Source: Spartobacteria bacterium
GTDB lineage: Bacteria; Verrucomicrobiota; Verrucomicrobiia; Chthoniobacterales; UBA10450
Reading direction: 5' to 3'
DNA length: 64,000 bases
NCBI GenBank assembly: GCA_003134765.1
Contig: PLCM01000015.1
Span: 65,421-129,420 of the forward strand
Positions 1-64,000 of the stretch are shown here, one piece after another. The notes under the pieces are model-generated. The model saw only the letters and a program-made list of their open reading frames with translations. It was not told where the DNA came from and did not search any database. Position numbers and translations under genes: made by a program. Numbering within the stretch: the first letter of the stretch is position 1; each line of letters starts with the position of its first letter.

Positions 1-2
1 AG

Positions 3-1541
3 AATTATTTCCGTCTCTATCACAAACTCGCCGGCATGACCGGGACCGCGGACACCGAAGCCGCCGAGTTTCACGATATCTATAAGCTCGACGTAAACGT
101 GATCCCGACGAACCGGCCGGTGGCGCGGAAGGATGCGAACGATCGCATTTACAAAACGCGGCGCGAGAAATACAACGCCGTCATCAACGAGATCAAGGAC
201 CGCCACGCAAAAGCGCAGCCGGTCCTCGTCGGCACCGTCAGCGTGGAAGCGTCGGAGTTGCTCAGCCGGATGCTAAAGCGAGAGAAAGTTCCGCACAACG
301 TTCTCAATGCGAAGTTCCATATGCAGGAGGCCGAGATTGTGCAGCGCGCCGGCCAGGCAGGGACCGTCACCATCTCGACGAACATGGCGGGCCGCGGCAC
401 GGACATTAAGCTGGGCGAAGGCGTGGCAAACGCCGGCGGACTTTTCGTGATCGGCACCGAGCGCCATGAATCGCGCCGGATCGATCGCCAGCTGCGCGGC
501 CGTTGCGCGCGCCAGGGCGACCCGGGAGGCTCGCGTTTTTATGTCAGCTTCGAGGACGATCTCATGCGCAACTTTGGCGCTGCCGATCGGATGACGAAAA
601 TCATGGAGCGCTTTGGTCTTGAGGAAGGCCAGGAACTCGAGCATCCGTGGCTGAATAAATCGGTTGAGACGGCGCAAAAACGCGTCGAGCAGCGCAATTA
701 CCTCGCTCGGAAGCGCACCCTGGATTTCGACGACGTGATGAACAACCAGCGCGAGGTTGTTTACAACTATCGCAACGACACCATCGATTCTGATGAGCCG
801 CGCAAGCTCGTTTTCGAAGTGATCGATGAAGCGGTTCCCGGGAAAGTGCAGGAATTTCTCGGCACAGGCGCGGCGGGCGAAGAGCCGAATTACGGGGGCC
901 TGTTGAACTGGGTGAACGTCACCTTTCCGCTTGGATTGACCAGGGAGAAGGCGCAGTTCGAAACGCGCACGGTCGACGAGAACACGCAATTCCTGATCGG
1001 CAAAATCAAGGAATCGTACGAACGCAAGTCGAGTCACGAAGAACCGACCGCGGTGAAGAGCCTCGAGCGCTACATCATTCTGAACGCGATTGACCGGCTC
1101 TGGCAGGAGCATCTTTACGCGATGGATGCTTTACGCGAGGGCGTCTACCTGCGCAGCTACGCCCAGAAGGATCCGCTCGTCGAATACAAGACCGAAGCCT
1201 ATGAAATGTTCGTCGAGCTGATGGCGAACATTAAGAACGAAGTGTTGCATAATCTCTTCCGCAGCACTTCGAACCTGCAGGCCTTCGAGAATTTCCTTTC
1301 CACCCTGCCGCAGTTCCTTTTGAAGGAGCAGGGTCCCGCGACGGCGACCGGCCCCGTTCCCGGGCGTCACGGCGATCGGATGTCGGCGACGAGCGACGAC
1401 GTTTCGTCGAACGGCGATGGCTCTGAGTTGAAACTCGATTTGGCGCCGGTGCGTCGCGACGTGCCAAAGGTCGGTCGCAACGAGCCCTGCCCGTGCGGCA
1501 GCGGCAAGAAATTCAAGAACTGCTGCGGTCGCGTGGCGTAA
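3..1541 (+). CDS. secA: Preprotein translocase ATPase SecA, C-terminal part (5' end outside window)
   Basis: This is the C-terminal 512 residues of SecA, the motor ATPase that pushes preproteins through SecYEG. The reading frame is open to the window edge, so the N-terminal nucleotide-binding half is missing only because of the cut. The SecA-typical string [13 protein letters not shown] opens the fragment. The helicase-like motif [11 protein letters not shown] lies about 130 residues in, followed by the [13 protein letters not shown] motif of NBD2 and the helical scaffold. The last 20 residues form the SEC-C zinc motif (CPCGSG...CC), which binds SecB or ribosomes in other bacteria. A variable, polar linker precedes it. 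secDF and yajC of the same machinery are encoded at 41-44 kb. Identification is secure. Confidence 0.97.
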
Positions 1542-1543
1542 TT

Positions 1544-1602
1544 GGAGGGACGACCGCCGTGTCGTCCCAAAAATAATGGGGCGGCACGGAGCCCGTCCCT
1601 CC
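1544..1602. repeat. Short palindromic repeat, GGAGGGACG...CGTCCCTCC type
   Basis: The element begins GGAGGGACGA and ends CCCGTCCCTCC, so its ends are inverted. It lies right after the secA stop codon. Similar arms (GGTAGGGACG...CGTCCCTACC) occur at 29153-29227, and a half copy encodes the end of the gene at 56760-57698. Confidence 0.6.
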
Positions 1603-1606
1603 ACTT

Positions 1607-1690
1607 CTGTAGCCGCGCCGCTGTGCCGTGCGTGGGAGAAAAGGTCCTATCAGCAACGCGATGACACGGCCCACAGGGCCGCGGCTACAG
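1607..1690. repeat. Palindromic repeat, CTGTAGCCG...CGGCTACAG family
   Basis: The ends CTGTAGCCGC and GCGGCTACAG are exact inverted repeats. Related copies lie at 12393-12479, 15276-15356 (left end only), 51088-51156 and, inside a coding sequence, 54744-54813. The right end overlaps the last codons of the convergent gene ending at 1685. Confidence 0.7.
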
Positions 1691-2212
1691 AAGAGGGAAA
1701 GGCAACTCCAACGTCGCGCCCGGCGGAAGGCTGCGCCATTTGACGGCAAGCTCGTCGAACCGCGATCGTACCCGCGCCAGATCTTCATCCGCAAGCGGGC
1801 GCGGCTGCGGCATTCCTTTCGCGCTCGCGAAGGTCGCGGCCAGTTGGTTGAACTCCGAGGCAGTGGCCACTACGCCACCGGCGCGTTCCGCCGAAAACGC
1901 GGAGACGAGATATTCGACTTCGAGGGCTTTAATGGGCAGGGGGCCGCGCGCGGTCTTGCCGGTGGTGTCCTCGATGTCCCAGCCCTCTGCGATCAATCCA
2001 TAAAATCCACGCCGGAAACCAAGCTCCGTCTCGACTGCGTAATGGGTGAGATCATGTAATGGAAAGAACGCCGCGCGCTGGTCGTCCTGTCGCTGCCACG
2101 TGGCGGAGCCATTTTCGCGAATGCACTTCAGGACAGCGCCGCCATCAGTTCGCCTGGTGAATTGGATTTTCAAGCTCGAGGAAATTGTGAGCTGAAGTTG
2201 GAAGGTTGTCAT
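1685..2212 (-). CDS. Conserved hypothetical protein, about 175 aa
   Basis: I do not recognise a named family. The product is soluble with no signal peptide or membrane segment. It has an N-terminal beta-rich stretch, a compact motif FPLHDLTHYAVE near residue 50, an aromatic FYGLIAEGWDIED segment, and a basic-acidic helical C-terminal half. The HDLTH string could bind a metal, but that is a guess. The ATG at 2212 fits best. It and the alternative at 2239 both lie in the repeat that precedes the gene, so the repeat appears to supply the start codon. The gene converges on secA. Confidence 0.6.
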   Translation of the reverse strand: MTTFQLQLTISSSLKIQFTRRTDGGAVLKCIRENGSATWQRQDDQRAAFFPLHDLTHYAVETELGFRRGFYGLIAEGWDIEDTTGKTARGPLPIKALEVEYLVSAFSAERAGGVVATASEFNQLAATFASAKGMPQPRPLADEDLARVRSRFDELAVKWRSLPPGATLELPFPLL

Positions 2213-2333
2213 CCCGAGGCGCGCAGATTCGGAAGTCATTCTGAGCGGAGCGAAGGGGAGTCGAAGAACCCCGTCTTGCTGCCTGCGAGGTCAATCGCGG
2301 AAGCCGGGGTCCCTCGACTACGCTCGGGATGAC
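2208..2333. repeat. Repeat of the GTCATCCCGAGC...GGGATGAC family (copy 1)
   Basis: The ends are inverted (GTCATCCCGAG and CTCGGGATGAC), with inner arms around GTCGAAGAACCCC and GGGGTCCCTCGAC. The left part carries two nested starts of the unit (2208 and 2236). Nine copies of this family are spread over the window, all between genes or at gene edges. Confidence 0.8.
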
Positions 2334-2378
2334 AGCTTCAGGCACGCGCACTTGTCTCGGCGCGGCCGATCCGCCACA

Positions 2379-4514
2379 ATGGAAATCCCAATGACCCCTC
2401 ACGACGTTCTCGAAAAATATTTCGGCTTCCGCGAATTCCTCGACGCGCAGGAAGAAGTGATCACGGCTATCACCGCTGGTTCAGATGCCCTCGTTGTCAT
2501 GCCAACGGGCGGCGGCAAATCGCTCTGCTATCAACTTCCGGCCCTCTTGCTGGAAGGAACAACCGTCGTCGTTTCGCCCCTGATCGCACTCATGAAAGAC
2601 CAGGTCGACGCACTTCAGCGCCGGGGGATTTCGGCAACGCTGATCAACAGCTCGCTTAGTCTGCGTGAACAACAGGAGCGGATTCGTGCGCTTGGTCGCG
2701 GCGAATTCAAACTGGTCTACATCGCCCCGGAACGTTTCCGGAGTCGTTCCTTCCTTGAAGCGCTGGGTCAAAGCACCATTGCCTTGTTTGCGGTGGACGA
2801 GGCGCATTGCCTTTCGATGTGGGGCCACGATTTTCGCCCCGACTATTTCCGGCTCGGCCAGGTCCTCGAGACCCTGGGCCGTCCCCAGGTGGCGGCTTTT
2901 ACGGCCACGGCCACACCGGAAGTGCGTCGCGATATTCTCACTCATCTCGCCTTGCGCGAGCCGCGGGAATTCGTGGCCGGATTTGCGCGTCCGAACCTGA
3001 AGCTGTTGATCACGCCCGTCGCCAACGAGGCGGAAAAATATGGACGGCTGAACGCGCTTATCCGGGAAAACAAGACCGGCATCGTTTATTGCTCGACCCG
3101 CAAACGAGTCGAAGCCGTGGCCGAGACGCTGAAGCTGGCGAACATCTCGAGCATTCTTTACCACGGCGGCATGAACGACGAGGAGCGGGAGAAAGCGCAG
3201 AACGAGTTCATGCAGGGCCGGCGCGATATCGTCGTGGCCACCAATGCGTTTGGGATGGGAATCGACCGGCCTGACATCCGGTTCGTCGTTCACTTCGATG
3301 TCCCGGGAAGCGTCGAGGCGTATTACCAGGAAGCCGGACGCGCCGGCCGCGACGGTGAAGCGGCGACGTGCGATCTCCTGTTCAATCACGCCGATACCCG
3401 GGTGCAGGAATTCTTTATCGAAGGAAGCAACCCCCCGCTGGAGTTCATCACCCAGACGTACGAGATGCTGCGGCGCGAAGCGGATGAGAAGCACGAGCTT
3501 CAGATCTCGATCAAGGAAATGGCGCTCCGGCTCGGCGACGAACGAAGCGACATGATGATCGGCTCTTCCTTGCACGTTCTCGACCGCGAAGGTTACATCG
3601 ATCGTTTCGATATCCCGGGGCGCCGCGTCCGTGGAACGCGGGTGCTCCAACCGGATGTGCGCGGTCATCAGCTCGAACTGGATGCGGCCAAGCTGCGTGA
3701 AAAGGAGCGGCGTGACCGGGCGAAGTTGAAAATGATGATCGACTTCGCTTATGGGCGCGAATGCCGGCAACAGGCGATCCTGCGTTATTTCGGCGAGAGC
3801 GATCCGGCGCGCTGCGGAAACTGCGATATTTGCCTGCAAACGGCGGGACCTGCGCGGGAGCCAACGGAGGAGGAAGCTCTCATTGTTCGCAAGGCGTTGA
3901 GCGGCGTGGCCCGAATGTCGGTGCGGATCGACGGCGAATGGCAGCCGCGATTTGGACGCGGGCGGATCGTGCAGACGCTCGTGGGCAGCCGTTCCCGTGA
4001 AATCATCCAGGCGCAGCTCGACCGGCTTTCGACCTATGGATTGCTCAAGAGCGAAGGGGTCGCCTATCTGAACCAGCTTCTGCGCGAATTGCAGGACGCC
4101 GGGATGCTGATTTCCAGTGGCGGGCCATATCCCATGGTGACGTTGACCCGGCGCGGCGACGAGGTGATGAAGGGCAGCGTTGATTATCAGTTGCGCTGGC
4201 CGCAGCGAAGTTCCGGATCGGTCTCGGAGAAAGCCGCAACGCGCAAAGCGAGGGCAAGAGAGAGCTCGCTCGAAGATCTGCTTCCGGTCGATGCCGCGAT
4301 TCTTGAGCGACTGAAAAAGGTGCGGCTCGACCTGGCGCGCGAGCAGGGCAATGTGCCCGCTTACATCATTTTCCCGGATGAGACATTGCGCGCGTTTGCG
4401 CGGCTGAAACCGGCGTCGGTGGAAGCGGGCCGCAAGATTCGGGGAGTGGGCGAAGTGAAGGCGAGAAAATATTTGCCGGCGTTCATCGAAGCGATCACGG
4501 CGTCATCAAAATAA
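2379..4514 (+). CDS. recQ: ATP-dependent DNA helicase RecQ
   Basis: RecQ unwinds DNA 3' to 5' in recombination and repair. The 711-residue product has the Walker A motif PTGGGKSLCYQLP near residue 42, the DEAH box VDEAHCLSMWGHDFRPDY near residue 140, the ATNAFGMGID and YYQEAGRAGRDG motifs of the second RecA fold, and the RQC zinc cysteines (RECRQQ...CGNCDIC) around residues 461-488. A C-terminal HRDC domain with the run DETLRAFARLKP follows at about 650-707. The ATG at 2379 is the first ATG in frame; ATG 2391 and an upstream TTG at 2352 are alternatives. Length is slightly above the Escherichia coli enzyme. Confidence 0.95.
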   Translation: MEIPMTPHDVLEKYFGFREFLDAQEEVITAITAGSDALVVMPTGGGKSLCYQLPALLLEGTTVVVSPLIALMKDQVDALQRRGISATLINSSLSLREQQERIRALGRGEFKLVYIAPERFRSRSFLEALGQSTIALFAVDEAHCLSMWGHDFRPDYFRLGQVLETLGRPQVAAFTATATPEVRRDILTHLALREPREFVAGFARPNLKLLITPVANEAEKYGRLNALIRENKTGIVYCSTRKRVEAVAETLKLANISSILYHGGMNDEEREKAQNEFMQGRRDIVVATNAFGMGIDRPDIRFVVHFDVPGSVEAYYQEAGRAGRDGEAATCDLLFNHADTRVQEFFIEGSNPPLEFITQTYEMLRREADEKHELQISIKEMALRLGDERSDMMIGSSLHVLDREGYIDRFDIPGRRVRGTRVLQPDVRGHQLELDAAKLREKERRDRAKLKMMIDFAYGRECRQQAILRYFGESDPARCGNCDICLQTAGPAREPTEEEALIVRKALSGVARMSVRIDGEWQPRFGRGRIVQTLVGSRSREIIQAQLDRLSTYGLLKSEGVAYLNQLLRELQDAGMLISSGGPYPMVTLTRRGDEVMKGSVDYQLRWPQRSSGSVSEKAATRKARARESSLEDLLPVDAAILERLKKVRLDLAREQGNVPAYIIFPDETLRAFARLKPASVEAGRKIRGVGEVKARKYLPAFIEAITASSK

Positions 4515-4517
4515 TCT

Positions 4518-4617
4518 GTCATCCCGAGCGCAGTCGAGGGATTCCGTTTCTTTCAGAGCGATGTCGCCCGCACCAATACGGGGTTCTTCGACTTCGCTTC
4601 GCTCCGCTCAGAATGAC
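4518..4617. repeat. Repeat of the GTCATCCCGAGC...GAATGAC family (copy 2)
   Basis: It lies between the convergent recQ and TMTC-like genes. The ends are GTCATCCCGAGC and GCTCAGAATGAC, and the inner arms are GTCGAGGGATTCCG and GGGGTTCTTCGAC. It could fold as a hairpin and act as a bidirectional terminator. Confidence 0.75.
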
Positions 4618-4626
4618 AAATGTTCC

Positions 4627-6417
4627 CTACGGTTGGGGAACCTCGGCATGTTCCATCAGATGCACATCGTAATCTTTCGCCTGCTCCAGCGCTTCCATTC
4701 CTTCGCGAGTGGGCCCGTTTTTTGTAAACAGCCGGCTCAGCAATTGCCAGGATTCCGCGCGATACCATTGCGTCTTCAAACAAGCCGCCAGTTCCTGGAT
4801 CGCGGCGGAGGTATTGCCGGTCTGGTCCAGCGCCTCGATGTAACGGCGCTCGATCCGCCAGTTCGGCGGACCGGTGCGGGAGGCGAGCCGGAAGCGGAGG
4901 AGTTCGACGCGGTCGTGCTCCTTGATTTCGAGAATGGCGAGAAGCTCGTGCGCCTGCGCATCGACGAGCGGCAGATCCTTTGCCCGATTGAGGATTTCAC
5001 GCGCGTTGGCGTAATCCTCTTTCCGGATCGCGAGGACGGCCAGATTGATGACGGCGAGCGGCTGGTTTGGCTCCTTTTGCAACGCCATTTCCAGATGGGT
5101 CTTCGCGGAATCCAGTTGGCCTTCATGCAACTCCTGGCTCGCCAGGTTGATCAACATGCGGGCTGAATCTCCGCCTGCGGCAATCGTGCGTTCCAGAAAA
5201 GTGCGTTGATTTTTCCAATCGAGGGTGTGGAGAAAGGTGCGCACGCCGAGCGAGAGAAGGCCAACCACGAGGAGAGCAGCAACGGCGAAACGGGGAACCT
5301 GGAAGCGTGAGATTGCCACCGCGACAGCCAGAAACAGAAACGCCGTGGGTAAATAGAGCCAGTGCTCGGCGATGCTGGCGTTAAGCGAAAACGCGCCACT
5401 GACGGGCAGGTAAGCCAGAGCCGCGAGCACCAGGCAGCCGAAAATTGCAGGATCCTGTTTTCGGCTGCGGAGCAACCAGTAAAGCGCAGCAGCGATAAGC
5501 ACGATGCCGAGAAGCGTTTGCAGTTCGCGCCAGGCCGCGCCGCGCACGCTCGCGTCGCTGGACCCGAATGGATGCGATTCAACATCGCGGTCCATGTGAA
5601 GACGGGCGGGAAACAGAATCAGCCCTGTATATTCGGCGAACGCCCGCGCGAAGATGATCGGCCTGACCAGCAACGGCGCCGGTGGCCGGAGTCGCGGCGC
5701 AGGGATATGCTCCGCCGGCAGCCGCAAACTCAAATAACTGACCAAGACAAAAAGGATGACAATGATGGCCGGCAATATTTGCTTCCAGGATTTCCGAAGA
5801 AGCAGGATCGCCAGCCACAAAGCCAGAAAGATGAGGCCGGATTCCTTGCTGAGCGCGCTCAAGAGAAACAGGGCGGTGGTGGAGAGAAGGAGCAGCCAGC
5901 GATTCGCGCGGATTCGAGGCAGGGCGCGAATGCCGCAATAAAGTCCAAGGAATCCGAAGAACGCCGCGAGTGGATCGGCGCGGCCGGAAATATAGGCCAC
6001 TGCCGCCGTGTGCACTGGATGAACCGCCCAGACGAGCGCCGCCAGAAACGCGATCCAGCGTCGTTTGCGTTCCTCGATGTTCCAGCCGCGCAAGAGTTCG
6101 TTGGCCAGAAGAAGGAGCGCGAGGGTTGCGCCGATGTGGCAAAGAATGCTGGTGAAATGGTAGCCGGCCGGCTTGAAAACGAAAGCGGCGTAGTCCGCCA
6201 GGTAAGTGAGCCGTTGAATCGGCCGATAAAAATCCGATGGGGTGGCGTCGATGAAAAGAAAATGCTGAAAAGCCTCCGGGACGAGCTGCCAGCTCCTGAT
6301 AAGGGGATCGCGCAGGATCAGGGCGGTATCGTCCCAAACGAGATCGTTTCGCAGCGCCGGTGCATAGACCGCCAGGATGACGAGGGAAAGGACCAGAGCG
6401 GGCAGGAATTTTTTCAA
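4627..6417 (-). CDS. TMTC-like polytopic glycosyltransferase with C-terminal TPRs
   Basis: The 596-residue product starts with a hydrophobic segment, then APALRNDLVWDD and a series of membrane helices up to about residue 390. After these comes a soluble region with tetratricopeptide-type repeats (INLASQELHEGQLDSAKTHLEMAL and the following units). This layout matches the family of TPR-containing O-mannosyltransferase-like proteins (GT-C fold, DUF1736 in eukaryotic TMTCs). The early luminal acidic pair WDD and the motif HPVHTAAVAYISGRAD near residue 135 agree with that. Donor and acceptor are unknown, though a polyprenyl-phosphate sugar would be usual. The start codon is TTG at 6417; I found no ATG nearby in frame. 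Confidence 0.8.
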   Translation of the reverse strand: MKKFLPALVLSLVILAVYAPALRNDLVWDDTALILRDPLIRSWQLVPEAFQHFLFIDATPSDFYRPIQRLTYLADYAAFVFKPAGYHFTSILCHIGATLALLLLANELLRGWNIEERKRRWIAFLAALVWAVHPVHTAAVAYISGRADPLAAFFGFLGLYCGIRALPRIRANRWLLLLSTTALFLLSALSKESGLIFLALWLAILLLRKSWKQILPAIIVILFVLVSYLSLRLPAEHIPAPRLRPPAPLLVRPIIFARAFAEYTGLILFPARLHMDRDVESHPFGSSDASVRGAAWRELQTLLGIVLIAAALYWLLRSRKQDPAIFGCLVLAALAYLPVSGAFSLNASIAEHWLYLPTAFLFLAVAVAISRFQVPRFAVAALLVVGLLSLGVRTFLHTLDWKNQRTFLERTIAAGGDSARMLINLASQELHEGQLDSAKTHLEMALQKEPNQPLAVINLAVLAIRKEDYANAREILNRAKDLPLVDAQAHELLAILEIKEHDRVELLRFRLASRTGPPNWRIERRYIEALDQTGNTSAAIQELAACLKTQWYRAESWQLLSRLFTKNGPTREGMEALEQAKDYDVHLMEHAEVPQP

Positions 6418-6470
6418 TGAGAGCGATTGGGTTGGACAGAAGCAATAAGATGCACGTCTAGGTTTGGGAA

Positions 6471-7238
6471 ATGTTTATGAGAAATTTTCGCCGCCCTCTA
6501 TGCGGCCTGATGGCGCTGGTCGTAAGCAGCGGATATGCCGCCGGCGTCCCGGATGATTGCACACAATTGATCGTCGGCCTCGCGCCGGATTGGAATTCCA
6601 TGCGCGGCCAGCTCCAATTGTTCGAGCGCCCGTCCGGTGGAACCTGGACAGCGCTCGCTCCGCCGGCTCCTGTCCTTTTCGGAAAACAAGGTCTGGCCTG
6701 GGGAAGCGGTCTTGCCGGACAAGGCGAGAATGGCCTCCGGAAAACAGAACACGACGGACGCGCCCCGGCCGGCATTTTTCAGATTGGGAAAATTTACACC
6801 TACGATCCCCAGCTCCCTCCCGGCGCCGATTTTCCATTCCACCAGGTCACGACGGCGGATGCCTGGGTCGATGACGTCAAGAGTCCCGACTACAATCGCT
6901 TCGTCACAATCCCCGATCCCGCGAAACCGCCGCCGTGGTTTGAAAAACAGAAGATGCGGCACAACGATTTCGCCTACCGCTGGCTGGTGGAAATCCGGCA
7001 TAATTCCGATCCACCCGTCCCGGGAGCCGGCAGCGCGATTTTCTTTCACATCCGGCGAGGAGTTTCCCGGCCGAGCGCGGGCTGCACGACGATGGCCGAG
7101 TCCGACCTCGTGAAAATGATCAGCTGGATGCGCTCGGCGCGGCACCCAAGTTACGTGCTGTTGCCCGCGACTGAGTACGACAAGAAGTGGCAGGGGTGGC
7201 ACCTACCGCCGCCATCGTCATGGAAGACCGATCGTTGA
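6471..7238 (+). CDS. Secreted L,D-transpeptidase family protein
   Basis: The 255-residue product has a signal peptide (RRPLCGLMALVVSSGYAAG) and then a YkuD/YafK-like catalytic domain. The signature is HIRRG near residue 193 and SAGCTTM with the nucleophile Cys near residue 205, the H...S-x-G-C pattern of L,D-transpeptidases. Upstream residues DGRAPAGIFQIG match the G-R/T-P-x-G-x-F motif that precedes the active site in this family. Such enzymes cross-link or edit peptidoglycan in the periplasm. The gene is divergent from the TMTC-like gene. ATG at 6477 is an alternative start. Confidence 0.88.
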   Translation: MFMRNFRRPLCGLMALVVSSGYAAGVPDDCTQLIVGLAPDWNSMRGQLQLFERPSGGTWTALAPPAPVLFGKQGLAWGSGLAGQGENGLRKTEHDGRAPAGIFQIGKIYTYDPQLPPGADFPFHQVTTADAWVDDVKSPDYNRFVTIPDPAKPPPWFEKQKMRHNDFAYRWLVEIRHNSDPPVPGAGSAIFFHIRRGVSRPSAGCTTMAESDLVKMISWMRSARHPSYVLLPATEYDKKWQGWHLPPPSSWKTDR

Positions 7239-7271
7239 AGTGCGTTTGCAGTCGCGCGCGCTCTACCTAGA

Positions 7272-7580
7272 GTGAAGCAGGTGAAAAAAAGAGCTAATCC
7301 CGATTCGGAACAAAACATCCGGCGCATCGACACAAAGTCTCGCGCCAAGAAACAAACTCACGGCTTTCAAGTCCACTTTCTGCGCGGAGGCACGACGGTC
7401 ACGCGGTTGTTCAGCGACAACGGTTACGGCGGGAAAGAGGGCGCGCGGCGCGCAGCCCGGAAGTTCAGGAAATCGGCCATGGGCGATCTGCCGGCTCGCG
7501 TTTTTCGTGGACCCGCCGGCGCAAAGAAGGCTCGCGGCAGGAAGCAGGCGAAGGGCAGGAAGACGCACGCGCGTCGATGA
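7272..7580 (+). CDS. Small AP2-like DNA-binding protein
   Basis: The product is 102 residues and strongly basic. Residues about 28-70 (THGFQVHFLRGGTTVTRLFSDNGYGGKEGA...) match the beta-beta-beta-alpha pattern of AP2/ERF-like domains found in bacterial proteins: three short strands with alternating basic residues, then the YGGKEGARRAARKFR helix. The tail is a lysine/arginine-rich run resembling histone-like extensions. In bacteria such domains are often in homing endonucleases or phage proteins; here there is no nuclease, so a small DNA-binding role is the simplest idea. The assignment rests on pattern only. Confidence 0.65.
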   Translation: MKQVKKRANPDSEQNIRRIDTKSRAKKQTHGFQVHFLRGGTTVTRLFSDNGYGGKEGARRAARKFRKSAMGDLPARVFRGPAGAKKARGRKQAKGRKTHARR

Positions 7581-7591
7581 GCTGTTTTCTT

Positions 7592-7660
7592 TGGTAGGGC
7601 GAGACTCTGTCGAGCCGTCGGCGCCCTGGCCCGGCGGCTCGACAGAGTCTCGCCCTACCA
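7592..7660. repeat. Long inverted repeat between convergent genes
   Basis: The arms TGGTAGGGCGAGACTCTGTC and its complement pair over about 26 bases around a short GC-rich loop. The element sits exactly between the ends of the AP2-like gene and the rsmA fusion and could act as a bidirectional terminator. The style is the same as other palindromic repeats in the window. Confidence 0.7.
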
Positions 7661-7661
7661 G

Positions 7662-8993
7662 TTAAGGATGGGCGAACGCGTCCCAGCACTCCAAAAAGCC
7701 GGGAGCGAAATCTTCGGGCCGGGCTTTTATCCAACCGGAAATGACGCCGGTGGGGAAGAATTCCCCATGGTCAATTTCGCTTTTGGCGAGCTGAAACGGG
7801 CCGTCGTGCTCCCCCCGGTAAAGCCAGATGAATTCGTGGCCGGTCCGGTCTGAGGCGGGGATCTTCACCACGCGAATGAGCTCCGCCGTCACTCCAAGCT
7901 CTTCTTTCAGCTCACGCGCCGCCGTGACATCATACTCCTCGCCGGCTTCAACATGGCCGGCGGCACTGGAATCCCAGAGCAAGGGATGACGATCTTTCGA
8001 ACGCGACCGTTTTTGGAGGAAAAGCTCGCCGAACCGATTGAAAATGAAGAGGTGAACGGCCCGATGCCGCAAGTTATTCCCATGCACTTCCGCGCGAAGG
8101 GCGTCGCCGATGACGAGGTCACTTTCGTCCACAACCGGGAAGCGCTCGGCGACAGGGGCGATCTCCCCGTCGGCCAGCCGTAGGCGAGAACGTTCCGACA
8201 AGGAGATCCATTGCGCCAAGCTCAATTCCTCGGCGCGCGCGCGGGGATCGAAACCGACCGCGGCGGTGGCCTGTTCCCACTCGGGCACTTCATTCTTCAA
8301 CAAATTTCGGAGCTGCTTCCGCCGTTGCGAAAATCCCTGCCGGACGATTTGAAAAAACGTCTCCGGATCGTGCTCCGGCAATTCATCCGGAAGCCGTGGC
8401 GTGATCCGGACGAATGCGGAATCCACGTCAGGGGCCGGGAGGAAAACCGTCGCGGGCACAGTGCGAAGAAACTCGACGCGATAGTTCAGTTGAACGACGA
8501 GAGTGAGTGCGCCGTAGTCGCTCGTTCCCGGCGCCGCGGAAATTCGTCGCGCCATTTCCTTTTGTAACATTAACAACCACAGTGAAATAGGACTGGGATA
8601 TTTTGTGAATTTGAGCAGCAGCTGACTCGCGATGTAATACGGAAGATTGCCCAGGAGCTTTACCCGCCGCTCGGCAAACAGCGGGCGGAGATCGAAATCA
8701 AGCGCATCCGCGTGAATGATTTCAAGGGGCGCGTCGACAAACCGGCTGCGGAGAAATTCCACGAGGCGTTGGTCTTTTTCGATCGCGAGAACGCGCGCGC
8801 CGGATTCGAGAATGAATTCCGTGAGAGCTCCGAGTCCCGGCCCGATTTCGACGACGTAATCGTCGCCGGTCAGCTCAGCTTTCCCGACAATCCAGCGCGC
8901 CAGATTACGATCATGCAAGAAATTCTGACCGAGCGTCTTTACCGGTGAAACCCGGATCCGGCGCAAGGTTGCGTCGATCTCGGAGAGCTTCAT
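7662..8993 (-). CDS. rsmA: RsmA 16S rRNA dimethyltransferase fused to a Nudix hydrolase
   Basis: Residues 1 to about 265 are RsmA/KsgA, which dimethylates two adjacent adenines near the 3' end of 16S rRNA. Visible motifs are KTLGQNFLHD, the SAM loop VEIGPGLGALTE near residue 46 and the catalytic NLPYY near residue 115. After a linker, residues about 295-443 form a Nudix domain of the isopentenyl-diphosphate isomerase/YfcD-like type. Its Nudix box is complete: G-x5-E-x7-REL-x-EELGV at about 346-368. RsmA is usually about 270 residues, so the Nudix domain is an extra module. The start is ATG 8993 (MKLSEIDATLRR). One continuous frame spans both domains. Confidence 0.92.
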   Translation of the reverse strand: MKLSEIDATLRRIRVSPVKTLGQNFLHDRNLARWIVGKAELTGDDYVVEIGPGLGALTEFILESGARVLAIEKDQRLVEFLRSRFVDAPLEIIHADALDFDLRPLFAERRVKLLGNLPYYIASQLLLKFTKYPSPISLWLLMLQKEMARRISAAPGTSDYGALTLVVQLNYRVEFLRTVPATVFLPAPDVDSAFVRITPRLPDELPEHDPETFFQIVRQGFSQRRKQLRNLLKNEVPEWEQATAAVGFDPRARAEELSLAQWISLSERSRLRLADGEIAPVAERFPVVDESDLVIGDALRAEVHGNNLRHRAVHLFIFNRFGELFLQKRSRSKDRHPLLWDSSAAGHVEAGEEYDVTAARELKEELGVTAELIRVVKIPASDRTGHEFIWLYRGEHDGPFQLAKSEIDHGEFFPTGVISGWIKARPEDFAPGFLECWDAFAHP

Positions 8994-9037
8994 CTGGCGC
9001 GGGGGCGGCGGTCCGGGGGGCGGGAGAAAGTCGTATC

Positions 9038-9063
9038 TTTGTTCACAAAAAAATGTGAACAAA
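9038..9063. promoter_or_regulatory. AT-rich perfect palindrome upstream of rsmA
   Basis: TTTGTTCACA and TGTGAACAAA are exact 10-base inverted arms separated by six A residues, in an otherwise GC-rich gap 45 bases upstream of the rsmA-Nudix start. This may be an operator or a terminator for the DUF697 gene upstream. No regulator can be assigned from the sequence. Confidence 0.45.
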
Positions 9064-9125
9064 ACGCGTCGTATGGCTGATTTTATTCACAAGTTATTGG
9101 CTTGGCGGATTTCTCCGATGGGTTA

Positions 9126-10313
9126 TCACCGGGCCACCTCGATTTGCTTGATGGGAAGAGGCCCGGCCGCGGATCGCTTTTTCCGGCTGGAGAGGTAGGC
9201 CCGGCGGGCGTCTCCCAGCGTCAATCCTTCCAGAAAATAGACGACTGCTGCCCGCCCGATGGCGTAGGTGCCGGCGCCGGCCACCGCGCCGCAGACAACG
9301 TTGCCCCAGCCGGGGAAAAACTTGAGCAGGGCTCGCGCTCCTTCGCGCAGGACCATTCCCGCTCCCACATTTACTCCGAGCGCCGCGACAAACTCAGTCG
9401 CGGCGCGCAGACTGCGTTCGCGCCCGCTAATGTACATGATGCCCGAGACCATCATGAGCTGAAGCGCGGTCAGGATAGGCAGATCGGCGAGGGGAATCGG
9501 TTGCGCGCCGATCGCCGCGCAGATCGCGGTCGTGGACTTCACGAGCGTCTGGGCAATCTCCCCTTGCACGGCACGATCGGCCGCGATCCGGGCCATTTCG
9601 ACGCGCGCTTCGTTCGGCAAACTGCGTGCGAGCATCGACATGAATTGTTTTGCGGAGGGCCGGGCTTTGTCGTCGCCGGCGCCCGCCGGTAGCTCGATGA
9701 CCTGAAGAAGATGCGGGCCGACGCCGGCCTGGGCCTGGAGCGCGCTTTGCAGACGCGACCGCATCTTGGCCGGTGCGCTCAGAGGAGCGTCGCCGTTATG
9801 ACGAGCGCCCATGCGGTCCGTGGCCTGCCAAACGATCCCGATGACTTTGGAGGGAGAGTGGCCGTCCGGATTCGCCGCGACAAAAGTTGTGAGATTCTCG
9901 AGCTCTGAGCGCTCGATCGTGTGCGAATCTTCGTCCGCGAGGTAAAGAAGGGCGTCGGCGGGCTGGGATTTCAATTCCTCCTCGATTTTTGAGAGTGGAG
10001 CCGCGTCCGCACCGCGGGCATCGAGAAATAAAGCGGTGCCGCGGCCGCCGAATTCCATCGCGTGCCAGCGAAAAAGCTCCATCAGGACATCGCGCGACTC
10101 GAGCGGCGGCGTCCACCCGAAGAGCGCGGAGACGATATCCTGGAGCGGCTGCCTGTTCGAGCCGGCCAGGAGAAATCGCGGAGCGCGCTGCTGCAGAAAT
10201 AATTCCTTCAACGGCGTGAGCTCGTGGAGCACCGGCCGCCGAATCGCCTCCGGCAGTTTGCCAAGAAAACCCTCGAGGCGCTCGATGAAGTGGAGCAGGG
10301 AAGACCGATTCAT
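9126..10313 (-). CDS. DUF697 membrane protein with degenerate GTPase-like domain
   Basis: The C-terminal part (about residues 230-360) matches DUF697/YcjF-like proteins: PIPLADLPILTALQLMMVSGIMY, then GVNVGAGMVLREGARALLKFFPGWGNVVCGAVAGAGTYAIG, probably membrane-associated. The N-terminal half follows the layout of an Era-like GTPase, but the P-loop position reads AGSNRQPLQD with no GK(S/T). The DxxG position reads LDARG, and the NKxD position reads WQATD. It is therefore probably a pseudo-GTPase. The gene is divergent from transketolase. Function is unknown; relatives are linked to envelope stress. Confidence 0.75.
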   Translation of the reverse strand: MNRSSLLHFIERLEGFLGKLPEAIRRPVLHELTPLKELFLQQRAPRFLLAGSNRQPLQDIVSALFGWTPPLESRDVLMELFRWHAMEFGGRGTALFLDARGADAAPLSKIEEELKSQPADALLYLADEDSHTIERSELENLTTFVAANPDGHSPSKVIGIVWQATDRMGARHNGDAPLSAPAKMRSRLQSALQAQAGVGPHLLQVIELPAGAGDDKARPSAKQFMSMLARSLPNEARVEMARIAADRAVQGEIAQTLVKSTTAICAAIGAQPIPLADLPILTALQLMMVSGIMYISGRERSLRAATEFVAALGVNVGAGMVLREGARALLKFFPGWGNVVCGAVAGAGTYAIGRAAVVYFLEGLTLGDARRAYLSSRKKRSAAGPLPIKQIEVAR

Positions 10314-10365
10314 TCGATTCTGAAATCTTAATTTGGATTATTGGATTGAATCGTCCGCTTTGCGC

Positions 10366-10394
10366 TTGGTTTCGGCGGACCAGGCAACTATACC
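10366..10394 (+). promoter_or_regulatory. Candidate sigma-70 promoter for transketolase
   Basis: TTGGTT at 10366-10371 and TATACC at 10389-10394 are separated by 17 bases. The ATG follows only 7 bases after the -10 box, so if real the transcript would be leaderless or nearly so. Confidence 0.35.
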
Positions 10395-10401
10395 CGTGTT
10401 C

Positions 10402-12387
10402 ATGAGTTTGAATCTCGAAATTCTTTCCCGCGCGGCGGATCAGGCCCGCGGACTGTGCATGGATGCGGTGCAGGCCTCGAAGTCCGGCCATCTCGGTTTG
10501 CCGCTGGGCTGCGCCGAGATGGGAGCGGTCCTTTACGGTTACGCGCTCAAACACAATCCGGACAAACCGCGCTGGATCGGGCGTGATTATTTCATTCTCT
10601 CCGCCGGCCACGGCAGCATGTTCCTTTACGCCTGGCTCCACCTCAGCGGTTACGATTTGCCGATGGAGGAAATAAAACGCTTCCGTCAACTGCACAGCAA
10701 GACGCCGGGCCACCCGGAATTTTTCGAAACGCCCGGGGTGGAGTGCACCACGGGGCCGCTCGGCCAAGGCGTTGCCAACGCCGTGGGCGTGGCGATGGCG
10801 TCGAAGATGGCCGCGGCGCATTTCAACACCGCCGAACACAAGATTTTCGATCAACACGTGATTTGCCTCGCCGGCGATGGCTGTCTCCAGGAGGGCATTT
10901 CCGCGGAGGCGAGCGCCTTCGCAGGCCACTTCGGGCTCGATACTCTGATCCTCATTTACGACAACAACGCGGTCACGCTCGACGCGATGGCGAATGTCAC
11001 CCAGAGCGAGGATACCGGGAAACGATTCGAGGCTTACGGTTTCGATGTCCAGAAGATCGACGGGAACGACATGGAGGCATTCCTGGGCGCGTTGAACACG
11101 GCGAAGGCGCGCGACAACGGCAAGCCGCAGATGATCATGGCGCACACGCTGATCGGAAAAGGGATTCCAGAAGTGGCGGGGACGAACAAGGCGCACGGCG
11201 AAGCGGGCGTGAAATACGTGGACGCGGCCCGGAAGGGATTGGGATTGCCCGACGAACATTATTTCGTCTCCCAGGAGGTGCGCGACTATTTTGCCGGGCA
11301 CAAAAAGAGTCTCCAGGAGGCGTACGACCGCTGGGAAAAAAGCTACAACGATTGGCGCGCGAAGAATTCGGAGAAGGCCCAACTGCTCGACGATGCGATC
11401 GAGAAGAAAGTGCCGGGTGATTTGCTCGACAGGATTCCGGTGTTCCCGAGCGACGCCAAAATCGCAACGCGAAAAGCCGGGAGCGACGTGCTGCAACCGC
11501 TCGCGAAAGCGATGCCATTCCTGACCAGTGGCAGCGCCGATCTGCACGGCTCGACCCTGAATTACATCGAAGGCGCCGGCGACTTTACCCGCGATAACCA
11601 CACCGGTCGAAACATTCACTACGGGATTCGCGAACATGGGATGTGCTCGATCATGAACGGCATCGCCTACCACGGCATCTTCCGCGCATCGGGCGCGACG
11701 TTTCTGGTCTTCGCCGACTATTGCCGCGCTGCGATCCGGCTCGCGGCCCTCTCGAAGTTGCCGAACATTTACATCTTTACGCACGACTCCATTGGCGTGG
11801 GCGAAGATGGCCCCACCCATGAACCGGTCGAGACGGTGAGCGGATTGCGCGTCATCCCTCAGCTCGACGTGATCCGGCCGGCGGATCCAGAGGAAACGGC
11901 GGGAGCGTTCGCCGCGGCGGCGCAGCGGCTCGATGGACCGACGTTGCTGGCGTTAACGCGCCAGGCCGTGCCGATGTTGAACGAGAGCGATGCGAAGACC
12001 CGGCGTGAAGGAGTCGCGCGCGGCGGTTACATCGCAAAACGCGAAACCGGAAAGCTCGATCTGATTTTGATGTCGTGCGGCAGCGAATTGCAGCATGCGA
12101 TGAAGGCCGCCGGTGAGTTGGGTGAGGGGACCCGCGTTGTTTCGATGCCGTGCTTCGAGCGCTTCGATCGGCAATCCGCGGAATACCGCGAAGAGGTGTT
12201 GCCTTCGTCCTGTCGACGCCGCGTTGCGATCGAGGCGGGAGTGACCCAGCTCTGGTATCAATATGTCGGGCTCGACGGAAAGGTCATCGGCCTGCATCGC
12301 TTCGGCATGAGCGGGCCCGGCGATCAGGTTATGAAAGAATTCGGGATCGACGCTGCGCACGTCGTGGAAGCGGCGAAATCGCTATGA
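10402..12387 (+). CDS. tkt: Transketolase
   Basis: Transketolase moves two-carbon ketol units between sugar phosphates in the pentose phosphate and Calvin-type pathways with thiamine diphosphate. The 661-residue product has [15 protein letters not shown] near the N terminus, [12 protein letters not shown] near residue 117, the ThDP motif [34 protein letters not shown] near residue 155, and the pyrimidine-domain residues [17 protein letters not shown] near residue 410. The thymine-ring region reads [20 protein letters not shown] 10402 (MSLNLEIL) matches the usual start; an upstream in-frame start at 10333 would add a non-conserved leader. Confidence 0.96.
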
Positions 12388-12392
12388 TTTTT

Positions 12393-12479
12393 CTGTAGCC
12401 GGCGCCCTGTGGGCGGCGTTGGATACGGCGCGGCAGAATCAACGTCGATCTCACGCGTCGCACAGCGACGCGGCTACAG
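12393..12479. repeat. Palindromic repeat, CTGTAGCC...GGCTACAG family
   Basis: It lies between the convergent tkt and dnaB genes. The ends are CTGTAGCCGGC and GCGGCTACAG, with inner inverted segments around CCCTGTGGGCGG and CGCACAGCGACG. Confidence 0.7.
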
Positions 12480-12497
12480 GAGCGGCTGAAAGCGCGG

Positions 12498-13982
12498 TTA
12501 CAGCGGTTCAGCGACGTTGCGCGCTCTATCTTCGAAACGCGTAAACTCCTTCAGGAACGTGAGCGCAATCTCTCCAACCGGACCATTTCGCTGCTTCGCA
12601 ATGATCAGCTCGGCTTCTCCCGCTTTCTCGGCGCGAGCGTCCTCATCTTCCTCGTAAATTTCCGGCCGGACGAGGAGCCCGACCAGATCGGCATCCTGTT
12701 CGATTGAGCCGGACTCACGCAGATCGCTTAAACGCGGTTTGCCGCCGGCGCGCGCTTCCGGTTGGCGATTCAATTGCGCCAGGACCAGGACGGGCACCTT
12801 CAGCTCTTTCGCCAGCCCTTTTAAGCCGGCCGAAATTTCAGAGATTTCGAGCTGGCGATTGTCCTGGGCGCGTCGCGTCGTCGAACGCAGGAGCTGCAGG
12901 TAATCGACCACGATAAGCTTGATACCTTTCTGGGCCTTTAATCGCCGGGCTTTTGCCCGTAATTCCAGGATGCTCAAACTCGCGCTGTCATCGATGTAGA
13001 TTTGCGCTTCCGCCAGCTTTGAGGCCGCAGCGGTCAGGCTTGGGAAATCCCGCTCGGCCAGGAAACCATCGCGCACTTTTTGCAAGTTCACCCGGGCCCG
13101 CGAGCAAAGGAGCCGCTGCACGAGCTGCTGGCTGCTCATTTCCAGGCTGAAAACCGCGACGGGCAATTTCTCGTTGATCGCGACGTGCTCCGCGATGTTC
13201 ATCGCGAGCGCTGTTTTTCCCATGCTGGGGCGGGCGGCGATCACGATCATTTCGGCTTCGTGCAGTCCGTTGGTCATGCGGTCCAGCTCCGCGAACCCGG
13301 TCGAGATACCGGTGATCCCGCCGCGCCGCTCGTAAAGCTGTTCGATGGCTTCGATCGCTTCCATGACCTGGTCCTTCATGGTCAGCACCTGGCCTTTGAA
13401 GCGGTCTTCGCCGACTGAAAAAATCTTCTGCTCCACCTCGTCGAGGAGATTGTGCACTTCGTCCTGCTCCTCGAACGATCGGCGGACACTTTCGGTGCAT
13501 GCGGCGATGATCTGACGCAGGATGTATTTGTCGCGGACGATTTCGAGGTAGTAGGTCACGTTGGCCGCGGTCGGCACGAAAGTGAAAAGACTGGTGACGG
13601 CGGACGCGCCGCCGACCGTCTCGAGCAGGTTTCGGTCGCGCAGGACCTGGGTGAAAGTGATCAGGTCGATTCCCTGGCCGGCGTTCCAGAGTTCGACCAG
13701 CACCAGGTAGATCGTCTGGTGGGCCGGAACGTAAAAATATTCCTCGTTAATTTTCTCCACGCATTCCGCAATGATTTCGCGGGGCGAGATGAGCATGGAA
13801 CCGAGCACACCTTGCTCAGCCTCGATGCTGTGCGGCAGCGTACGGTGAATATCCTGCGAGGAAGATGTGAATGACCCACCCCCGTTGGGGCCGCCATTCT
13901 TTTCCGGCCAGCCTCGGCCGGGCTCACTGCCCGATTTTCTGCGAGACTGCTGTCCTCCCCGGAGGGATGGATCAGTAGCCAT
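12498..13982 (-). CDS. dnaB: Replicative DNA helicase DnaB
   Basis: DnaB is the hexameric helicase of the replication fork. The 494-residue product has the DnaB N-terminal domain (LPHSIEAEQGVLGSML from about residue 52), the linker helix region, and a RecA-like core with Walker A ARPSMGKTALAMN near residue 250 and the motif IVVDYLQLL near residue 360. The first 50 residues are a low-complexity Gly/Ser/Pro-rich leader that is longer than usual. The gene follows rplI with no gap (stop TAA immediately before ATG), the common rplI-dnaB pairing, so the two are co-transcribed. Confidence 0.96.
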   Translation of the reverse strand: MATDPSLRGGQQSRRKSGSEPGRGWPEKNGGPNGGGSFTSSSQDIHRTLPHSIEAEQGVLGSMLISPREIIAECVEKINEEYFYVPAHQTIYLVLVELWNAGQGIDLITFTQVLRDRNLLETVGGASAVTSLFTFVPTAANVTYYLEIVRDKYILRQIIAACTESVRRSFEEQDEVHNLLDEVEQKIFSVGEDRFKGQVLTMKDQVMEAIEAIEQLYERRGGITGISTGFAELDRMTNGLHEAEMIVIAARPSMGKTALAMNIAEHVAINEKLPVAVFSLEMSSQQLVQRLLCSRARVNLQKVRDGFLAERDFPSLTAAASKLAEAQIYIDDSASLSILELRAKARRLKAQKGIKLIVVDYLQLLRSTTRRAQDNRQLEISEISAGLKGLAKELKVPVLVLAQLNRQPEARAGGKPRLSDLRESGSIEQDADLVGLLVRPEIYEEDEDARAEKAGEAELIIAKQRNGPVGEIALTFLKEFTRFEDRARNVAEPL

Positions 13983-14519
13983 TTATTTGGGGTCGGTGCG
14001 TTTCTTGTAAGGTCGCGCTTTTTCCGTGACCTCGCCGGCTGGTTCAGTTGCCGGGGCTTCTTCTTTCGCGGGCTTAACCTGGAAAATAAATTTCGCCGTC
14101 ACGTCGTGATGCAACTTGATCGGGACCTCGTGTTCACCGGTGGACTTGATCGGATGATCGAGGACGATGCGATGGCGATCGATCTCATTGCCCAGCTCGT
14201 TCTTCAGACGTTTCACCAGGTCCTGCGCCGTGATCGAACCAAACGCCTTCCCGGTTTCGCCGGTTTCGAGCGTGAAGACGACTTTGAGTTTTCCAATCCG
14301 GCGCGACAGCTCTTCGGCTTCATTCAGCTCCGCGGCTTCTCGCGCGGCGCGTTTCGCTTTCAAATTGTCGAGCTGGCGCAGGCTCTGTTTCGTCACTTCG
14401 TAGGCTTTGCCCTGGGGCAAAAGAAAATTGCGCGCATAACCGCGGCGCACTTTTACGACATCCGCCTCGGCGCCGAGGCCGGGGATATTTTCGGTGAGAA
14501 TGATTTCAGTGGAAGGCAT
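13983..14519 (-). CDS. rplI: 50S ribosomal protein L9
   Basis: L9 binds 23S rRNA with its N-terminal domain and reaches across neighbouring ribosomes with a long helix. The product shows the family signature EIILTENIPGLGAEADVVKVRRGYARNFLLPQGKA at the N terminus, the connecting helix, and the C-terminal domain with GKAFGSITAQDL. At 178 residues it is longer than the usual 150 because of a charged Glu/Lys/Pro tail. It is the first gene of the rplI-dnaB pair. Confidence 0.96.
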   Translation of the reverse strand: MPSTEIILTENIPGLGAEADVVKVRRGYARNFLLPQGKAYEVTKQSLRQLDNLKAKRAAREAAELNEAEELSRRIGKLKVVFTLETGETGKAFGSITAQDLVKRLKNELGNEIDRHRIVLDHPIKSTGEHEVPIKLHHDVTAKFIFQVKPAKEEAPATEPAGEVTEKARPYKKRTDPK

Positions 14520-14665
14520 GATTTGAAACCGCGCGCGCTGGATTGCGAGTTCGCGGCGCGAAGCGGGGAACCGACTATAGAAGCCGAGTTGATGGTGTCA
14601 AGAAGCGGCTGAAAATCGTCGCGCGGACCAGCCATGTCGAGCCGCGCCTGGGTGGCAACGGCTGA

Positions 14666-15220
14666 TCAGACCATGCCGAGCTTCATCCGCCCAGCTTCGC
14701 TGATCATGCTCTGGTTCCAGGGCGGATCCCAGACGAGCTGGACCTCGGCTTCATCGATTCCGTCGATCGTGAGAATTTTGCTTTGCGCGTCGTGCGCAAT
14801 GGCGGGACCCATGCCGCAACCGGGCGCGGTGAGCGTCATCTTTACGTCCACCTTTGTTCCGCCTTCCGGGCGTCTTGTCAGCTGGCAATCGTAAACCAGC
14901 CCGAGGTCGACAATGTTCACCGGGATTTCCGGATCGAAACATTGGCGTAACTGATCCCAGACCATTTTCTCGTCGACCTCGCCATTGGTCGAAGGAACCG
15001 GTTTGTCCGCCCCGTTGGCTGCCGGCTTTTCGAGCCCGAGCGCATCCAAATCTTTTTCGGACACCCGGGCGAGGCCCTGGTAGGTCGCAATCGTGTAGCT
15101 GCCTCCGAGCGCCTGGGTGATGACGCCTGGCGTTCCCGACGGGATCGTGGTCTTGGTTCCGCTGGGAATCTGAATCGCCTCCACGTCCCGCGACAAAGTG
15201 AATTCGGTATTTTCGTGCAT
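14666..15220 (-). CDS. sufT: Fe-S cluster assembly protein SufT (DUF59 family)
   Basis: SufT supports maturation of Fe-S proteins in bacteria. The 184-residue product has a SufT-type N-terminal extension (VEAIQIPSGTKTTIPSGTPGVITQALGGSYT) and a C-terminal MIP18/DUF59 domain from about residue 82: WDQLRQCFDPEIPVNIVDLGLVYD, then TLTAPGCGMGPAI with the conserved Cys near residue 135. The ending VQLVWDPPWNQSMISE is typical. It lies downstream of the NifU-like scaffold on the same strand, which supports a joint role in Fe-S supply. Confidence 0.92.
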   Translation of the reverse strand: MHENTEFTLSRDVEAIQIPSGTKTTIPSGTPGVITQALGGSYTIATYQGLARVSEKDLDALGLEKPAANGADKPVPSTNGEVDEKMVWDQLRQCFDPEIPVNIVDLGLVYDCQLTRRPEGGTKVDVKMTLTAPGCGMGPAIAHDAQSKILTIDGIDEAEVQLVWDPPWNQSMISEAGRMKLGMV

Positions 15221-15275
15221 GGTGCGTGACTACTGTCGATCAGTTTCGTAACTGGTCAAAACGTGTAAGCCTCTT

Positions 15276-15356
15276 CTGTAGCCGCTTCGCTGTGCGAAGC
15301 GCGCGAGGGGCGTTTTGTGCAAGTGGAGCGGACAACCACGTCGCCCACAGGGGAGA
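15276..15356. repeat. Partial palindromic repeat, CTGTAGCCGC family
   Basis: The left end CTGTAGCCGCTTCGCTGTGCGAAGCG and the inner part are present, but the expected right end GCGGCTACAG is missing after CGCCCACAGG. It lies between the scaffold gene and sufT. Confidence 0.5.
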
Positions 15357-15363
15357 ATGACAA

Positions 15364-15846
15364 CTAACTGTCCAAGACGATCCTAACCTTACGATCGGCA
15401 GGCTGTGCCGCGTTGAGCTGGCTGAGAAGGGTAGGAGACGTCGGGGACCGGTTGCCTTTGGGTTCTGGCGCGGTTTCGCCCGACAACGCCGACCGCAACG
15501 CGCCTTCCACCAACTGCGCGCAGTGAATCTTCACCGGCGGCAACGGACCCAGCGGCGCCGCCAACTCTTCTCCGGACATTGATTGAGCCTCCGCCACCGT
15601 TTTCCCGGCAAGCATTTCCGTGGCGACACTGGCCACGGCGATGGCGGTCTGGCAGCCGAACGTTTGGAACGTCGCGCGATCGATTACTTTGCGGCCGCCT
15701 TCCTCCTTGAATTTCACCCACATTCGCAGCATGTCGCCGCAATCCGCGCTGCCGACCGTCCCGATCGCGTCCGCGTCCTTCATTTCCCCGAGGTTACGGG
15801 GGTTCCTGACCGCTTCCTCGATCCGGGTCTGTAAATCGTCGCTCAT
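15364..15846 (-). CDS. NifU/IscU-like Fe-S cluster scaffold protein
   Basis: The 160-residue product is an IscU-fold scaffold on which [2Fe-2S] or [4Fe-4S] clusters are built. The three ligand cysteines are present in their usual settings: GSADCGDMLRMWVKF, FGCQTAIAVASVATEML and KIHCAQLVEGALRSAL. The C-terminal 40 residues (SGETAPEPKGNRSPT...) are an unstructured extension. ATG 15846 (MSDDLQTRI) fits the family start. An in-frame ATG upstream at 15858 lies within the adjacent repeat. The operon context (rhodanese upstream, sufT downstream) fits Fe-S and sulfur handling. Confidence 0.92.
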   Translation of the reverse strand: MSDDLQTRIEEAVRNPRNLGEMKDADAIGTVGSADCGDMLRMWVKFKEEGGRKVIDRATFQTFGCQTAIAVASVATEMLAGKTVAEAQSMSGEELAAPLGPLPPVKIHCAQLVEGALRSALSGETAPEPKGNRSPTSPTLLSQLNAAQPADRKVRIVLDS

Positions 15847-15853
15847 GTCATTC

Positions 15854-15945
15854 GTCATCCCGAGCAAAGTCGATGGATCCCGTGTTGATACCTTTAACCT
15901 TAATCAGCGGGGTTCCTCGACTTCGCTTCGCTACGCCCGGAATGA
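15854..15945. repeat. Repeat of the GTCATCCCGAGC family (copy 3)
   Basis: The ends are GTCATCCCGAGC and GCCCGGAATGA, with inner arms GTCGATGGATCCCGT and GGGGTTCCTCGAC. It lies between the rhodanese and scaffold genes, and its ATGAC end is in frame with the scaffold gene. Confidence 0.75.
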
Positions 15946-15951
15946 AAGAGC

Positions 15952-16500
15952 TCATACTTGCTCCACGTGATAGCGCGGCAATTTCGGATCGATTTCCGCG
16001 CTCCAGGCATCGATACCGCCGCACAAGCTTTTGACGTTCTCGAATCCGTGGCCTTGAAAATAAGCGGCCGCATCCATGCTCCGCGCTCCGGTGTGATCGT
16101 AAATCACGAAGAAGTTTGTCCGCGACCCGTTCCCTAAAATTTCCTGCATGAGTTCCTGGGTAAACAAATGTGCCTCCGGCAACTTCACCGCTTCCCATTC
16201 CTCGCGAGTCCGGACATCGAGCAGATAAACCGATTCGCCATTCACAATCCGTTCCGCCAATTCCCGTGGCTCGATCTGCATGGCCCGATCGGCTTCGTGG
16301 CTGGTGGTGATGTGCTCGACGACCTCATCGACAGCCAGATTTTCGTTCCGGGCGCAAACGCCGGCGAGTGTTTCCTCGGGACTGAAGCCGCAACTGGCGC
16401 AGCCGCCAATGTGGTACTTGCGGAAAAGTGCGCGTTGCGCGCCGGGAAATTGCACGAGCAATTCCTTCATTGTGATGTTGGGATCAATCATCGTGACCAT
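15952..16500 (-). CDS. DUF1858-like plus rhodanese-fold protein, catalytic Cys replaced
   Basis: The 182-residue product has an N-terminal DUF1858-like segment (DPNITMKELLVQFPGAQRAL, then GGCASCGFSPEETL with a CxxC pair) and a rhodanese domain from about residue 85 (VYLLDVRTREEWEAVKLPEAHL). The active-site loop, normally C-x5-R, reads DHTGARS near residue 135, with Asp in place of the persulfide-forming Cys. It is therefore unlikely to be a sulfurtransferase and may be a binding or regulatory module. Its position beside Fe-S genes fits a sulfur context. ATG 16500 is preferred because longer starts read into a repeat. Confidence 0.85.
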   Translation of the reverse strand: MVTMIDPNITMKELLVQFPGAQRALFRKYHIGGCASCGFSPEETLAGVCARNENLAVDEVVEHITTSHEADRAMQIEPRELAERIVNGESVYLLDVRTREEWEAVKLPEAHLFTQELMQEILGNGSRTNFFVIYDHTGARSMDAAAYFQGHGFENVKSLCGGIDAWSAEIDPKLPRYHVEQV

Positions 16501-16539
16501 CGGCGCAAACGTACGTCCTGCCACACGCGCGGCAAGCGG

Positions 16540-16678
16540 TGTTTGGGGAGCACAGGCCAGCCTGTCCTTTTCGGCAGCTTGCCGAAAAGTCTTTCGCTTA
16601 GTCCGGAATTCCGCTCCCCAAGATGTCGTCGGCAAGCTGCCGACGACTGCAGGCTGGCAGCCTGCGCTCCCCAGACTA
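16540..16678. repeat. Composite inverted repeat with AGGCTGGCAGCC-type ends
   Basis: The element runs from GAGCACAGGCCAGCCTGTCC to AGGCTGGCAGCCTGCGCTCC and has inner inverted segments GGCAGCTTGCCGA and TCGGCAAGCTGCCGA. Its right edge, read on the minus strand as CTGTAGTCTGGGGAGC, contains the TAG stop codon of the E2 gene. Confidence 0.65.
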
Positions 16679-17947
16679 CAGCTTCGCCGGCTCGCCCAAC
16701 AGCTCGACGATCCGCTTCAGCAATCTTCCGGCGCCGCCGCCATCGAGGCTGCGGTGATCGAAGCTCAGGGTGACCTGCGCTTCCGTGCGCGGAACGAATC
16801 CTCCCCTGCTTTCGTCCCACGCGGGAACTTTTTTGCCCATGCCGAGCCCCAGCAGCAACGTCTGATCCGGCAACGGAATCGGCGTGCCCCATTCGAGACC
16901 AAAGGTTCCAAAGTTCGAAATCGAAGCAATTCCACCCGAAGTCATATCGCCCGTGAGCCGGCGACGCCGCGCGAGATCGACCAGCTCGGTGTAACGACCG
17001 GTCAGATCGGCCAGTGAAGTTTTGTCCGCGTTCCGAATCACAGGAACCATGATGCCGTCCTGGGCCTCCACCGCGACGCCGATGTCGATCGACTCGGATC
17101 GAATCGCGCGTCCGCCAATCAGGCGTGCGGCGGCGTTAGGTTGCTCCGCCAGCGCGAGCGCCAGGGCTCGGAGCGCGTAGAGCGCGGGCCCAGGCTTCGG
17201 ATCCCGCTTCGCGCGGTCCTGCAACACGGGATCGAGACAAACGGAAAGGCCAACCGTCGCCAGTGGTCGCGTCCAACTGCGGCGCATCGCATCAGCCACG
17301 CCGGTGCGGATCGCGCTCGGCTTCTCCGCCGGTTGTCCTTCAATTCCGCCGAGAAAATTCTCGAGATCCTTGATTGTGACCCGACCCGCGTTGCCGCTGC
17401 CGGCGATGCCCGCGAGGTCGGCCTGGGTCAATTGCAGCTCGGTCATGCGCGCGCGGACTCGCGGCGAAAAATAGCCGGCGCCTTTGGTGCCGGCGGGAAC
17501 AGGCAGGACGCCGGATTGATCCACCTGGAAATGCGAGCCGGCTGCGACCTGGGGCAGAGCCGTTTCATCGACCTGGAAATGGGAGCCGCTTCCGTTTTGT
17601 GTCTTCACCGCGGTCGCCGATTCTTCTTCGCGGCCGGGCACTTCCTTCGCCACGTCACCTTTCGGCGGCTCCGGCGCGCGCTTCTGGAAACGTGCGGCGT
17701 CGGCTTCGCTCGCTTCGACATAACCGAGCACCGCACCGACCGCGTAAGTGCCCTTCACCTCCGCGTCGATCTTCGCGATTTCACCTGCGCAGGGCGTCGT
17801 CACACCCATAACGGCCTTGTCGGTCTCGACCTCAATGATCTCCTGGTCGGCGGAAACCTTGTCGCCTGGCTGGACTTTGATCGCAACGATAGTGGCCTCG
17901 GCCATCGATTCGCCGAGCTGCGGCATGGTGATTGGAATTTTCGGCAT
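16676..17947 (-). CDS. 2-oxoacid dehydrogenase E2, dihydrolipoamide acyltransferase
   Basis: This is the core acyltransferase of a pyruvate or branched-chain 2-oxoacid dehydrogenase complex. An N-terminal lipoyl domain (MPQLGESMAEATI; lipoylated Lys in VETDKAVM near residue 43) is followed by a linker, a peripheral-subunit-binding domain at about 165-205 (FSPRVRARMTELQLTQADLAGIAGSGNAGRV), and the catalytic domain ending in SFDHRSLDGGGAGRLL with the active His near residue 398. The linker carries a near-direct repeat of GSHFQVD 16 residues apart. E1-beta and E1-alpha genes follow upstream on the same strand. Substrate cannot be decided from the sequence. Confidence 0.93.
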   Translation of the reverse strand: MPKIPITMPQLGESMAEATIVAIKVQPGDKVSADQEIIEVETDKAVMGVTTPCAGEIAKIDAEVKGTYAVGAVLGYVEASEADAARFQKRAPEPPKGDVAKEVPGREEESATAVKTQNGSGSHFQVDETALPQVAAGSHFQVDQSGVLPVPAGTKGAGYFSPRVRARMTELQLTQADLAGIAGSGNAGRVTIKDLENFLGGIEGQPAEKPSAIRTGVADAMRRSWTRPLATVGLSVCLDPVLQDRAKRDPKPGPALYALRALALALAEQPNAAARLIGGRAIRSESIDIGVAVEAQDGIMVPVIRNADKTSLADLTGRYTELVDLARRRRLTGDMTSGGIASISNFGTFGLEWGTPIPLPDQTLLLGLGMGKKVPAWDESRGGFVPRTEAQVTLSFDHRSLDGGGAGRLLKRIVELLGEPAKL

Positions 17948-17961
17948 AGAAGAATCAGTTA

Positions 17962-18082
17962 GTCATTCCGAGCGAAGCGCAGCGAAGTCGAGGAAGCCCG
18001 TGGTAGAGCGTGCGACAATGCAGCGGCGCCGTTCGTTGCGCCCCGGGGTTCTTCGATTTCGCTGCGCTTCGCTCAGGATGAC
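17962..18082. repeat. Repeat of the GTCATCCCGAGC family (copy 4)
   Basis: The ends are GTCATTCCGAGCG and CGCTCAGGATGAC; the inner arms are GTCGAGGAAGCCCG and GGGGTTCTTCGAT. It fills the gap between the E1-beta and E2 genes of one operon, so it would be transcribed with them. Confidence 0.8.
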
Positions 18083-18093
18083 AGCAATCATAA

Positions 18094-19062
18094 TTATTCT
18101 TGCAAAACCTGGCGCGCCTTTGCCGCGATCGTCTTCGCGTTGGGCCGATGCTCGCTCCAAAGATTCGGATGGTAGGGAATCGGGGTGTCTTTCGCGTTGA
18201 TGCGCGCCGGGGCGGCATCGAGCAGGTGGAATCCTTCGCTCGCGACCCGCGCGATCACTTCCGCCGTCACTCCACCCCACGGGAACGCTTCGCCCACGCA
18301 AAGCAATCGTCCGGTTCGCGCCACAGACGCGAGGACGGTGTCGGTATCGAGAGGCTTGACCGATCGCAGGTCAACCACTTCGATTTCGATTCCTTCGGCA
18401 CTGAATTGCTGCGCGACGGCGAGTGCTTCATGCACCATCGCGCTGTTAGTGACGATGCTGAGATCGCGGCCCGGCCTGACGACTCGTGCTTTCCCGATCG
18501 GCAATTTTTCCGTCGGGAGCGCGTCGGCCTTGAGGTGATAATAAAGATACTTGTGCTCGCAGTAGATGACCGGGTCGTCGATGGCGACCGCGTCGATCAG
18601 CATCGTGTAGGCATCTTCGACCGTCGCCGGTGTGAGCACGACCAGTCCTGGATAGTGCGAATAGATCCCTTCCATGCTCTGGCTGTGGAACGGGCCGCTG
18701 CCTTTGGTTCCTCCGGACGGCAGGCGCACCGTGATCGGGCAAGGCGTTTGCGTGCGCCAAAATTGCGTGCCGGCGTTATTGAGAATCTGGTTGAGCGCGA
18801 TGCTCGAGAAATCCGCGAACTGCATTTCAACGATTGGCCGCATTCCCTCCATTGCCGCGCCGATCGCGGTGCCGACCATCGCATCCTCGCTGATCGGTGT
18901 GTTCAGAACGCGCCCGGGGAATTGTTCCGCCAGGCCTTTGGTGGCCTTGAACGCCCCGCCAAATTTTCCGGCGATGTCCTGTCCGTAGATGAAGACGCGG
19001 TCATCCTCGCGCAAGAGTTTCGCCTGCGCCTCGCGAATTGCTTCGAGGTAGGTGACGCTCAT
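18094..19062 (-). CDS. 2-oxoacid dehydrogenase E1 component, beta subunit
   Basis: The 322-residue product is the beta chain of the thiamine-dependent E1 decarboxylase. Family motifs are TYLEAIREAQAKLLREDDRVFIYGQDIAGKFGGAFKATKGL at the N terminus, TPISEDAMVGTAIGAAMEGMRPIVEMQFADF (ThDP pyrimidine side), GTKGSGPFHSQSMEGIYSHYPGLVVLTPAT near residue 120 and EVVDLRSVKPLDTDTVLASVARTGRLLCVGEA near residue 230. It pairs with the E1-alpha gene immediately upstream and the E2 gene downstream. Confidence 0.94.
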   Translation of the reverse strand: MSVTYLEAIREAQAKLLREDDRVFIYGQDIAGKFGGAFKATKGLAEQFPGRVLNTPISEDAMVGTAIGAAMEGMRPIVEMQFADFSSIALNQILNNAGTQFWRTQTPCPITVRLPSGGTKGSGPFHSQSMEGIYSHYPGLVVLTPATVEDAYTMLIDAVAIDDPVIYCEHKYLYYHLKADALPTEKLPIGKARVVRPGRDLSIVTNSAMVHEALAVAQQFSAEGIEIEVVDLRSVKPLDTDTVLASVARTGRLLCVGEAFPWGGVTAEVIARVASEGFHLLDAAPARINAKDTPIPYHPNLWSEHRPNAKTIAAKARQVLQE

Positions 19063-19069
19063 GGAGAGA

Positions 19070-19204
19070 AAATGACGAATGACGAATGACGAATGACGAA
19101 AGAATTCCGAATGACGGAAAGCGAACGCTTACGCGCCGCGCTTTGGTTTCGACATTCGTGTTTCGTCATTGTTTCGACATTCGACATTCGTGCTTCGTCA
19201 TTCT
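19070..19204. repeat. ATGACGA short-unit repeat array with inverted halves
   Basis: The left part is a run of AATGACG units (ATGACGAATGACGAATGACG), the right part the complementary CATTCGTGTTTCGTCATT units, so the whole forms an inverted repeat. It fills the gap between E1-alpha and E1-beta. The TGA stop codon of the E1-alpha gene lies inside its right end. Confidence 0.75.
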
Positions 19205-20247
19205 GCGAGCGAAGGTCGATCGGCCAGCGCTCGCGTCGACACCGCGCACCAATCTTCTTCACTGCCGACAGGCGCGTCTTCCTGTTGCGCCGTCGAGACG
19301 GCCTCATCCACTTCGGCCGTGATCTCGGCCCGTATTTGCTGGAGGCCTGCGCGATCCAGAAGTTCGTGTTCGAGAATGAACTGCTCGGTGCGCTGGAGGG
19401 CATCCTTGGCGAATGGCTCGCGGCGAATGTCTTCGGTTACGTAGCTTGCGTCATCATGTTCGCCGTGGCCCGCGAGACGCAGGGTCGAGGTGACGACGAG
19501 CTGTGGTGGACGACCGGCCCGCGCGCGCTTCACGGCGGCGCCGATTACTTCGAGGCACTGCGCCAGGTCGGTGCCGTCGACTGAGCTGCCTTCGTAGCCA
19601 TAGCCTTTCGCACGATCCACCAAATCCGCACAGGCGAACTGGCGATCGTTCGGCGTCGAGTAAGCGTAATGATTGTTGGTCGCGACCATGACCAGCGGCA
19701 CGTGCTCCACCGCCGCGATGTTCATCCCTTCGTGCGTCGCCCCCGTCTGCATCCCGCCTTCACCGATGGTCGTCAGGCCGATGAAACCCTTCTCGCCCTT
19801 CATCCGCTTGGCCATCAGTTTGCCGACGACAACCGAAACCATCGCGCCGAGATGGCTGATCATCGCGAGCTGCCCCGCCTTCGGGCAACCGCGGTGAATA
19901 TTCCCGTCGCGCCCGCGCATCGGGCCGCTTCGCGAACCAAGATAAGTGCGAGCGACATCGATGAGCGGCTCGCCGAAGGCAGAGCGCCCCGCCTGGTCGC
20001 GAATAAGCGGCGCGAAGACATCACCCTTCTGCAAAAAAATCCCGCACGCCACACTCACCGCTTCCTGGCCCTTGCCGAGGTAAACGCCGCCGGTGATAAG
20101 ACCTCCGCGGTAAAGACTGGCCAGCTTCTCCTCGAAAATCCGCGTCTGGAGCATGATGCGAAACGCCTCGAGGTATTTCTCGTGGGGCGCCTTTTTCGAA
20201 ATGGAAGCGCCGCGTTCCGCAGTTTGAAGCATCTCCGATTTAGCCAT
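19198..20247 (-). CDS. 2-oxoacid dehydrogenase E1 component, alpha subunit
   Basis: The 349-residue product is the alpha chain of the E1 decarboxylase. It shows MLQTRIFEEKLASLYRGGLITGGVYLGKGQEAVSV in the N-terminal third, MISHLGAMVSVVVGKLMAKRMKGEKGFIGLTTIGEGGMQTGATHEGMNIAAVEHVPLVMVATNNHYAYST (the ThDP/Mg motif G-E-G...N-N), and the AGHGEHDDASYV loop. The start is ATG 20247 (MAKSEMLQ); a much longer open frame upstream overlaps smc and is not used. It forms one complex with the E1-beta and E2 products next to it. Confidence 0.93.
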   Translation of the reverse strand: MAKSEMLQTAERGASISKKAPHEKYLEAFRIMLQTRIFEEKLASLYRGGLITGGVYLGKGQEAVSVACGIFLQKGDVFAPLIRDQAGRSAFGEPLIDVARTYLGSRSGPMRGRDGNIHRGCPKAGQLAMISHLGAMVSVVVGKLMAKRMKGEKGFIGLTTIGEGGMQTGATHEGMNIAAVEHVPLVMVATNNHYAYSTPNDRQFACADLVDRAKGYGYEGSSVDGTDLAQCLEVIGAAVKRARAGRPPQLVVTSTLRLAGHGEHDDASYVTEDIRREPFAKDALQRTEQFILEHELLDRAGLQQIRAEITAEVDEAVSTAQQEDAPVGSEEDWCAVSTRALADRPSLAE

Positions 20248-20283
20248 TGAGCCGAAACCGGCGCAAAGTGTTTTTTGGATCAT

Positions 20284-20364
20284 CGGAGGGATGTGCTTCC
20301 GCACGTCCTTCTTCTCATTGCGAGCCTTGCAACAGAATGGGACGTGCGGAAGCACATCCCTCCG
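20284..20364. repeat. Perfect 25-base inverted repeat between smc and E1-alpha
   Basis: CGGAGGGATGTGCTTCCGCA and its continuation ACGTCC pair exactly with the complement at 20340-20364, around a 31-base loop. It sits just after the smc stop codon and may act as a terminator or processing site in addition to being a repeat. Confidence 0.7.
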
Positions 20365-20372
20365 AGGGAAAG

Positions 20373-23300
20373 CTATCGCCGCGCGGCGACGTCGTGCCGA
20401 TGTTCTTCCGCTTCGCCCGCCATGGCGAAATGTTCCTGGCGCGGCTGCTCGTGCGCCGCCGGCCCATTGCCATTCGACGAAGTCCGCCGCAATTGTCCGT
20501 CGGCACCGCGATCCGCCGCCAGTTTCACCCCGACGAGCTTGCTGATGCCGCGTTCTTCCATCGTCACGCCGTAGAGGATATCCGCCTTCGCGATGGTGCG
20601 CTTGTTGTGGGTGATGATGATGAACTGGCTCTGCGAAACGAACCGATCGAGCACCTTGATGAACCGGTTGATGTTGCTCTCGTCCAGAGGCGCATCCATT
20701 TCGTCGAGGATGCAGAACGGGCTCGGTCGCACCATATAGATGGCGAAGAGGAGCGCGACCGCCGTCATCGTGCGTTCGCCGCCGGAAAGAAGCGACACGC
20801 TCTGGAGCTGTTTGCCGGGTGGTTTCGCGCTGATCTCGATCCCGCAATTCAGCGGATCGTTTTCGTCGAGCAAAGAGAGATCCGCCCGCCCGCCACCGAA
20901 CATCTCGGAGAACATTTCGCCGAAATTGATCCGCACCTGCGCAAACGTTTCCGCGAAAAGTTTTTGGGTCGTGCTGTTGATCCGGGTGATGACGTCGAGG
21001 ACTTCGCGCCGCGCCGCGATCAGGTCGTTGTTTTGGGTCTCGAGAAAACGGTAGCGCTCTTCCAGCTCGTCATATTCATGGACGGCATCGAGATTGACCG
21101 GTCCCATGTTGTCGAGCTGGCGGGTCAGTTCCGCGATGATCTGTTCAAGGCTTGCGTTATCTGGGTGGATCGGCCGCTCCGCGGGCGATGACGAATCTGT
21201 CGCGGCTTCGCCGCCATTACTGACATCGAGCGGCGGAGCGCTCGATCCACCATCTGCTTCGGAGCTGACTTCAGATTTGGCGCGTCGTTTCGTGATTACG
21301 CTCAGAGTTTTCTGAAATGCGAACGTATCCGCGGTGAATTCGCGTAGATCGATCTGATACCGCCGGGTGGCGTGTTCGACCAGATTCTCGATGCGCAATT
21401 GCAACTGCGTCTGGCGAACTTCTTCCCGGCCGCGGGAATCGCGCAGATCGTTCAGCGAATTCCGCAACCCTCGCAACCGCGCTTCCTGCTCCGTCACGAC
21501 GGTGAGGCGAGCGCTTCGCTGTTCCGCGAGCGCGGTTGCGTTTTGCTCGGCCAGCTCCAGTTCCGACGCGTGCTCGTTAATCCTGGCTTCGGCTTCCTCT
21601 GATTCGCGGGCCTGTTGCGCGAGCCGGTCTTGATAAGTCGCAATATCGCCGCGCCGGGCCGCGACCAGATCGGCCAGCTCCGCTTCGCGCGCCGCCATCG
21701 GGGCACGGTGGTGCACCAGACTTTCGTGGCGCTGCCTTTCGGTCGCGACGCCAAGCCGTAGCGCGTTCAGTTTTTCCGCCGTCTCTTCCTCTCGCAGACG
21801 CGCCTGCTCGCGGGTTTCCTCCGCTGCGGCCTGAAGACCCTGCTCGTTCTCAAGGTTCCTTCGGTCCGCCTGCAATTCGCGTTCGATTTCCGTGATCCGC
21901 TCGTCAGAATGGAGCACCTGCTGCTCGAGCGTGTTCTTCTCCGTTTCGAGCTGGGCCAGTGTCCGTTCCTCGTCCGCGACCGCCCGTTCGACGGAAAGAA
22001 TTTCAACCCCGGTTTGCGACGATTTTTCGTGAGCGCTCTCATGGTTGCGGCGCGCTTCTTCGACATCGGTCGTCGCGGAAAGGACCTGCGCCTTCGCCTG
22101 CTCGCGCGCGGTGCCTGCCTCGGCTCGCTCTTGTTCGAGGGCCCGGCATTCCTGCTCGAGACCGATGACGATTGCCTTGCGTCCGAGCATCGAATCGCTC
22201 GCCGTGGTGGAACTTCCGCCGAAAACAATTCCTTCGGCCGAAATGAATTCGCCGCCGAGAGTGGCGAACTGAAGTTGCGGCGCCGCGCGCTTCAGTTCCA
22301 TGGCCCTGGACAAGTCCGAAACGATCGCGACATCGCGCAAAAGATTTCGAACGAGTGTTGTCAGATCAGCCGGCGCCTCTACCTTGTCCGTCGCCCACGC
22401 AATGGCTCCTTCCGGAAGGGATGACGCTTCTGCTTCCGCAATCGGGTTGGAAAGGCCGGGGATTGCCAGCGCGGCCTGCCCCGATTTCTTGTCAGCGAGT
22501 CCCTGGAAAATTTCAGCGGCCAGGCCCGGATCGCGCAGGAGGACGGCGTGCATGTTTCGCCCGAGCGCTGCTTCCAACGCCGGCACGAACTGCGGATCGA
22601 CATTCAGACCCGCGACCAGCGCTCCCGCGATCGCCGGCCGGATGCGTTCTGGATTGTCGAGACCTTTCAGAACGGCCTGCGACCCCTTTTCGAGACCATG
22701 TCCTTCCTCCGTCATCTGACGCAAGAGTTCGAGGCGCGCCTGCTTCTCGGCGATCATTCGCTCCAGCCGCCCGATTTCTTTTTCGCCGGCCGCCACGGCC
22801 GCCTGGTTCTGCTGCAGCCGTGCTTCTGCCTGGCGCAAGGCTTCCTTCCGCTGTTGAGCGGTCTGCCGGTCCGTTTCCATGGCCGCGCGGGCCGAGTTCA
22901 GGTTCGCGCGGGCTGCGGTCAGGTCGCGTGTCGATTCGTTAAACAAGAGAGTCAGCTCGGCGATTCGTGCGGACGTCGCGTCACGTCGCGCGGTCATGCC
23001 GGTCAAATCGGTCTGCAGGCTTGTGATTCGATTTTCACATTTCGAAAGGGACGCCTGCAAAGCCTGCAGTTCCTCTTCCTTTTGCGTCCGCTCAGCGCGG
23101 GCGGCGCGGAACGTTTCTGTTAGTTCTTCCACTTCGCGTTCTTTGGAAACGAGAAGCTGGTTGGTCCGCTCGATGAGGGCATCGGCTTCCTGAAGCTGCG
23201 TGGCCTGTTCGCTCCGCTTCGCTTCGGCGGCGGAAATGTCGCTGGTGTAACGTTCGATGAGCTCGCCGATTTCCTGGGCGCGCTGGCGATTGAATTCGAT

Positions 23301-24209
23301 CCGGCTGCGGAGGCTAGCCATCTCGCTCTGGAGCCGCTGCACTTCCGCACGCGCATCACCGATTTCGCCGTCCACTTCATCGAGATTGCGTCGTTTCGCA
23401 GCCAGTTCATTTTCGCCCGCTTCGATCTTCGCGCGGGCCTCGTGCTCCGCCTCCTGGAGCCGGCGCATTTCCGTTCGCGCTTGCTCGGCTTCCGCTTCCA
23501 GGTTGTCGAGCTGATGGTGGGAATGGTGGGTGTCGAGCACCTGCAAATCCGCATGCAATGACTGGTAGCGCCGCGCCTTTCCTGCCTGCCTTTGGAGCGA
23601 GCCGATCTGGCGTTTCACTTCCTTAATGATGTCGCCAATCCGAAGAAGATTCGCTTCTGTCGCCTCCAACTTCCGGAGCGCCTCTTTCTTCTGCGTTCTG
23701 TATTTGGTAATGCCGGCCGCTTCTTCAAAGACCGCGCGCCGATCTTCCGGTCGCGAACTGAGGATCAAATCGATCTTGCCCTGCTCCATGATGGAGTAGG
23801 CACTCCGGCCGACGCCGGTGTCGGCGAAGAGCGCCTGAATATCGCGCAAGCGGCAGGGTGTTTTGTTGAGCAAATACTCGGAGTTGCCATCGCGATACAC
23901 ACGCCGGGTGACACGAACGTCGTGCCAGTCCACGCCCAGTTCGCTCCCGCAATTCGTGAAGGTCAGCGAGACTTCGCCGAAGCCGACGGGCTTGCGGTTG
24001 TCGGTTCCGTTGAAAATGACATCGGCCATTTCGCCACCGCGAAGGGCCTTCGCCGATTGTTCACCGAGGACCCAGCGGACGGCATCCAGGACATTGGACT
24101 TTCCGCATCCGTTAGGCCCAACGATGGCGGTGACGCCTTCGTGAAATTCAAAGACGGTTTTGTCCGCAAAGGATTTGAATCCGAGAAGTTCAAGCGAATG
24201 AAGATGCAT
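20373..24209 (-). CDS. smc: Chromosome segregation protein SMC
   Basis: SMC forms the ring-shaped condensin that organises the chromosome. The 1278-residue product has an N-terminal head with Walker A IVGPNGCGKSNVLDAVRW near residue 30, long heptad-type coiled coils, a hinge at about 510-680 (IAGALVAGLNVDPQFVPALEAALGRNM), and the C-terminal head with signature LLSGGERTMTAVALLFAIY and Walker B FCILDEMDAPLDE. Residues about 987-1015 (GGSSAPPLDVSNGGEAATDS) are not SMC-like and are encoded by an in-frame 88-base palindromic repeat. The last 40 residues after the Q-loop region are a polar tail. Confidence 0.95.
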   Translation of the reverse strand: MHLHSLELLGFKSFADKTVFEFHEGVTAIVGPNGCGKSNVLDAVRWVLGEQSAKALRGGEMADVIFNGTDNRKPVGFGEVSLTFTNCGSELGVDWHDVRVTRRVYRDGNSEYLLNKTPCRLRDIQALFADTGVGRSAYSIMEQGKIDLILSSRPEDRRAVFEEAAGITKYRTQKKEALRKLEATEANLLRIGDIIKEVKRQIGSLQRQAGKARRYQSLHADLQVLDTHHSHHQLDNLEAEAEQARTEMRRLQEAEHEARAKIEAGENELAAKRRNLDEVDGEIGDARAEVQRLQSEMASLRSRIEFNRQRAQEIGELIERYTSDISAAEAKRSEQATQLQEADALIERTNQLLVSKEREVEELTETFRAARAERTQKEEELQALQASLSKCENRITSLQTDLTGMTARRDATSARIAELTLLFNESTRDLTAARANLNSARAAMETDRQTAQQRKEALRQAEARLQQNQAAVAAGEKEIGRLERMIAEKQARLELLRQMTEEGHGLEKGSQAVLKGLDNPERIRPAIAGALVAGLNVDPQFVPALEAALGRNMHAVLLRDPGLAAEIFQGLADKKSGQAALAIPGLSNPIAEAEASSLPEGAIAWATDKVEAPADLTTLVRNLLRDVAIVSDLSRAMELKRAAPQLQFATLGGEFISAEGIVFGGSSTTASDSMLGRKAIVIGLEQECRALEQERAEAGTAREQAKAQVLSATTDVEEARRNHESAHEKSSQTGVEILSVERAVADEERTLAQLETEKNTLEQQVLHSDERITEIERELQADRRNLENEQGLQAAAEETREQARLREEETAEKLNALRLGVATERQRHESLVHHRAPMAAREAELADLVAARRGDIATYQDRLAQQARESEEAEARINEHASELELAEQNATALAEQRSARLTVVTEQEARLRGLRNSLNDLRDSRGREEVRQTQLQLRIENLVEHATRRYQIDLREFTADTFAFQKTLSVITKRRAKSEVSSEADGGSSAPPLDVSNGGEAATDSSSPAERPIHPDNASLEQIIAELTRQLDNMGPVNLDAVHEYDELEERYRFLETQNNDLIAARREVLDVITRINSTTQKLFAETFAQVRINFGEMFSEMFGGGRADLSLLDENDPLNCGIEISAKPPGKQLQSVSLLSGGERTMTAVALLFAIYMVRPSPFCILDEMDAPLDESNINRFIKVLDRFVSQSQFIIITHNKRTIAKADILYGVTMEERGISKLVGVKLAADRGADGQLRRTSSNGNGPAAHEQPRQEHFAMAGEAEEHRHDVAARR
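21164..21251. repeat. 88-base palindromic repeat inside the smc coding sequence
   Basis: The ends GGTGGATCGGCCGCTCC and GGAGCGCTCGATCCACC are inverted, with an inner GCGGCTTCGCCGC hairpin. Copies with the same plan lie between genes at 44154-44241 (also 88 bases) and 47665-47761. The smc frame stays open through this copy. Confidence 0.8.
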
Positions 24210-24340
24210 GAAGAAGAGGGTGGCGCCGCCTGCCTCCCAATAAACTACGCAATCGGGCGGCGTGACAAGGAAAATATACTATTGGCAGCGCCAGTCAGAC
24301 CGCCAGGGCACAAGATATGGGGGCAGGGGGCGGAGCGGGC

Positions 24341-25666
24341 TTAACCGGCTTTTCCAGACCGTCGGATCCGGACCCGGTTCAATGCATATAATATAGATGC
24401 GATTCCCAAGACGATCGCCGCCACCCTGAACTCATATAGGGTTGCGTGTGACAAAATCCAAAGAACCACCGCGACGGCGAGGATCGGGATCACCTTCTGG
24501 CCGGGGATCGAGAAGGGTTTGCCGTCCGACCGGACGTCGCGGCGAATCAATTCGAAGGCGGCCGAGCAGCACAGGAAGTAGAGAAGCAGCGCCGCGATAT
24601 TCGAAAGAATGGCGAGATATTGAAACGTGCTGCTGACCGCGAGCGCAAAAGCGATGACTGCGTGGACGCCGATCGCGATGTGCGGAGTCAGGAATCGCGG
24701 ATGCACGTCTCCCATCTTTGTCGGCAAGATGCCGTTTCGCGCAAAAGCATAAAGAGTCCGGGGCGACCCGAGAATGTCACCACTCACATACCCAAATGCG
24801 GAAATCGCCGTGCCGACGAGAATGATCGTTCTGCCGGTATTTCCGAGGAAACGCGAGGCCGCCTCCGCCAGCGGGGCATCCACGAAATTCGCGAGCTCGG
24901 CGCCAAGAACTCCCTGAGCGACCAATTGAATGGCCATGTAAAGGACCGTCGTAATCGCCAGCGCGAGGAAGATCGATTTAGGCACCGTCCGTGCCGGATT
25001 TTTTACCTCGCCACTTGGGACCAGCGCCAGCTCGACGCCCATGAAGGCGAAGATGAGAAGCAAAACTGTCTGGCCGACCGCCTCTCTTCCTGGCCACACG
25101 GACCAGCCGACCGCACCGGGTTTGATAAAGAAAACGCCGACCGCGATGAATAGCAGCAGCGGCAGTAGTTTGGCGATGGTCAAGGTCGCGACGGTGCCGG
25201 CGCCTGCGCGAACGCCGCGGATGTTGACGAGCGCGAGGCTGCCGAAGATCAGAAAGAGAACGAGCGAACGTCCGATACCACTTTGGGCGGAAGGAACAAC
25301 CAGCCCGACCGACGCCGCCACGGCGCTCGCAACTCCGGCCACGGCCAGGACATTCGTCAACCAAAGCAGCACTCCGGCGAGGAAACCGACGTAAGATCCG
25401 AAGGCCACTTCGACATAGGCGTAGAGACCGCCGGTGAGAGAAACGCGGCTTCCCGCAATGGCGAACGAAGTGACGATCAACGCCATCGCCACCGCACAGA
25501 TGATGAAGGCGATGGGGGCCGCCGGGCCCAATCCGGCCGCGACCGCCGCCGGCAACACGAAAATTCCCGCACCAATCGTGGCGTTTATGATGCTGGACGT
25601 CAGCGTCGGCACGCCCATGGCCCGGACCAGTTTTTCATCATGCGGCCGGCCAAGGTCGTTTTGCAT
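24341..25666 (-). CDS. APC-family amino acid permease
   Basis: The 441-residue product has about twelve hydrophobic helices and the APC signature in helix 1, SSIINATIGAGIFVLPAAVAAGLGP, with the unwound GAGIF substrate-binding motif. Helix 6 region FAFMGVELALVPSGEVKNPARTVPKSI matches the family's conserved E(V/I)KNPxRxxP loop. It imports an amino acid or amine with H+ or by exchange; substrate cannot be read. It is divergent from the dipeptidase gene, a plausible peptide/amino acid pairing. Confidence 0.88.
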   Translation of the reverse strand: MQNDLGRPHDEKLVRAMGVPTLTSSIINATIGAGIFVLPAAVAAGLGPAAPIAFIICAVAMALIVTSFAIAGSRVSLTGGLYAYVEVAFGSYVGFLAGVLLWLTNVLAVAGVASAVAASVGLVVPSAQSGIGRSLVLFLIFGSLALVNIRGVRAGAGTVATLTIAKLLPLLLFIAVGVFFIKPGAVGWSVWPGREAVGQTVLLLIFAFMGVELALVPSGEVKNPARTVPKSIFLALAITTVLYMAIQLVAQGVLGAELANFVDAPLAEAASRFLGNTGRTIILVGTAISAFGYVSGDILGSPRTLYAFARNGILPTKMGDVHPRFLTPHIAIGVHAVIAFALAVSSTFQYLAILSNIAALLLYFLCCSAAFELIRRDVRSDGKPFSIPGQKVIPILAVAVVLWILSHATLYEFRVAAIVLGIASILYALNRVRIRRSGKAG

Positions 25667-25752
25667 AATCGCTCAGGCTCTGTCAGCGCCGGCGCGGACG
25701 CAACGCGCAAATCTCAGGCAAACCTGACGAATTTGGTTTAGCATTCTCGACC

Positions 25753-27090
25753 ATGCGAACATCTCATCTCGAAGAATTCTACTCGTTCCTCCGATTCCCG
25801 AGCGTTTCCACCGACGAACAGTATCGGGGAAAAGTCGCCGAGTGCGCGCAATGGCTGGTGAAAAAACTCGAGAGCATCGGGCTCGAAACGAAACTGGTTC
25901 CCACGCCGGGACACCCGGTCGTTTGGGCGAAGAACAAACATCAGCCCGGCCGTCGCAGCGTCATGATCTACGGGCATTACGATGTGCAGCCGCCGGATCC
26001 GCTCGAGCTTTGGGAGTCGCCGCCGTTCGAGCCGGTTTTGAAGAACGGTTACGTTTTCGCGCGTGGCGCGACCGACAACAAAGGGCAGATTCTTTCGCAC
26101 ATCCTCGGCGTCCAGGAGGCGATCGAGCAGAACGGCGATCTGCCGGTCAACCTGCATTTCGTCATCGAAGGCGAGGAAGAAATCGGGAGCGGTAATCTTC
26201 CGAAATTTCTCTCGGACAATCGCGAGGCGCTGCGGTGCGATGTTGCGGTGGTCTCGGACACCGGGATGGTCGCACGCGGCGTGCCGACGCTGAGCTACGG
26301 GTTGCGCGGGGTGACGGCCCTGGAAGTTAAAATCTCCGGCGCGAAAATGGATTTACATTCCGGCGTATTCGGCGGCGCGGTCGCGAATCCCGTCACGGCG
26401 CTCGCTCGTTTGCTCGCGACCTTGCACGACCAAAACGGTCACGTCGCCATTAAAGGATTCTACGACACGGTGAAGCCGTTGGAAGATTGGGAGCGCAAAG
26501 CGTGGCGCGAACTTCCAATCGATGGAGACAAGGCGATCCTCGCTGAAACCGGCGCGCCCGCGCTCTTTGGTGAAGAGAGTTACAGCACGCTCGAGCGCAT
26601 TTGGGGCCGGCCGACGGCCGAAATCAATGGCATCGGTGGCGGCTATCAGGGGATGGGAACCAAGACTGTGATTGCGAGTCACGCGATGGCGAAACTGACC
26701 TTCCGGCTCGTGCCAAACCAGGAAGGTGATGAAATCCTGGCGCTCGCCGAGCGGCATCTCGAAAAACACCTGCCGCCAGGCGTGACGATGGAGATAACCC
26801 GCGGCCACAGCGGACCGTGGTATCTCACCGATCCGCATTCGGATGTGGGACAAGCGGCGCAGCGCGCGTTGCGCGAGGCTTTCGGCAAAGAACCGGCCAC
26901 GATTCGTGAAGGAGGCAGTATTCCGATCGTGTCGCAATTCCGCAGCATTCTTGGCGTCGAGACGCTCCTGATGGGATTAGCCCTGCCGGATTGCCGAGCT
27001 CATTCGCCAAACGAGAATTTTCCTCTCGAAAATCTTGAAGGCGGGATTCGCCTGAACAAAGCCGTCCTCGCCGAACTGGCGAAAAAATAG
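25753..27090 (+). CDS. M20-family dipeptidase
   Basis: The 445-residue product is a two-zinc peptidase. Zinc-site motifs are MIYGHYDVQPPDP near residue 76, ARGATDNKGQ near residue 108 and the catalytic/bridging VIEGEEEIGSGNL near residue 137, followed by SDTGM and the M20 dimerisation lid domain (DLHSGVFGGAVANPVTALARLL). The closing SIPIVSQFRSILG and CRAHSPNENFPLENLEGGI carry the last zinc ligand His. This matches the carnosinase/DapE-like M20 dipeptidases. It is cytosolic, since no signal peptide is present. Confidence 0.93.
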   Translation: MRTSHLEEFYSFLRFPSVSTDEQYRGKVAECAQWLVKKLESIGLETKLVPTPGHPVVWAKNKHQPGRRSVMIYGHYDVQPPDPLELWESPPFEPVLKNGYVFARGATDNKGQILSHILGVQEAIEQNGDLPVNLHFVIEGEEEIGSGNLPKFLSDNREALRCDVAVVSDTGMVARGVPTLSYGLRGVTALEVKISGAKMDLHSGVFGGAVANPVTALARLLATLHDQNGHVAIKGFYDTVKPLEDWERKAWRELPIDGDKAILAETGAPALFGEESYSTLERIWGRPTAEINGIGGGYQGMGTKTVIASHAMAKLTFRLVPNQEGDEILALAERHLEKHLPPGVTMEITRGHSGPWYLTDPHSDVGQAAQRALREAFGKEPATIREGGSIPIVSQFRSILGVETLLMGLALPDCRAHSPNENFPLENLEGGIRLNKAVLAELAKK

Positions 27091-27098
27091 TTTGGCGT

Positions 27099-27188
27099 GT
27101 CATCCCGAGCGGAGCAAAGCGAAGTCGAGGGACCCCGTCGAACGTCGCGCGAGGCGCCACGGGATTCCTCGACTGCGCTCGGAATGAC
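27099..27188. repeat. Repeat of the GTCATCCCGAGC...GGAATGAC family (copy 5)
   Basis: The ends are GTCATCCCGAGC and GCTCGGAATGAC with inner arms GTCGAGGGACCCCGT and ACGGGATTCCTCGAC. The ATG of its right end is the likely start codon of the following gene. Confidence 0.8.
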
Positions 27189-28239
27189 GGCCAGATGGCG
27201 CGTATTGGCCATCGGATTGGCGGCCGTTGCAATCCTGACAAACGTCGCGGTTCGCGCGACCGCCGAAGAATCACTCGGCAACAAGCTCAAGAAAATATTC
27301 GCGCCCACGCCCACTCCAACGCCGCGCAAGCACTCGAAGAAAAAAGCGAGCGCGGAGAAATCGCCGACGCCGAAACCAACCGCGACGCCGGCAAAATCGC
27401 CTTCCCCCAAAAAAAAGGCGACAACGAGTCCGACTCCAACGGAAAAGTCTGAATCGAGCCCATCCGCTTCGCCCAAAAAAAAGAAATCTTCTCCCAGCCC
27501 TTCGCCGGAAACTTCTCCGAGTGGTTCGCCGCGAAAGAAGAAACGAAAAGCTTCCCCTTCGCCAAGCCCGTCTCCGGCGGAATCGCCCGCGCCTTCCGCC
27601 AGTCCAAGCGCGAGTCCCGAGGCCAGCGAATCACCGAAACCGTCGCCATCAGAGTCTGCTTCGCCCAAGAAGAAAGGTGCGCCCGCGACTATTTCTTCCA
27701 GCCAGATCTCCGGCTTCCAGAAGTATCCCGAAAACGTCCGCAAGATGGTGGAGACGGCCCTCGAACTAACCGCCCGTAATCTCGATTACAAGTATGGCTC
27801 GGCCGATCCCACCGCTGGCGGGATGGATTGCTCCGGGTTCGTCTTCTACGTCCTGAGCCAAAACGGCGTCCGGGACGTGCCGCGTGATTCGAGCCAGCAA
27901 TACGTCTGGCTGCGCAAGGCCGGCACGTTCAAGGCGGTCAATAGCCGCCACGAAGATACTTTCGAACTCGACGATCTCGTGCCCGGCGATCTGCTGTTTT
28001 GGACTGGCACTTACACCATCGAGCGCGACCCACCGATCACCCACGCGATGATTTATCTCGGCCGTGAGAAAGGAACGAACCAGCGCATCATGGTCGGCGC
28101 GAGCGACGGCCGAACCTATAAAGGTGAGTCGCGTTACGGAGTCAGCGTCTTCGATTTCAAAATCCCGAAGCCCGCGAAAACAGATGAAGGAAGGTTGACT
28201 CCAAACTTTATCGGCTACGGGCACGTCCCGGGAATTTAG
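27184..28239 (+). CDS. Secreted NlpC/P60 cysteine peptidase with Ser/Pro/Lys-rich linker
   Basis: The 351-residue product has a signal peptide (RWRVLAIGLAAVAILTNVAVRATA), then a long low-complexity spacer of KSPTP, SPSPSPS and KKK runs to about residue 165, and a C-terminal NlpC/P60 domain. The catalytic Cys is in GGMDCSGFVFYVLS (near residue 216) and the His in THAMIYLGRE (near residue 287), with DLVPGDLLFW between them. Such enzymes cut peptide stems of peptidoglycan; the spacer could span or bind the wall. The start ATG 27184 is inside the repeat's right end. A longer frame from 27097 would translate the whole repeat ahead of the signal peptide and is unlikely. Confidence 0.85.
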   Translation: MTARWRVLAIGLAAVAILTNVAVRATAEESLGNKLKKIFAPTPTPTPRKHSKKKASAEKSPTPKPTATPAKSPSPKKKATTSPTPTEKSESSPSASPKKKKSSPSPSPETSPSGSPRKKKRKASPSPSPSPAESPAPSASPSASPEASESPKPSPSESASPKKKGAPATISSSQISGFQKYPENVRKMVETALELTARNLDYKYGSADPTAGGMDCSGFVFYVLSQNGVRDVPRDSSQQYVWLRKAGTFKAVNSRHEDTFELDDLVPGDLLFWTGTYTIERDPPITHAMIYLGREKGTNQRIMVGASDGRTYKGESRYGVSVFDFKIPKPAKTDEGRLTPNFIGYGHVPGI

Positions 28240-28253
28240 AGGTTTCTCTTAAC

Positions 28254-28284
28254 AAGGAGCGGCGGTTTGCAACCGCCGCTCCTT
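28254..28284. terminator. Strong hairpin after NlpC gene (repeat-type)
   Basis: A 14-base perfect stem (AAGGAGCGGCGGTT with its complement) closes a TGC loop, between convergent genes. The same hairpin type recurs at 48945-48974. No T-run follows on either strand, so it may work as a factor-dependent terminator or only be a repeat. Confidence 0.55.
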
Positions 28285-28296
28285 GAGGCCTCTATC

Positions 28297-28467
28297 TCAC
28301 CGCTCGCTCGGTGAAGCGGACATGACCGGCGTTGGCTGCGGCCTCACCGCATAATTTAGATCACGACGGTGCTTGTACCACGCGCCGGCGACGATGAGCA
28401 GCACCAGCACGACTATAAGACGCTGCTCGGCCGGAGTGAGAACGAAAAGACCGAAAAGGCGTTTCAT
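28297..28467 (-). CDS. Small single-pass membrane protein, 56 aa
   Basis: The product starts [20 protein letters not shown] and has one clear transmembrane helix ([15 protein letters not shown]), then a short basic and Pro-rich tail. The ATG overlaps the queC stop as ATGA, so translation is probably coupled to queC. I recognise no family. The LTPAEQR segment ahead of a membrane helix resembles N-termini of small ComEA-like proteins, but no helix-hairpin-helix follows. Confidence 0.55.
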
Positions 28468-29147
28468 GTTCTGGCGTAGGTAATGGGGTCCTCCATTCCC
28501 GCGGCGCGAAATCCATCGAGCCGGAGCCGGCACGAATCGCACTGACCGCAGGCCAGGCCACCGCTGTTTGGATCGTAGCAACTGTGCGTCAGCGAAAAAT
28601 CGACGCCGAGCTCGACGCCCTTGCGAATGATGTCCGCTTTCGACATCGAGATCAGCGGGGCGTGAATCCGAAAACGGGTCCCGGCGACGCCGGCTTTAGT
28701 GGCGACGCCGGCGAGTCGTTCAAAGGCGGAGATGAATTCCGGCCGGCAATCCGGATAGCCGCTGTAATCGATCGCGTTCGCGCCGATGAACATATCCGCT
28801 GCGCCGAGGACTTCGCACCAGGCGAGCGCGTAAGAGAGGAAGATGGTGTTGCGCGCGGGGACGTAAGTGATTGGAATTTCGTTCGCCGACTTTACGTCTC
28901 GGTTTTTCGGGACCGCAATTTCATCGGTCAACGCTGAGCCGCCGAAGATCCGGAGATCGATCAGCGCAATGCGATGTTCGTTCGCGCCGAGTGATGCGGC
29001 CACGCGTCTGGCGGCCTGAAGTTCCAAGTGGTGTCGCTGGCCGTAATCAAAAGAGAGCGCGTGCGGTTCAAAACCGTCGCGGCGGCAGATCGCAAGAGTA
29101 GTCGCGGAATCCAACCCACCACTGAGCAGGACTACGGCGCGTTTCAT
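28464..29147 (-). CDS. queC: 7-cyano-7-deazaguanine synthase QueC
   Basis: QueC converts 7-carboxy-7-deazaguanine to preQ0 with ATP and ammonia, in queuosine synthesis. The 227-residue product shows the PP-loop [16 protein letters not shown] at the N terminus, [50 protein letters not shown], and the zinc-binding Cys set near the C terminus (SCYDP...CGQCDSC). queF follows upstream on the same strand, and tgt, the enzyme that inserts the base into tRNA, is at 51-52 kb. queD and queE are not in the window. Confidence 0.96.
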
Positions 29148-29152
29148 CGCAG

Positions 29153-29227
29153 GGTAGGGACGGCGCGCTGCGCCGTCCGAGCATTCCTGGCTGCGGATCT
29201 CGGACGCCGCAGCGCGGCGTCCCTACC
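29153..29227. repeat. Palindromic repeat, GGTAGGGACG...CGTCCCTACC type
   Basis: The arms GGTAGGGACGGCGCGCTGCG and its approximate complement enclose a short spacer. It lies between queC and queF, and its right end read on the minus strand (GGTAGGGACGCC) contains the queF TAG stop codon. Confidence 0.7.
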
Positions 29228-29633
29228 TTGCATCGGGGAATTCGGCGCGAACGGTGAGAGCGATGCCGCCACGGGCGGAAAATTCCGCAGTGACAATCGC
29301 TTCGCGCGGCGCACAGGCCCCGACGAAATCATCAAGGATCCTGTTGGTGACAGCTTCGTTGAAGGCGCGCTCGTTTCGGTAGGAAGCCAGGTAGAACTTC
29401 AGCGACTTGCTTTCAACGCAGAGTTTTGCGGGAACGTATTCGATGGCGACCTGAGCAAAATCCATCTGGCCGGTGACGGGGCAGAGCGAGGTGAAATCGG
29501 CCGTCTCAAAGCGAATGCGATAATTGCGTTTGGCGGGATTTGGAAAAGTTTCGAGCCGTGCGTCCGAGGGCGACGCGGGCAAGCGGGTTTCGCTTTTGCC
29601 GAGCAAAGTCAGACTTGTCGTACGTTTCGCCAC
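29223..29633 (-). CDS. queF: NADPH-dependent 7-cyano-7-deazaguanine reductase QueF
   Basis: QueF reduces the nitrile preQ0 to the amine preQ1. The 136-residue product belongs to the short (type I, YkvM-like) form. It has the family strings ETFPNP, FTSLCPVTGQMDFAQV with the catalytic Cys and the following Asp, and ESKSLKFYLASYRNERAFNEAV, the QueF motif that binds NADPH. The Glu-His equivalents for base binding are less clear by eye. It sits just upstream of queC with a repeat in between. Confidence 0.95.
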   Translation of the reverse strand: MAKRTTSLTLLGKSETRLPASPSDARLETFPNPAKRNYRIRFETADFTSLCPVTGQMDFAQVAIEYVPAKLCVESKSLKFYLASYRNERAFNEAVTNRILDDFVGACAPREAIVTAEFSARGGIALTVRAEFPDAR

Positions 29634-29648
29634 CGGTTGAATTTATTC

Positions 29649-29766
29649 GTCATTCCGAGCGCAGTCGAGGAATCCCGTCAATTAACTGGACGCGTTGCTT
29701 TGAAGAGATGGCCCGGGGCCAAGCTGAGAGGTGACAAGCCGTGATCTCGACTGCGCTCGGGATGAC
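29649..29766. repeat. Repeat of the GTCATCCCGAGC family (copy 6)
   Basis: The ends are GTCATTCCGAGCGCAGTCGA and GCGCTCGGGATGAC. The right end directly abuts the stop codon of the next minus-strand gene at 29767. Confidence 0.75.
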
Positions 29767-30618
29767 CTAGTCCGGATGGCGTAACATCGGATCGGCCAAA
29801 GCACGCTCGCGATCGCCCGGTTTGTTGTAATTCCAGTACGCGACCTTCAGGCTGCGTTTCATTTTCAGCCTGCTGCCATCCGCGGCGTTCCAGGCTCGAA
29901 GCAGCCCGGGAAAATCACGATCGAGGATGAAGTGATCGGTTCCCCCAGCATGTTCTACCGCGACATCGATCTCGCGATCGGTGGACTTGAAAGAAATCTT
30001 CGCCGGTTTGAAAACAAAGGAATCCTTCTTCGAGTTGATCGTCGTTCCCGCGAGCTGCACTTCGAACCCTGCTGGCTTCGAAAAATCGATCGTGCGCACC
30101 AGCCAGGGAAGCTCGTCGTAAAAATAACCGTTAGTTGGCACGTTGACGTTCTCTTTTCCATCGGCCATCCCGTCCCAATACGTGTGGTATTCGTAAGCGA
30201 GCCGCTCGCCGTCTCGCCGCGCTTCCTTGAAGGTGTTGCCGCAACTGTCGTTGCTCGTGACCGAAAACTTGAGGAGCTGGGCGTTATCGACGCGCCAGAA
30301 GTTCGAGTGCATCTGCTGGTAAACGTAAAGGCCCGTCGGGACGTGGAGAATCTGGTTCAGCTTCAAGACCGGGATTGCGTCGAGCTGGTTCGGGTTGTCC
30401 GGCTTCACGAGCTGCTTCGGATCGAACGGTTCGCGCACCAGAATGTGAAGGACCTCGCAGGCGCGGGGAACACCGTAGCGGGCGATCTGGGCATCGTAGA
30501 TGTTGAATTCCGCTTTGCCGTCGCCCCAGTAGCTGTTGTTTTGGAGAAGGGCTGGCGTGAACTGCGCCAAGGCGCGCGACGCCGTGATGACTGCCAGGAG
30601 AAAGAGCAGGCGAAGCAT
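29767..30618 (-). CDS. Secreted protein of unknown function, 283 aa
   Basis: A signal peptide (MLRLLFLLAVITASRALAQF) is followed by a mature domain rich in aromatic residues: YWGDGKAEFNIYDAQIARYG, VPRACEVLHILVREPFDP, LKLNQILHVPTGLYVYQQMHSNFWR and later ELPWLVRTIDFS. There is no membrane helix after the signal peptide, no lipobox and no catalytic motif that I can name. Related proteins in similar bacteria are annotated only as hypothetical. The ATG at 30618 places the signal peptide correctly; one codon cluster upstream (30636) is an alternative. Confidence 0.65.
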   Translation of the reverse strand: MLRLLFLLAVITASRALAQFTPALLQNNSYWGDGKAEFNIYDAQIARYGVPRACEVLHILVREPFDPKQLVKPDNPNQLDAIPVLKLNQILHVPTGLYVYQQMHSNFWRVDNAQLLKFSVTSNDSCGNTFKEARRDGERLAYEYHTYWDGMADGKENVNVPTNGYFYDELPWLVRTIDFSKPAGFEVQLAGTTINSKKDSFVFKPAKISFKSTDREIDVAVEHAGGTDHFILDRDFPGLLRAWNAADGSRLKMKRSLKVAYWNYNKPGDRERALADPMLRHPD

Positions 30619-30664
30619 TCCGCGAAAATATGGCATTCGCGATGGGTGTCGAGCTTCTGCAATT

Positions 30665-30700
30665 GGGCGTTGGACGTTGGGCGTTGGACGTTGGACGTTT
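30665..30700. repeat. Short tandem repeat of GTTGGACG units
   Basis: The units GCGTTGGACGTTGGGCGTTG and TTGGACGTTGGACG run up to the start of the next gene. The same motif occurs inside the tgt coding sequence at 51761-51822. Confidence 0.65.
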
Positions 30701-30706
30701 TCGTCA

Positions 30707-31117
30707 ATGGCTATCGATCACGAGCACGAGCATGAACGCGAAGACGGTGCAGCGCTCGCGGGCGTCGCGAATTCGGCGGTGATCGATCTTTTCGGGGTGG
30801 ACGGGAAGACGGGCGAGGTGCTTTTGGCGATGAACGAACCGCGACCATGGGATGGTTCCGACGAGCGGCTCCACGAGTTGCAGGAGAAATTTAACGCCTA
30901 CGTTTCGTTCCTTCTGGATGGCGAAATGATTACCGCGCATCCGGAACTGGCCGGCAAAGCGGCTCGCATCGAGCTCCGCTGCGACTACATGCCGGATGAG
31001 CGGGCGTTGGGATTACTGAATCTCATTCACGACCAGATCACCCTTCAGGACATCAAGATGGAAGTCGTGGTCGCGCAGAAAGGCTGCGGAGAGGGTTGCG
31101 ATTGTCACGCTCCCTAA
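30707..31117 (+). CDS. DUF6572-like protein, 136 aa
   Basis: The product has an acidic, His-rich N terminus (HEHEHERED), then NSAVIDLFGVDGKTGEVLLAMNEPRPWDGSDERLHELQEKFNAYVSFLLDGE, which matches the DUF6572 pattern (V-DL-G-D-TGEVxL-M-E-RPWDG). It ends in a Cys-rich segment KGCGEGCDCHAP. Family function is unknown. It is soluble. The terminal CxxxCxC and the N-terminal His cluster might bind a metal, which is a guess from composition. Confidence 0.7.
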   Translation: MAIDHEHEHEREDGAALAGVANSAVIDLFGVDGKTGEVLLAMNEPRPWDGSDERLHELQEKFNAYVSFLLDGEMITAHPELAGKAARIELRCDYMPDERALGLLNLIHDQITLQDIKMEVVVAQKGCGEGCDCHAP

Positions 31118-31122
31118 CACCC

Positions 31123-31283
31123 GTCATCCCGAGCGGAGCGAAGCGGAGTCGAGGGAGCCCGTGTTGCCATGAGAAGCACCGCCGTCTTCACGCATTGTTC
31201 TTAGGATTGCAGCCGGTCCGCTCACGAATCGATCGACACTCAGCGGGGTCCCTCGACTCCGCATGCGCTCCGCTCGGGATGAC
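31123..31283. repeat. Repeat of the GTCATCCCGAGC family (copy 7)
   Basis: The ends are GTCATCCCGAGCGGAGCG and CGCTCCGCTCGGGATGAC, with inner arms GTCGAGGGAGCCCGT and GGGGTCCCTCGACTCC and a 90-base centre. It lies between the convergent DUF6572-like and apt genes. Confidence 0.8.
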
Positions 31284-31301
31284 CGGCGCGAAGGCGCTCT
31301 C

Positions 31302-31832
31302 TCAGTACTTCAAGAACGAAACAACCGGCGTCCCTTCGAGCTTCTGGCGTCCGTGCAAAAACTCGAGCTCGATCAAAAATTGCGCTTCCAACAAAACGCC
31401 GCCGACTTTGCGAATGAGGGTGGCAGCCGACGCGGAGGTTCCACCGGTCGCCAGGAGATCATCGATCAAGACAATCTTCTCCCCACGCTCAATGGCGTCG
31501 ACGTGCAATTCCATTTCGGCTTCGCCGTATTCGAGGGAGTATTTTGCACTTTCCGTCCGGTAAGGCAGCCGGCCTTTTTTTCGCAGGGGCACGAAGCCAA
31601 CTCCCAGATCATAGGCGACGGCCGATCCAAAAAGAAACCCGCGGGCATCGATGCCCACGATCTTGTCGATCTCTTGGCCGCGGCACTGCTCGAGGAACGC
31701 CTCGATCGCCACACGAAAAAGCTTTCCGTTCCCGAGAATGGGAGTGATGTCCTTAAAAATGATTCCGGGCTTGGGAAAATCCGGCACGTCGCGCACCGCG
31801 GCTCGCAGTTTTTCGATCGAATCTGAAGGCAT
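31302..31832 (-). CDS. apt: Adenine phosphoribosyltransferase
   Basis: Apt salvages adenine with PRPP to give AMP. The 176-residue product shows the family start LRAAVRDVPDFPKPGIIFKDITPIL, VGIDARGFLFGSAVAYDLGVGFVPLRKKGRLP (substrate flap region), YSLEYGEAEMELHVDAI and the PRPP-binding loop IVLIDDLLATGGTSAS near residue 122. Length is typical of bacterial Apt. Confidence 0.96.
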   Translation of the reverse strand: MPSDSIEKLRAAVRDVPDFPKPGIIFKDITPILGNGKLFRVAIEAFLEQCRGQEIDKIVGIDARGFLFGSAVAYDLGVGFVPLRKKGRLPYRTESAKYSLEYGEAEMELHVDAIERGEKIVLIDDLLATGGTSASAATLIRKVGGVLLEAQFLIELEFLHGRQKLEGTPVVSFLKY

Positions 31833-31933
31833 GGCCGGACGCTAGCGGGTCGGTCGGAAACGTCAACGGCCGCCCACACTTCTGGATTTTATCAGGGCGC
31901 GCCATTACGCTGGGTTCGTTCGTCACTACTCGC

Positions 31934-32377
31934 ATGAAACCGTTCATTTCCGTCTTCGCCTTCATTGTGGTCCTGGGATTTTCGTCCGGCGCTCGCGCAG
32001 CCGAATCGTCCTTGGCCAATCCGTCCGACGCTATTCGCAGCTTCTACCGCTGGTATGTCACGGAGTTGATTGCCAATCGGCAGCCAATGGAAAACCGGAG
32101 GGAGTTAAGGCGCTTCGCGACCGAGCGACTTCTCAAGGAAATCGCCCGGATGAAGAAGGGACCGGATGGGCTCGACGGCGATTATTTTGTCGATGCGCAG
32201 GATTTCGACAATCTCTGGGCGAAAAACATAACGGTCTCGGATGTGAAAGTCAGTGGAAAGGGCGCTACAGCCGAGGTCTTACTGGCGGGCAAAGGGGAGA
32301 TGCGCCGCCGGCTCAAGGTATCGCTGGTTGGCGAGGGCGCCGGTTGGAAAATCGACAAGGTCCAGGGACGCGAGTAG
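31934..32377 (+). CDS. Secreted DUF3828-like protein, 147 aa
   Basis: A signal peptide (MKPFISVFAFIVVLGFSSGARA) precedes a small alpha/beta domain. The string PSDAIRSFYRWYVTEL followed by a helix, a DYFVDAQDFDNLW segment and terminal strands ending GAGWKIDKVQGRE matches the DUF3828 pattern. The family's role is unknown. The protein should be periplasmic. Confidence 0.7.
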   Translation: MKPFISVFAFIVVLGFSSGARAAESSLANPSDAIRSFYRWYVTELIANRQPMENRRELRRFATERLLKEIARMKKGPDGLDGDYFVDAQDFDNLWAKNITVSDVKVSGKGATAEVLLAGKGEMRRRLKVSLVGEGAGWKIDKVQGRE

Positions 32378-32440
32378 ACTACGGGACACCCGGGGCGGGA
32401 TTGCCAAGGAGAGTGGCCCCTTTTACAGTGGCCTCTCTCG

Positions 32441-33232
32441 ATGGATCGCCAACTCCTGATCGCTTCCACGCTTTGTTTTTTTACCGCGCTCCTGCGCACG
32501 CTCTTTGCCGTCCGCAAGGGTATCCCGCTCCACGGCCGTTTTAATTTTTTCGCAATCGGTCTCGGTTTCCTTTTTCAAACGGGCTTTCTCTCCATCCGCG
32601 GTCATGCTCTGGGGCGGTGTCCGCTGACTAATCTCTTCGAGGTTTTCGTTTTCCTCGCCTGGTCGGTCGCGCTGGTCTATCTCGTGATCGGGCCGGCGTA
32701 TCGGCTCTCGCTCATGGGAGCCTTCACCGCGCCGCTCGTTTTCCTGATTCAAATTTTTGCGCTTCTGGCGCCGATCGACATTCCGCACCCGGTCCGGCTG
32801 CCCGCGGATCCGTGGCTCGAGTTCCACGCCTCGGTCTCAATGATCGCCTATGGCGCCTTCGCCCTCGCCTGCGTGGCCGGCGTTATGTACCTCTTGCAGG
32901 AACGGCAACTAAAGACCCATAAGATCCATTCCATTTTCTACCATCTGCCGCCGCTCACGAATCTTTTCTCGGCGTTGACCCGTCTCCTCTGGCTCGGATT
33001 CGCCCTTTATACCGCCGGGCTCGTCAGTGGTTTCTTCACGGGTGGTCCTTTGCCGCGTTTGAAGATGACTTGCGCGTTCGTGGTCTGGATTTTCTACGGT
33101 ACGATCCTCCAGGTCCGGCATTTGCACCGGCTGGCGCCGAGACGCGTCGCCACGCTTTGCATTCTCGCTTTTAGTGCCGCTGTCTCGGTGCTGTGGGCCA
33201 TCAACTTCGTATCGCAAACTCACCCGACGTGA
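32441..33232 (+). CDS. CcsA/HemX-like cytochrome c assembly membrane protein
   Basis: The 263-residue product has eight or so hydrophobic helices and the loop pattern of the CcsA/CcmC/HemX family, including HALGRCPLTNLFEVFVFLAWSVAL, WLEFHASVSMIAYGAFALACVAGVMYLLQ and GFFTGGPLPRLKMTCAFVVWIFYGTILQVRH. It may export or shield haem or act in GluTR control, as HemX does in Bacillus. Its stop codon overlaps the hemA start (TGATG), so it belongs to the haem operon. The strict WWD motif of CcsA is not evident, which favours the HemX-like subgroup. Confidence 0.85.
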   Translation: MDRQLLIASTLCFFTALLRTLFAVRKGIPLHGRFNFFAIGLGFLFQTGFLSIRGHALGRCPLTNLFEVFVFLAWSVALVYLVIGPAYRLSLMGAFTAPLVFLIQIFALLAPIDIPHPVRLPADPWLEFHASVSMIAYGAFALACVAGVMYLLQERQLKTHKIHSIFYHLPPLTNLFSALTRLLWLGFALYTAGLVSGFFTGGPLPRLKMTCAFVVWIFYGTILQVRHLHRLAPRRVATLCILAFSAAVSVLWAINFVSQTHPT

Positions 33233-34278
33233 TGAACCTGTTTTGCGTCGGCCTCAGCCATCATACCGCGAACGTCGAAACCCGGGAGCGTTATGCCGGC
33301 GTCTGCTCGGAACGAGCGCTGCAGAGTGCCGGTGGGTGCACGGAAGCACTCCTCCTCGCGACCTGTAATCGCGTGGAGTTATATGGCTCCGCGGAACAAC
33401 CGATCGCAACTGGGGAACTCCTGCGGGTGCTGCAAAAATGCCGTGCGGATGAGGTGGAAAACACGGAGGCCTTTTATCGTTATGATGGCGAAGCGTGTGC
33501 CCGTCATCTTTTTCGAGTCGTAGCCGGGCTCGATTCGATGGTGATTGGTGAGACCGAAATACTTGGGCAAGTGAAAAAAGCATATGAAGGCGCGCGCGAA
33601 TCCGGCAGCGCCGGGCCGTTGTTGCACCGGGTTTTTCAACGTGCCTTTCGGGTGGCGAAGCAAGTCCGCAGCACCACCGACATCACCCGGGGCGCGGTTT
33701 CGGTCGGCTCGGTCGCGGTCGAGCTCGCGGTAAAAATCTTTGGCGATTTGCGTGAGCGAAAGGTGCTTATTCTCGGAGCGGGAGAAACGAGCGAACGGAC
33801 GGTCCGCGCTTTGAATTCGCGAGGCGTTACCGATATTCGCGTGAGCAATCGGTCCCGGGAGCGCGCCGAAAAACTGGCGACGCTGGTCCAGGGTCGGGCT
33901 GTTTCGTTCGATCAATGGACAGCGCAATGCGGCGAGATCGACATCCTCATTTCATCGACCTCGGCGGATGAACCTCTGCTCACGCCCGCCCTCCTGGAGC
34001 CGATGCTTCGGGTTCGCGCCGACCGGCCCCTCTTCATCATCGATATCGCGGTGCCGCGGGATGTCGCACCGGAGGTGAATGACATGGAGGGCGTTTATCT
34101 TTACGACATCGATTCCTTGCAAGCGATCGCCGAGCAATCGCTCGCGATGCGGCGACAGCAATTGGCGGCTGCGGAAAAGATCATTGCCGAACACGTCGAG
34201 GATTTCTCAGCGCGTTTAGGCGGAGCAGACACTCGCGCGGCTTCGCTCAGTCCCCGGGCTCTGGCATCCGAATCGTAA
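33232..34278 (+). CDS. hemA: Glutamyl-tRNA reductase, lacking the C-terminal dimerisation domain
   Basis: HemA reduces glutamyl-tRNA to glutamate-1-semialdehyde, the first step of tetrapyrrole synthesis. The product shows GLSHHTANVETRERYA at the N terminus, the catalytic Cys in LLATCNRVELYG near residue 44, AGLDSMVIGETEILGQVKKAYE near residue 98 and the NADPH fold LILGAGETSERTVRALNSRG near residue 178. At 348 residues it is about 70 shorter than usual: it stops after EKIIAEHVEDFSARL and lacks the family's C-terminal helical dimerisation domain. hemC begins 8 bases after the stop, leaving no room for that domain. Confidence 0.95.
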   Translation: MNLFCVGLSHHTANVETRERYAGVCSERALQSAGGCTEALLLATCNRVELYGSAEQPIATGELLRVLQKCRADEVENTEAFYRYDGEACARHLFRVVAGLDSMVIGETEILGQVKKAYEGARESGSAGPLLHRVFQRAFRVAKQVRSTTDITRGAVSVGSVAVELAVKIFGDLRERKVLILGAGETSERTVRALNSRGVTDIRVSNRSRERAEKLATLVQGRAVSFDQWTAQCGEIDILISSTSADEPLLTPALLEPMLRVRADRPLFIIDIAVPRDVAPEVNDMEGVYLYDIDSLQAIAEQSLAMRRQQLAAAEKIIAEHVEDFSARLGGADTRAASLSPRALASES

Positions 34279-34286
34279 CGCGCTCC

Positions 34287-35207
34287 ATGAGCGCGAGACT
34301 TTCGCAGAAATTGGTTCTGGGTTCGCGCGGCAGCGAACTGGCGCGCCGGCAAACCGCGCTGGTCGAGACGGCTTTCCGCCACGCCTGGCCGGAACTGGAG
34401 CTGGTGACGCAAATCATTTCCACGCGCGGCGACCTGCGAACGGTTGAACCGCTCGATCCGCGCGCCGGACGCAAAGGTCTTTTCACCGGCGAAATCGAAC
34501 GCGCCCTCGCGGCGGATGAAATCGATCTTGCGGTTCACAGCGCAAAGGATTTGCCGAGCGAGATGACACGGGGGTTGGAGCTGGCAGCCGTGCTGCCTCG
34601 CGCCCCCGGGGAAGATGTTTTGATCGGCAAGGCATCAACTGAAGCCGGTGGAGCGATCGCGACCGGGAGCGTGCGACGCCGGCATCAGTTGCAATGGAAA
34701 TACCCCGGAATCGAAGTCGTCGATCTCCGTGGAAATGTGCCGACGCGTTTGCGGAAACTCCTGGAGAGCGACTGGCAGGCGATCGTGCTCGCACGAGCCG
34801 GCCTGGAGCGGCTGGGTTACGATTTGAGTACCGGGGTTTTCGATTTCGAAGGCGCAGTTTTGCACGTCCAGCGTCTTTCGGAGATGGATTTCCTGCCTGC
34901 GGGCGGACAGGGGATCATCGCTCTGCAAGTTCGGAGCGACGGCGAGAACGCGAAAAAGATTGCGGGCGCGGTCAACGACCGGGAGGCGTTTTGGTGCCTG
35001 CGGGCTGAACGCGAATTCCTGCGCCTGCTGCAGGGCGATTGCGGTTCACCTGTCGGAGTGCGCGCGATCATTACCGGTTCAAAGATGACCTTGCGCGCAC
35101 AGGTTTTTGAACCTCCGCGCATTGAACCCCGCTCGGCCTGCGTGGAAGGTGATGCCGCATCGGCAGACGAATTGGCGAGGGAATTATGGGAGGGGATTAA
35201 TGGCTGA
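34287..35207 (+). CDS. hemC: Hydroxymethylbilane synthase (porphobilinogen deaminase)
   Basis: HemC links four porphobilinogens into hydroxymethylbilane. The 306-residue product shows LVLGSRGSELARRQTALVE, ISTRGD, KGLFTGEIERALAADEIDLAVHSAKDLPSE, SVRRRHQL, DLRGNVPTRLRKL and the cofactor-binding Cys in LLQGDCGSPVGV near residue 252, which carries the dipyrromethane. The gene overlaps the start of the cobA-hemD fusion by 8 bases, so translation is coupled. Confidence 0.96.
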   Translation: MSARLSQKLVLGSRGSELARRQTALVETAFRHAWPELELVTQIISTRGDLRTVEPLDPRAGRKGLFTGEIERALAADEIDLAVHSAKDLPSEMTRGLELAAVLPRAPGEDVLIGKASTEAGGAIATGSVRRRHQLQWKYPGIEVVDLRGNVPTRLRKLLESDWQAIVLARAGLERLGYDLSTGVFDFEGAVLHVQRLSEMDFLPAGGQGIIALQVRSDGENAKKIAGAVNDREAFWCLRAEREFLRLLQGDCGSPVGVRAIITGSKMTLRAQVFEPPRIEPRSACVEGDAASADELARELWEGING

Positions 35208-36720
35208 GAAAATAACTGGGAAATGCTTCCTGGTCGGGGCGGGACCGGGAGACCTCGGATTGCTCACGCTCCGCGCCAAAGAATGCATCCAGGAGGCGGA
35301 AGTCATCGTCTACGACTACCTGTGCAATCCGGAAATGCTGCGGTGGGCGGCCGAAAAGGCCGAGCTCATTTTCGCGGGGAAGAGGGCCGGAGCCCACACC
35401 CTGACGCAGGATGAAATCAATGCCCTGCTCGTCGAAAAAACCCGCGACGGGAAGCAGGTCGTCCGGTTGAAAGGCGGCGATCCATTTTTGTTTGGGCGCG
35501 GCGGAGAAGAAGCGCAGGCCCTCGCGGCGGCGGGATTGCCATTCGTGATTGTTCCCGGAGTGAGCTCGGCAATCGCGGGCCCGGCTTACGCGGGAATTCC
35601 GGTTACACATCGGAGCACAAATTCGCACGTGACGTTTTTCACCGGGCATGAAGATCCGGAAAAAATCGAGAGCGCGATCGACTTCGCCGCGCTGGCGAAA
35701 CTAGGTGGCACCCAGGTGATGTTAATGGGCGTCGAACGCATCGGAGCGATTGCGCGGGAGATGATGGCCAGCGGAATGCGCAAAGATCTGCCGGTAGCTC
35801 TGATCCGCTGGGCCACGACGGGGCGGCAGGAGACACTGACTGGAAGTTTGGAGAATATCGCGGAGCGCGTTGCTGCCAAAGGATTCGCCGCGCCGGCGCT
35901 GGCGGTTTTCGGCGAGGTCGTGAACCTCCGCGACGAATTGAATTGGTTTGAGGATCGCCCGCTTTCCGGCAAGCGAATCGTTGTGACGCGGACCCGGACC
36001 CAGGCCGCCGTCCTGACCGGGCAACTGCGAGGGCTCGGGGCGGATGTGATCGAGCTGCCGACGATTCGGATCGAGCCTCCGACCGACCTGCGCGCGTTTG
36101 CGGAACTGGTCCAGGACGCGCACGCCTACGATTGGATCGTCTTCACGAGTCCGAACGGAGTGAACGCGTTCTTCGAGCTCTTCTACAAACTCTATGATGA
36201 CGCGCGCGAGATCGGGGCGGCGCGGATCGCGGCCATCGGTCCGGCGACGGCGAAACGGGTGAGGGATTTTCACCTCCACGTCGATCTGCAGCCCGAAGAA
36301 TTCGTAGCCGAATCGCTGGTTCGCGCGTTTCGGAAGGAAGGCGACATCGAGAATTTGCGCATTCTGATTCCGCGGGCGGAGAAGGCGCGGGATTTGCTCC
36401 CCAGGGAGCTATCGGCTTTGGGAGCTATTGTGGACGAGGGTTTTGCCTACCGCACGGTGCCCGAGACGCGCGACGATACCGGCGCGCGTCGCCGTTTATT
36501 AGAGGAAGGCGCAGATTTGATCACTTTTACCAGTTCATCCACAGTCGAAAACTTCATGGCCCTTGGGTTGCCGTGGCCGGCGAAAATGCAGGTCGCCAGC
36601 ATCGGGCCCGTCACGTCGCGGACAGCGCGCGACCTCGGACTGGAAGTCTCGGTCGAGGCACGGCGACAGGATATACCGGGACTGGTTGAGGCGATCCGCA
36701 AATTCTTCTCCCGGCGATGA
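35200..36720 (+). CDS. cobA-hemD: Uroporphyrinogen-III C-methyltransferase / uroporphyrinogen-III synthase fusion
   Basis: Residues 1 to about 245 are SUMT (CobA): CFLVGAGPGDLGLLTLRAKE, VRLKGGDPFLFGRGGEE, VPGVSSAIAGPAYAGIPVTHR and the methyltransferase core. Residues about 255-506 are HemD (GKRIVVTRTRTQAAVLTGQLRGLGADVIELPTI, YDWIVFTSPNGVNAFFE, ITFTSSSTVENF), which closes hydroxymethylbilane to uroporphyrinogen III. The fusion therefore makes uroporphyrinogen III and methylates it to precorrin-2 for sirohaem or cobalamin. The ATG at 35200 overlaps hemC; the TGA overlaps the next gene's ATG. Confidence 0.94.
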   Translation: MAEKITGKCFLVGAGPGDLGLLTLRAKECIQEAEVIVYDYLCNPEMLRWAAEKAELIFAGKRAGAHTLTQDEINALLVEKTRDGKQVVRLKGGDPFLFGRGGEEAQALAAAGLPFVIVPGVSSAIAGPAYAGIPVTHRSTNSHVTFFTGHEDPEKIESAIDFAALAKLGGTQVMLMGVERIGAIAREMMASGMRKDLPVALIRWATTGRQETLTGSLENIAERVAAKGFAAPALAVFGEVVNLRDELNWFEDRPLSGKRIVVTRTRTQAAVLTGQLRGLGADVIELPTIRIEPPTDLRAFAELVQDAHAYDWIVFTSPNGVNAFFELFYKLYDDAREIGAARIAAIGPATAKRVRDFHLHVDLQPEEFVAESLVRAFRKEGDIENLRILIPRAEKARDLLPRELSALGAIVDEGFAYRTVPETRDDTGARRRLLEEGADLITFTSSSTVENFMALGLPWPAKMQVASIGPVTSRTARDLGLEVSVEARRQDIPGLVEAIRKFFSRR

Positions 36721-37433
36721 ATAGCCCGATGGAGATCAAGATCACGGGCGAGTTCGCCTCGGCGATGCAGCAACTGAGCGCGGAAGCGGAGAAGACGTTG
36801 CCCGAGAACGGGTGGAATGGCCAGAAAAGCGGGGAGCAATTCGCCCAGATTCTGGAGGAATTCCGGACGGTGAACGGGCGGATGACGGGTTTCGAGAAGG
36901 CCGTGCTGGAACGGCTCGAAAAGCTGGAGAACGCCGAGAAGAACGATTTCGCGGAGCAGTTTCGCCGGATGGATGAGAACATGGTGGCGCTGCGAAATAC
37001 CGAGACGGTGAACCAGCGGCTCTTCGATTCGCTCCATGACGAGCTGATCAAATATCGGGACAATTTTCTGCACGAATCGCTCCAGAAGCCGTTTATCCGC
37101 GATCTCGTGACCCTGTTCGACGATCTGAGCGGGCTTTCGTCCCAGCTTCAAAGCGCGGTCGACTCGAGCGAAGGGAAACGCGGCGCGCTCGGGCAATGGC
37201 GCGACAATCTGGAGAACGCGATTCATTCGTTGACGGAGATTCTCCACCGAATGGAGGTCAGCGAGATCGAGCCAAAGGAAATGGTCGATCGGGCTTTTCA
37301 CCGCGTCATAAGTTATGAGCCGGCAGACTACGCCGAAGAAGATGGCCGGATCGTGATGCGGGTGAAACGCGGGTTTCTCTGGCGCGACCAGGTGCTGCGG
37401 CCCGAAGAAGTGGTCGCAAAGCGGTTTTCCTAG
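36717..37433 (+). CDS. GrpE-like nucleotide exchange factor
   Basis: The 238-residue product has a long charged helix (FRTVNGRMTGFEKAVLERLEKLENAEKNDFAEQFRRMDEN, then LRNTETVNQRLFDSLHDELIKYRDNF) and a C-terminal beta domain (RAFHRVISYEPADYAEEDGRIVMRVKRGFLWRDQVLRPEEVVAKRF). This is the dimeric helix plus beta-wing plan of GrpE, with the final RGF-x-x-x-xVLRPxxVxV motif. The sequence is divergent and is probably a paralog of the housekeeping GrpE. Its ATG overlaps the previous stop (ATGA), and an Hsp70 gene follows. Confidence 0.85.
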   Translation: MNSPMEIKITGEFASAMQQLSAEAEKTLPENGWNGQKSGEQFAQILEEFRTVNGRMTGFEKAVLERLEKLENAEKNDFAEQFRRMDENMVALRNTETVNQRLFDSLHDELIKYRDNFLHESLQKPFIRDLVTLFDDLSGLSSQLQSAVDSSEGKRGALGQWRDNLENAIHSLTEILHRMEVSEIEPKEMVDRAFHRVISYEPADYAEEDGRIVMRVKRGFLWRDQVLRPEEVVAKRFS

Positions 37434-37538
37434 CGGCCAGGGCGGGCTCCGCGCTCCCCGTAAAAATACGGAGATTTGCCCTCAGGCGGGGGCATGGAAA
37501 TTGCACTTACGCTGGGTGTTCAGCCCGGGCTTCTCCTT

Positions 37539-39122
37539 ATGCCGAAAATGACTCAACCCATGACGCGACGAAAAGTCGTCGGAATCGATCTCGGAACGAC
37601 CTTCTGCGCGATGGCACACATCGATCCCTACGGGAAACCGCAGATTATCCCGAACGGGGAGAGCGAACGACTCACTCCCTCGGTGATTCTGTTCGATGGC
37701 GCGAGCGTCATTGTCGGCACGCTGGCCAAAAATAACTCCGTCGCGGAAGCCGAGCGAATCGTGGATTTCGTGAAGCGGGAGATAGGGAAGCCGAAGGAGC
37801 AGTTCCAGCGGGAATTCAATGGGAAAATCTATTCGGCAGAGGAGCTTTCGGCGCTGATTCTGCGCAAGCTCAAGGCGGACGCAGAAAAGTATCTCAAGGA
37901 ACCGGTGACCGATGCGGTCATCACGGTGCCGGCTTATTTCAACGATGCAGAGCGCACGGCGACCATCACGGCGGGGCAGCTGGCCGGCTTGAATGTTCTT
38001 CAAATTATCAACGAACCGACGGCGGCCGCGGTGGCGTATGGCCTCGACAAGCTCAACGAAGATCAGACCGTTTTCGTGTTCGACCTTGGCGGCGGCACGT
38101 TTGACGTCACTATCATGCGAATCGAGGGACAAGGCATTCACATGCTGGGAACGAATGGCGACCACCGGCTCGGTGGCAAGGACTGGGATGACGTGATCGT
38201 GAACCACGTCGCGGAGGAGTTCGATCGCGCGCATGGCGAAAACCCGCTGCTCGATTTGCAAAGTTACCAGGATCTCCAAAGCCGCGCGCTCGCTGCGAAG
38301 ATCCAGCTGTCCAGCCGCCCGCGCACCGCGATTGTCCACAGTCACAACGGGAAGAGCGTGAAGGTCGAGCTGACCCGCGAAGAATTTGAATTGAAGACGC
38401 GGCACCTTGTGGAGAAGTGCAAGACGATTTGCGAGATGGTCCTGCAGGAAGCGCGGATGGAGTGGAGCGACATCAACAAAGTGTTGCTCGTTGGCGGAAT
38501 GACGCGGATGCCGATGGTGCGCGAAATGGTCGCAGGCCTTTCGTCGGTTCCGCTCGTCGACGACGTCAATCCCGATGAAGCGGTAGCGGTCGGTGCGGCG
38601 ATTCAGGGAATTCTATCCCTCCTCCGCGAGGAGGAAACGACCGGCGAAAAGACCCTTTCGGAAGATACCCGGCGGCAATTTTCATCGCGCGAAGGCGGCC
38701 TCATTCAGGTGACTAACATCACTTCGCACACGCTGGGCGTGGTGCTTTGGGACGAAGCGCACCTTGAGGAATACGTTTTCCCAATGATCCGAAAAATGAC
38801 CGCGATCCCGGCAACGGCGCGGAATTCATTCGGCACGGCGAGCGCAAATATGCAGCGCGCGGTGGTCCGGATCGTCGAGGGCGAAAGTACGCTGCCGGCC
38901 GAGTGCACGCCGCTGGGCCTCTGCGATGTGGAGCTGCCCGCATTCCTGCCGAAAGGTTCTCCCGTCGAGCTGACTTACGAATACAACGCCAACCAGGTGC
39001 TCGAAGTGGCCGTCAACGCTTCCGGGAACCAGGCCAAGGTGAGGATCGAGCGAAACACAGGTCTCGCGCCGGATGAAGTCGAGCGCGCGACTGCGGGCCT
39101 GGGCACCATCGCGGTGGTGTAA
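37539..39122 (+). CDS. Hsp70-type chaperone, short C-terminal domain
   Basis: The product (about 527 residues) has the Hsp70 ATPase domain: VVGIDLGTTFCAMAHIDPYG near the N terminus, VPAYFNDAERTATITAGQLAGLNVLQIINEPTAAAVAYGL, FDLGGGTFDVTIMRIEG and VLLVGGMTRMPMVREMV. A beta-type substrate-binding domain follows, but the alpha-helical lid and the DnaK EEVD-like tail are missing: DnaK is about 640 residues. This is a lid-less DnaK-like protein, not the housekeeping one. The start is uncertain: ATG at 37494, 37539, 37548 and 37560 are all in frame; only the segment from MTRRKVVGID is conserved. Confidence 0.88.
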   Translation: MPKMTQPMTRRKVVGIDLGTTFCAMAHIDPYGKPQIIPNGESERLTPSVILFDGASVIVGTLAKNNSVAEAERIVDFVKREIGKPKEQFQREFNGKIYSAEELSALILRKLKADAEKYLKEPVTDAVITVPAYFNDAERTATITAGQLAGLNVLQIINEPTAAAVAYGLDKLNEDQTVFVFDLGGGTFDVTIMRIEGQGIHMLGTNGDHRLGGKDWDDVIVNHVAEEFDRAHGENPLLDLQSYQDLQSRALAAKIQLSSRPRTAIVHSHNGKSVKVELTREEFELKTRHLVEKCKTICEMVLQEARMEWSDINKVLLVGGMTRMPMVREMVAGLSSVPLVDDVNPDEAVAVGAAIQGILSLLREEETTGEKTLSEDTRRQFSSREGGLIQVTNITSHTLGVVLWDEAHLEEYVFPMIRKMTAIPATARNSFGTASANMQRAVVRIVEGESTLPAECTPLGLCDVELPAFLPKGSPVELTYEYNANQVLEVAVNASGNQAKVRIERNTGLAPDEVERATAGLGTIAVV

Positions 39123-39123
39123 C

Positions 39124-40737
39124 ATGATGCAATTGGAGGGAAGCTTTCCCGTTCCGCTTCCGGACGATCCTTACAAGTGGGACGGCTGGAGCAAATACAA
39201 GTCGCCGAATTTTTACGAACGGCTCTGCCTCGATCCGCGCGCGAATCCGAGCAACGAGTTGATCGAGCAGCATTGCCGCGAGCTCATGCGGTGGTGGCAA
39301 AAGAAGCTCCCGCTCAAGAACCAGCCCAGCAATCCGCTGGCCCAGATTTTGCGGCCGGGACTCGACGAATCGTCGCGGTACCTGACGGAGGCCCGGGTGG
39401 AATTGCTCGACCCCGCCCGCCGCCAGCAACTCGACTCGGAATTAGCCGCGCAAGCGACCGAGCAGGCGAGCATCGAATTTCACAAGTATCTGACCTTCGC
39501 GCTGGCCGACGGTTTCCTCACGGCGGAGGAAGAGAAAAGCCTGCTCCGGTTCGGAGCCGAACACGGCCTGAGCGAAGAGCAAATCGCAACCTACATCGAG
39601 GTCGAGTTGACCGACTGTGGCGCGCAGCGGGTGGCTGCGGCTGCCCCAGCTGCTCCTCCGGAGACGCGGGCATCCCGGCTGCGTCGCCAGAAGTCGCTCG
39701 ACCCGAAGGAGGATTTCATGCGCATGCTCCGCCTCAGCGGTCTCGACACCGACGGCATGGCGGACGACACGCGGGACGCGTTCGTGAACATGGCGGAGAA
39801 CCTCGGTATCGAGCCCGGTGACGCCGAGGAGCTGGTTGATGTTTATCTCCAGGAAGCTGACAAGATGTCGGAACCCGAAGCGGTGGTTGCGCCGCGGGTG
39901 ACCGTCGTTCCGCAACCGGCCAAGCCCGCGCTTAATGGACACGCGGTGGCGATGCCCGTGCCAGCCACTGCGCCAAACGAGGACTCAGATCGTCAGCGAT
40001 TTGCAAACTACGTAAACTCGTTCGGAAGCCAGATGCTTTTTGTTCCTTCCGCCGAATTTGTCATGGGCAGCGATGCGCCCGATGCGGGCCCGACGGAGCG
40101 GCCGGTGACCAAAGTGACGCTCAGCCGCTTTTACATGTCGCGCCATCTCGTCACGAACGCCGAATTCGAACAGTTCGACCCGAGCCATGGCCGCAAGCGC
40201 GCGCCGGGCGCTGGCGATTGCCATCCAGTCGTCTACGTGAGCAGCCTGGAGGCGATCAAGTACTGCCAGTCGCTGTCGGCCCGCGAGCGGAAGAAATACC
40301 GGCTGCCCACGGAAGCGGAATGGGAGTATGCCGCCCGCGGCACCGACGGGCGCAAATACCCATGGGGGAATCACGAACATCGCGGCGACCTTGCGAATTT
40401 CGCTGACCGGAACACGGTCTTCGCCTGGAGCGATCGCGAGATCGACGATGGCTATCCGGAAAGCTCGCCCGTCGGAGCGTTTCCGTTTGGCGCGAGCCCA
40501 TTCGGTATCGAAGACATGTCCGGGAATGTCTGGGAATGGTGCCTGGATTATTTCGAGGCGTACCGGGGCGTCGCGAAGGTAAATCCGCGCGGCCCGACGG
40601 CGGGATCAAAGCGAGTTTGTCGTGGCGGGAGTTGGAAGTCCCGGTTCAACAGCTTGCGAGCGACGACTCGCAATTCGAACGTGCCGAATTATTCCTGTAA
40701 CGATCTGGGGTTCAGGATCGTGTGCGAGTGCGAATAG
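39124..40737 (+). CDS. J-like / TerB-like / SUMF1-domain protein of a chaperone module
   Basis: The 537-residue product starts with a DnaJ-like segment (PNFYERLCLDPRANPSNELIEQHCRELMRWW, later EARVELLDPARRQQLDSEL), but there is no HPD motif. Two acidic helical segments follow (ADGFLTAEEEKSLLRFGAEHGLSEEQI and FMRMLRLSGLDTDGMADDTRDAF), recalling TerB or EF-like units. From about residue 295 a formylglycine-generating-enzyme (SUMF1) fold appears: FVPSAEFVMGSD, RLPTEAEWEYAARGTDG, YPWGN, DMSGNVWEWCLDYF, RGGSWKSR. The two Cys that FGE uses in its last segment are absent. The gene begins 1 base after the Hsp70 stop and is likely the Hsp70's partner. Confidence 0.82.
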   Translation: MMQLEGSFPVPLPDDPYKWDGWSKYKSPNFYERLCLDPRANPSNELIEQHCRELMRWWQKKLPLKNQPSNPLAQILRPGLDESSRYLTEARVELLDPARRQQLDSELAAQATEQASIEFHKYLTFALADGFLTAEEEKSLLRFGAEHGLSEEQIATYIEVELTDCGAQRVAAAAPAAPPETRASRLRRQKSLDPKEDFMRMLRLSGLDTDGMADDTRDAFVNMAENLGIEPGDAEELVDVYLQEADKMSEPEAVVAPRVTVVPQPAKPALNGHAVAMPVPATAPNEDSDRQRFANYVNSFGSQMLFVPSAEFVMGSDAPDAGPTERPVTKVTLSRFYMSRHLVTNAEFEQFDPSHGRKRAPGAGDCHPVVYVSSLEAIKYCQSLSARERKKYRLPTEAEWEYAARGTDGRKYPWGNHEHRGDLANFADRNTVFAWSDREIDDGYPESSPVGAFPFGASPFGIEDMSGNVWEWCLDYFEAYRGVAKVNPRGPTAGSKRVCRGGSWKSRFNSLRATTRNSNVPNYSCNDLGFRIVCECE

Positions 40738-40754
40738 CTTCGCGCTTTCGTTCT

Positions 40755-40911
40755 GTCATCCCGAGGCGCGCAGACGGCGAGGGACCTCCCAGGCGGTCAA
40801 TCGCTTCCGCGAAAAGTGGAAGCGTCCTCTCGGAACCCGCCTGAAATTTCTCGTGTGTCGTAAACTGCGGTTGCGAGGTCCCTCGGCGCGCTTCGCCAGC
40901 CTCGGGATGAC
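40755..40911. repeat. Repeat of the GTCATCCCGAGC family (copy 8)
   Basis: The ends are GTCATCCCGAGGCGCGC and GCCTCGGGATGAC, with inner GCGAGGGACCTC and GAGGTCCCTCGGC arms. It lies between convergent genes. Confidence 0.75.
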
Positions 40912-40920
40912 ACCTTTTCG

Positions 40921-40954
40921 CAAAAACAAAAAGGCGATCGCCGTGGCGACCGCC
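40921..40954 (-). terminator. Rho-independent terminator of rpsU
   Basis: On the minus strand GGCGGTCG pairs with CGATCGCC around a six-base loop and is followed by TTTTTGTTTTTG. It begins 29 bases after the rpsU stop codon. Confidence 0.8.
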
Positions 40955-40982
40955 TCTGAAACTTGTTGGCGATAAAATCGCT

Positions 40983-41180
40983 CTAGGAAGGATTGAAGCG
41001 GAACTTCGTCCGCCCGCGCTTGGCGTTGGCCTTGGCTTTGCGGCGGCTCTTTTGGTTCGGGGTCTCGAACGCCCGCAGGCGTCGGACTTCCTCCAAAATT
41101 CCCTCCGCATCCAGCTTGTTCTTCAAGCGTTTGAGCGCCCGGTCAACCGGTTCACCTTTACGAACAATCACTTCAGGCAT
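40983..41180 (-). CDS. rpsU: 30S ribosomal protein S21
   Basis: The 65-residue basic product shows the S21 pattern: MPEVIVRKGEPVDRALKRLKNKLDAEGILEEVRRLRAFETPNQKSRRK, then an Arg/Lys tail. S21 takes part in initiation on the small subunit. It is a lone gene with its own terminator directly downstream, a common arrangement for rpsU. Confidence 0.95.
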   Translation of the reverse strand: MPEVIVRKGEPVDRALKRLKNKLDAEGILEEVRRLRAFETPNQKSRRKAKANAKRGRTKFRFNPS

Positions 41181-41335
41181 GTGTCTTCCTCGTTTCTAAA
41201 AAATGTCCGGTTCCGAACCGGTGCAGGCGAGACTACTCGGGCGGCTGCGAGGCGTCAACTCCTGTGAATAACTTTCGCCAAATAGTTCGAACCGACCGGC
41301 TCGCCAACTATAACAAGCCCTTTTCCATGCCTTAT

Positions 41336-43681
41336 CTAACTCGTTCGGCCCGTTGCGGCTGCGGCTTTTTCCGATATTTCCCTCCGCAGGCTGGAGGCGC
41401 TGCCTCCCCGGGCCCGCGTCCACCAAAGAACGATCGGCGAAGCGATGAAAATGGACGAATAGGTCCCAACCACGACGCCGATGATGATGGCCAGCGCAAA
41501 GTCGCGCAGGACGGAGCCGCCAAAGAAGAAGAGGCAGAGGATTGGAATCAACGTGACGGTACTGGTGAGAATCGTCCGGCTCAACGTTTGGTTGATGCTG
41601 TCGTTCATGATCTGCTCGATCGACCCGCGCTTGCTGCTGGCCAGACCTTCCCGGATTCGATCGTAGACGACGATCGTATCGTTGATGGAATAGCCGGCGA
41701 TTGTCAGGACCGCGCCCACCATCGTCAGGCTCAACTCCCGGCCGAGCAGAGAGAAAACTCCGACCGTTATGATCACGTCATGGAGCAAGGCGACAATCGC
41801 GCCGACGGCGAACGACAATTCGAACCGGAAGGTCACGAAAATCAGGATTCCGAGTATTCCCAGCCCCAGCGCGATGAGCGAATTCTTCGCCAGCTCGCCG
41901 CCAACTAGGGCGCCGACGCGATCGGATCCCTCGACATGGAACTGCGAATCGGGCATGGCCTGCGGGAGCTTCTCTTTCACGGCGTCGCTCGTGTGCAGGG
42001 GCGTGCGAACCGTGATGTAGTATTTGCCACCCTGGGCGGATTCCTGGATCGTCGCATCCGCGATACTCATCGTGGTGAGGACCTGGCGCACCTGGCCGAC
42101 GTCAATGACCTTCGGCGAGCTCAAAGTCAGCAGGTCACCGCCCTTGAAATCAACGCCGAAATTCCTTTCGCCCTTCAGGTAGAACGAGGTTGCGCCGGCG
42201 AGAATCAGGGCGAGCGAGCAGAGCACCGCGAGCAATCCTTTCCCGAGGAAATTGATGTGCTGCGATGAGATCAGGTGCAGCATTCTGATTTTCTTTACCC
42301 GGCCGCTGTCAACGAACCAGCCAAAGGCATTTCGCCCCACGATGAGGGCGGTGAAGAGCGACGCCAGAATGCCGAGGGTCAGCGCAATGGCGAAGCCGCG
42401 GACGGGCCCGGTGGCCTTCCAGAACAGGATCGTCGCCGTGATCAGCGTCGTAACGTTCGCGTCAAAGATTGAGCTGAACGCCTTTTGATAGGCGGCCTGG
42501 ATGGCGGTCTGGAGCGATTTACCAAGTGCCAGCTCCTCTCGCAATCGCTCGTAGATCAGCACACTCGCGTCCACGGCCAGGCCGATGGTGAGAATAATGC
42601 CCGCGATGCCGGGAAGCGTGAGGACCACGCCGCCCGGGATGAGCTGGAACGAGCCAATGAGAAGGACAATGTTGATGAGCAGGGCAACGCAGGCGATCAG
42701 GCCGGCGAAACGGTAATAGAGGAGAACGCAGACCAGCGTGATCGCGAGTCCGACGAGACCGGCCATGATGCTGGCGCGGATCGAATCGAGGCCGAGGGTG
42801 GGGGAGACGCTGCGTTCCTCCTCGATACTCACCGGAGTCTGGAGCGGGTTTTCGAGGACGCTCGCCAGGCCGCGTGCTTCCTGTTCGGTGAAGCGGCCGG
42901 TGATCTGGGCGTTGCCGCCATAAATCGCGTCGCGAATTACCGGCGCCGACTGGACCACGCCGTCCAGGACGATCGCGAAGCGGAAGCCCTTCGATTTCTC
43001 GGTAATATCGCCAAAAATCTTCGCCCCTTCGCTGTCAAAACGCAGTTGCACGCCCCAGCCTTCGTTGCCGAAATAGGCGTTCGATCCGCTCACGTGTTCT
43101 CCGCCCAGATCCGCTTTCTTCTTCACGAGAAGCCGCTCTGTTTGCTGTTTCTTATCGTTGTCAGCCCGCTCGGCGTGGGTCTCGATCCGGTATTCCGGCG
43201 GGATCACCTCGGTCCCGGCATCGATCGCGCGCAGCCGGTCGCCGTTATCCGGATAGACCATCCGGAACTCTAGTTTGGCCACCTTTGAAAGTTGTTGGCG
43301 CGCCTCCTGGATTTTTTCGGTGCTCAGTCCGGGGATCTGAACCAGGATCCGGTCCTTGCCCACCGGGCTGATGATTGGTTCGGCCGCGCCGAAGTAGTCG
43401 ACGCGTTTGCGGATCACTTCGACGGCCTGATCGAGCATCGACGGTGTGATCTCCTTGTCGGTCTGCTGCAATTTGATCAGGAATGATGTGCCGCCCTTGA
43501 TGTCGAGACCGAGCTGGATCTTCTTGTCCGGCGGGTAGATCATCACCACGCTGAGCGCGACCGCGATAACGACGAGGGCCAGCGCCAGAACGCGCTTCCG
43601 TGTCCCGTAATCAGTGGCGAAATACCAGCAGAAAAGGGCGAGCCACACGAGCTCGACGAAGAACATGGAAACGGGACTCAT
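41336..43681 (-). CDS. secDF: Protein translocase subunit SecDF (fused SecD and SecF)
   Basis: SecDF uses the proton gradient to help pull secreted proteins out of SecYEG. The 781-residue product joins SecD (QLGLDIKGGTSFLIKL near residue 55, RIEHxx-type region ILVQIPGLSTEKIQEARQQL, P1 domain, then six helices with GLAVDASVLIYERLREEL) and SecF (FGVDFKGGDLLTL, RFELSFAVGAIVALLHDVIITVG, GYSINDTIVVYDRIREGL) in one chain. The conserved Asp in VDAS and the Asp in SINDT are present. The first 30 residues add an extra membrane helix. yajC lies directly upstream on the same strand. Confidence 0.95.
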   Translation of the reverse strand: MSPVSMFFVELVWLALFCWYFATDYGTRKRVLALALVVIAVALSVVMIYPPDKKIQLGLDIKGGTSFLIKLQQTDKEITPSMLDQAVEVIRKRVDYFGAAEPIISPVGKDRILVQIPGLSTEKIQEARQQLSKVAKLEFRMVYPDNGDRLRAIDAGTEVIPPEYRIETHAERADNDKKQQTERLLVKKKADLGGEHVSGSNAYFGNEGWGVQLRFDSEGAKIFGDITEKSKGFRFAIVLDGVVQSAPVIRDAIYGGNAQITGRFTEQEARGLASVLENPLQTPVSIEEERSVSPTLGLDSIRASIMAGLVGLAITLVCVLLYYRFAGLIACVALLINIVLLIGSFQLIPGGVVLTLPGIAGIILTIGLAVDASVLIYERLREELALGKSLQTAIQAAYQKAFSSIFDANVTTLITATILFWKATGPVRGFAIALTLGILASLFTALIVGRNAFGWFVDSGRVKKIRMLHLISSQHINFLGKGLLAVLCSLALILAGATSFYLKGERNFGVDFKGGDLLTLSSPKVIDVGQVRQVLTTMSIADATIQESAQGGKYYITVRTPLHTSDAVKEKLPQAMPDSQFHVEGSDRVGALVGGELAKNSLIALGLGILGILIFVTFRFELSFAVGAIVALLHDVIITVGVFSLLGRELSLTMVGAVLTIAGYSINDTIVVYDRIREGLASSKRGSIEQIMNDSINQTLSRTILTSTVTLIPILCLFFFGGSVLRDFALAIIIGVVVGTYSSIFIASPIVLWWTRARGGSASSLRREISEKAAAATGRTS

Positions 43682-43705
43682 TTCTTTTCTCGGGAGCGTT
43701 GAAAG

Positions 43706-44035
43706 TTAGGACTGCGAGGGGCCGTTCGTCTTCACGACATTGGTGACGGCGGTCTTTTCCATTTCCAATTTCACGTTGTCAGCGACCTTCACGATCACCG
43801 TTGTTTCCTTCACGTTGGAAATGAGGCCGTGAATACCGGAGGAGGTGACGACGCGATCGCCGGTCTTCAAGGCGGAAACCAAACGGGCCTGCTCCTTTTG
43901 CCGGCGCATCTGGGGACGAATCATCACGTAATACATGATGACGATGAGGAAAACGAACGGGAGCATTCCCAGAAGGCCTGAGCCTGCGCCGCTCGGGGAG
44001 GCGGCAGGCGTTTGAGCGAGAAAAAGAAAAAGCAT
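43706..44035 (-). CDS. yajC: YajC, Sec translocase accessory subunit
   Basis: The 109-residue product has one N-terminal membrane helix (GMLPFVFLIVIMYYVMIRPQMRRQKEQ) with the YajC signature YYVMIRPQ-x-K-x, then a small soluble domain LKTGDRVVTSSGIHGLISNVKETTVIVKVADNVKLEMEKTAVTNV. It forms an operon with secDF, 24 bases upstream of the latter's start. Confidence 0.95.
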   Translation of the reverse strand: MLFLFLAQTPAASPSGAGSGLLGMLPFVFLIVIMYYVMIRPQMRRQKEQARLVSALKTGDRVVTSSGIHGLISNVKETTVIVKVADNVKLEMEKTAVTNVVKTNGPSQS

Positions 44036-44153
44036 GGCAATAGGGTTGTGAGTTCGTGGCTTTGGCAGGTGGTCGCGCCCAAAGCCGGACGAGCGGTCTC
44101 TTATTGAGCACGGGGTCGCCTAAATTGCAAGGTGCGGAACGCAGCTTTCAGTA

Positions 44154-44241
44154 GGTGGATCGCGCGCTCCGTCGCGCAATGTCTTATTGGCGGCTTTGCC
44201 GCGACTGATTTGGCATCGAGCGGCGGAGCGCTCGGTCCACC
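44154..44241. repeat. 88-base palindromic repeat, GGTGGATCG...CGRTCCACC family
   Basis: The ends are GGTGGATCGCGCGCTCC and GGAGCGCTCGGTCCACC, with an inner GCGGCTTTGCCGCG. It lies just after the AlgJ-like gene's stop and has the same length as the copy inside smc. Confidence 0.8.
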
Positions 44242-45983
44242 TATTTCAGCTCGCCCCAACACGGCTCCTCGAGTTGCACGGCGGGATCGTCGATCTCGCT
44301 GCGGTTTGTCTTCTCGAATTGATCGGAGACGTCGGTCCAGGCGCGGAGGCGCAAGGTCACGTGGTCGCCCGGACGCAAACGCGCCGCGACGGTCAGGACA
44401 TTGTCGCGCATGCTTTCGGCATAAACGAAGGCTTCCATCCCAGGAGTTTCGTCGCGGCCCTCGACGGTCAGATCGGTCAGGTGCAGCGCGAGAATGTGGT
44501 CCTTGTAGGGAACGGAGCCGGGGCGCGGGACATTTGAGATGGCTTCAACGGTTCCGCTGGCGGTGACCGGCTCGCCCGGCTTCGGCACGAAGAATTTCGC
44601 CGGCACTGGCTGCCCGAGTTTCATCGAAAGCATCTTCCAATCTCCGAACGCCAGCTCGCGCGCGGCAAATTCCCAGATCACCAGTTTCTTGCCGGCCAGT
44701 CGGTCACGGCCGCGGGCCAGCTCGCGGCTCAGAATTTCGCGCGTCGCGAAGGCCGCGTCACTGTTCCGCAGGATGCAATCGAGCGGGCGCCCGAGGGCGC
44801 GGCTGAGATGCTCGGCGAGCCCGGCGGATTCGCCCCAGTCGAGAGCGGCCAGCGAAAAAATATTCGAGAAGCTGTCGCCGAGCAGTAAAATCTGCGCGTC
44901 TTTCGATGCCCGCCACGGCATGTTTTCCGCCATGACTTCATGAATCGTCACCGTTTGCGTCGGATAGGTGTGAGCCGATTCCGGCAGCTTCAGCATTCGG
45001 GCAATGTCGCCGACGCCGGCGACGGCCCGCTCATGAAGTGGGAGCGGCGTCGAACGTGGCCCAGGCGCCTCAATGAAACCCGCAAGATTCTCCGCAACCA
45101 ACTCCATCGCCTCCGGACGCCAGTGCGTGTCGGTCTCCAGGTAAAGCGGCTCGTTTCCGACCTCGGTTTTGCGTTGCGCCAACAACGAGCCGGGATCGAA
45201 AATGCGCACGCCAGCCTTCTCCAGTCGCGCTTTGAATTCATCGAAGGACGGATTTTGGAGAACGCCGTTCTGTGCGGCCCGCGTCGACAGTTTGTCGGGT
45301 TCGACGCCAGGCTTCATCGGAACCGGCATGGCAATGAGCTCGATGCCGCGCCCCGCGAGTTGGTCGCGAAAATCGACGATCGCCTTCAGCGGATCTGGTT
45401 GCACCTCCGCGGCGCGGGCGCGGTGGGTCGCAATCTTCGGATCGAGGAACGGAGGCCCGGTGACGTAGTCGACGTCGGGCCTGTAGAAGAGCCAGTGATC
45501 GCTCCCGAGGTAGACCTGCTCATTGCCCGCACCAAGTTTTGTGGTGAGGAACGATTGAACGCGCGGCAGGAGCCATTCGGAAACCACCGATTCAGTTTCA
45601 AGTTCTTTTTCGGCGGCCTTCAACTCCGCTGCGCGAGGGAGGAGGTGCCATAAATCCCTGGCGCCGCGGACCGCGCGGATCTTCTTCCAGGCCGGATATG
45701 CATTGTAGAGATTGAAGGTCCCGAGCCGCTGTTCCATCTGCGGTGTCCGCATCTCATAGGCAAACTGGATGGTCGGGACGGTCAGAATCGTAAAAAGGAA
45801 GAGCAGAACGAGAAGCAGGCGCGAGCCGCCTGCGAAAGCGGAGTTCTTGAGCGCCAGCTCCGCTTCCTTTTCGCGCGAAACTTTTCGGTGCGTTTCCGGC
45901 GTCGGCTCGCTGTAGCGCGGGAGCGAATGCGTCGGCTTAAGCGGCGTGTCGCCGCCGACTGGGAGATTACGTTCCTCAACCAC
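44241..45983 (-). CDS. AlgJ/AlgX-like SGNH O-acetylation protein with N-terminal membrane anchor
   Basis: The 580-residue product has a cytosolic stretch, one membrane helix (LLLVLLFLFTILTVPTIQFAY near residue 65) and a large periplasmic domain. Alginate O-acetyltransferase-type motifs are DHWLFYRPDVDYV, the catalytic pair in LETDTHWRPEAM (D-x-H) and the nucleophile block ILLLGDSFSNIFSLAALDWGE (G-D-S). It would move acyl groups delivered by the MBOAT protein (next gene upstream) onto a polysaccharide. The last 100 residues form a separate small beta region. The start codon is GTG (MVEERN). Confidence 0.85.
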   Translation of the reverse strand: MVEERNLPVGGDTPLKPTHSLPRYSEPTPETHRKVSREKEAELALKNSAFAGGSRLLLVLLFLFTILTVPTIQFAYEMRTPQMEQRLGTFNLYNAYPAWKKIRAVRGARDLWHLLPRAAELKAAEKELETESVVSEWLLPRVQSFLTTKLGAGNEQVYLGSDHWLFYRPDVDYVTGPPFLDPKIATHRARAAEVQPDPLKAIVDFRDQLAGRGIELIAMPVPMKPGVEPDKLSTRAAQNGVLQNPSFDEFKARLEKAGVRIFDPGSLLAQRKTEVGNEPLYLETDTHWRPEAMELVAENLAGFIEAPGPRSTPLPLHERAVAGVGDIARMLKLPESAHTYPTQTVTIHEVMAENMPWRASKDAQILLLGDSFSNIFSLAALDWGESAGLAEHLSRALGRPLDCILRNSDAAFATREILSRELARGRDRLAGKKLVIWEFAARELAFGDWKMLSMKLGQPVPAKFFVPKPGEPVTASGTVEAISNVPRPGSVPYKDHILALHLTDLTVEGRDETPGMEAFVYAESMRDNVLTVAARLRPGDHVTLRLRAWTDVSDQFEKTNRSEIDDPAVQLEEPCWGELK

Positions 45984-46023
45984 GATTCAGTTCCTTAAGT
46001 CGCAAGGCGCGGGAGCGAAGATG

Positions 46024-46139
46024 CCGGGGTAGCGCGTGCGTCTCGCGCGTTGGTTTCGGCGTCTCGCCGAAACAATCTTTCGGGAAGTTGACGACGGCGG
46101 GGACGCCGTCGCCAACGGGCGAGACGCCCGCGCTCCCCA
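46024..46139. repeat. Palindromic repeat, CCGGGGTAGCGC...GCGCTCCCC type
   Basis: It carries GGTAGCGCGTGCGTCTCGCG and GGGCGAGACGCCCGCGCTCC plus nested hairpins (GGCGTCTCGCC; GACGGCGGGGACGCCGTC). It is related to the element at 55049-55177. It separates the MBOAT gene from the AlgJ-like gene. Confidence 0.65.
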
Positions 46140-46184
46140 GAGCAGACCCAGCGGCGCGTAAGATGATTCGTTCGTTAGGCCTCA

Positions 46185-47660
46185 TTAGAAGATGAAATAG
46201 ATAAACGGGTTATATTCCTGGGTGGCCAACACGACCAACGCCAGCCAACCGAGCGCGAAGCAGAGGGCCGTTTTGGGAAGCGTCATGCGCTGGGTCCAAT
46301 CCCACGTTTGTTTTCCGGCCCAGACCACCAGCGCCGCGGTGGCGATGGAGAGCAGGTAATACGGTTTGTAAAGAATCCCGCCCAGCAGCGCGGCGCCGGG
46401 AAGGGCGTGGCCCAAACCGAACATGCTCGCGAAATAGGCGAGGGCGCGCGGCAAGTCCGCCGCGCGAAAGAAAACCCAGCCGAGCAGGACGATTAAGAAC
46501 GTGAATGCGATTCGAAGCGGACGCGGCAGGTTATGATAAAAGCCTTCGCGTCCCTGGCTCCGCTCGAACGCGAGCATCCCGCCGTGCAATCCACCCCAGA
46601 TGACAAAATTCCACGATGCGCCATGCCAAAGCCCACCGAGCAACATCGTGAGAACGAGATTAAAGTAGGTGCGGCGGGTTCCTCGGCGATTGCCGCCGAG
46701 CGGGACATAAAGATATTCCCGCAGCCAGGTGGAAAGGGAGATGTGCCAGCGCCGCCAGAAATCGGTGATCGATTCCGAGCGATAGGGTGAATCGAAGTTC
46801 TTCGCGAAGACGAACCCGAACATCAGGCCGAGACCGATCGCCATGTCGGAGTAACCGCTGAAATCGAAGTAAATCTGGAAGGCGTAGCCGATCGAGCCGA
46901 ACCAGGCATCGAGTGTGCCGACCGAGCCCGCGTTGAAGGCGACGTCGGCAATTTTCCCGCACGGGTTCGCGAGCAGAATTTTCTTGGCGAGCCCGAGCAT
47001 GAAGAACGCGACGCCGCGCGCAAATTTGTCCGAGGTGAGCCGGCGATATTTGAGTTGCTCGGCGAGAAAAGAAAATTTGAGGATCGGCCCGGCGACAAGG
47101 TGCGGGAACATCGAGACGAAGCAGGAGAAATCGATGAAGTTCGACATCGCCTCGGCTTCGCCGCGATAAACGTCGATCGTATAGCTGAGCGCCTGGAAAG
47201 TGTAGAAACTGATTCCGAGCGGCAGGACGACGCGGAAAAATGTATCGAACTGCGCGTGCTGAAGTCCGAGGGCCTGGACGAGGCTGTTGTAACTCTCGGT
47301 CCCGAAATTGAAGTATTTGAAGAAGCCGAGGGTTGCGAGATTGAGGAGGACGGAGATGAGAATGGCGCGACGCTGGGTGCGCGTGCGCGGCCCGCGATGC
47401 GGCAATTGTGTCACCGGCTGGCGCAGCACGCGCCAGAAAAGCCAGGTGTCGTGCGCGATGATCAGGCTCACGAGCCAGTCGACGAACGTGGTCGCGAACA
47501 TGAGCGGCATGAACCGCGGCTCGGCCCAACCGTAGAAAGTGTAGCCCGTCAGGATGAGCCAGCCGTTGCGCCAGCGCTGCGGGGCGCGGCCCAGCGCGTA
47601 ATAGCCGAGCAGCGCGAGCGGCAGGAAATAATAAACAAAAATGTGAGAGCTAAAAACCAC
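46185..47660 (-). CDS. MBOAT-family O-acyltransferase (AlgI-like)
   Basis: The 491-residue polytopic product passes acyl groups across the membrane for polysaccharide acetylation. Family motifs include SSHIFVYYFLPLAL at the N terminus, NFGTESYN, LPLGISFYTFQALSYTIDVYRGE, FPHLVAGPI, DFSGYSDMAIGLGLMFGF, FWRRWHISLSTWLREYLYVPLGGNR and the catalytic His in LGGLWHGASWNFVIWGGLHG. Start GTG 47660 gives the canonical MVFSSHIF; longer frames read back into the 97-base repeat just upstream. AlgJ-like partners lie on both sides. Confidence 0.93.
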   Translation of the reverse strand: MVFSSHIFVYYFLPLALLGYYALGRAPQRWRNGWLILTGYTFYGWAEPRFMPLMFATTFVDWLVSLIIAHDTWLFWRVLRQPVTQLPHRGPRTRTQRRAILISVLLNLATLGFFKYFNFGTESYNSLVQALGLQHAQFDTFFRVVLPLGISFYTFQALSYTIDVYRGEAEAMSNFIDFSCFVSMFPHLVAGPILKFSFLAEQLKYRRLTSDKFARGVAFFMLGLAKKILLANPCGKIADVAFNAGSVGTLDAWFGSIGYAFQIYFDFSGYSDMAIGLGLMFGFVFAKNFDSPYRSESITDFWRRWHISLSTWLREYLYVPLGGNRRGTRRTYFNLVLTMLLGGLWHGASWNFVIWGGLHGGMLAFERSQGREGFYHNLPRPLRIAFTFLIVLLGWVFFRAADLPRALAYFASMFGLGHALPGAALLGGILYKPYYLLSIATAALVVWAGKQTWDWTQRMTLPKTALCFALGWLALVVLATQEYNPFIYFIF

Positions 47661-47664
47661 GGAG

Positions 47665-47761
47665 GGTGGATCGCGCGCTCCGCCGCGCGATGGCAAAAGT
47701 GGCCCCGAAAGCGTTCGGAGCGTTGAAAAAAAACATCGAGCGGCGGAGCGCTCGATCCACC
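47665..47761. repeat. Palindromic repeat, GGTGGATCG...CGATCCACC family (97 bases)
   Basis: The ends are GGTGGATCGCGCGCTCC and GGAGCGCTCGATCCACC. It lies 4 bases upstream of the MBOAT start codon, so it forms nearly the whole leader of that gene. Confidence 0.8.
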
Positions 47762-47891
47762 TTCGCGATAAGGCGCGTCCGTAAGGCGTAGGTCATGTTG
47801 CTCTGATACGATGCGGGCGCCGGCCACTGCGAACAAAAACAGCGAGCGCAGTTGAAAGAATGCGTATTAGCGTTACCGGCTTTCAACTCCA

Positions 47892-48938
47892 ATGAGATTT
47901 TTCTGGACGCTTTTGTTGGTGACCGCGCTGGCGGGTTCTTTACCGGCCCAAACTCCGCTCTCCGAGGCTCAACAGAGGTTTGCGACCGAGTTGGCGACGA
48001 TTTTTCAGAATCTCGAAAAGAAAAACGTAGCGGCCGGGGAGGGCGTGGACGGCTGGTTGTTCTTTGGCGGTGAGTTGCGGCTGCTTTCGCTCGGCCGTTT
48101 CTGGGGCAGCGACGCCGCCAGGGTCAGCCGCGCTCATAAGTCAGACCTGGCCGATCCGATTCCCGCGATTCTTGATTTTCAGCAGCAACTAAAGGGGCGC
48201 GGGATCGAGCTGCTCGTCGTGCCGGTGCCCCCGAAAGCTGCGATTTATCCGGAGAAAATTGTTCCCGGCTTCGATGTTCGGGCCGCCGATCCCGCGCCAA
48301 CGCTCCACCGCTTTTACGAGGAACTGCGCACCGCGGGTGTCGACGTTCTCGATCTGAGCGCGCTCTTCATCCAAAACCGCGAGAACCCGCGCGGCACCGT
48401 CTTTTGCAGGACCGACAGCCACTGGTCAGGCATCGGATGCGTCCTGGCCGCGCAGGCGATCGCGGAAAAGGTCCGGCCAAAACTGACAGGCGGAGCAGCT
48501 CCGAAGGAATACGCGTCGGAATGGAAGGAGGCCCAGATTTCCGGCGATCTCGACGGCCTGCTCTCTCGGGATCAACACAAGCCGGGTGCGGAAAAGATTG
48601 CCGTCCAGACGGTGAGCGAGAAAGGAAATGGCGCCGCGGTCGGGCCGGACGCGAACAGTCCGCTTCTTCTTCTGGGTGATAGCCACACGCTGGTTTATCA
48701 TGATTTTCTGGCCGAGCGCGCCGGCCTGGTGGACCAGCTCGCCTTGCAACTCGGTTTCGCGCCGGATTTGATCGGAACGCGCGGTTCTGGAGCGACGCCG
48801 GTGCGGCTCAATCTGTATCGTCGCAGCGTGAAGGATGCCGGATATCTCTCGAAAAAGAAAGTCATCGTCTGGTGTTTTGCGGCGCGCGAGTTCACGGAAG
48901 CAACCGAAGGCTGGGCCAAGGCGCCCGTGGCAAAGTAA
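47892..48938 (+). CDS. Secreted AlgJ/AlgX-like SGNH acetyltransferase-type protein
   Basis: The 348-residue product has a signal peptide (FFWTLLLVTALAGSLPAQ) and a periplasmic AlgJ/AlgX-like domain: GVDGWLFFGGELRLLSLGRFWG, RGIELLVVPVPPKAAIYPEKI, the D-x-H pair in CRTDSHWSGIG and the nucleophile block PLLLLGDSHTLVYHDF (G-D-S). It is divergent from the MBOAT gene and probably shares its function in O-acetylation of an exported polysaccharide. Confidence 0.85.
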   Translation: MRFFWTLLLVTALAGSLPAQTPLSEAQQRFATELATIFQNLEKKNVAAGEGVDGWLFFGGELRLLSLGRFWGSDAARVSRAHKSDLADPIPAILDFQQQLKGRGIELLVVPVPPKAAIYPEKIVPGFDVRAADPAPTLHRFYEELRTAGVDVLDLSALFIQNRENPRGTVFCRTDSHWSGIGCVLAAQAIAEKVRPKLTGGAAPKEYASEWKEAQISGDLDGLLSRDQHKPGAEKIAVQTVSEKGNGAAVGPDANSPLLLLGDSHTLVYHDFLAERAGLVDQLALQLGFAPDLIGTRGSGATPVRLNLYRRSVKDAGYLSKKKVIVWCFAAREFTEATEGWAKAPVAK

Positions 48939-48944
48939 TTTTCG

Positions 48945-48974
48945 AGGAGCGGCGGTTTACAAATCGCCGCTCCT
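48945..48974. terminator. Hairpin repeat AGGAGCGGCG...CGCCGCTCCT
   Basis: The same hairpin type as at 28254-28284, here between two same-strand genes of the O-acylation cluster. It may end or attenuate transcription after the AlgJ-like gene. Confidence 0.5.
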
Positions 48975-49026
48975 TGATTCTCTTGACGCAAGCGGCAATC
49001 CGCTGGAAAGCGATTGCCGTGTTCTC

Positions 49027-50256
49027 ATGATCGCCCCCAAGGAAATCTTCAGCTGGTTAATCGCGCTTGCACTGACGGCGTCGGGCCTTCGCGCGCAACA
49101 ACCGCTGGCCGCGCCGGACGAGGGCGTGAACGTCCTGATCCTCGGCGATTCGCTGGCGCTCTGCGGATTCGGGAAACGTCTTGACGAAAGAGTTCGGGAA
49201 AGCCCGCTCACAAAAGCCACCTTCACCTACCTCGCCTGCGGCACGAACCCGCTGAGCTGGCTGAAGGATAGACCATATGCCCACATCCAGACGCATTGTG
49301 GCTTCGTCAGCATGGAGTCCCTCGGTGGCGGCATGATGAGGGAAGTGAACGATGTCTATGGTCAAACACGCGGGCACGTCCCCGGCTCGCATCCGGTGCC
49401 GAAGCTCGAGGACCTGCTCGTCAGGCTCCAGCCCGACATTCTCATCATGCAGACCGGCACCAACCTTTTCGATTTGTTCCCGGATAAGAAAAGCGTGAAT
49501 CCGAACCGGCATGGTCCCGCCCTGCGCAGTTATCTCGTGCCGTTCATCACCAAAGCGGTGCGAACTCCCTCGAACCTGCGCAAGATCTATTGGGTCGCCT
49601 CGCCCACCTCCGGCCGCGTCTCGAAGGAAATTCAGGATTTCGTGCTCCAGCAAACGCGCTCCGATATTGGCTATGTCGCCAATGTCATCGATAGCCGCAC
49701 GCTCGTTTCCTACCCGTATCATCACATGGAACCGGACAAGGAACATTTTCTCGGCGCCGACATGGACCAATGGGCGGACAAGGTGTTCGACATCGTCGAG
49801 AGCGATCTTTCTTCGCAGCCGATCGCGTCGCTCAAACCGCTGGCGCAGACCGACGTCGCGCAGATGCCGGTGACCGAGGCGACACCGCCAGCCGAAAAAC
49901 CGAAAGAGCAAATGCTCCAGGTGAAAGCGAAGCTCATCTCGAAGACGCAGCCGGTTCCCGTGAAAGAATTTCTGCCGTATCAGGAATTCCTGGTTGGCTA
50001 CGTTTATGAGGTCACCCGAGTCATCGCGGGCGAATATTCAGAGAAGCAAATTCTCGTGATGCACCCGGCTTATATCAATCTCGAGGAGCAGCGGCTGGGA
50101 CGCTATCGCATCGGCCGGACTTATCGGCTTCAATTGCACGAGCTGGAAAACACTGTTTGGAAAACCGTGAAGTCGAAGGATGATTCTGGCTTGATCAATC
50201 TTCAGCCTTACATCCGCGTGCAGGATGAAGTGAGACATCCCGATCATGCCCATTAA
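49027..50256 (+). CDS. Secreted SGNH/GDSL-type protein, 409 aa
   Basis: A signal peptide (EIFSWLIALALTASGLRAQ) precedes an SGNH-fold domain with block I VNVLILGDSLALCGFGKRL, a block resembling block III in ILIMQTGTNLFDLF (G-x-N) and late D-x-x-H-like residues in MEPDKEHFLGAD. About 110 C-terminal residues (KAKLISKTQPVPVKEFLPYQEFLVGYVYEVTRVIAGEYSEKQILV) form a beta-rich extension. It is likely a polysaccharide esterase or acetyl-transfer protein. The next gene overlaps its end by 11 bases. Confidence 0.8.
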   Translation: MIAPKEIFSWLIALALTASGLRAQQPLAAPDEGVNVLILGDSLALCGFGKRLDERVRESPLTKATFTYLACGTNPLSWLKDRPYAHIQTHCGFVSMESLGGGMMREVNDVYGQTRGHVPGSHPVPKLEDLLVRLQPDILIMQTGTNLFDLFPDKKSVNPNRHGPALRSYLVPFITKAVRTPSNLRKIYWVASPTSGRVSKEIQDFVLQQTRSDIGYVANVIDSRTLVSYPYHHMEPDKEHFLGADMDQWADKVFDIVESDLSSQPIASLKPLAQTDVAQMPVTEATPPAEKPKEQMLQVKAKLISKTQPVPVKEFLPYQEFLVGYVYEVTRVIAGEYSEKQILVMHPAYINLEEQRLGRYRIGRTYRLQLHELENTVWKTVKSKDDSGLINLQPYIRVQDEVRHPDHAH

Positions 50257-51070
50257 AAAAGATTGGTCGAGATTGCTCCAGCCGGTTCTCCTCCCGCTGG
50301 CCTTTGTTGTCGGCATCGGCAGTTTTATTCTCGTGGCCGACGGGAAGACGAAGAAGACGCCATCTAAACCGGCGCCGGACGCGCCGCCGCCCAGCATCCT
50401 GATGATCGGAGATTCGCTGTCGTGTGGGAAATTCGGCGAAGCGATCCAGATGCACCTGGCGTTGAGACACCGCGTCTCTGCCTATGCCTCGTGCGGGTCG
50501 TCGCCCGAGCATTGGCTGGCGGGCGAGCCCGACTTCGTGACCAAATGCGGTTATCGCCAGCGGACCAGCGATTCCGATATTTTCACGGATTGGGTGAATG
50601 GGCATGCGCCTCGGCCGACCCGGACCCCCAAACTGGCGGACCTGATCCGAAAACATAAACCGACCATGGTGGTCGTTCAGCTCGGCACCAATTGGATGGA
50701 TCGCAATCTGAGTGACGATCAGATGAACAATTACCTGGGGCGTTTCGTGGACGAAGCGCGGCGGAGCGGCACGGTCGAGAAGATCGTCTGGATCGCGCCA
50801 CCCGATTCCGCGCGGCTCCGGAAAACGCAGGGCAGGGTGCATCAAATCCTGCGGCGCGCGGCGACGCGGAAAAACTTCGACATCATCGATTCCCGGAACG
50901 TGACCCATTACGTCACGGGCAAGACCGGCGGCGACGGAATTCATTATAATAGTGAGTCGTCGGAAGCCTGGGCGCGCGCCATCCAGCGGGATTTGGATGC
51001 GAAACTGGCGGTTGGCGTGCGCGAGAAAAAATTCAGTCAGCTCAAGCGCGACGAGACCGCGGGGAACTGA
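50246..51070 (+). CDS. Membrane-anchored SGNH/GDSL hydrolase, 274 aa
   Basis: An N-terminal hydrophobic segment (LLQPVLLPLAFVVGIGSFILV) is followed by a Pro/Lys linker and an SGNH domain: PPSILMIGDSLSCGKFGEA (block I), VVVQLGTNWMDRNL (block III, G-x-N) and GGDGIHYNSESSEAW (block V, D-x-x-H). All four catalytic blocks appear intact. It overlaps the preceding SGNH gene by 11 bases and may be a deacetylase or acetyl-transferase acting on the same polymer. Confidence 0.85.
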   Translation: MPIKKDWSRLLQPVLLPLAFVVGIGSFILVADGKTKKTPSKPAPDAPPPSILMIGDSLSCGKFGEAIQMHLALRHRVSAYASCGSSPEHWLAGEPDFVTKCGYRQRTSDSDIFTDWVNGHAPRPTRTPKLADLIRKHKPTMVVVQLGTNWMDRNLSDDQMNNYLGRFVDEARRSGTVEKIVWIAPPDSARLRKTQGRVHQILRRAATRKNFDIIDSRNVTHYVTGKTGGDGIHYNSESSEAWARAIQRDLDAKLAVGVREKKFSQLKRDETAGN

Positions 51071-51087
51071 TCACCCACGGGACACGT

Positions 51088-52414
<1,327 letters not shown>

Positions 52415-52431
52415 TTACGGTCGATCGAACC

Positions 52432-53128
52432 ATGCGCCCGTTTGCGAGCACCTTTGGGCCCGAGCTCGATGGCCCCAAGCCCAACCAATTTCTCGCCCCT
52501 CCAATTGACAGCCTATGGGGCAGTGTCCTGGATTTCGCCGCCCAAATTCGGAAGAGCGATTTCATGGTTGAGATGAATCGGCACCTCCACGGGCCTCACC
52601 GGCAGGGCTCATCGGCGATCTCGATGGTGCGATGCTTTATCGCCTGACCCGCTGGCAGCGACCAATGGTAATCGTCGAGTCTGGTGGCTATCTCGGCATG
52701 TCTTCGGCTTTCATTCTCAAAGCCCTGGCGGACGAAGACCTGACGCAAGCAAAACTGTACAGCCTGGAGGGGATTGCGATCACGGAGGGCTGATTCCGAG
52801 CGAATTGCGGCCCCAATTCGTCCCCGTGCAAGGGAAGGTCGAGGAGATTATCAAGCGCAATGGATTGCCGGCGGCGATCGATATGTTCTTGCACGACAGT
52901 TCCCACCGCTATTGCCATATGCAGTGGGAGTTTCGGCAATTCTGGAAACGGCTCCGCGACCGGGGACTGCTTGTCTCGCACGATGTCCATGTAAATGCGG
53001 CCTTTGCCGAGTTTGTGGCGAAAACCCACGTCCGCGACATCAAGGGGGAGTTGGACGCGTCCCGCACCTCCCGCCATGAATGGGGGCGCTGGGGGTATCT
53101 GGGTTTCATTATTAAAAAGAACAGCTAG
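52432..53128 (+). pseudogene. Broken SAM-dependent methyltransferase (two frameshifts)
   Basis: Three pieces in different frames, read in order, form one class I methyltransferase-like protein. They are 52432 to about 52600 (LDGPKPNQFLAPPIDSLWGSVLDFA), about 52605-52790 (MVIVESGGYLGMSSAFILKALADEDL with the SAM loop, ending LYSLEG), and about 52790-53128 (LIPSELRPQFVPVQGKVEEIIKRNGLPAAIDMFLHDSSHRYCHMQWEFRQFWKRLRDRGLLVSHDV). The pieces join near 52600 and 52785, so two shifts have broken the gene, by mutation or assembly error. Homologs of this type are near 240 residues. The rest of the interval 52403-53164 shows no other gene. Confidence 0.75.
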
Positions 53129-53164
53129 GCGACCCACGCTGTGGCTTCTGTGTTATCTAGAGCG

Positions 53165-55060
53165 ATGTCGGAGCCGGTCCTCAATTCCATTGCCAGCGCG
53201 AGCGAGCTCGTGGTGCGGTTCGGGAATCAGGTTGTGCTCGATCGGGCGACGGCGACGATTCTCGAGGGAGAACGGGTGGGACTGGTGGGTCGAAACGGTT
53301 CCGGGAAATCGACGTTCCTCCAGATTGCGGCGGGCGTGATGCAGCCCGACGCGGGCGAGTTCAACCAACGGCGCGATCTCGTTGTCGGTTACATGCCGCA
53401 GATGTTCGAGCTGGATGAGAAAGCAACGGTGCACGCCAACATTCTCGCCGGCGCCCAAGGCGTGCTCGATTTGATCGCCGAATACGAGACCGCGCCTGCG
53501 GAAAGCGCGCGGAGCGGAATCCTGCTCGATCAGATCGCCCATTTCGACGGCTGGAACCTTGAGCATCGGATCAAGAGTTTGATCACGAATCTGCATGCGC
53601 CGGACCCGGAACGGATCGTGGCCACTCTTTCCGGCGGAGAAAAGCGGCGGGTCGCGCTTTGCCGGGCGTTACTGGCGCGGCCGGATTTTCTGATCCTCGA
53701 CGAGCCAACGAACCATCTCGATACCGGCTCGATCGAGTGGCTCGAGGATTTTCTCGCCCGTTACCAGGGGACGTGCCTCTTCGTGACGCACGACCGTTAT
53801 TTTCTCGATTTCATTGCGACGCGCGTGCTCGAACTCTCGCGGGGAAAGTTTCACAGCTACGAGGGGAACTACACGGATTACCTGATTGCCCGCGCGGAAC
53901 GTCAGGCGGTGGAGGAGATTCAGGAACACAAGCGCCAGAAGTTCCTGAAACGCGAGCTGGCGTGGGTGCGCAAGGCGCCCCGCGCCCGACGAACGAAATC
54001 GGTGGATCGCGTCGAGCGTTACTTTGAGATGGCAGGGCAGGATGCGCCGGAGGCGGAGCTGGATGTCGATCTCATCATTCCGCCCGCGCCGAAGCTGGCG
54101 AATCGCGTGATCGAATTGCGCGAAGTCGGGATGGAATTGGGCGGCCGTGCCCTGTTCCAAAATGTTTCTTTGAATCTCGCGGCCGGGGAGCGGCTTGGCA
54201 TTGTCGGGCGAAACGGGCTGGGAAAATCGACGCTCCTCAGGATCATGCTTCAGCAGCTGGAGCCGACGAGCGGGACCGTTGAGCTCGGGGCGCGGACCGA
54301 GATTAATTATGTCGATCAAAATCGGCTCCTGCTCGATGACGCAAAGACCGTCTGGGAAGAAGTGGGCGAGGGGAGCGAATACGTTCGTCTCGGCGAGGAA
54401 AACATTACTCTGCGCGGTTATCTCCGGCGTTTCCTTTTCACCGAGGAGCGGATCAACACGAAGATCAATCAGCTCAGCGGCGGCGAGCGGAGCCGCGTCC
54501 TGCTCGCAAAGATTCTCAAGCGGGGCGGCAACGTTCTCATCCTCGACGAGCCGACAAACGATCTCGATCTCGGCACGCTGCGTTTGCTCGAGGAAGCGCT
54601 CGTGGCCTTTGGCGGCAGCGTGATCGTGGTGAGCCATGATCGTTATTTTCTGAACCGCGTTTGCACCGCGATCCTCGCTTTCGAAGGGGAGGGCGTGCTC
54701 CACTACCACGTCGGAAATTACGATTATTATCTTGAGAAACGCGCTGTAGCCGGGATCGGTGATCCCGGCCCGGGAAAGCGCGCATCGGCCGGGATCACCG
54801 ATCCCGGCTACAGGAAGACGAAGCCGCGCAAGTTAAAATGGAAAGAGGAGCGCGAACTGGAAGGAATGGAGAGCGCGATTCTGGCAGCGGAAAACGAAGT
54901 CACGAGAATCGAAACGCTTTTTGCGGAGCCAAATTTCTATGTGGTGCACGCCGCCGAGCTGACGAACTTTGAAGCGGAGCTGCGCGCCGCCCGCGATAAA
55001 GTAGCGCGTCTCTACGCCCGCTGGGCGGAGCTGGGCGAAGTAGCGGGCATCTCCGGGTAG
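53165..55060 (+). CDS. ABC-F ATPase with an in-frame palindromic-repeat insert
   Basis: The 631-residue product has two ABC domains in one chain and no membrane part. Walker A motifs are GRNGSGKSTFLQIAAG near residue 45 and GRNGLGKSTLLRI near residue 350; signatures are LSGGEKRRVALCRALL and LSGGERSRVLLAKIL; Walker B motifs are FLILDEPTNHLD and VLILDEPTNDLD. A Uup-like linker and C-terminal coiled coil follow. Residues about 527-549 ([21 protein letters not shown]) are encoded by a palindromic repeat. ABC-F proteins act on the ribosome. The stop codon lies in another inverted repeat. Start ATG 53165. Confidence 0.92.
   Translation: MSEPVLNSIASASELVVRFGNQVVLDRATATILEGERVGLVGRNGSGKSTFLQIAAGVMQPDAGEFNQRRDLVVGYMPQMFELDEKATVHANILAGAQGVLDLIAEYETAPAESARSGILLDQIAHFDGWNLEHRIKSLITNLHAPDPERIVATLSGGEKRRVALCRALLARPDFLILDEPTNHLDTGSIEWLEDFLARYQGTCLFVTHDRYFLDFIATRVLELSRGKFHSYEGNYTDYLIARAERQAVEEIQEHKRQKFLKRELAWVRKAPRARRTKSVDRVERYFEMAGQDAPEAELDVDLIIPPAPKLANRVIELREVGMELGGRALFQNVSLNLAAGERLGIVGRNGLGKSTLLRIMLQQLEPTSGTVELGARTEINYVDQNRLLLDDAKTVWEEVGEGSEYVRLGEENITLRGYLRRFLFTEERINTKINQLSGGERSRVLLAKILKRGGNVLILDEPTNDLDLGTLRLLEEALVAFGGSVIVVSHDRYFLNRVCTAILAFEGEGVLHYHVGNYDYYLEKRAVAGIGDPGPGKRASAGITDPGYRKTKPRKLKWKEERELEGMESAILAAENEVTRIETLFAEPNFYVVHAAELTNFEAELRAARDKVARLYARWAELGEVAGISG
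54744..54813. repeat. Palindromic repeat inside the ABC-F coding sequence
   Basis: CTGTAGCCGGGATCGGTGAT and its near complement ATCACCGATCCCGGCTACAG form the ends. The closest relative is the intergenic copy at 51088-51156. The phase in the gene avoids the TAG in both ends. Confidence 0.8.
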
Positions 55061-55177
55061 CGCACGCGTCTCGCGTGTTGGCGACTCCGAAAGCTTTCGC
55101 GAGTCACGGACTTTCCGAAGACTGTTTTGGCGAGACGCCAAAACCAGCACGCGAGACGCGTGCGCTACCCGGAGATT
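55049..55177. repeat. Long inverted repeat supplying both convergent stop codons
   Basis: The left arm ATCTCCGGGTAGCGCACGCG TCTCGCGTG (55049-55077) and its exact complement at 55147-55175 are 29-base perfect arms. The ABC-F gene ends in the left arm, the DUF2071 gene in the right arm, each with the codons for Ile/Arg-Ser-Gly then TAG. It can also act as a bidirectional terminator. Confidence 0.8.
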
Positions 55178-55935
55178 CGATTCGGCCGGCCCATCCAGAC
55201 TTCGGCGCCCGGGGAATAATTTGCGCTGATCACTTCCGCGGTTCTGTACCATGCTCCGGTGCTTCGGAGAATGCTGTCTTCGGTCACCTCGATTTCGGCG
55301 GGCGCCTGGCGCCACGGCTCGTGCCAAATGCGGAAGAGGCGGCGCCGCTGTCGTTGCTGCGTGAAGGCGGTGTAACGCTCGAGCATGAATTCGGTCTCGG
55401 ATCCGATCTCACACGGCTGGAAGCTCGAATTGCGGATTTTTCCTTCATAACGGAGGGACCCTTCTTTGGCTGCCACGGATCCACAAAGGATGGAGCCGTC
55501 CGGCGAGTGTTCGTAGCGCACCCGGCCGGAGCGATAGGGCAGACCAAAACTGCGCGGACCCAAAAAAACGCTCAACCGGTTTGGGAGCCATTCGGCCAGG
55601 AAGAATATGCCGGGTTCACCTTGATGCCGCACGTAGGTGCGAACATTAAGAAACTCGTGGGTGGCGATCGGTTTCAAAAGCCACTCGCTCAGTTTTTCGC
55701 CGATCCGCGGTCGCATTCGCGACAAAGTAAACGCAACGATGCTAACGAAGGCGCGCCCATCGCGGAGATCGAGCTCGAAGGGAACGTCGCGCTGCAGCGT
55801 GGCCGCGTCGGCCCCGTAGTGAACGAACACCGCGCGATCCCAGCGCGCGTAAAACATCGGTTCGCCGGGGACGGAAAGCATTCGACGCCGGGCTGCTTCA
55901 CTCAACGTGCTGCGACCTGCCGCGACACTTTCCAT
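55165..55935 (-). CDS. DUF2071 (YqjF-like) protein
   Basis: The 256-residue soluble product matches the DUF2071/YqjF layout: MFYARWDRAVFVHYGADAATLQRDVPFELDLRDGRAFVSIVAFTLSRMRPR, HEFLNVRTYVRHQGEPGIFFLAEWLPNRL, LPYRSGRVRY and a terminal FYTEVI-like strand set. Function is unknown; family members bind small molecules in an acetoacetate-decarboxylase-like fold. The start overlaps the DoxX-like gene by 38 bases. It is the last gene of the regulator-led operon. Confidence 0.82.
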   Translation of the reverse strand: MESVAAGRSTLSEAARRRMLSVPGEPMFYARWDRAVFVHYGADAATLQRDVPFELDLRDGRAFVSIVAFTLSRMRPRIGEKLSEWLLKPIATHEFLNVRTYVRHQGEPGIFFLAEWLPNRLSVFLGPRSFGLPYRSGRVRYEHSPDGSILCGSVAAKEGSLRYEGKIRNSSFQPCEIGSETEFMLERYTAFTQQRQRRRLFRIWHEPWRQAPAEIEVTEDSILRSTGAWYRTAEVISANYSPGAEVWMGRPNRISG

Positions 55936-56335
55936 TTTCGATCAGTAGTTTTGTCTGTGCCACTAACAGCGAGAGCGACCAGACGGTGTAGGCGCAGGCT
56001 GTCAGGCAAAGGTCTTTGATGAGCGCGCCGTAGGGATCGGTCAGCATCGTTGGGTTCGCCATCGCGACGAGGACGATGAGGATCCACATGCCGATGGTGG
56101 CGATTGCGACCGCCATCCGTTGAGCGAGACCAACCAGCAGCCAGATTGCGAACGCAACCTGGGCCGCGCCTAACAACTGCAGAAAAAACTCCGGCGTTCC
56201 AAAATAAATGCCGGATCGCCGGACGAGATCGACTTGATCTGGCCGAACGAAAAGGAGTTTAGGCACGAGCCCTTCGTAAAACCAGACGGCGCCTAACGAG
56301 AGCCGGCAAACAGTGACTGCCGTTTTGATGCTCAT
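55898..56335 (-). CDS. DoxX-like membrane protein, 145 aa
   Basis: The product has four hydrophobic helices and the DoxX-like start MSIKTAVTVCRLSLGAVWFYEGLVPKLLF, with FLQLLGAAQVAFAIWLLVGLAQRMAVAIATIGMWILIVLVA in the middle. DoxX-type proteins are small redox or quinone-linked membrane proteins. The ATG at 56335 overlaps the stop of the previous gene by one base (TAATG), so it is translated as part of one operon. Confidence 0.75.
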   Translation of the reverse strand: MSIKTAVTVCRLSLGAVWFYEGLVPKLLFVRPDQVDLVRRSGIYFGTPEFFLQLLGAAQVAFAIWLLVGLAQRMAVAIATIGMWILIVLVAMANPTMLTDPYGALIKDLCLTACAYTVWSLSLLVAQTKLLIENGKCRGRSQHVE

Positions 56336-56763
56336 TACAAACCCCGCCCGGCCGCCGTGAAGTAAACCGCCGCGAAAGCGCCATAACCAAAAAAGAGCAT
56401 CCAATGGATCGCCGTGCGGACCTTGTCGCCGCGCCAATGGACTGTGCTGTAATGCGACCATTGCATCACGGAACGGACGGCCCAGAAAACGCCGATGCCG
56501 ATGGCCAGCCAGATGCACAAGGGACTAGAGGCGGTTGCTAATTCGCCGGCGAAACGCCAGGTGAGCGCTCCGAAAATCCCCAGCGTGATCGAGATGAAAT
56601 AGATGTGGATCTGGAAGACTTCGCGAATGAGCAGCGGCGCGCTGACGAGATCGCCCTCCCACTTCATGAGCCGAACGAGAAAGAGATTCAGGACCGCCAC
56701 GCCGAGCTGGGCAAGCGCGGCGGAGCGGAGAAAAAATTCGAGGTGATCGAGAAGTAGTTTCAT
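56335..56763 (-). CDS. Membrane protein of unknown function, 142 aa
   Basis: Four predicted membrane helices: LRSAALAQLGVAVLNLFLV, IHIYFISITLGIFGALTW, LCIWLAIGIGVFWAVRSVMQW and AIHWMLFFGYGAFAAVYF. Two His (HIYF, SHYST) and the motif WSHYSTVHW resemble haem- or quinone-binding loops, though this is not firm. Its ATG overlaps the previous stop (ATGA). I recognise no family. Confidence 0.65.
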   Translation of the reverse strand: MKLLLDHLEFFLRSAALAQLGVAVLNLFLVRLMKWEGDLVSAPLLIREVFQIHIYFISITLGIFGALTWRFAGELATASSPLCIWLAIGIGVFWAVRSVMQWSHYSTVHWRGDKVRTAIHWMLFFGYGAFAAVYFTAAGRGL

Positions 56764-57698
56764 TGCTGGAGGGACGGCGCTCTGTCGCCGTCGTTGTAAA
56801 GGTTGGCGAGCGCATCCCGCACGGTGGGGAATTGAAATTGAAATCCGTGTTCGAGAAATCGGCGTGGAACGCAGCGAGAGCTCAACAGCGCCAGATCCCC
56901 TTCGCTTCCCATCAGCCACGCGCCAGTCCGCGCGAACGGCGCAGGCACCGATGGACTCCAGGGCCGATGCAAAGCGCGACGCAGCTCGCGCATGAATTCG
57001 CCGTTTGTCACGGGAGCGGGCGCGGTGGCGTTGAATACACCGCTCAGCTCAGGCTCCTCGAGCGCCGACATGAACATCCGCACCACATCCGCAACATGGA
57101 TCCAACTGATGAATTGCCGCCCGTTGCCCACCGCGCCGCCCATAAACCAGCGCGTTAGTTTCCCCAGCACGGAAAGCGCGCCACCATTGCGGCCCAGCAC
57201 CGCGCCGAGTCGGAGGACGACCTTGCGCGTAGTTCGCAGGTCAAGCGCGTCGAACGCGCCTTCCCATTGTCGACAGACGTCGGCCGGGAAATCGGCCCCG
57301 CGCGGCGCACCTTCATCGGCCACGCGATCGCCCGTGTCGCCATAATAACCGACGCCGCTGGCCTGGACAAAGATCTTGGTCGCTGTCGCGCAATGTGCGA
57401 TCGCTTCGCCGAGGGCTCGCACCGAGTCGACGCGCGAACGAATAATCTCGCGCCGATTCTCCAGCGTATGCCGGCAGTTCATGTTCTTGCCCGTGAGATT
57501 GACGATCGCGTCCGCTCCCTCGATCGCGCTCGCCCAGCCGCCGATTGTTTTTCCGTCCCACTGTTGGTAATCGATTCCGTCTTTCCGGTGAGCCGCGCCG
57601 CGCCCCAGCACAACCAACTCGTAGCCTTTCGCAAGGAGAGCAGGCGCAAGAGCCTGACCAACGAAACCCCTGCCGCCTGCGAGAATGACGCGTTTCAT
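56760..57698 (-). CDS. TIGR01777-family epimerase (SDR39U1/YfcH-like)
   Basis: The 312-residue product is an NAD(P)-binding SDR protein. Motifs: VILAGGRGFVGQALAPALLAKGYELVVLGRG at the N terminus (GGxGFVG), VNLTGKNMNCRHTLENRREIIRSRVDSVRAL near residue 68, QASGVGYYGDTGDRVADEGAPRG near residue 112 (the Tyr of YYG in place of the YxxxK motif is typical of the group) and FISWIHVADVVRMFM. Substrate is unknown. The last 10 residues (NDGDRAPSLQQ) are encoded by half of a GGAGGGACGG-type repeat. Its start overlaps the previous gene's ancestral stop. Confidence 0.85.
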   Translation of the reverse strand: MKRVILAGGRGFVGQALAPALLAKGYELVVLGRGAAHRKDGIDYQQWDGKTIGGWASAIEGADAIVNLTGKNMNCRHTLENRREIIRSRVDSVRALGEAIAHCATATKIFVQASGVGYYGDTGDRVADEGAPRGADFPADVCRQWEGAFDALDLRTTRKVVLRLGAVLGRNGGALSVLGKLTRWFMGGAVGNGRQFISWIHVADVVRMFMSALEEPELSGVFNATAPAPVTNGEFMRELRRALHRPWSPSVPAPFARTGAWLMGSEGDLALLSSRCVPRRFLEHGFQFQFPTVRDALANLYNDGDRAPSLQQ

Positions 57699-58104
57699 AC
57701 CGGTGCAGGTTGAGCGCTGCGCGACCGAAAATAAAGACCAGCGCGGCGAAGAGCAGGGTCAGTCCGTGATAGCCGAGCCGCAGAAACGTAGTGGTGAGAA
57801 AGGCTCGCGCATCGAACACGAAAAACTGCACCACCAGGCGTGCCAGCCAAAAGATCGCGATGATTGCGCAAACCGAGCGAGCGAAAGGCGCGCCGGAAGC
57901 AAGTTCGTCCGCGTGCCGCAACGTGAGCATCCCAAATGAGATGATCACCAGTACAATGAAGCAGCCGTAAACCCAGAAGAGCCGGCGCAGGAATGGATGC
58001 AGCGCTGCCAGGTTCGCGCGCCAATCGAGGACGCGCGGCGTTAGCGCGCTCGCAATAAGGATCACGAAGTGCAAAATGCCGCCGGTGAGAAGCAACGTCT
58101 TCAT
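57695..58104 (-). CDS. Small membrane protein, 3' end frameshifted
   Basis: The product starts MKTLLLTGGILHFVILIASALTP and has four hydrophobic helices: the N-terminal one, then RRLFWVYGCFIVLVIISFGML, SVCAIIAIFWLARLVVQFFVF and LGYHGLTLLFAALVFIFG. The annotated frame does not stop at its expected end near 57695 and would run on out of frame across the next gene to 57313. In the neighbouring frame a TGA at 57695-57697 overlaps the next ATG as ATGA, exactly like the other junctions of this operon. A one-base shift near 57720 is therefore likely. The true protein is about 136 residues. Confidence 0.6.
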
Positions 58105-59366
58105 AGCGCTCCGATCGCTCGCATGAACGGGAGGATGACGTTCCGGACGAACGGCGGGTGAAAGAGGCAATATGCCGGCGCGGCGACCACGATCATCGTG
58201 AAGAACCATCCCGGCGTGCCGCTGCGCAGAACGGTCCATTTCCGCTCGGCCACCACAGCCAACCCTTGAAGGAGAAAATACGCCGTCGGCAATCCGAAAC
58301 CGGCGCCTGCGGGCAGCGAGATCACCAGCTCATGGATCAATCCCGAAACAGCGAACGCAATTAGCGTTGCGGCAAGAATTCCCGTGTGGCGCGCCACCGG
58401 ACGAAAGACCAAACGAACCGCGAGATCATTGAAAGCCGCGTTCCAGCGTCGCCCCCAAAATTCGGAGACGGAGGTCGAGCACAGAGGATGATTCATGATC
58501 GGCGCCGCATCCACCCGCAGCGCTCTCCATCCGGTATTGGAGAGATCGAACAAGCCAAAGTGCAAGATCAGGATCATTCCGACCATCCCGATCCAGCCGG
58601 AGAGAACTGGTTCGGTTGCGTGGCGCGAGACGCCAAAAAGCAGGCACGCTCCGAAAAGAATCCGACCGCTGGCGAACGCCGCCTCCCTCATCATGGCCCA
58701 TCTCGGAAATCGCGGGGCGAGATCTGGCGAAAGAAAACGGGCCGCGTCCATCCCGGGCCACGCCAAGAGGTAAGCAGCAGCGCGAAATGGACAAACGCGG
58801 CCGAGGCGTTGGATCGAAGTTCCGAGCGTGAGCCATTTGCATCCGAAAAATATTGCCGCGGCCATGAGCCACATGAATTCCCAGGCCGACAGAACTGGCT
58901 TCGTGCCCAGCGCAACCAGCGGGAAGATTGCCAGCGCGGCCCATCGTGTCCGTGCCGGAAATGGTCGAGTTGCCGTCGAATTGATCGCGCAGGTGCGATG
59001 AGCGGCGACCCATCGATAGAGGCGGTGCAGAAGCGCGTGAACGAACGGCAAGCGCGCGAGAAAAGCCAGCGGCGTCGCCCACCAGATTTGGCGCGCGAGC
59101 GCGACCACGGCGTCGGCGCCGCCGAAGATTTCGCCCGCGCTGGTGAGAACGCGCATTTCTTCCAACGCTTCGTCGCGCGTTAGCTTCAGGCGCCGCTGAA
59201 CCCATTTCTGCTGGAGGGGCTCGAAACAAAAGCCGCGCTTCGCCAGGACATTCTCGAAACGAAGCGCGAGTTCGCGGCAGAAGCTGCAATCCCGGTCGAA
59301 AAGGATCCAGCCGCGGAACGGAACGGATTCCGCTGGTTCTGTTATTTCTGTCAGTTCAGAAATCAT
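58101..59366 (-). CDS. DCC-type thiol oxidoreductase fused to MBOAT_2 acyltransferase
   Basis: Residues 1 to about 130 match the DUF393/DCC thiol-disulfide family: WILFDRDCSFCRELALRFENVLAKRG with the CxxC pair, then GGADAVVALARQIWW and LARLPFVHALLHRLYRWVAAHR. After about residue 140 the chain is polytopic with wax-synthase-type MBOAT_2 features: SVSEFWGRRWNAAFNDLAVRLVFRPV and the His-containing SGLIHELVISLPAGAGFGLPTAYFLLQG. The acyl acceptor is not clear. The pairing of the two domains in one chain is notable. The start ATG 59366 is followed at once by a palindrome that matches one upstream of the regulator. Confidence 0.85.
   Translation of the reverse strand: MISELTEITEPAESVPFRGWILFDRDCSFCRELALRFENVLAKRGFCFEPLQQKWVQRRLKLTRDEALEEMRVLTSAGEIFGGADAVVALARQIWWATPLAFLARLPFVHALLHRLYRWVAAHRTCAINSTATRPFPARTRWAALAIFPLVALGTKPVLSAWEFMWLMAAAIFFGCKWLTLGTSIQRLGRVCPFRAAAYLLAWPGMDAARFLSPDLAPRFPRWAMMREAAFASGRILFGACLLFGVSRHATEPVLSGWIGMVGMILILHFGLFDLSNTGWRALRVDAAPIMNHPLCSTSVSEFWGRRWNAAFNDLAVRLVFRPVARHTGILAATLIAFAVSGLIHELVISLPAGAGFGLPTAYFLLQGLAVVAERKWTVLRSGTPGWFFTMIVVAAPAYCLFHPPFVRNVILPFMRAIGAL
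59345..59362. promoter_or_regulatory. Palindrome TTTCTG-N6-CAGAAA inside start of DCC-MBOAT gene
   Basis: It lies 2 bases into the coding sequence. A second copy with the same arms is at 59930-59947, upstream of the regulator gene. Together they look like operators for the operon's own regulator. Confidence 0.6.
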
Positions 59367-59379
59367 GGGGTAAAAAATT

Positions 59380-59919
59380 TCAGGCGGCGGGAGCGATGCC
59401 CAGTAATTTGAAAGCCTTGTCTCCCAGCTTCGCCAGCTTCAGGACCGCGGACGTCGGCAACTTCTCCATCTGATCGTAAGCGTTGGTCGTTATCTCGAAA
59501 AAGTTGACCAGGTCGGCCAGGCGTTCGCGGGTATACGGTGCGGCCGCTTTCGGTTTGCTCGATTCTGCAATGCAATCTCGCAGGACCCGCAAGGTCGGTT
59601 CGATCTCCCGCTTTTTTCGCTCGCGGGCGATGACCCGGAACATGGCGAAAACGTCTTTCATCGATTCGAAGTGGTCGCGGCGATCGCCGATCACGTGGAC
59701 AACCCGGACGATGTCCCAGTTCTGCAGTTCGTGGAGGCTGGTGCTGATATTGGAGCGGGCCACGCCGAGGGTCTGGGCGATCTCGTCGGCCGGGAGCGGT
59801 TTCTCGGAGAGGAAGAGAAGGGCATGGACCTGGGCGACGGTGCGGTTGATTCCCCAGCGGGTCCCCATCTCCCCCCAGTGGAGGATAAATTTTTGGGCGA
59901 TGGGCGAGAGATTTGTCAT
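59380..59919 (-). CDS. GbsR/MarR-family transcriptional regulator
   Basis: The 179-residue product has a winged-helix domain: GINRTVAQVHALLFLSEKPLPADEIAQTLGVARSNISTSLHELQNWDIVRVVHVIGDRRDHFE, typical of the GbsR-like branch of MarR regulators. Its C-terminal half is helical (REIEPTLRVLRDCIAES). It leads the operon (next gene 13 bases downstream). A palindrome 10 bases upstream of its start suggests autoregulation. Confidence 0.88.
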   Translation of the reverse strand: MTNLSPIAQKFILHWGEMGTRWGINRTVAQVHALLFLSEKPLPADEIAQTLGVARSNISTSLHELQNWDIVRVVHVIGDRRDHFESMKDVFAMFRVIARERKKREIEPTLRVLRDCIAESSKPKAAAPYTRERLADLVNFFEITTNAYDQMEKLPTSAVLKLAKLGDKAFKLLGIAPAA

Positions 59920-59929
59920 TGGTCAGTCA

Positions 59930-59947
59930 TTTCTGTCTAAACAGAAA
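59930..59947. promoter_or_regulatory. Palindrome TTTCTG-N6-CAGAAA upstream of the regulator
   Basis: TTTCTGT and ACAGAAA are exact 7-base arms, 10 bases upstream of the GbsR/MarR start codon. It matches the copy at 59345-59362 at the outer six bases on each side. The inferred role is an operator. Confidence 0.65.
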
Positions 59948-60021
59948 ATAAAGAAACCTGACCCGGCGTCAAATCAAAAGAATAAAACCGGCCCCCGGGA
60001 GAAAATGCCGTGAAAATATTG

Positions 60022-60049
60022 TTGCGGGCTCGGGAATCGTTCCTATATT
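60022..60049 (+). promoter_or_regulatory. Candidate promoter of the ribosomal protein operon
   Basis: TTGCGG at 60022-60027 (or TTGTTG at 60019-60024) and TATATT at 60044-60049, 16 to 19 bases apart, lie about 115 bases upstream of rpsL. Confidence 0.5.
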
Positions 60050-60163
60050 GCCCGCTCTCCGCATCAGGTGCGTGGGGAAGTGCGTGGGAAGATGGACGCG
60101 CCGGCCTGTGCGGTTTTTTTGTCGCCCGGATACGATGATCGGGCGGCTTTTAATTTAACGAAG

Positions 60164-60577
<414 letters not shown>

Positions 60578-60605
60578 ATTTTTAGAAAACTGAAAACAGC
60601 ATCAC

Positions 60606-61079
60606 ATGTCTCGCCGGAGGAAAGTTTACAAAAAAGAGGAGAAGCTCGACTCGCGTTACGGGAGTCCGGCGGTCGCGCGCCTCATTTCCACGGTGATGAA
60701 GCGGGGCAAGAAATCGCTCGCGGAACGGATCGTTTACACCGCGATCGATAAATCGCGGGAAGGTTCCGACGCGGTTGATCCGCTCGAGATCGTCAACAAG
60801 GCGCTGGAGAATGTTCGTCCGCGTCTCGAAGTGAAATCGCGCCGGGTCGGTGGCGCCACCTACCAGGTCCCGATGGAAGTCACTCCGGCACGCCAGGTTT
60901 CACTCGCGATGCGCTGGATCGTCCAGTACGCCGATAGCCGCCGCGGGATGCCGATGGCCGAAGCGCTCGCGGCAGAACTAAAAGACGCCGCCTCCGGCCA
61001 GGGTAACGCGATCAAGAAACGCGACGACACCCACAAGATGGCGCAAGCGAACCGCGCCTTTGCTCATTTCCGCTGGTAA
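60606..61079 (+). CDS. rpsG: 30S ribosomal protein S7
   Basis: S7 organises the head of the small subunit. The 157-residue product shows [95 protein letters not shown] and a terminal [25 protein letters not shown], the family ending. It sits 28 bases after rpsL. Confidence 0.98.
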
Positions 61080-61093
61080 CCATTTTTTCCGTT

Positions 61094-63271
61094 ATGCCCG
61101 CCACGCTCGAAGAAAAATCCACAAAGTCGTCGAATCCGAATTCGCCGGACCGGAAGTTTCCGCTCGAACGGACCCGCAACATCGGCATCGCTGCGCACAT
61201 TGACGCCGGCAAGACGACGCTGACGGAGCGCATTCTTTTTTACACCGGCATGATCCACAAGATCGGTGAAGTGCACGAAGGCACGACCGTGACCGACTGG
61301 ATGGAGCAGGAACGCGAGCGCGGCATCACGATCACTTCCGCGGCCACCACCTGCGCCTGGATGCAGAAAAAGGAAGAAGGCGTCTACAAGACGTTTGAAG
61401 GCATCAAGATGCGGGTGAATATCATCGACACCCCGGGGCACGTCGATTTTACCGCTGAAGTCGAGCGTTCGTTGCGCGTGCTGGACGGCGCGATCGCGGT
61501 ATTCGATGCGGTCGCCGGGGTCCAGCCGCAATCCGAAACGGTCTGGCGTCAGGCGAACAAGTACCTCGTGCCTCGAATCGCCTTCATTAATAAGATGGAC
61601 CGCGTCGGCGCCGACTTCGACGCCTCGATTGATTCGATGCGCAAAAAGCTCGGCGCCAATGCCTGGCCGATTCTGATCCCACTCGGCAAGGAAGATTATC
61701 TCAAAGGCCAGCTCGACGTGGTCAACGGCAAGGCGATTTTCTATCTCGACGACGATTCGATGGGTTCGGTTTACGAAGTGCGCGAGATTCCCGAGGAGAA
61801 CAAGGCGCAGGTGGACAAGGCCTACGACGATCTGGTGGAGGCCGTCTCCAATATCGATGACGAGATTGCCGAAGCCGTCCTCGAGGAAAAGCCGGTCACA
61901 CCAGAAATGTTGAAGGCCGGGATTCGACGTCAGACCATCGCGAATAAATTCGTCCCCGTAGTCGGTGGGTCCGCCTTCAAGAACAAGGGCGTGCAGTATC
62001 TCGTCGACGCCGTCATCGATTATCTGCCGAGCCCGCTTGATATTCCGCCGGCGGTGGGAATGGAACCGGATACTCACGAGAAAATGGAAGCGGCGACCGA
62101 CGACAATGGGAAATTTTGCTCCCTCGCTTTCAAACTCTGGAGCGATCCCTTCGTCGGAAAACTGGTTTTCTTCCGGGTTTATTCCGGGTCACTCAGCAAG
62201 GGCGACAACGTCTACAATCCCCGCACGAACAAGCGGGAGCGGATCAGCCGGTTGATTCAAATTCAAGCGGATAAGCGCGAAGACATCGACACCTGCTACT
62301 CGGGTGACATCGCGGCGATTGTTGGCATCAAGAATATCACGACGGGCGACACGCTTTGCGACGAGGATTTTCCGATCCTGCTCGAGCCCCCTTCATTCCC
62401 TGATCCGGTTATCTCGATGGCGATCGAACCAAAGACGAAACAGGACCAGGAAAAGATGGGTATCGCGCTCCAGCGACTCTCCGAGGAGGATCCCACCTTC
62501 AAGGTCTTCACCCACGAAGACACGGGCCAGACGATCATCGCGGGAATGGGCGAGCTCCACCTGGAGATCATCCGCGATCGCATGCTCCGCGAATTCAAAG
62601 TGGACGCGAACGCGGGCAAGCCGCAGATCGCCTATCGCGAAACCATTACCGCGCCCGCGGACGGCGAAGGCAAACTGATCAAGCAATCCGGCGGTCGCGG
62701 TCAGTATGGCCACGTCATTATCAAGGTGCAGCCGAACGAGCGCGGTAAAGGCATCACGATTGAGAATAAGGTCGTCGGCGGCAATATCCCGAAGGAATAC
62801 ATTCCGGCCTGCAAGAAGGGGATCGAAGAAGCCATGCTCAACGGCGTGGTCGGTGGCTATGAGGTGATCGACGCGAACGTGGATATCGTCGACGGCTCGT
62901 ACCACGACGTCGATTCGAACGAAATGGCGTTCAAACTGGCGGCGATTTTTGCGGTGAAGGACGCTTTCAAGAAAGCGAAGCCGATTCTGCTCGAGCCGAT
63001 CATGAAGGTCGAGAACGCGACCCCGGAAGAATATCAGGGCGACATCATGGGCGATTTGAACCGTCGCCGCGGCAAGATCGGGAGCATCGAGGTGAAAGGG
63101 AACCTGACGATGGTTCAGGCCGAAGTTCCGCTCGCGGAAATGTTCGGCTACGCCACTGCCATCCGCTCACTTTCAAAGGGCCGTTCGAGTTACTCGATGG
63201 AGCCGTCCCATTTTGAACAGGTGCCGCAGCAGCTGATGGCGGCCGTTCTTGATCAGAAGGAAACCAAATGA
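61094..63271 (+). CDS. fusA: Elongation factor G
   Basis: EF-G drives translocation with GTP. The 725-residue product has G1 [24 protein letters not shown], the switch region [27 protein letters not shown]3 [47 protein letters not shown]4 [11 protein letters not shown], and domain [17 protein letters not shown]. The first 20 residues are a short polar leader. rpsJ overlaps its stop by 4 bases. No tuf gene follows, unlike the classic str operon. Confidence 0.97.
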
Positions 63272-63579
63272 CGAACGGTCAACGCATCCGCATCCGCCTG
63301 AAGGCATTCGACCACCGCATGCTCGATCAGTCCGCGATCGACATCGTGGAGACGGCGAAGCGCACCGGCGCCCGCGTGGCGGGACCGATTCCGCTCCCGA
63401 CCTTGATCGAGAAATTCACGGTGAACCGTTCCCCTCACGTCGACAAAAAGTCGATGGACCAATTTGAAATTCGGACCCACAAACGCCTGCTCGACATCAT
63501 CGAGCCGACTGCGAAGACGGTCGATGAGCTGAAGAAATTGAACCTGCCGGCGGGCGTGGACATTACCATCAAAATTTGA
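63268..63579 (+). CDS. rpsJ: 30S ribosomal protein S10
   Basis: The 103-residue product is canonical S10: [74 protein letters not shown] and [12 protein letters not shown]10 also joins NusB in antitermination. The start overlaps the fusA stop (ATGA), showing direct fusion of the str and S10 gene blocks without tuf. Confidence 0.98.
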
Positions 63580-63589
63580 AATTTTACCT

Positions 63590-63682
63590 GTCATTCTGAG
63601 CGAAACGAAGCGCAGTCGAAGAATCCCGGAGAGTTACCTTCAAGGTGGCGCAACGGGATCCCTCGACTTCGCTCGGGATGAC
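63590..63682. repeat. Repeat of the GTCATCCCGAGC family (copy 9), inside the S10 operon
   Basis: The ends are GTCATTCTGAGCG and CGCTCGGGATGAC, with inner arms GTCGAAGAATCCC and GGGATCCCTCGAC. It separates rpsJ from rplC and must be carried in their common transcript. Confidence 0.8.
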
Positions 63683-63692
63683 GAACCTAACA

Positions 63693-64000
63693 ATGAGCAT
63701 CGGTTTACTAGGACAAAAAATCGGCATGACCAGCGTTTACGACGCGAACGGTCGGATGCGTCCGGTGACCGTGATTGCGGCCGGCGATAACGTGCTGCTG
63801 CGCCGGGTGACGGCGGAGAACGACGGGTATTCCGCCATCAAGGTGGGATTCGCCGTCCAAAAAGAATCGCGTGTCACGAAAGCGCTGCTGGGCGAATTCA
63901 AGGCGGCTGGTTCCGAGCCCAAGAAGCTGATGAAGGAATTTCGCCTGAAGGCGGATGCGCCGGAAGGCGAAATCAATCTGAGCGTCACCCAATTTCAGCC
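63693..64000 (+). CDS. rplC: 50S ribosomal protein L3, N-terminal part (3' end outside window)
   Basis: The frame reads MSIGLLGQKIGMTSVYDANGRMRPVTVIAAGDNVLLRRVTAENDGYSAIKVGFAVQKESRVTKALLGEFKAAGSEPKKLMKEFRL, the L3 N-terminal domain. It follows rpsJ as in the S10 operon. The repeat upstream carries an in-frame ATG at 63678; the ATG at 63693 gives the canonical L3 start. The gene is cut by the window edge. Confidence 0.97.
   Translation, partial: MSIGLLGQKIGMTSVYDANGRMRPVTVIAAGDNVLLRRVTAENDGYSAIKVGFAVQKESRVTKALLGEFKAAGSEPKKLMKEFRLKADAPEGEINLSVTQFQ

Follow-up and report, generated by a model that had tools for sequence, protein, structure and literature searches.

The NlpC/P60 locus

We analyzed a 64,000-nucleotide stretch of a Spartobacteria bacterium (the whole stretch is called the window here), drawn from a genome, G000, of 4.05 Mb in 41 contigs. 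The isoleucyl-tRNA synthetase of G000 has its nearest matches in metagenome genomes of Spartobacteria and Chthoniobacterales, which marks the genome as that of a verrucomicrobium of soil type. Within the window, a secreted NlpC/P60 family protein (27184..28239, plus strand; PF00877, E 1.6e-11) is encoded downstream of an M20 peptidase gene (25753..27090, plus strand). The gap between the two genes is filled by a palindromic element of 90 bp (27099..27188), an inverted REP-like dimer that reads GTCATCCC...GGAATGAC and begins 8 bp after the M20 stop codon. The left half-element (27099..27138, minus strand) carries its tag, GTCAT, toward the M20 peptidase gene, and the right half-element (27159..27188, plus strand) terminates in GGAATGAC. 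The terminal ATG of the element (27184..27186, plus strand) appears to be the captured start codon of the NlpC gene.

Among the in-frame ATGs of the gene, the one at 27184 comes first, and the only other nearby in-frame start codons are GTG 27097, TTG 27205, and TTG 27217. Translation from 27184 would give a normal signal peptide (MTARWRVLAIGLAAVAILTNVAVRATA, read by eye), with MTARWR followed by a hydrophobic stretch and ATA/E. No other start provides a positively charged n-region: TTG 27205 or 27217 would drop the positive charges, and GTG 27097 would place 29 element-coded residues ahead of the signal peptide.

A family of CGTC-like palindromic repeats

The octamer GGRATGAC occurs 19 times in the window versus 4.4 expected, and most of these occurrences are outward ends of nine palindromic element copies, which read GTCATYCYGAGC and GCTCRGRATGAC. 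In addition to the NlpC element, there is a copy with an additional outward half (2208..2333; ends at 2208, 2235, and 2333) between the gene beginning at 1685 and recQ, a copy in the convergent interval between recQ and a TPR gene (4518..4617), a copy adjoining a NifU-type gene (15854..15946), a copy whose outward ATG is out of phase with the next gene (17962..18082), two further copies of the same CGTC-like repeat (29649..29766 and 31123..31283), a member of a related subfamily with CCTCGGGATGAC ends (40755..40911), and a copy before rplC (63590..63682). The window also holds strong short inverted repeats of unrelated sequence (7592-7660, 20283-20365, 54744-54813, and 55049-55176; arms of 26 to 33 nt, 97 to 100% matched), and some unrelated inverted repeats are multicopy, e.g., GGCCGGGATCACCGATCCCGGCTACA at 51131 and 54787.

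We took a census of the repeat in stretches totaling 1.66 Mb (41%) of G000. A strict end pattern found 256 ends, and a looser pattern found 263, with none in the reversed control. The ends form dimers with a strong preference for one arrangement, with 96 tag-outward pairs versus 6 tag-inward and 5 direct pairs; tag-outward is our own label, which may differ from the head-to-head of the published description. The median length of the 96 tag-outward dimers was 98.5 bp. NGTCAT is present in 256 of the 263 ends, with T (138), C (76), G (25), or A (17) before GTCAT. The half-element stem, which compensatory changes support (CCC/GGG in 128 cases, TCC/GGA in 22, CCT/AGG in 11, and TCT/AGA in 8), opens with AT (main type, ATYCY...RGRAT), a regularity that is partly circular because the detection pattern demands AT. 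Folds of main-type halves have a 5-bp stem, a tandem G.A, a weak inner pair, and a loop of 5 to 6 or more bases, and those of the related GCCG type have a 4 + 4 bp stem. The terminal tag is unpaired in the half-element folds, and representative folds show three bases (CCC or TCC) after GGGAT, a possible tail.

These features suggest that the element is a CGTC-like REP, composed of two short inverted stem-loop halves with the tags outward, about 80 to 175 bp in all. The tag and the first stem bases would read GTCAT inward, so that each outward end becomes ATGAC. The preliminary description had stated that the repeat carries an ATG in a fixed place, and this holds, as every outward end reads ATGAC. 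The elements are scattered between genes, and their insertion or retention would be mostly intergenic and without regard to frame.

Seven Y1_Tnp matches were found in the genome. A single repeat end lay about 1.3 kb from one of the four loci examined, and the other three had none; element pairs flanked none of the loci examined, and from these a dedicated transposase seems unlikely. No target-site duplication could be defined, and the junctions resemble the replacement of a variable linker and not a clean insertion.

The NlpC start codon in orthologs

The NlpC gene has matches in 33 of the 39 genomes searched, and orthologs are present in all seven of the other same-genus genomes. In genomes G001, G002, G003, and G007, the gene starts with ATG-CGA (MR), 8 bases past a conserved, promoter-like TGTGCTAnnTT box. 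This box is missing before the window gene. From the seven same-genus genomes, the ancestral Met would lie two codons past the repeat ATG, where the window has the GCC codon at 27190..27192 (plus strand). Genome G004 has an element of the same length in the same place and reads GGAATGAC-A-ATG-AGATGG, continuing as ATG-AGA-TGG-CGC, with the element ATG and the native ATG both in frame. The window reads GGAATGAC-G-GCC-AGATGG (GCC-AGA-TGG-CGC), and the element ATG alone remains.

It had been proposed that the only sensible ATG of the NlpC gene is the one in the right end of the repeat, and that the start positions of orthologs should be compared. The proposal is borne out by the reading frame, the signal peptide, and the orthologs, among which the comparison indicates that the native Met was lost in the window genome and that G004 retains both ATGs. 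Capture of the NlpC start codon by a repeat end is thus well supported at the level of sequence. In the simplest history, an element would have landed in frame, the native ATG would have become redundant, and that ATG would then have decayed. G004 may represent the intermediate state, although the insertions in G000 and G004 may be of separate descent. The species order suggested by IleRS, ImuC, and PurM groups G000 with G005 and G006, so the NlpC element common to G000 and G004 would have to be explained by separate insertions, by loss, or by exchange. Transfer of the NlpC gene between G000 and G004 was considered and rejected: a tree of the full ORF joins them, but they are not grouped when the tree is built from the NlpC domain alone.

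Other repeats are found at this intergenic position in relatives. A related REP (GAGGTCCCTCGCCGTCTGCGCGGCTCGG[GC]ATGA) lies upstream of an intact native NlpC box and start in G002, G007, and G003 (L024, L025, and L027), which indicates that the site has been hit repeatedly. In G009, from another genus of the family (L034), a different REP ending in GGCTCAGGATGAC directly precedes the NlpC signal peptide in frame, and an upstream ATG reads through this REP, an independent parallel.

Element ATGs at other genes

The MazG gene (C27:94131) provides a second clear case. In G006 and G001, the MazG start adjoins the stop of the upstream gene. In G000 and G007, an element separates that stop from MazG, and the first 60 codons of the gene contain no start codon other than the repeat ATG; the match to the MazG model begins with residue 4 aligned to profile position 2. 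We regard start codon capture at MazG as well supported by these alignments, the native start lying upstream of the insertion in relatives that have no element. Three more genes begin at element ATGs, encoding PurM (C23:169765), the methylisocitrate lyase PrpB (C1:31804), and a secreted protein (C21:30139). For these, capture is plausible from the sequences and ambiguous. For PurM, the difficulty is that an ATGAC start is already present in most relatives, and for PrpB, it is that the frame of an upstream ATG continues through the element. The native start of PrpB is ATGAC in G001 and G003, and in G000 the element ends exactly there, as it does at PurM.

Other genes have an in-frame repeat ATG and a start of their own. 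The element ATG at 15858 (minus strand) is in frame, four codons ahead of the native ATG 15846 of the gene for an iron-sulfur scaffold with a NifU N-terminal domain (15364..15846, minus strand; PF01592), and the element ATG at 63678 is in frame, five codons ahead of the native rplC ATG 63693; both frames are open up to the native ATGs. A TolR/ExbD-type protein likewise has an element ATG three codons ahead of its native ATG. The native ATG is conserved among the compared orthologs of NifU and ExbD, and the native start of rplC matches the usual rplC start. The preliminary description was right that the repeat ATGs of NifU and rplC are in frame just upstream, but these genes kept their own starts (MSDDLQ/MNDDLQ and MSIGLLG), and we rejected both as captures because those starts are conserved or canonical.

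The same description had the gene at 1685-2212 begin at the repeat ATG 2212, and here our analysis disagrees. This conserved gene of unknown function (1685..2173, minus strand) has in-frame repeat ATGs at 2239 and 2212 upstream, yet conservation begins at TTG 2173. Since a stop directly precedes this codon in the G007 ortholog, TTG 2173 is the most likely start, and we rejected this gene as a capture.

In-frame copies inside proteins

Four in-frame internal copies were found in 1.66 Mb of G000, in IleRS, error-prone DNA polymerase, UvrC, and FadJ; they are absent from some orthologs, and relatives carry other linkers at these sites. Early matches inside genes had included chance LAMT codons, which a stricter pattern removed. 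In isoleucyl-tRNA synthetase (L058:2098-4875(-), G000:C1; L096), the in-frame element (SSSRAERSGVEGPRGKSLDVQRGSSTTLGMT) precedes TLVDRWILDRL in G000 and G007; a different insert occupies the site in G004 and G005, and a short linker occupies it in four other genomes. The error-prone DNA polymerase ImuC/DnaE2 (L049:9940-13197(-), G000:C1; L104 and L098) has its element in a hypervariable linker in G000, G007, and G004. The UvrC element (L009:4479-6617(-), L236) is present in G000 and G007 and is left in the RDD frame, not the LGMT frame. A FadJ-type protein (L048:8584-10839(-), L258) has an element in G000, with only a remnant (SLRSARDD) in G007, as if collapsed. UvrA of G007 (L272:8747-14647(+)) has 1966 amino acids in what seem to be two UvrA units sharing a frame, and it carries two in-frame elements that are a related copy pair. 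Two entry frames and two exit frames of the element are used. We saw no coding adaptation of the element, with 2.32 of 6 frames open versus 2.13 of 6 in shuffled elements.

Frame of repeat ends relative to gene starts

The ends located 300 bp or less upstream of a called gene start in 1.66 Mb of G000 (n = 93) fell into the three phases as 38/29/26. With a 400-kb sample of G007 added, the phases were 41/33/29 for 103 start-facing ends (chi-square p = 0.34). Gene starts were from a simple hexamer-based caller, which makes the distances approximate; phase depends on the gene frame alone. Sixteen ends were both in phase and open, versus about 16 expected (93 × 1/3 × 0.53, where 0.53 is the probability that the stretch upstream of an ordinary gene is open over the same distances). 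In the window, by our own tally, four of seven gene-start-facing repeats were in frame (P for at least four of seven, 0.17). Since ends are in phase no more often than by chance, starts are not a target of the repeat and capture would be a by-product; frame targeting was rejected on the phases and on the expected number of in-phase open ends. Of the earlier suggestion that a mobile repeat could create or lengthen N termini, the individual captures at NlpC and MazG stand on their orthologs, but the chance-level phases speak against a general mechanism.

Initiation at the element ATG

A Shine-Dalgarno (SD) motif precedes 6.8% of genes versus 3.5% in the control (G000 sample), and a TAnnnT peak lies 11 to 16 bases before starts in the same sample. 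The rarity of SD sites together with the TAnnnT enrichment suggests that leaderless or SD-free initiation is common in this genome. An element end that comes to lie shortly before a gene, in frame (one chance in three) and with no intervening stop, would give the gene a second possible start, after which the native start can be lost. The element ATG would then be used for initiation, and the scarcity of SD sites and the common leaderless-type starts in the lineage might mean that an ATG alone is enough.

In the minimum-energy folds, the ATG is base-paired in every one of the 96 dimers and sits at the base of the hairpin. No -10-like box was found at the leaderless position before 27184. With the ATG paired and no such box, initiation at 27184 could be weak. 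The ATG may be used poorly, or its use may rely on ribosomes that come from the gene before it, which for NlpC would be the M20 peptidase gene.

Alternative explanations

We think it probable, from the comparisons above, that a CGTC-like REP inserts blind to frame and that its in-frame ends occasionally capture start codons, as at NlpC and MazG. An alternative with some weight, which we nevertheless consider unlikely, is coincidence: the intergenic repeat ATG would go unused, and the true NlpC start would be GTG 27097, on the element's left edge, or else TTG 27205 or later. The chance-level phases and the burial of the ATG in a hairpin agree with this. However, the TTG starts would cost the protein its charged n-region and the GTG start would prefix it with element-coded residues, the ancestral Met of the orthologs lies just two codons past the repeat ATG, and MazG is left with no alternative start over its first 60 codons.

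A second alternative is that selection retains the element in front of genes for a regulatory role, as an RNA hairpin in which the start codon is either hidden or presented. The NlpC element has a strong fold (-58.5 kcal/mol, z -3.9), the half-element stem is conserved through the compensatory changes given above, the ATG is at the hairpin base in every dimer, and other REPs occupy the same intergenic site in G002, G003, G007, and G009. Yet any inverted dimer would fold in this way, elements are commoner at gene ends, and the position of the NlpC element was not found to be conserved across the genus, so we hold this reading to be distinctly improbable. That the repeat prefers to insert at start codons, with ATGAC as its target and capture built into its mobility, is very improbable: elements end exactly at the ATGAC native starts of PurM and PrpB, but start-facing ends lack phase bias, 137 ends face gene 3' ends versus 99 facing 5' ends, and 7.6% of ATG genes begin with ATGAC anyway.

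Relation to known repeats

Di Nocera et al. (2013, PMC3733652) describe CGTC REPs that carry a terminal (C/T)GTC tag (with TGTC and CCTC also accepted), an 8- to 9-bp stem whose first two positions are AT, a loop of 4 to 5 bases, and a three-base tail past the stem. They are mostly inverted dimers in one orientation and mostly intergenic, with intragenic copies in DnaE2, uvrA/uvrB, and tRNA synthetase genes, and no linked transposase was found. The window repeat is similar in its CGTC/TGTC tag, AT stem base, inverted dimers, and mostly intergenic location, and in having copies inside genes for error-prone polymerase, Uvr proteins, and a tRNA synthetase. It differs from the stated stem and loop values in its main-type halves (5-bp stem plus tandem G.A, loops of 5 to 6 or more), and for this reason we term it CGTC-like. 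The exact repeat sequence had no literature match. In the passages and papers searched, we found no account of a CGTC end supplying a start codon where comparison of orthologs shows the native one to have been lost.

Rickettsia palindromic elements, of which RPE-4 and RPE-6 are CGTC REPs, are described as palindromic DNA that is translated in frame within housekeeping proteins or at their N termini (PMC10969869, PMC3733652). The window repeat resembles them, including RPE-1, in inserting in frame in protein genes. It differs in belonging to another phylum and in having no conserved coding frame, whereas the Rickettsia elements are described with a conserved peptide. The enterobacterial RU/ERIC repeats are also small non-autonomous repeats that form protein ends or parts, including N-terminal regions (Delihas 2007, PMC2759123). 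Their sequence is unrelated, and fusions to ORFs were inferred there from annotation and not from start codon loss in orthologs (PMC2759123).

Significance

In the aligned cases, a mobile palindromic repeat has apparently taken over the start of a conserved gene, and a related genome retains both starts. The limit is that, in the two genomes together, in-frame placement of the repeat is no more frequent than chance would give. In practical terms, element ends mislead gene callers about N termini in these genomes.

Di Nocera et al. also report that the ends of GTAG REPs frequently provide TAG stop codons and that N termini are among the places where REPs are found (PMC3733652). Given a CGTC tag and an AT stem base, every outward end reads ATGACG or ATGACA. 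A tentative extension, which we hold to be less likely than not, is that CGTC-type REPs donate start codons generally in bacteria, just as GTAG REPs donate TAG stops. If true, in genomes that rarely use SD sites, gene starts would be replaced recurrently and the new start would lie inside a hairpin that can control translation. Should other CGTC REPs behave in this way, the places where start-site errors and real start turnovers cluster would become predictable.

Follow-up and report, generated by a model that had tools for sequence, protein, structure and literature searches.

A GbsR-headed operon of seven genes

The window (the whole 64,000-nt stretch of DNA that was analysed), from a soil bacterium, contains seven genes at 55165–59919, all on the minus strand; an ORF check and comparison with Pfam and NCBIfam models bear out the place, strand and families assigned to them by an earlier sequence-only reading. 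The first, gbsR (59380–59919), encodes a 179-aa GbsR/MarR-type regulator, a MarR-type winged-helix protein (MarR_2, 2.8e-9; 37.5 bits versus a Pfam threshold of 27) that stays below the cut-off of the choline-responsive NCBI equivalog CudC (5.5e-14; 52 bits versus 218). A gap of 13 nt 3′ of gbsR separates it from a gene for a 421-aa protein (58101–59366) that combines a DCC1-like thioredoxin-type domain, with a CxxC motif, and an MBOAT_2 acyltransferase domain (Pfam, 1.6e-14 and 6.4e-10; MBOAT_2 scores 39.6 bits for a gathering score of 25). Next come memA (57697–58104), encoding a four-helix membrane protein and predicted partner of the MBOAT, and an SDR gene (56760–57698) of the TIGR01777 family (YfcH/ThyD-like; 277.7 bits, cut-off 207.35), whose product fails the ThyD model NF050030 (223.9 bits, cut-off 400). 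They are followed by memB (56335–56763), which sequence comparison marks as a paralogue of memA, a gene for a DoxX_3 membrane protein (55898–56335; 1.6e-18, alignment A8) and a gene for a DUF2071 protein with an acetoacetate-decarboxylase-like fold (55165–55935; 1.7e-37, alignment A9). This last protein reaches the DUF2071 gathering score (129.6 versus 27 bits) and not that of Pfam ADC (19.3 versus 29.8 bits); according to the accessible part of PMC4520260, the Schiff-base lysine is not conserved. The close packing by ATGA or TAATG junctions described earlier holds for DCC–MBOAT/memA and SDR/memB (both ATGA) and for memB/DoxX (TAATG), but there are also the 13-nt gap and an overlap of 38 nt between DoxX and DUF2071, given the ATG used for the latter.

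MemA and MemB match no Pfam or NCBIfam model. They had been described as two unknown four-helix proteins; by sequence comparison they are ancient paralogues. Kinship to DoxX or VKOR was unsupported by profile and fold comparison: hhalign gives mem versus DoxX a probability of 0.3%, and the folds retrieved are generic four-helix bundles, with nothing below 1e-3 in Foldseek against the PDB and a best VIA-align Z of 9.4, within the range called common for helical bundles. In the window the expected end of memA, around 57697, lacks a stop codon, and the frame enters the SDR gene and stays open to 57313. In all four relatives used for comparison (G051, two contigs of G058, and G087) the stop is present, so either a frameshift arose recently or the assembly is wrong here, and the window's genome may have a damaged memA.

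Two putative operators and their sister sites

The palindrome TTTCTGT-N4-ACAGAAA occurs twice, once overlapping the predicted −10 box of gbsR and once where the next gene begins. The first copy, putative operator O1 (59930–59947; TTTCTGTTTAGACAGAAA read on the minus strand), overlaps the TATTTT box (59945–59950) of a predicted minus-strand promoter (59945–59972) that has TTGACG at 59967–59972 and a 16-bp spacer. The second, O2 (59345–59362), is placed within the first codons of DCC–MBOAT, where it encodes part of MISELTEI. Nowhere else in the window's genome does the palindrome occur with 0 or 1 mismatch, and it is conserved across phyla: scores of at least 12 of 14 are found upstream of gbsR in 34 of 39 loci and after gbsR in 29 of 42, whereas 36 of 1680 random control stretches, some of which contain real sites, reach at least 12. 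TTGAC occurs 25–27 bp 5′ of the operator in 21 of 47 loci. The two conserved sites, at the gbsR promoter and the next gene's start, agree with the self-regulation proposed earlier, and an inverted repeat near the promoter of the operon beside GbsR is, to judge from the sequence, present here as in GbsR regulators.

A relaxed operator pattern hit 18 positions in 13 genomes (7 for a control pattern), comprising 10 at the operon, 2 before F22 and a methyltransferase, and 6 elsewhere, four of which were examined and had no evident meaning. A genome-wide regulon defined by this pattern was rejected. The pattern has no match in G018, where the operator is a variant (L075).

The same operator class also fronts sister operons made up of GbsR, a second small membrane protein, DCC and SDR; DCC and SDR persist in GbsR operons that lack the MBOAT. 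In L263 a sister operon with this operator type includes a fatty acid desaturase. The class stands before a methyltransferase as well, and 5 of 8 places with that family have a site scoring at least 12 close to the start. In L270, a superoxide dismutase-like gene, read from the sequence, lies 3′ of GbsR–F22.

The MBOAT–mem core

Residues N309 and H345 of the MBOAT are 100% conserved in the aligned rows, and we take this Asn/His pair to be catalytic, as in DGAT1; in the DCC domain, C27, C30 and C126 do not vary across 31 rows. Searched against the PDB, the MBOAT profile matches DGAT1 (9.3e-6) and nothing else up to E = 1. A model of an MBOAT–mem fusion, built from alignment A7 with about 20 MBOAT residues per row misplaced, returns in Foldseek 6bug (4.2e-4, titled only 'a membrane protein'), DltB (8jem, 4.4e-4), DGAT1 (1.7e-3) and, weakly, ACAT1 (0.06 and above). 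The pTM of this model, 0.57, does not permit claims about an MBOAT–mem interface; MAFFT also misplaced rows in alignments A3 and A6 and the lone mem row of A5. By its sequence, the MBOAT is a predicted acyltransferase of the DGAT1/wax-synthase-like kind. It has in common with wax synthases, DGAT1 and ACAT the Pfam family, the Asn–His pair and a fold match, and differs from them in its N-terminal DCC domain, its near-constant partner mem and its place in a bacterial operon, its activity being predicted.

Of 80 public loci collected by MBOAT search, 78 have mem near the MBOAT and on its strand, and two (L115 and L121) lack mem. Records behind these loci that are not MAGs include Haloferula sp. 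BvORR071 (L123) and Aeoliella straminimaris (L102). Natural fusions occur, DCC–MBOAT–mem at one locus and DUF2071–MBOAT at another. Other partners are more variable (GbsR in 31 loci, DCC in 29, TIGR01777 SDR in 21, DUF2071 in 14 and DoxX in 11), and 39 of the 80 have the MBOAT–mem pair alone in the stretch scanned, several contigs ending early. In G018 the gene row continues with an SRPBCC protein, the SDR and then a CFA synthase. The GbsR–MBOAT operons of L062 and L097 include YndJ, a protein known from Bacillus, where we know of no MBOAT pair. Among 25 further mem regions in Verrucomicrobiota, 8 lack an obvious partner, so mem also acts elsewhere.

Recurrence and probable loss

The gene set recurs in other genomes and across several bacterial phyla, contrary to the absence elsewhere that would have refuted the sequence-only reading: it is complete in G051, G058 and G087 and is also present in further named Verrucomicrobia loci. 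Since, in addition, only 3 operon-family matches (E up to 1e-8) in the 80 loci fall elsewhere than in the operon stretch, the idea that unrelated genes came together by chance was ruled out. An apparent second copy in G058 (L044 and L113) is doubtful; rpsL/rpsG are carried by both contigs, so one of the two is probably binning contamination.

Within the genus, a close homologue of gbsR (72–91% identity) is present in 7 of 7 other genomes searched. At this site, 5 of 8 genus genomes have gbsR and DUF2071 without the five genes between them; DUF2071 and GbsR therefore also work without the block. In the regulator tree the genomes in the two-gene state form a single clade within the block carriers (99/95), which favours loss of the block; the DUF2071 tree gives weaker support (90/90), and its outgroup is split. 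Because gene content varies and the block is missing at the same site in five genomes, one fixed pathway was rejected. Of the single system proposed earlier, the recurrent core pair MBOAT–mem stands, whereas its partners are exchangeable under one regulator and operator type.

A predicted membrane-lipid modification operon

We favour, at a probability of roughly 0.55, a GbsR-controlled membrane-lipid modification operon with an MBOAT–mem acyltransferase at its core; the operon probably modifies a membrane lipid. The lipid theme, already suggested earlier, is strengthened by the intact Asn/His pair, the CFA synthase and SRPBCC protein in related operons and the desaturase in one sister operon. 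Reading the directly observed gene set, conservation, operators, intact catalytic residues and fusions together, we infer repression rather than activation, an MBOAT–memA complex, lipid acylation and the following order of steps. GbsR, most likely a repressor, would hold the operon off by binding O1, which overlaps the −10 box of the gbsR promoter, and, as a roadblock or by O1–O2 looping, by sitting on O2 at the start of the DCC–MBOAT gene. A signal would release GbsR, and the inner-membrane acyltransferase would be made. The catalytic MBOAT (Asn309/His345), acting together with the small four-helix MemA, would move a fatty acyl group onto a hydrophobic hydroxylated acceptor that the SDR and DUF2071 may make or bind, with MemB and DoxX as possible further membrane subunits and the DCC domain contributing thiol–disulfide chemistry. 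For a quinone-like substrate and a redox input, as suggested earlier, the sole support is the invariance of the DCC CxxC in the aligned rows.

Regulation of this kind has precedents in GbsR, OpcR and CydE of the MarR superfamily, which likewise lie beside their target genes; in the accessible text on them (PMC6207618, PMC7396694), B. subtilis GbsR works as a roadblock, and its operator is an inverted repeat with the same 4-bp spacing as here (PMC7396694). The B. subtilis site was compared by description, not base by base; the operon here differs in its conserved half-site TTTCTGT, in being autoregulated with two operators and in its lipid-type genes, in place of osmolyte or cytochrome bd genes. 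Those parallels would suit an osmotic-stress operon in which GbsR responds to choline or betaine as it does in Bacillus, given the regulator's kinship to GbsR/CudC and an operator that is A/T-rich in B. subtilis too (PMC7396694, accessible part). We consider this very improbable: no choline or betaine genes were recognised by eye in the operons, the CudC score is far below cut-off (52 of 218 bits), and other GbsR groups are described as having no choline cage, with CydE using sulfate (PMC6207618, portion available).

Acylation of an envelope glycan, in which a DltB/AlgI-like MBOAT would O-acylate a sugar polymer across the membrane with mem as an accessory subunit, is the strongest of the alternatives and still unlikely. 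DltB ranks slightly ahead of DGAT1 in the Foldseek search, but the sequence profile finds DGAT1 alone, the Pfam family is MBOAT_2 and no glycan gene was recognised among recurrent neighbour families. Somewhat less probable is a photo- or oxidative-stress membrane operon resembling the light-induced LitR/PplR clusters of Pseudomonas with photolyase, SDR and the furan-fatty-acid synthase UfaM. As far as the available text of PMC9758184 goes, both are small regulons sharing an SDR and CFA-type, fatty-acid-modifying methyltransferases, and the superoxide dismutase-like gene after GbsR–F22 in L270 would fit; the regulator here, however, is GbsR-type rather than LitR/MerR, the core is MBOAT–mem, and no photolyase or FAD oxidoreductase was recognised by eye among the operons listed. 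We give about as little credence to a thiol-redox complex, a membrane oxidoreductase of DCC, DoxX and SDR to which acyl transfer would be secondary: the invariant DCC cysteines and the retention of DCC and SDR in operons without the MBOAT would agree with it, but DCC was not found in 51 of the 80 MBOAT loci and DoxX is in only 11. For a role in anti-phage defence, PADLOC gave a single weak hit, between the regulator's winged helix and Csa3 (1.9e-4), and none for the other six proteins up to 0.01.

Implications

No description of this gene set was found in the literature searched, in keeping with the earlier impression that no described pathway has it. A wider proposal, which we advance tentatively as less probable than membrane-lipid modification itself, is that the GbsR operator marks a modular regulon, so far undescribed, for remodelling membrane lipids in Verrucomicrobiota, Planctomycetota, Acidobacteriota and a few other groups. 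Under one regulator and one operator type, DCC, TIGR01777 and DUF2071 would be combined with interchangeable tailoring enzymes (MBOAT acyltransferase, fatty acid desaturase and CFA-type methyltransferase); mem would be a new family of subunits that bacterial MBOATs require, anciently duplicated into memA and memB, and the product may be a lipid class not yet seen. Soil members of the three named phyla are abundant, yet little about their membranes has been explained. The operon links mem, F22, DUF2071, DoxX_3 and TIGR01777, five families whose roles are not established, to one regulator and a defined DNA site, so that a set of uncharacterised genes becomes a regulon testable by binding assay and lipidomics, and a class of bacterial DGAT1-like acyltransferases would gain a predicted partner protein.

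Operon content and recurrence

On its minus strand, the window (G000:C41:65421–129420, from a 4.05-Mb draft genome) carries seven genes at 55165–59919, in the order gbsR (59380–59919), DCC-MBOAT (58101–59366), memA (57697–58104), SDR, memB (56335–56763), DoxX and DUF2071. The sequence-only reading had listed these seven, and Pfam and NCBIfam confirmed the named domains except in the regulator: of its GbsR/MarR assignment, the MarR part alone was confirmed and the GbsR side has a sub-threshold CudC match. Neither small four-helix membrane protein (mem) was recognized by Pfam or NCBIfam; at other loci, four homologues of mem and two of F22, a second small membrane protein, likewise stayed below the Pfam cut-offs. 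The memA gene lacks a stop where the relatives compared have one, so that its frame runs open to 57313 and overlaps the SDR gene by ~390 nt (57313–57703), at a junction that is ATGA-type in those relatives; this reflects either a real frameshift or an assembly error. An inverted repeat (55049–55176; 33-nt arms, 97% complementary, 62 nt apart) stretches across the gene ends of ABC-F and DUF2071. Its 16-base core has 31 copies genome-wide at up to one mismatch (control 0), often in opposed pairs, and we class it as a REP/MITE-like element.

The earlier reading had called for a co-occurrence search and counted absence of the set elsewhere against itself; tblastn with the seven proteins found the complete set in G051, G058 (two contigs) and G087 (locus L045), and a partial set in G018 (L075) and G088 (L077). 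The G058 copies (L044 and L113, contigs 11 and 12, single bin) both lie beside rpsL/rpsG, and therefore probably represent contamination rather than duplication.

An alignment scan of the species-genome collection gave 117 DCC-MBOAT relatives, the best 80 of which were analysed; these come mainly from Verrucomicrobiota, Planctomycetota and Acidobacteriota, with two from Chloroflexota, one from Kiritimatiellota and one record named Alphaproteobacteria. Purpose-built profiles, scored from −3.5 to +6 kb around MBOAT on the MBOAT strand, found mem in 78/80 loci, GbsR in 31/80, DCC in 29/80, SDR in 21/80, DUF2071 in 14/80 and DoxX in 11/80, counts that are not population frequencies, the best-80 choice being biased to query relatives and many contigs ending early. 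MBOAT and mem stand alone in 39/80 loci (three family matches fell outside the scanned stretch), and 73/80 satisfy a stricter criterion, a mem domain no more than 400 bp downstream of that of MBOAT. In an acidobacterium (L119, 7407–8927), the gene immediately preceding MBOAT-mem joins DCC to a metallo-beta-lactamase-fold domain; two other loci (L079, L080) have DCC within frames of similar length.

A variable block between two steady partners

A close gbsR homologue is present in 8/8 genomes of the genus. In three, the block of DCC-MBOAT, memA, SDR, memB and DoxX separates it from DUF2071; in the other five (G028, G037, G091, G397 and G398), DUF2071 comes immediately after gbsR, and an operator matching at 12 or 13 of 14 positions precedes gbsR. 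These blockless genomes hold gbsR-DUF2071 at the same place, adjoining str-operon genes (rpsL, rpsG or fusA) in 5/5 and the ABC-F gene in 4/5, with four other genes between DUF2071 and ABC-F in G398. Searches with memA and memB found no mem anywhere in the genomes of G028, G037 and G091. Because the five form one clade inside the block carriers in the gbsR tree (support 99/95), loss of the block is more parsimonious than its acquisition. Within the genus, then, DUF2071 is the partner that stays with the regulator, and the five genes between form a variable block.

Two predicted operators in the operon

Reading the sequence upstream of gbsR revealed the palindrome TTTCTGT-N4-ACAGAAA. Within 1.44 Mb (which includes L118 and L206, one record entered twice), its form TTCTGT-N4-ACAGAA has 25 copies: 18 precede gbsR and 7 stand where the following gene begins. 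Relaxing the pattern to TTCTG-N6-CAGAA raises the number to 40, of which 26 precede gbsR, 13 stand where the following gene or MBOAT begins and 1 lies elsewhere; five single-base shuffles of the pattern are absent from the same 1.44 Mb. In the window, the predicted operators are O1 (59930–59947), upstream of gbsR, and O2 (59345–59362), which lies within the DCC-MBOAT coding start, so that the N-terminus MISELTEI is partly operator. No other site in this genome matches with fewer than two mismatches, and once two are allowed the control is equally rich.

Scores of at least 12/14 were reached by O1 in 34/39 loci and by O2 in 29/42 (L206 omitted), against 36/1680 random stretches, among which there may be true sites; many of the loci are related, so the trials are not independent. 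Three loci (L187, L200 and L207) have O1 scores of just 9–10. Where O1 is good (47 loci), TTGAC stands 25–27 bp before it in 21 and anywhere within 45 bp in 29 (background 3%), a spacing at which the −10 box would overlap the operator. In B. subtilis, the GbsR operator described in PMC7396694 also consists of inverted half-sites spaced 4 bp apart, and it acts as a roadblock. One locus, L121, has a TTCTG-N6-CAGAA site without any GbsR; there, an MBOAT at 8935 has neither mem nor GbsR nearby, yet its reading frame opens 27 bp after a GbsR-type site.

Sister operons

Two operator sites lie away from the operon, one before F22 (G138) and one before a methyltransferase gene (G130). F22, present in 16/288 genomes and also inside six of the operons, has as neighbours in short stretches around 17 places GbsR (12/17), DCC (8/17), SDR (8/17) and MBOAT (1/17); in one operon, a fatty acid desaturase stands between gbsR and F22. 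In wider stretches, a TTTCWGT-N4-ACWGAAA site scoring at least 12 lies upstream of gbsR in 9/9 F22 loci with GbsR, and in 1/2 methyltransferase loci with GbsR (random stretches, 9/660). Two loci (L267, L269) have F22 without a neighbouring GbsR, yet with a 14/14 site just upstream. The methyltransferase occurs in 7/288 genomes at E 1e-15, with a site of at least 12 near its start at 5/8 places; it resembles CFA synthase distantly (L236 under the CMAS cut-off, L274 over).

Elsewhere in two of the genomes of this genus there is a second operon, GbsR-F22-DCC-SDR (L300, 4380–6740; L301, 4132–6500), with variant sites TTTCAG-N6-CTGAAA flanking gbsR on both sides. At L270 (4344–7366), DUF2071, GbsR and F22 adjoin genes that read as superoxide dismutase-like and ferredoxin-like.

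The mem family with and without MBOAT

The memB and memA searches each recover the window's other mem gene (E 1.8e-5 and 7.1e-5), so the two are paralogues. Across 117 sampled genomes of the order, memB-like proteins occur in 10 and memA-like in 8; as a test independent of MBOAT, a mem profile matches 30 places in 21/288 Verrucomicrobiota genomes. DUF2071 matches occur in 54/288, within ~2 kb of nine mem clusters when the lists are compared by eye. Among 25 regions around mem places (including L206, the same record as L118), MBOAT occurs in 11 and GbsR in 10, every time on the mem strand; 8/25 lack a clear partner, which counts against a simple MBOAT-mem picture. Some mem genes stand instead beside a methyltransferase-like gene, by Pfam in L196, at the cut-off in L041 and as read from sequence in L042, L193 and L197, and mem may serve other transferases too. 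At L041 (6351–7534), L197 (1–1282) and L193 (5457–6900), the mem homologue is directly 3′ of a membrane-anchored methyltransferase-like gene, with DUF2071 near.

In a tree of 106 mem proteins, 79 rows separate from 27 (support 100/98); with just 141 columns, inner forks are often unresolved. The larger clade comprises 78 rows labelled MBOAT-adjacent and the L066 fusion, and the smaller comprises second copies and copies without MBOAT, 3 of these also counted as adjacent. Alignment A2 has 93 rows; of 108 mem stretches, partial or odd ones (for example, L039, L049, L069 and L111) and several near-duplicates were dropped. The memA model is confident (pLDDT 93.8) and has four long helices, with no PDB match better than 1e-3 and generic bundles only in VIA-align (best Z 9.4).

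Enzyme features and a proposed role

Among the 88 aligned MBOAT rows, N309 and H345, which we take to be catalytic by analogy with DGAT1, are invariant and H269 is 98% conserved, counting rows that reach those columns; C27, C30 and C126 are invariant in 31 DCC rows. An MBOAT profile finds DGAT1 in the PDB. DCC, MBOAT and mem form a single open frame in L066, and DUF2071 and MBOAT do so in L086. As modelled (pLDDT 83.5, pTM 0.57), the L066 fusion matches DltB and DGAT1 and, weakly, ACAT1.

Literature searches found no MBOAT operon for Planctomycetes, no MBOAT with Verrucomicrobi- and Acidobacteri-, no membrane-bound O-acyltransferase together with GbsR and no paper pairing any two of TIGR01777, DoxX, DCC1-like, MBOAT, DUF1731 and DUF4166. 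DUF2071 is named in a single paper among those searched. PMC4520260 treats DUF2071, PMC6207618 the GbsR/OpcR/CydE regulators and PMC9758184 LitR/PplR light-induced Pseudomonas clusters with UfaM. We infer repression, a complex, an acceptor and a signal; the two-operator switch, the acyltransferase pair and the hydrophobic-substrate proteins are together consistent with regulated membrane-lipid remodelling.
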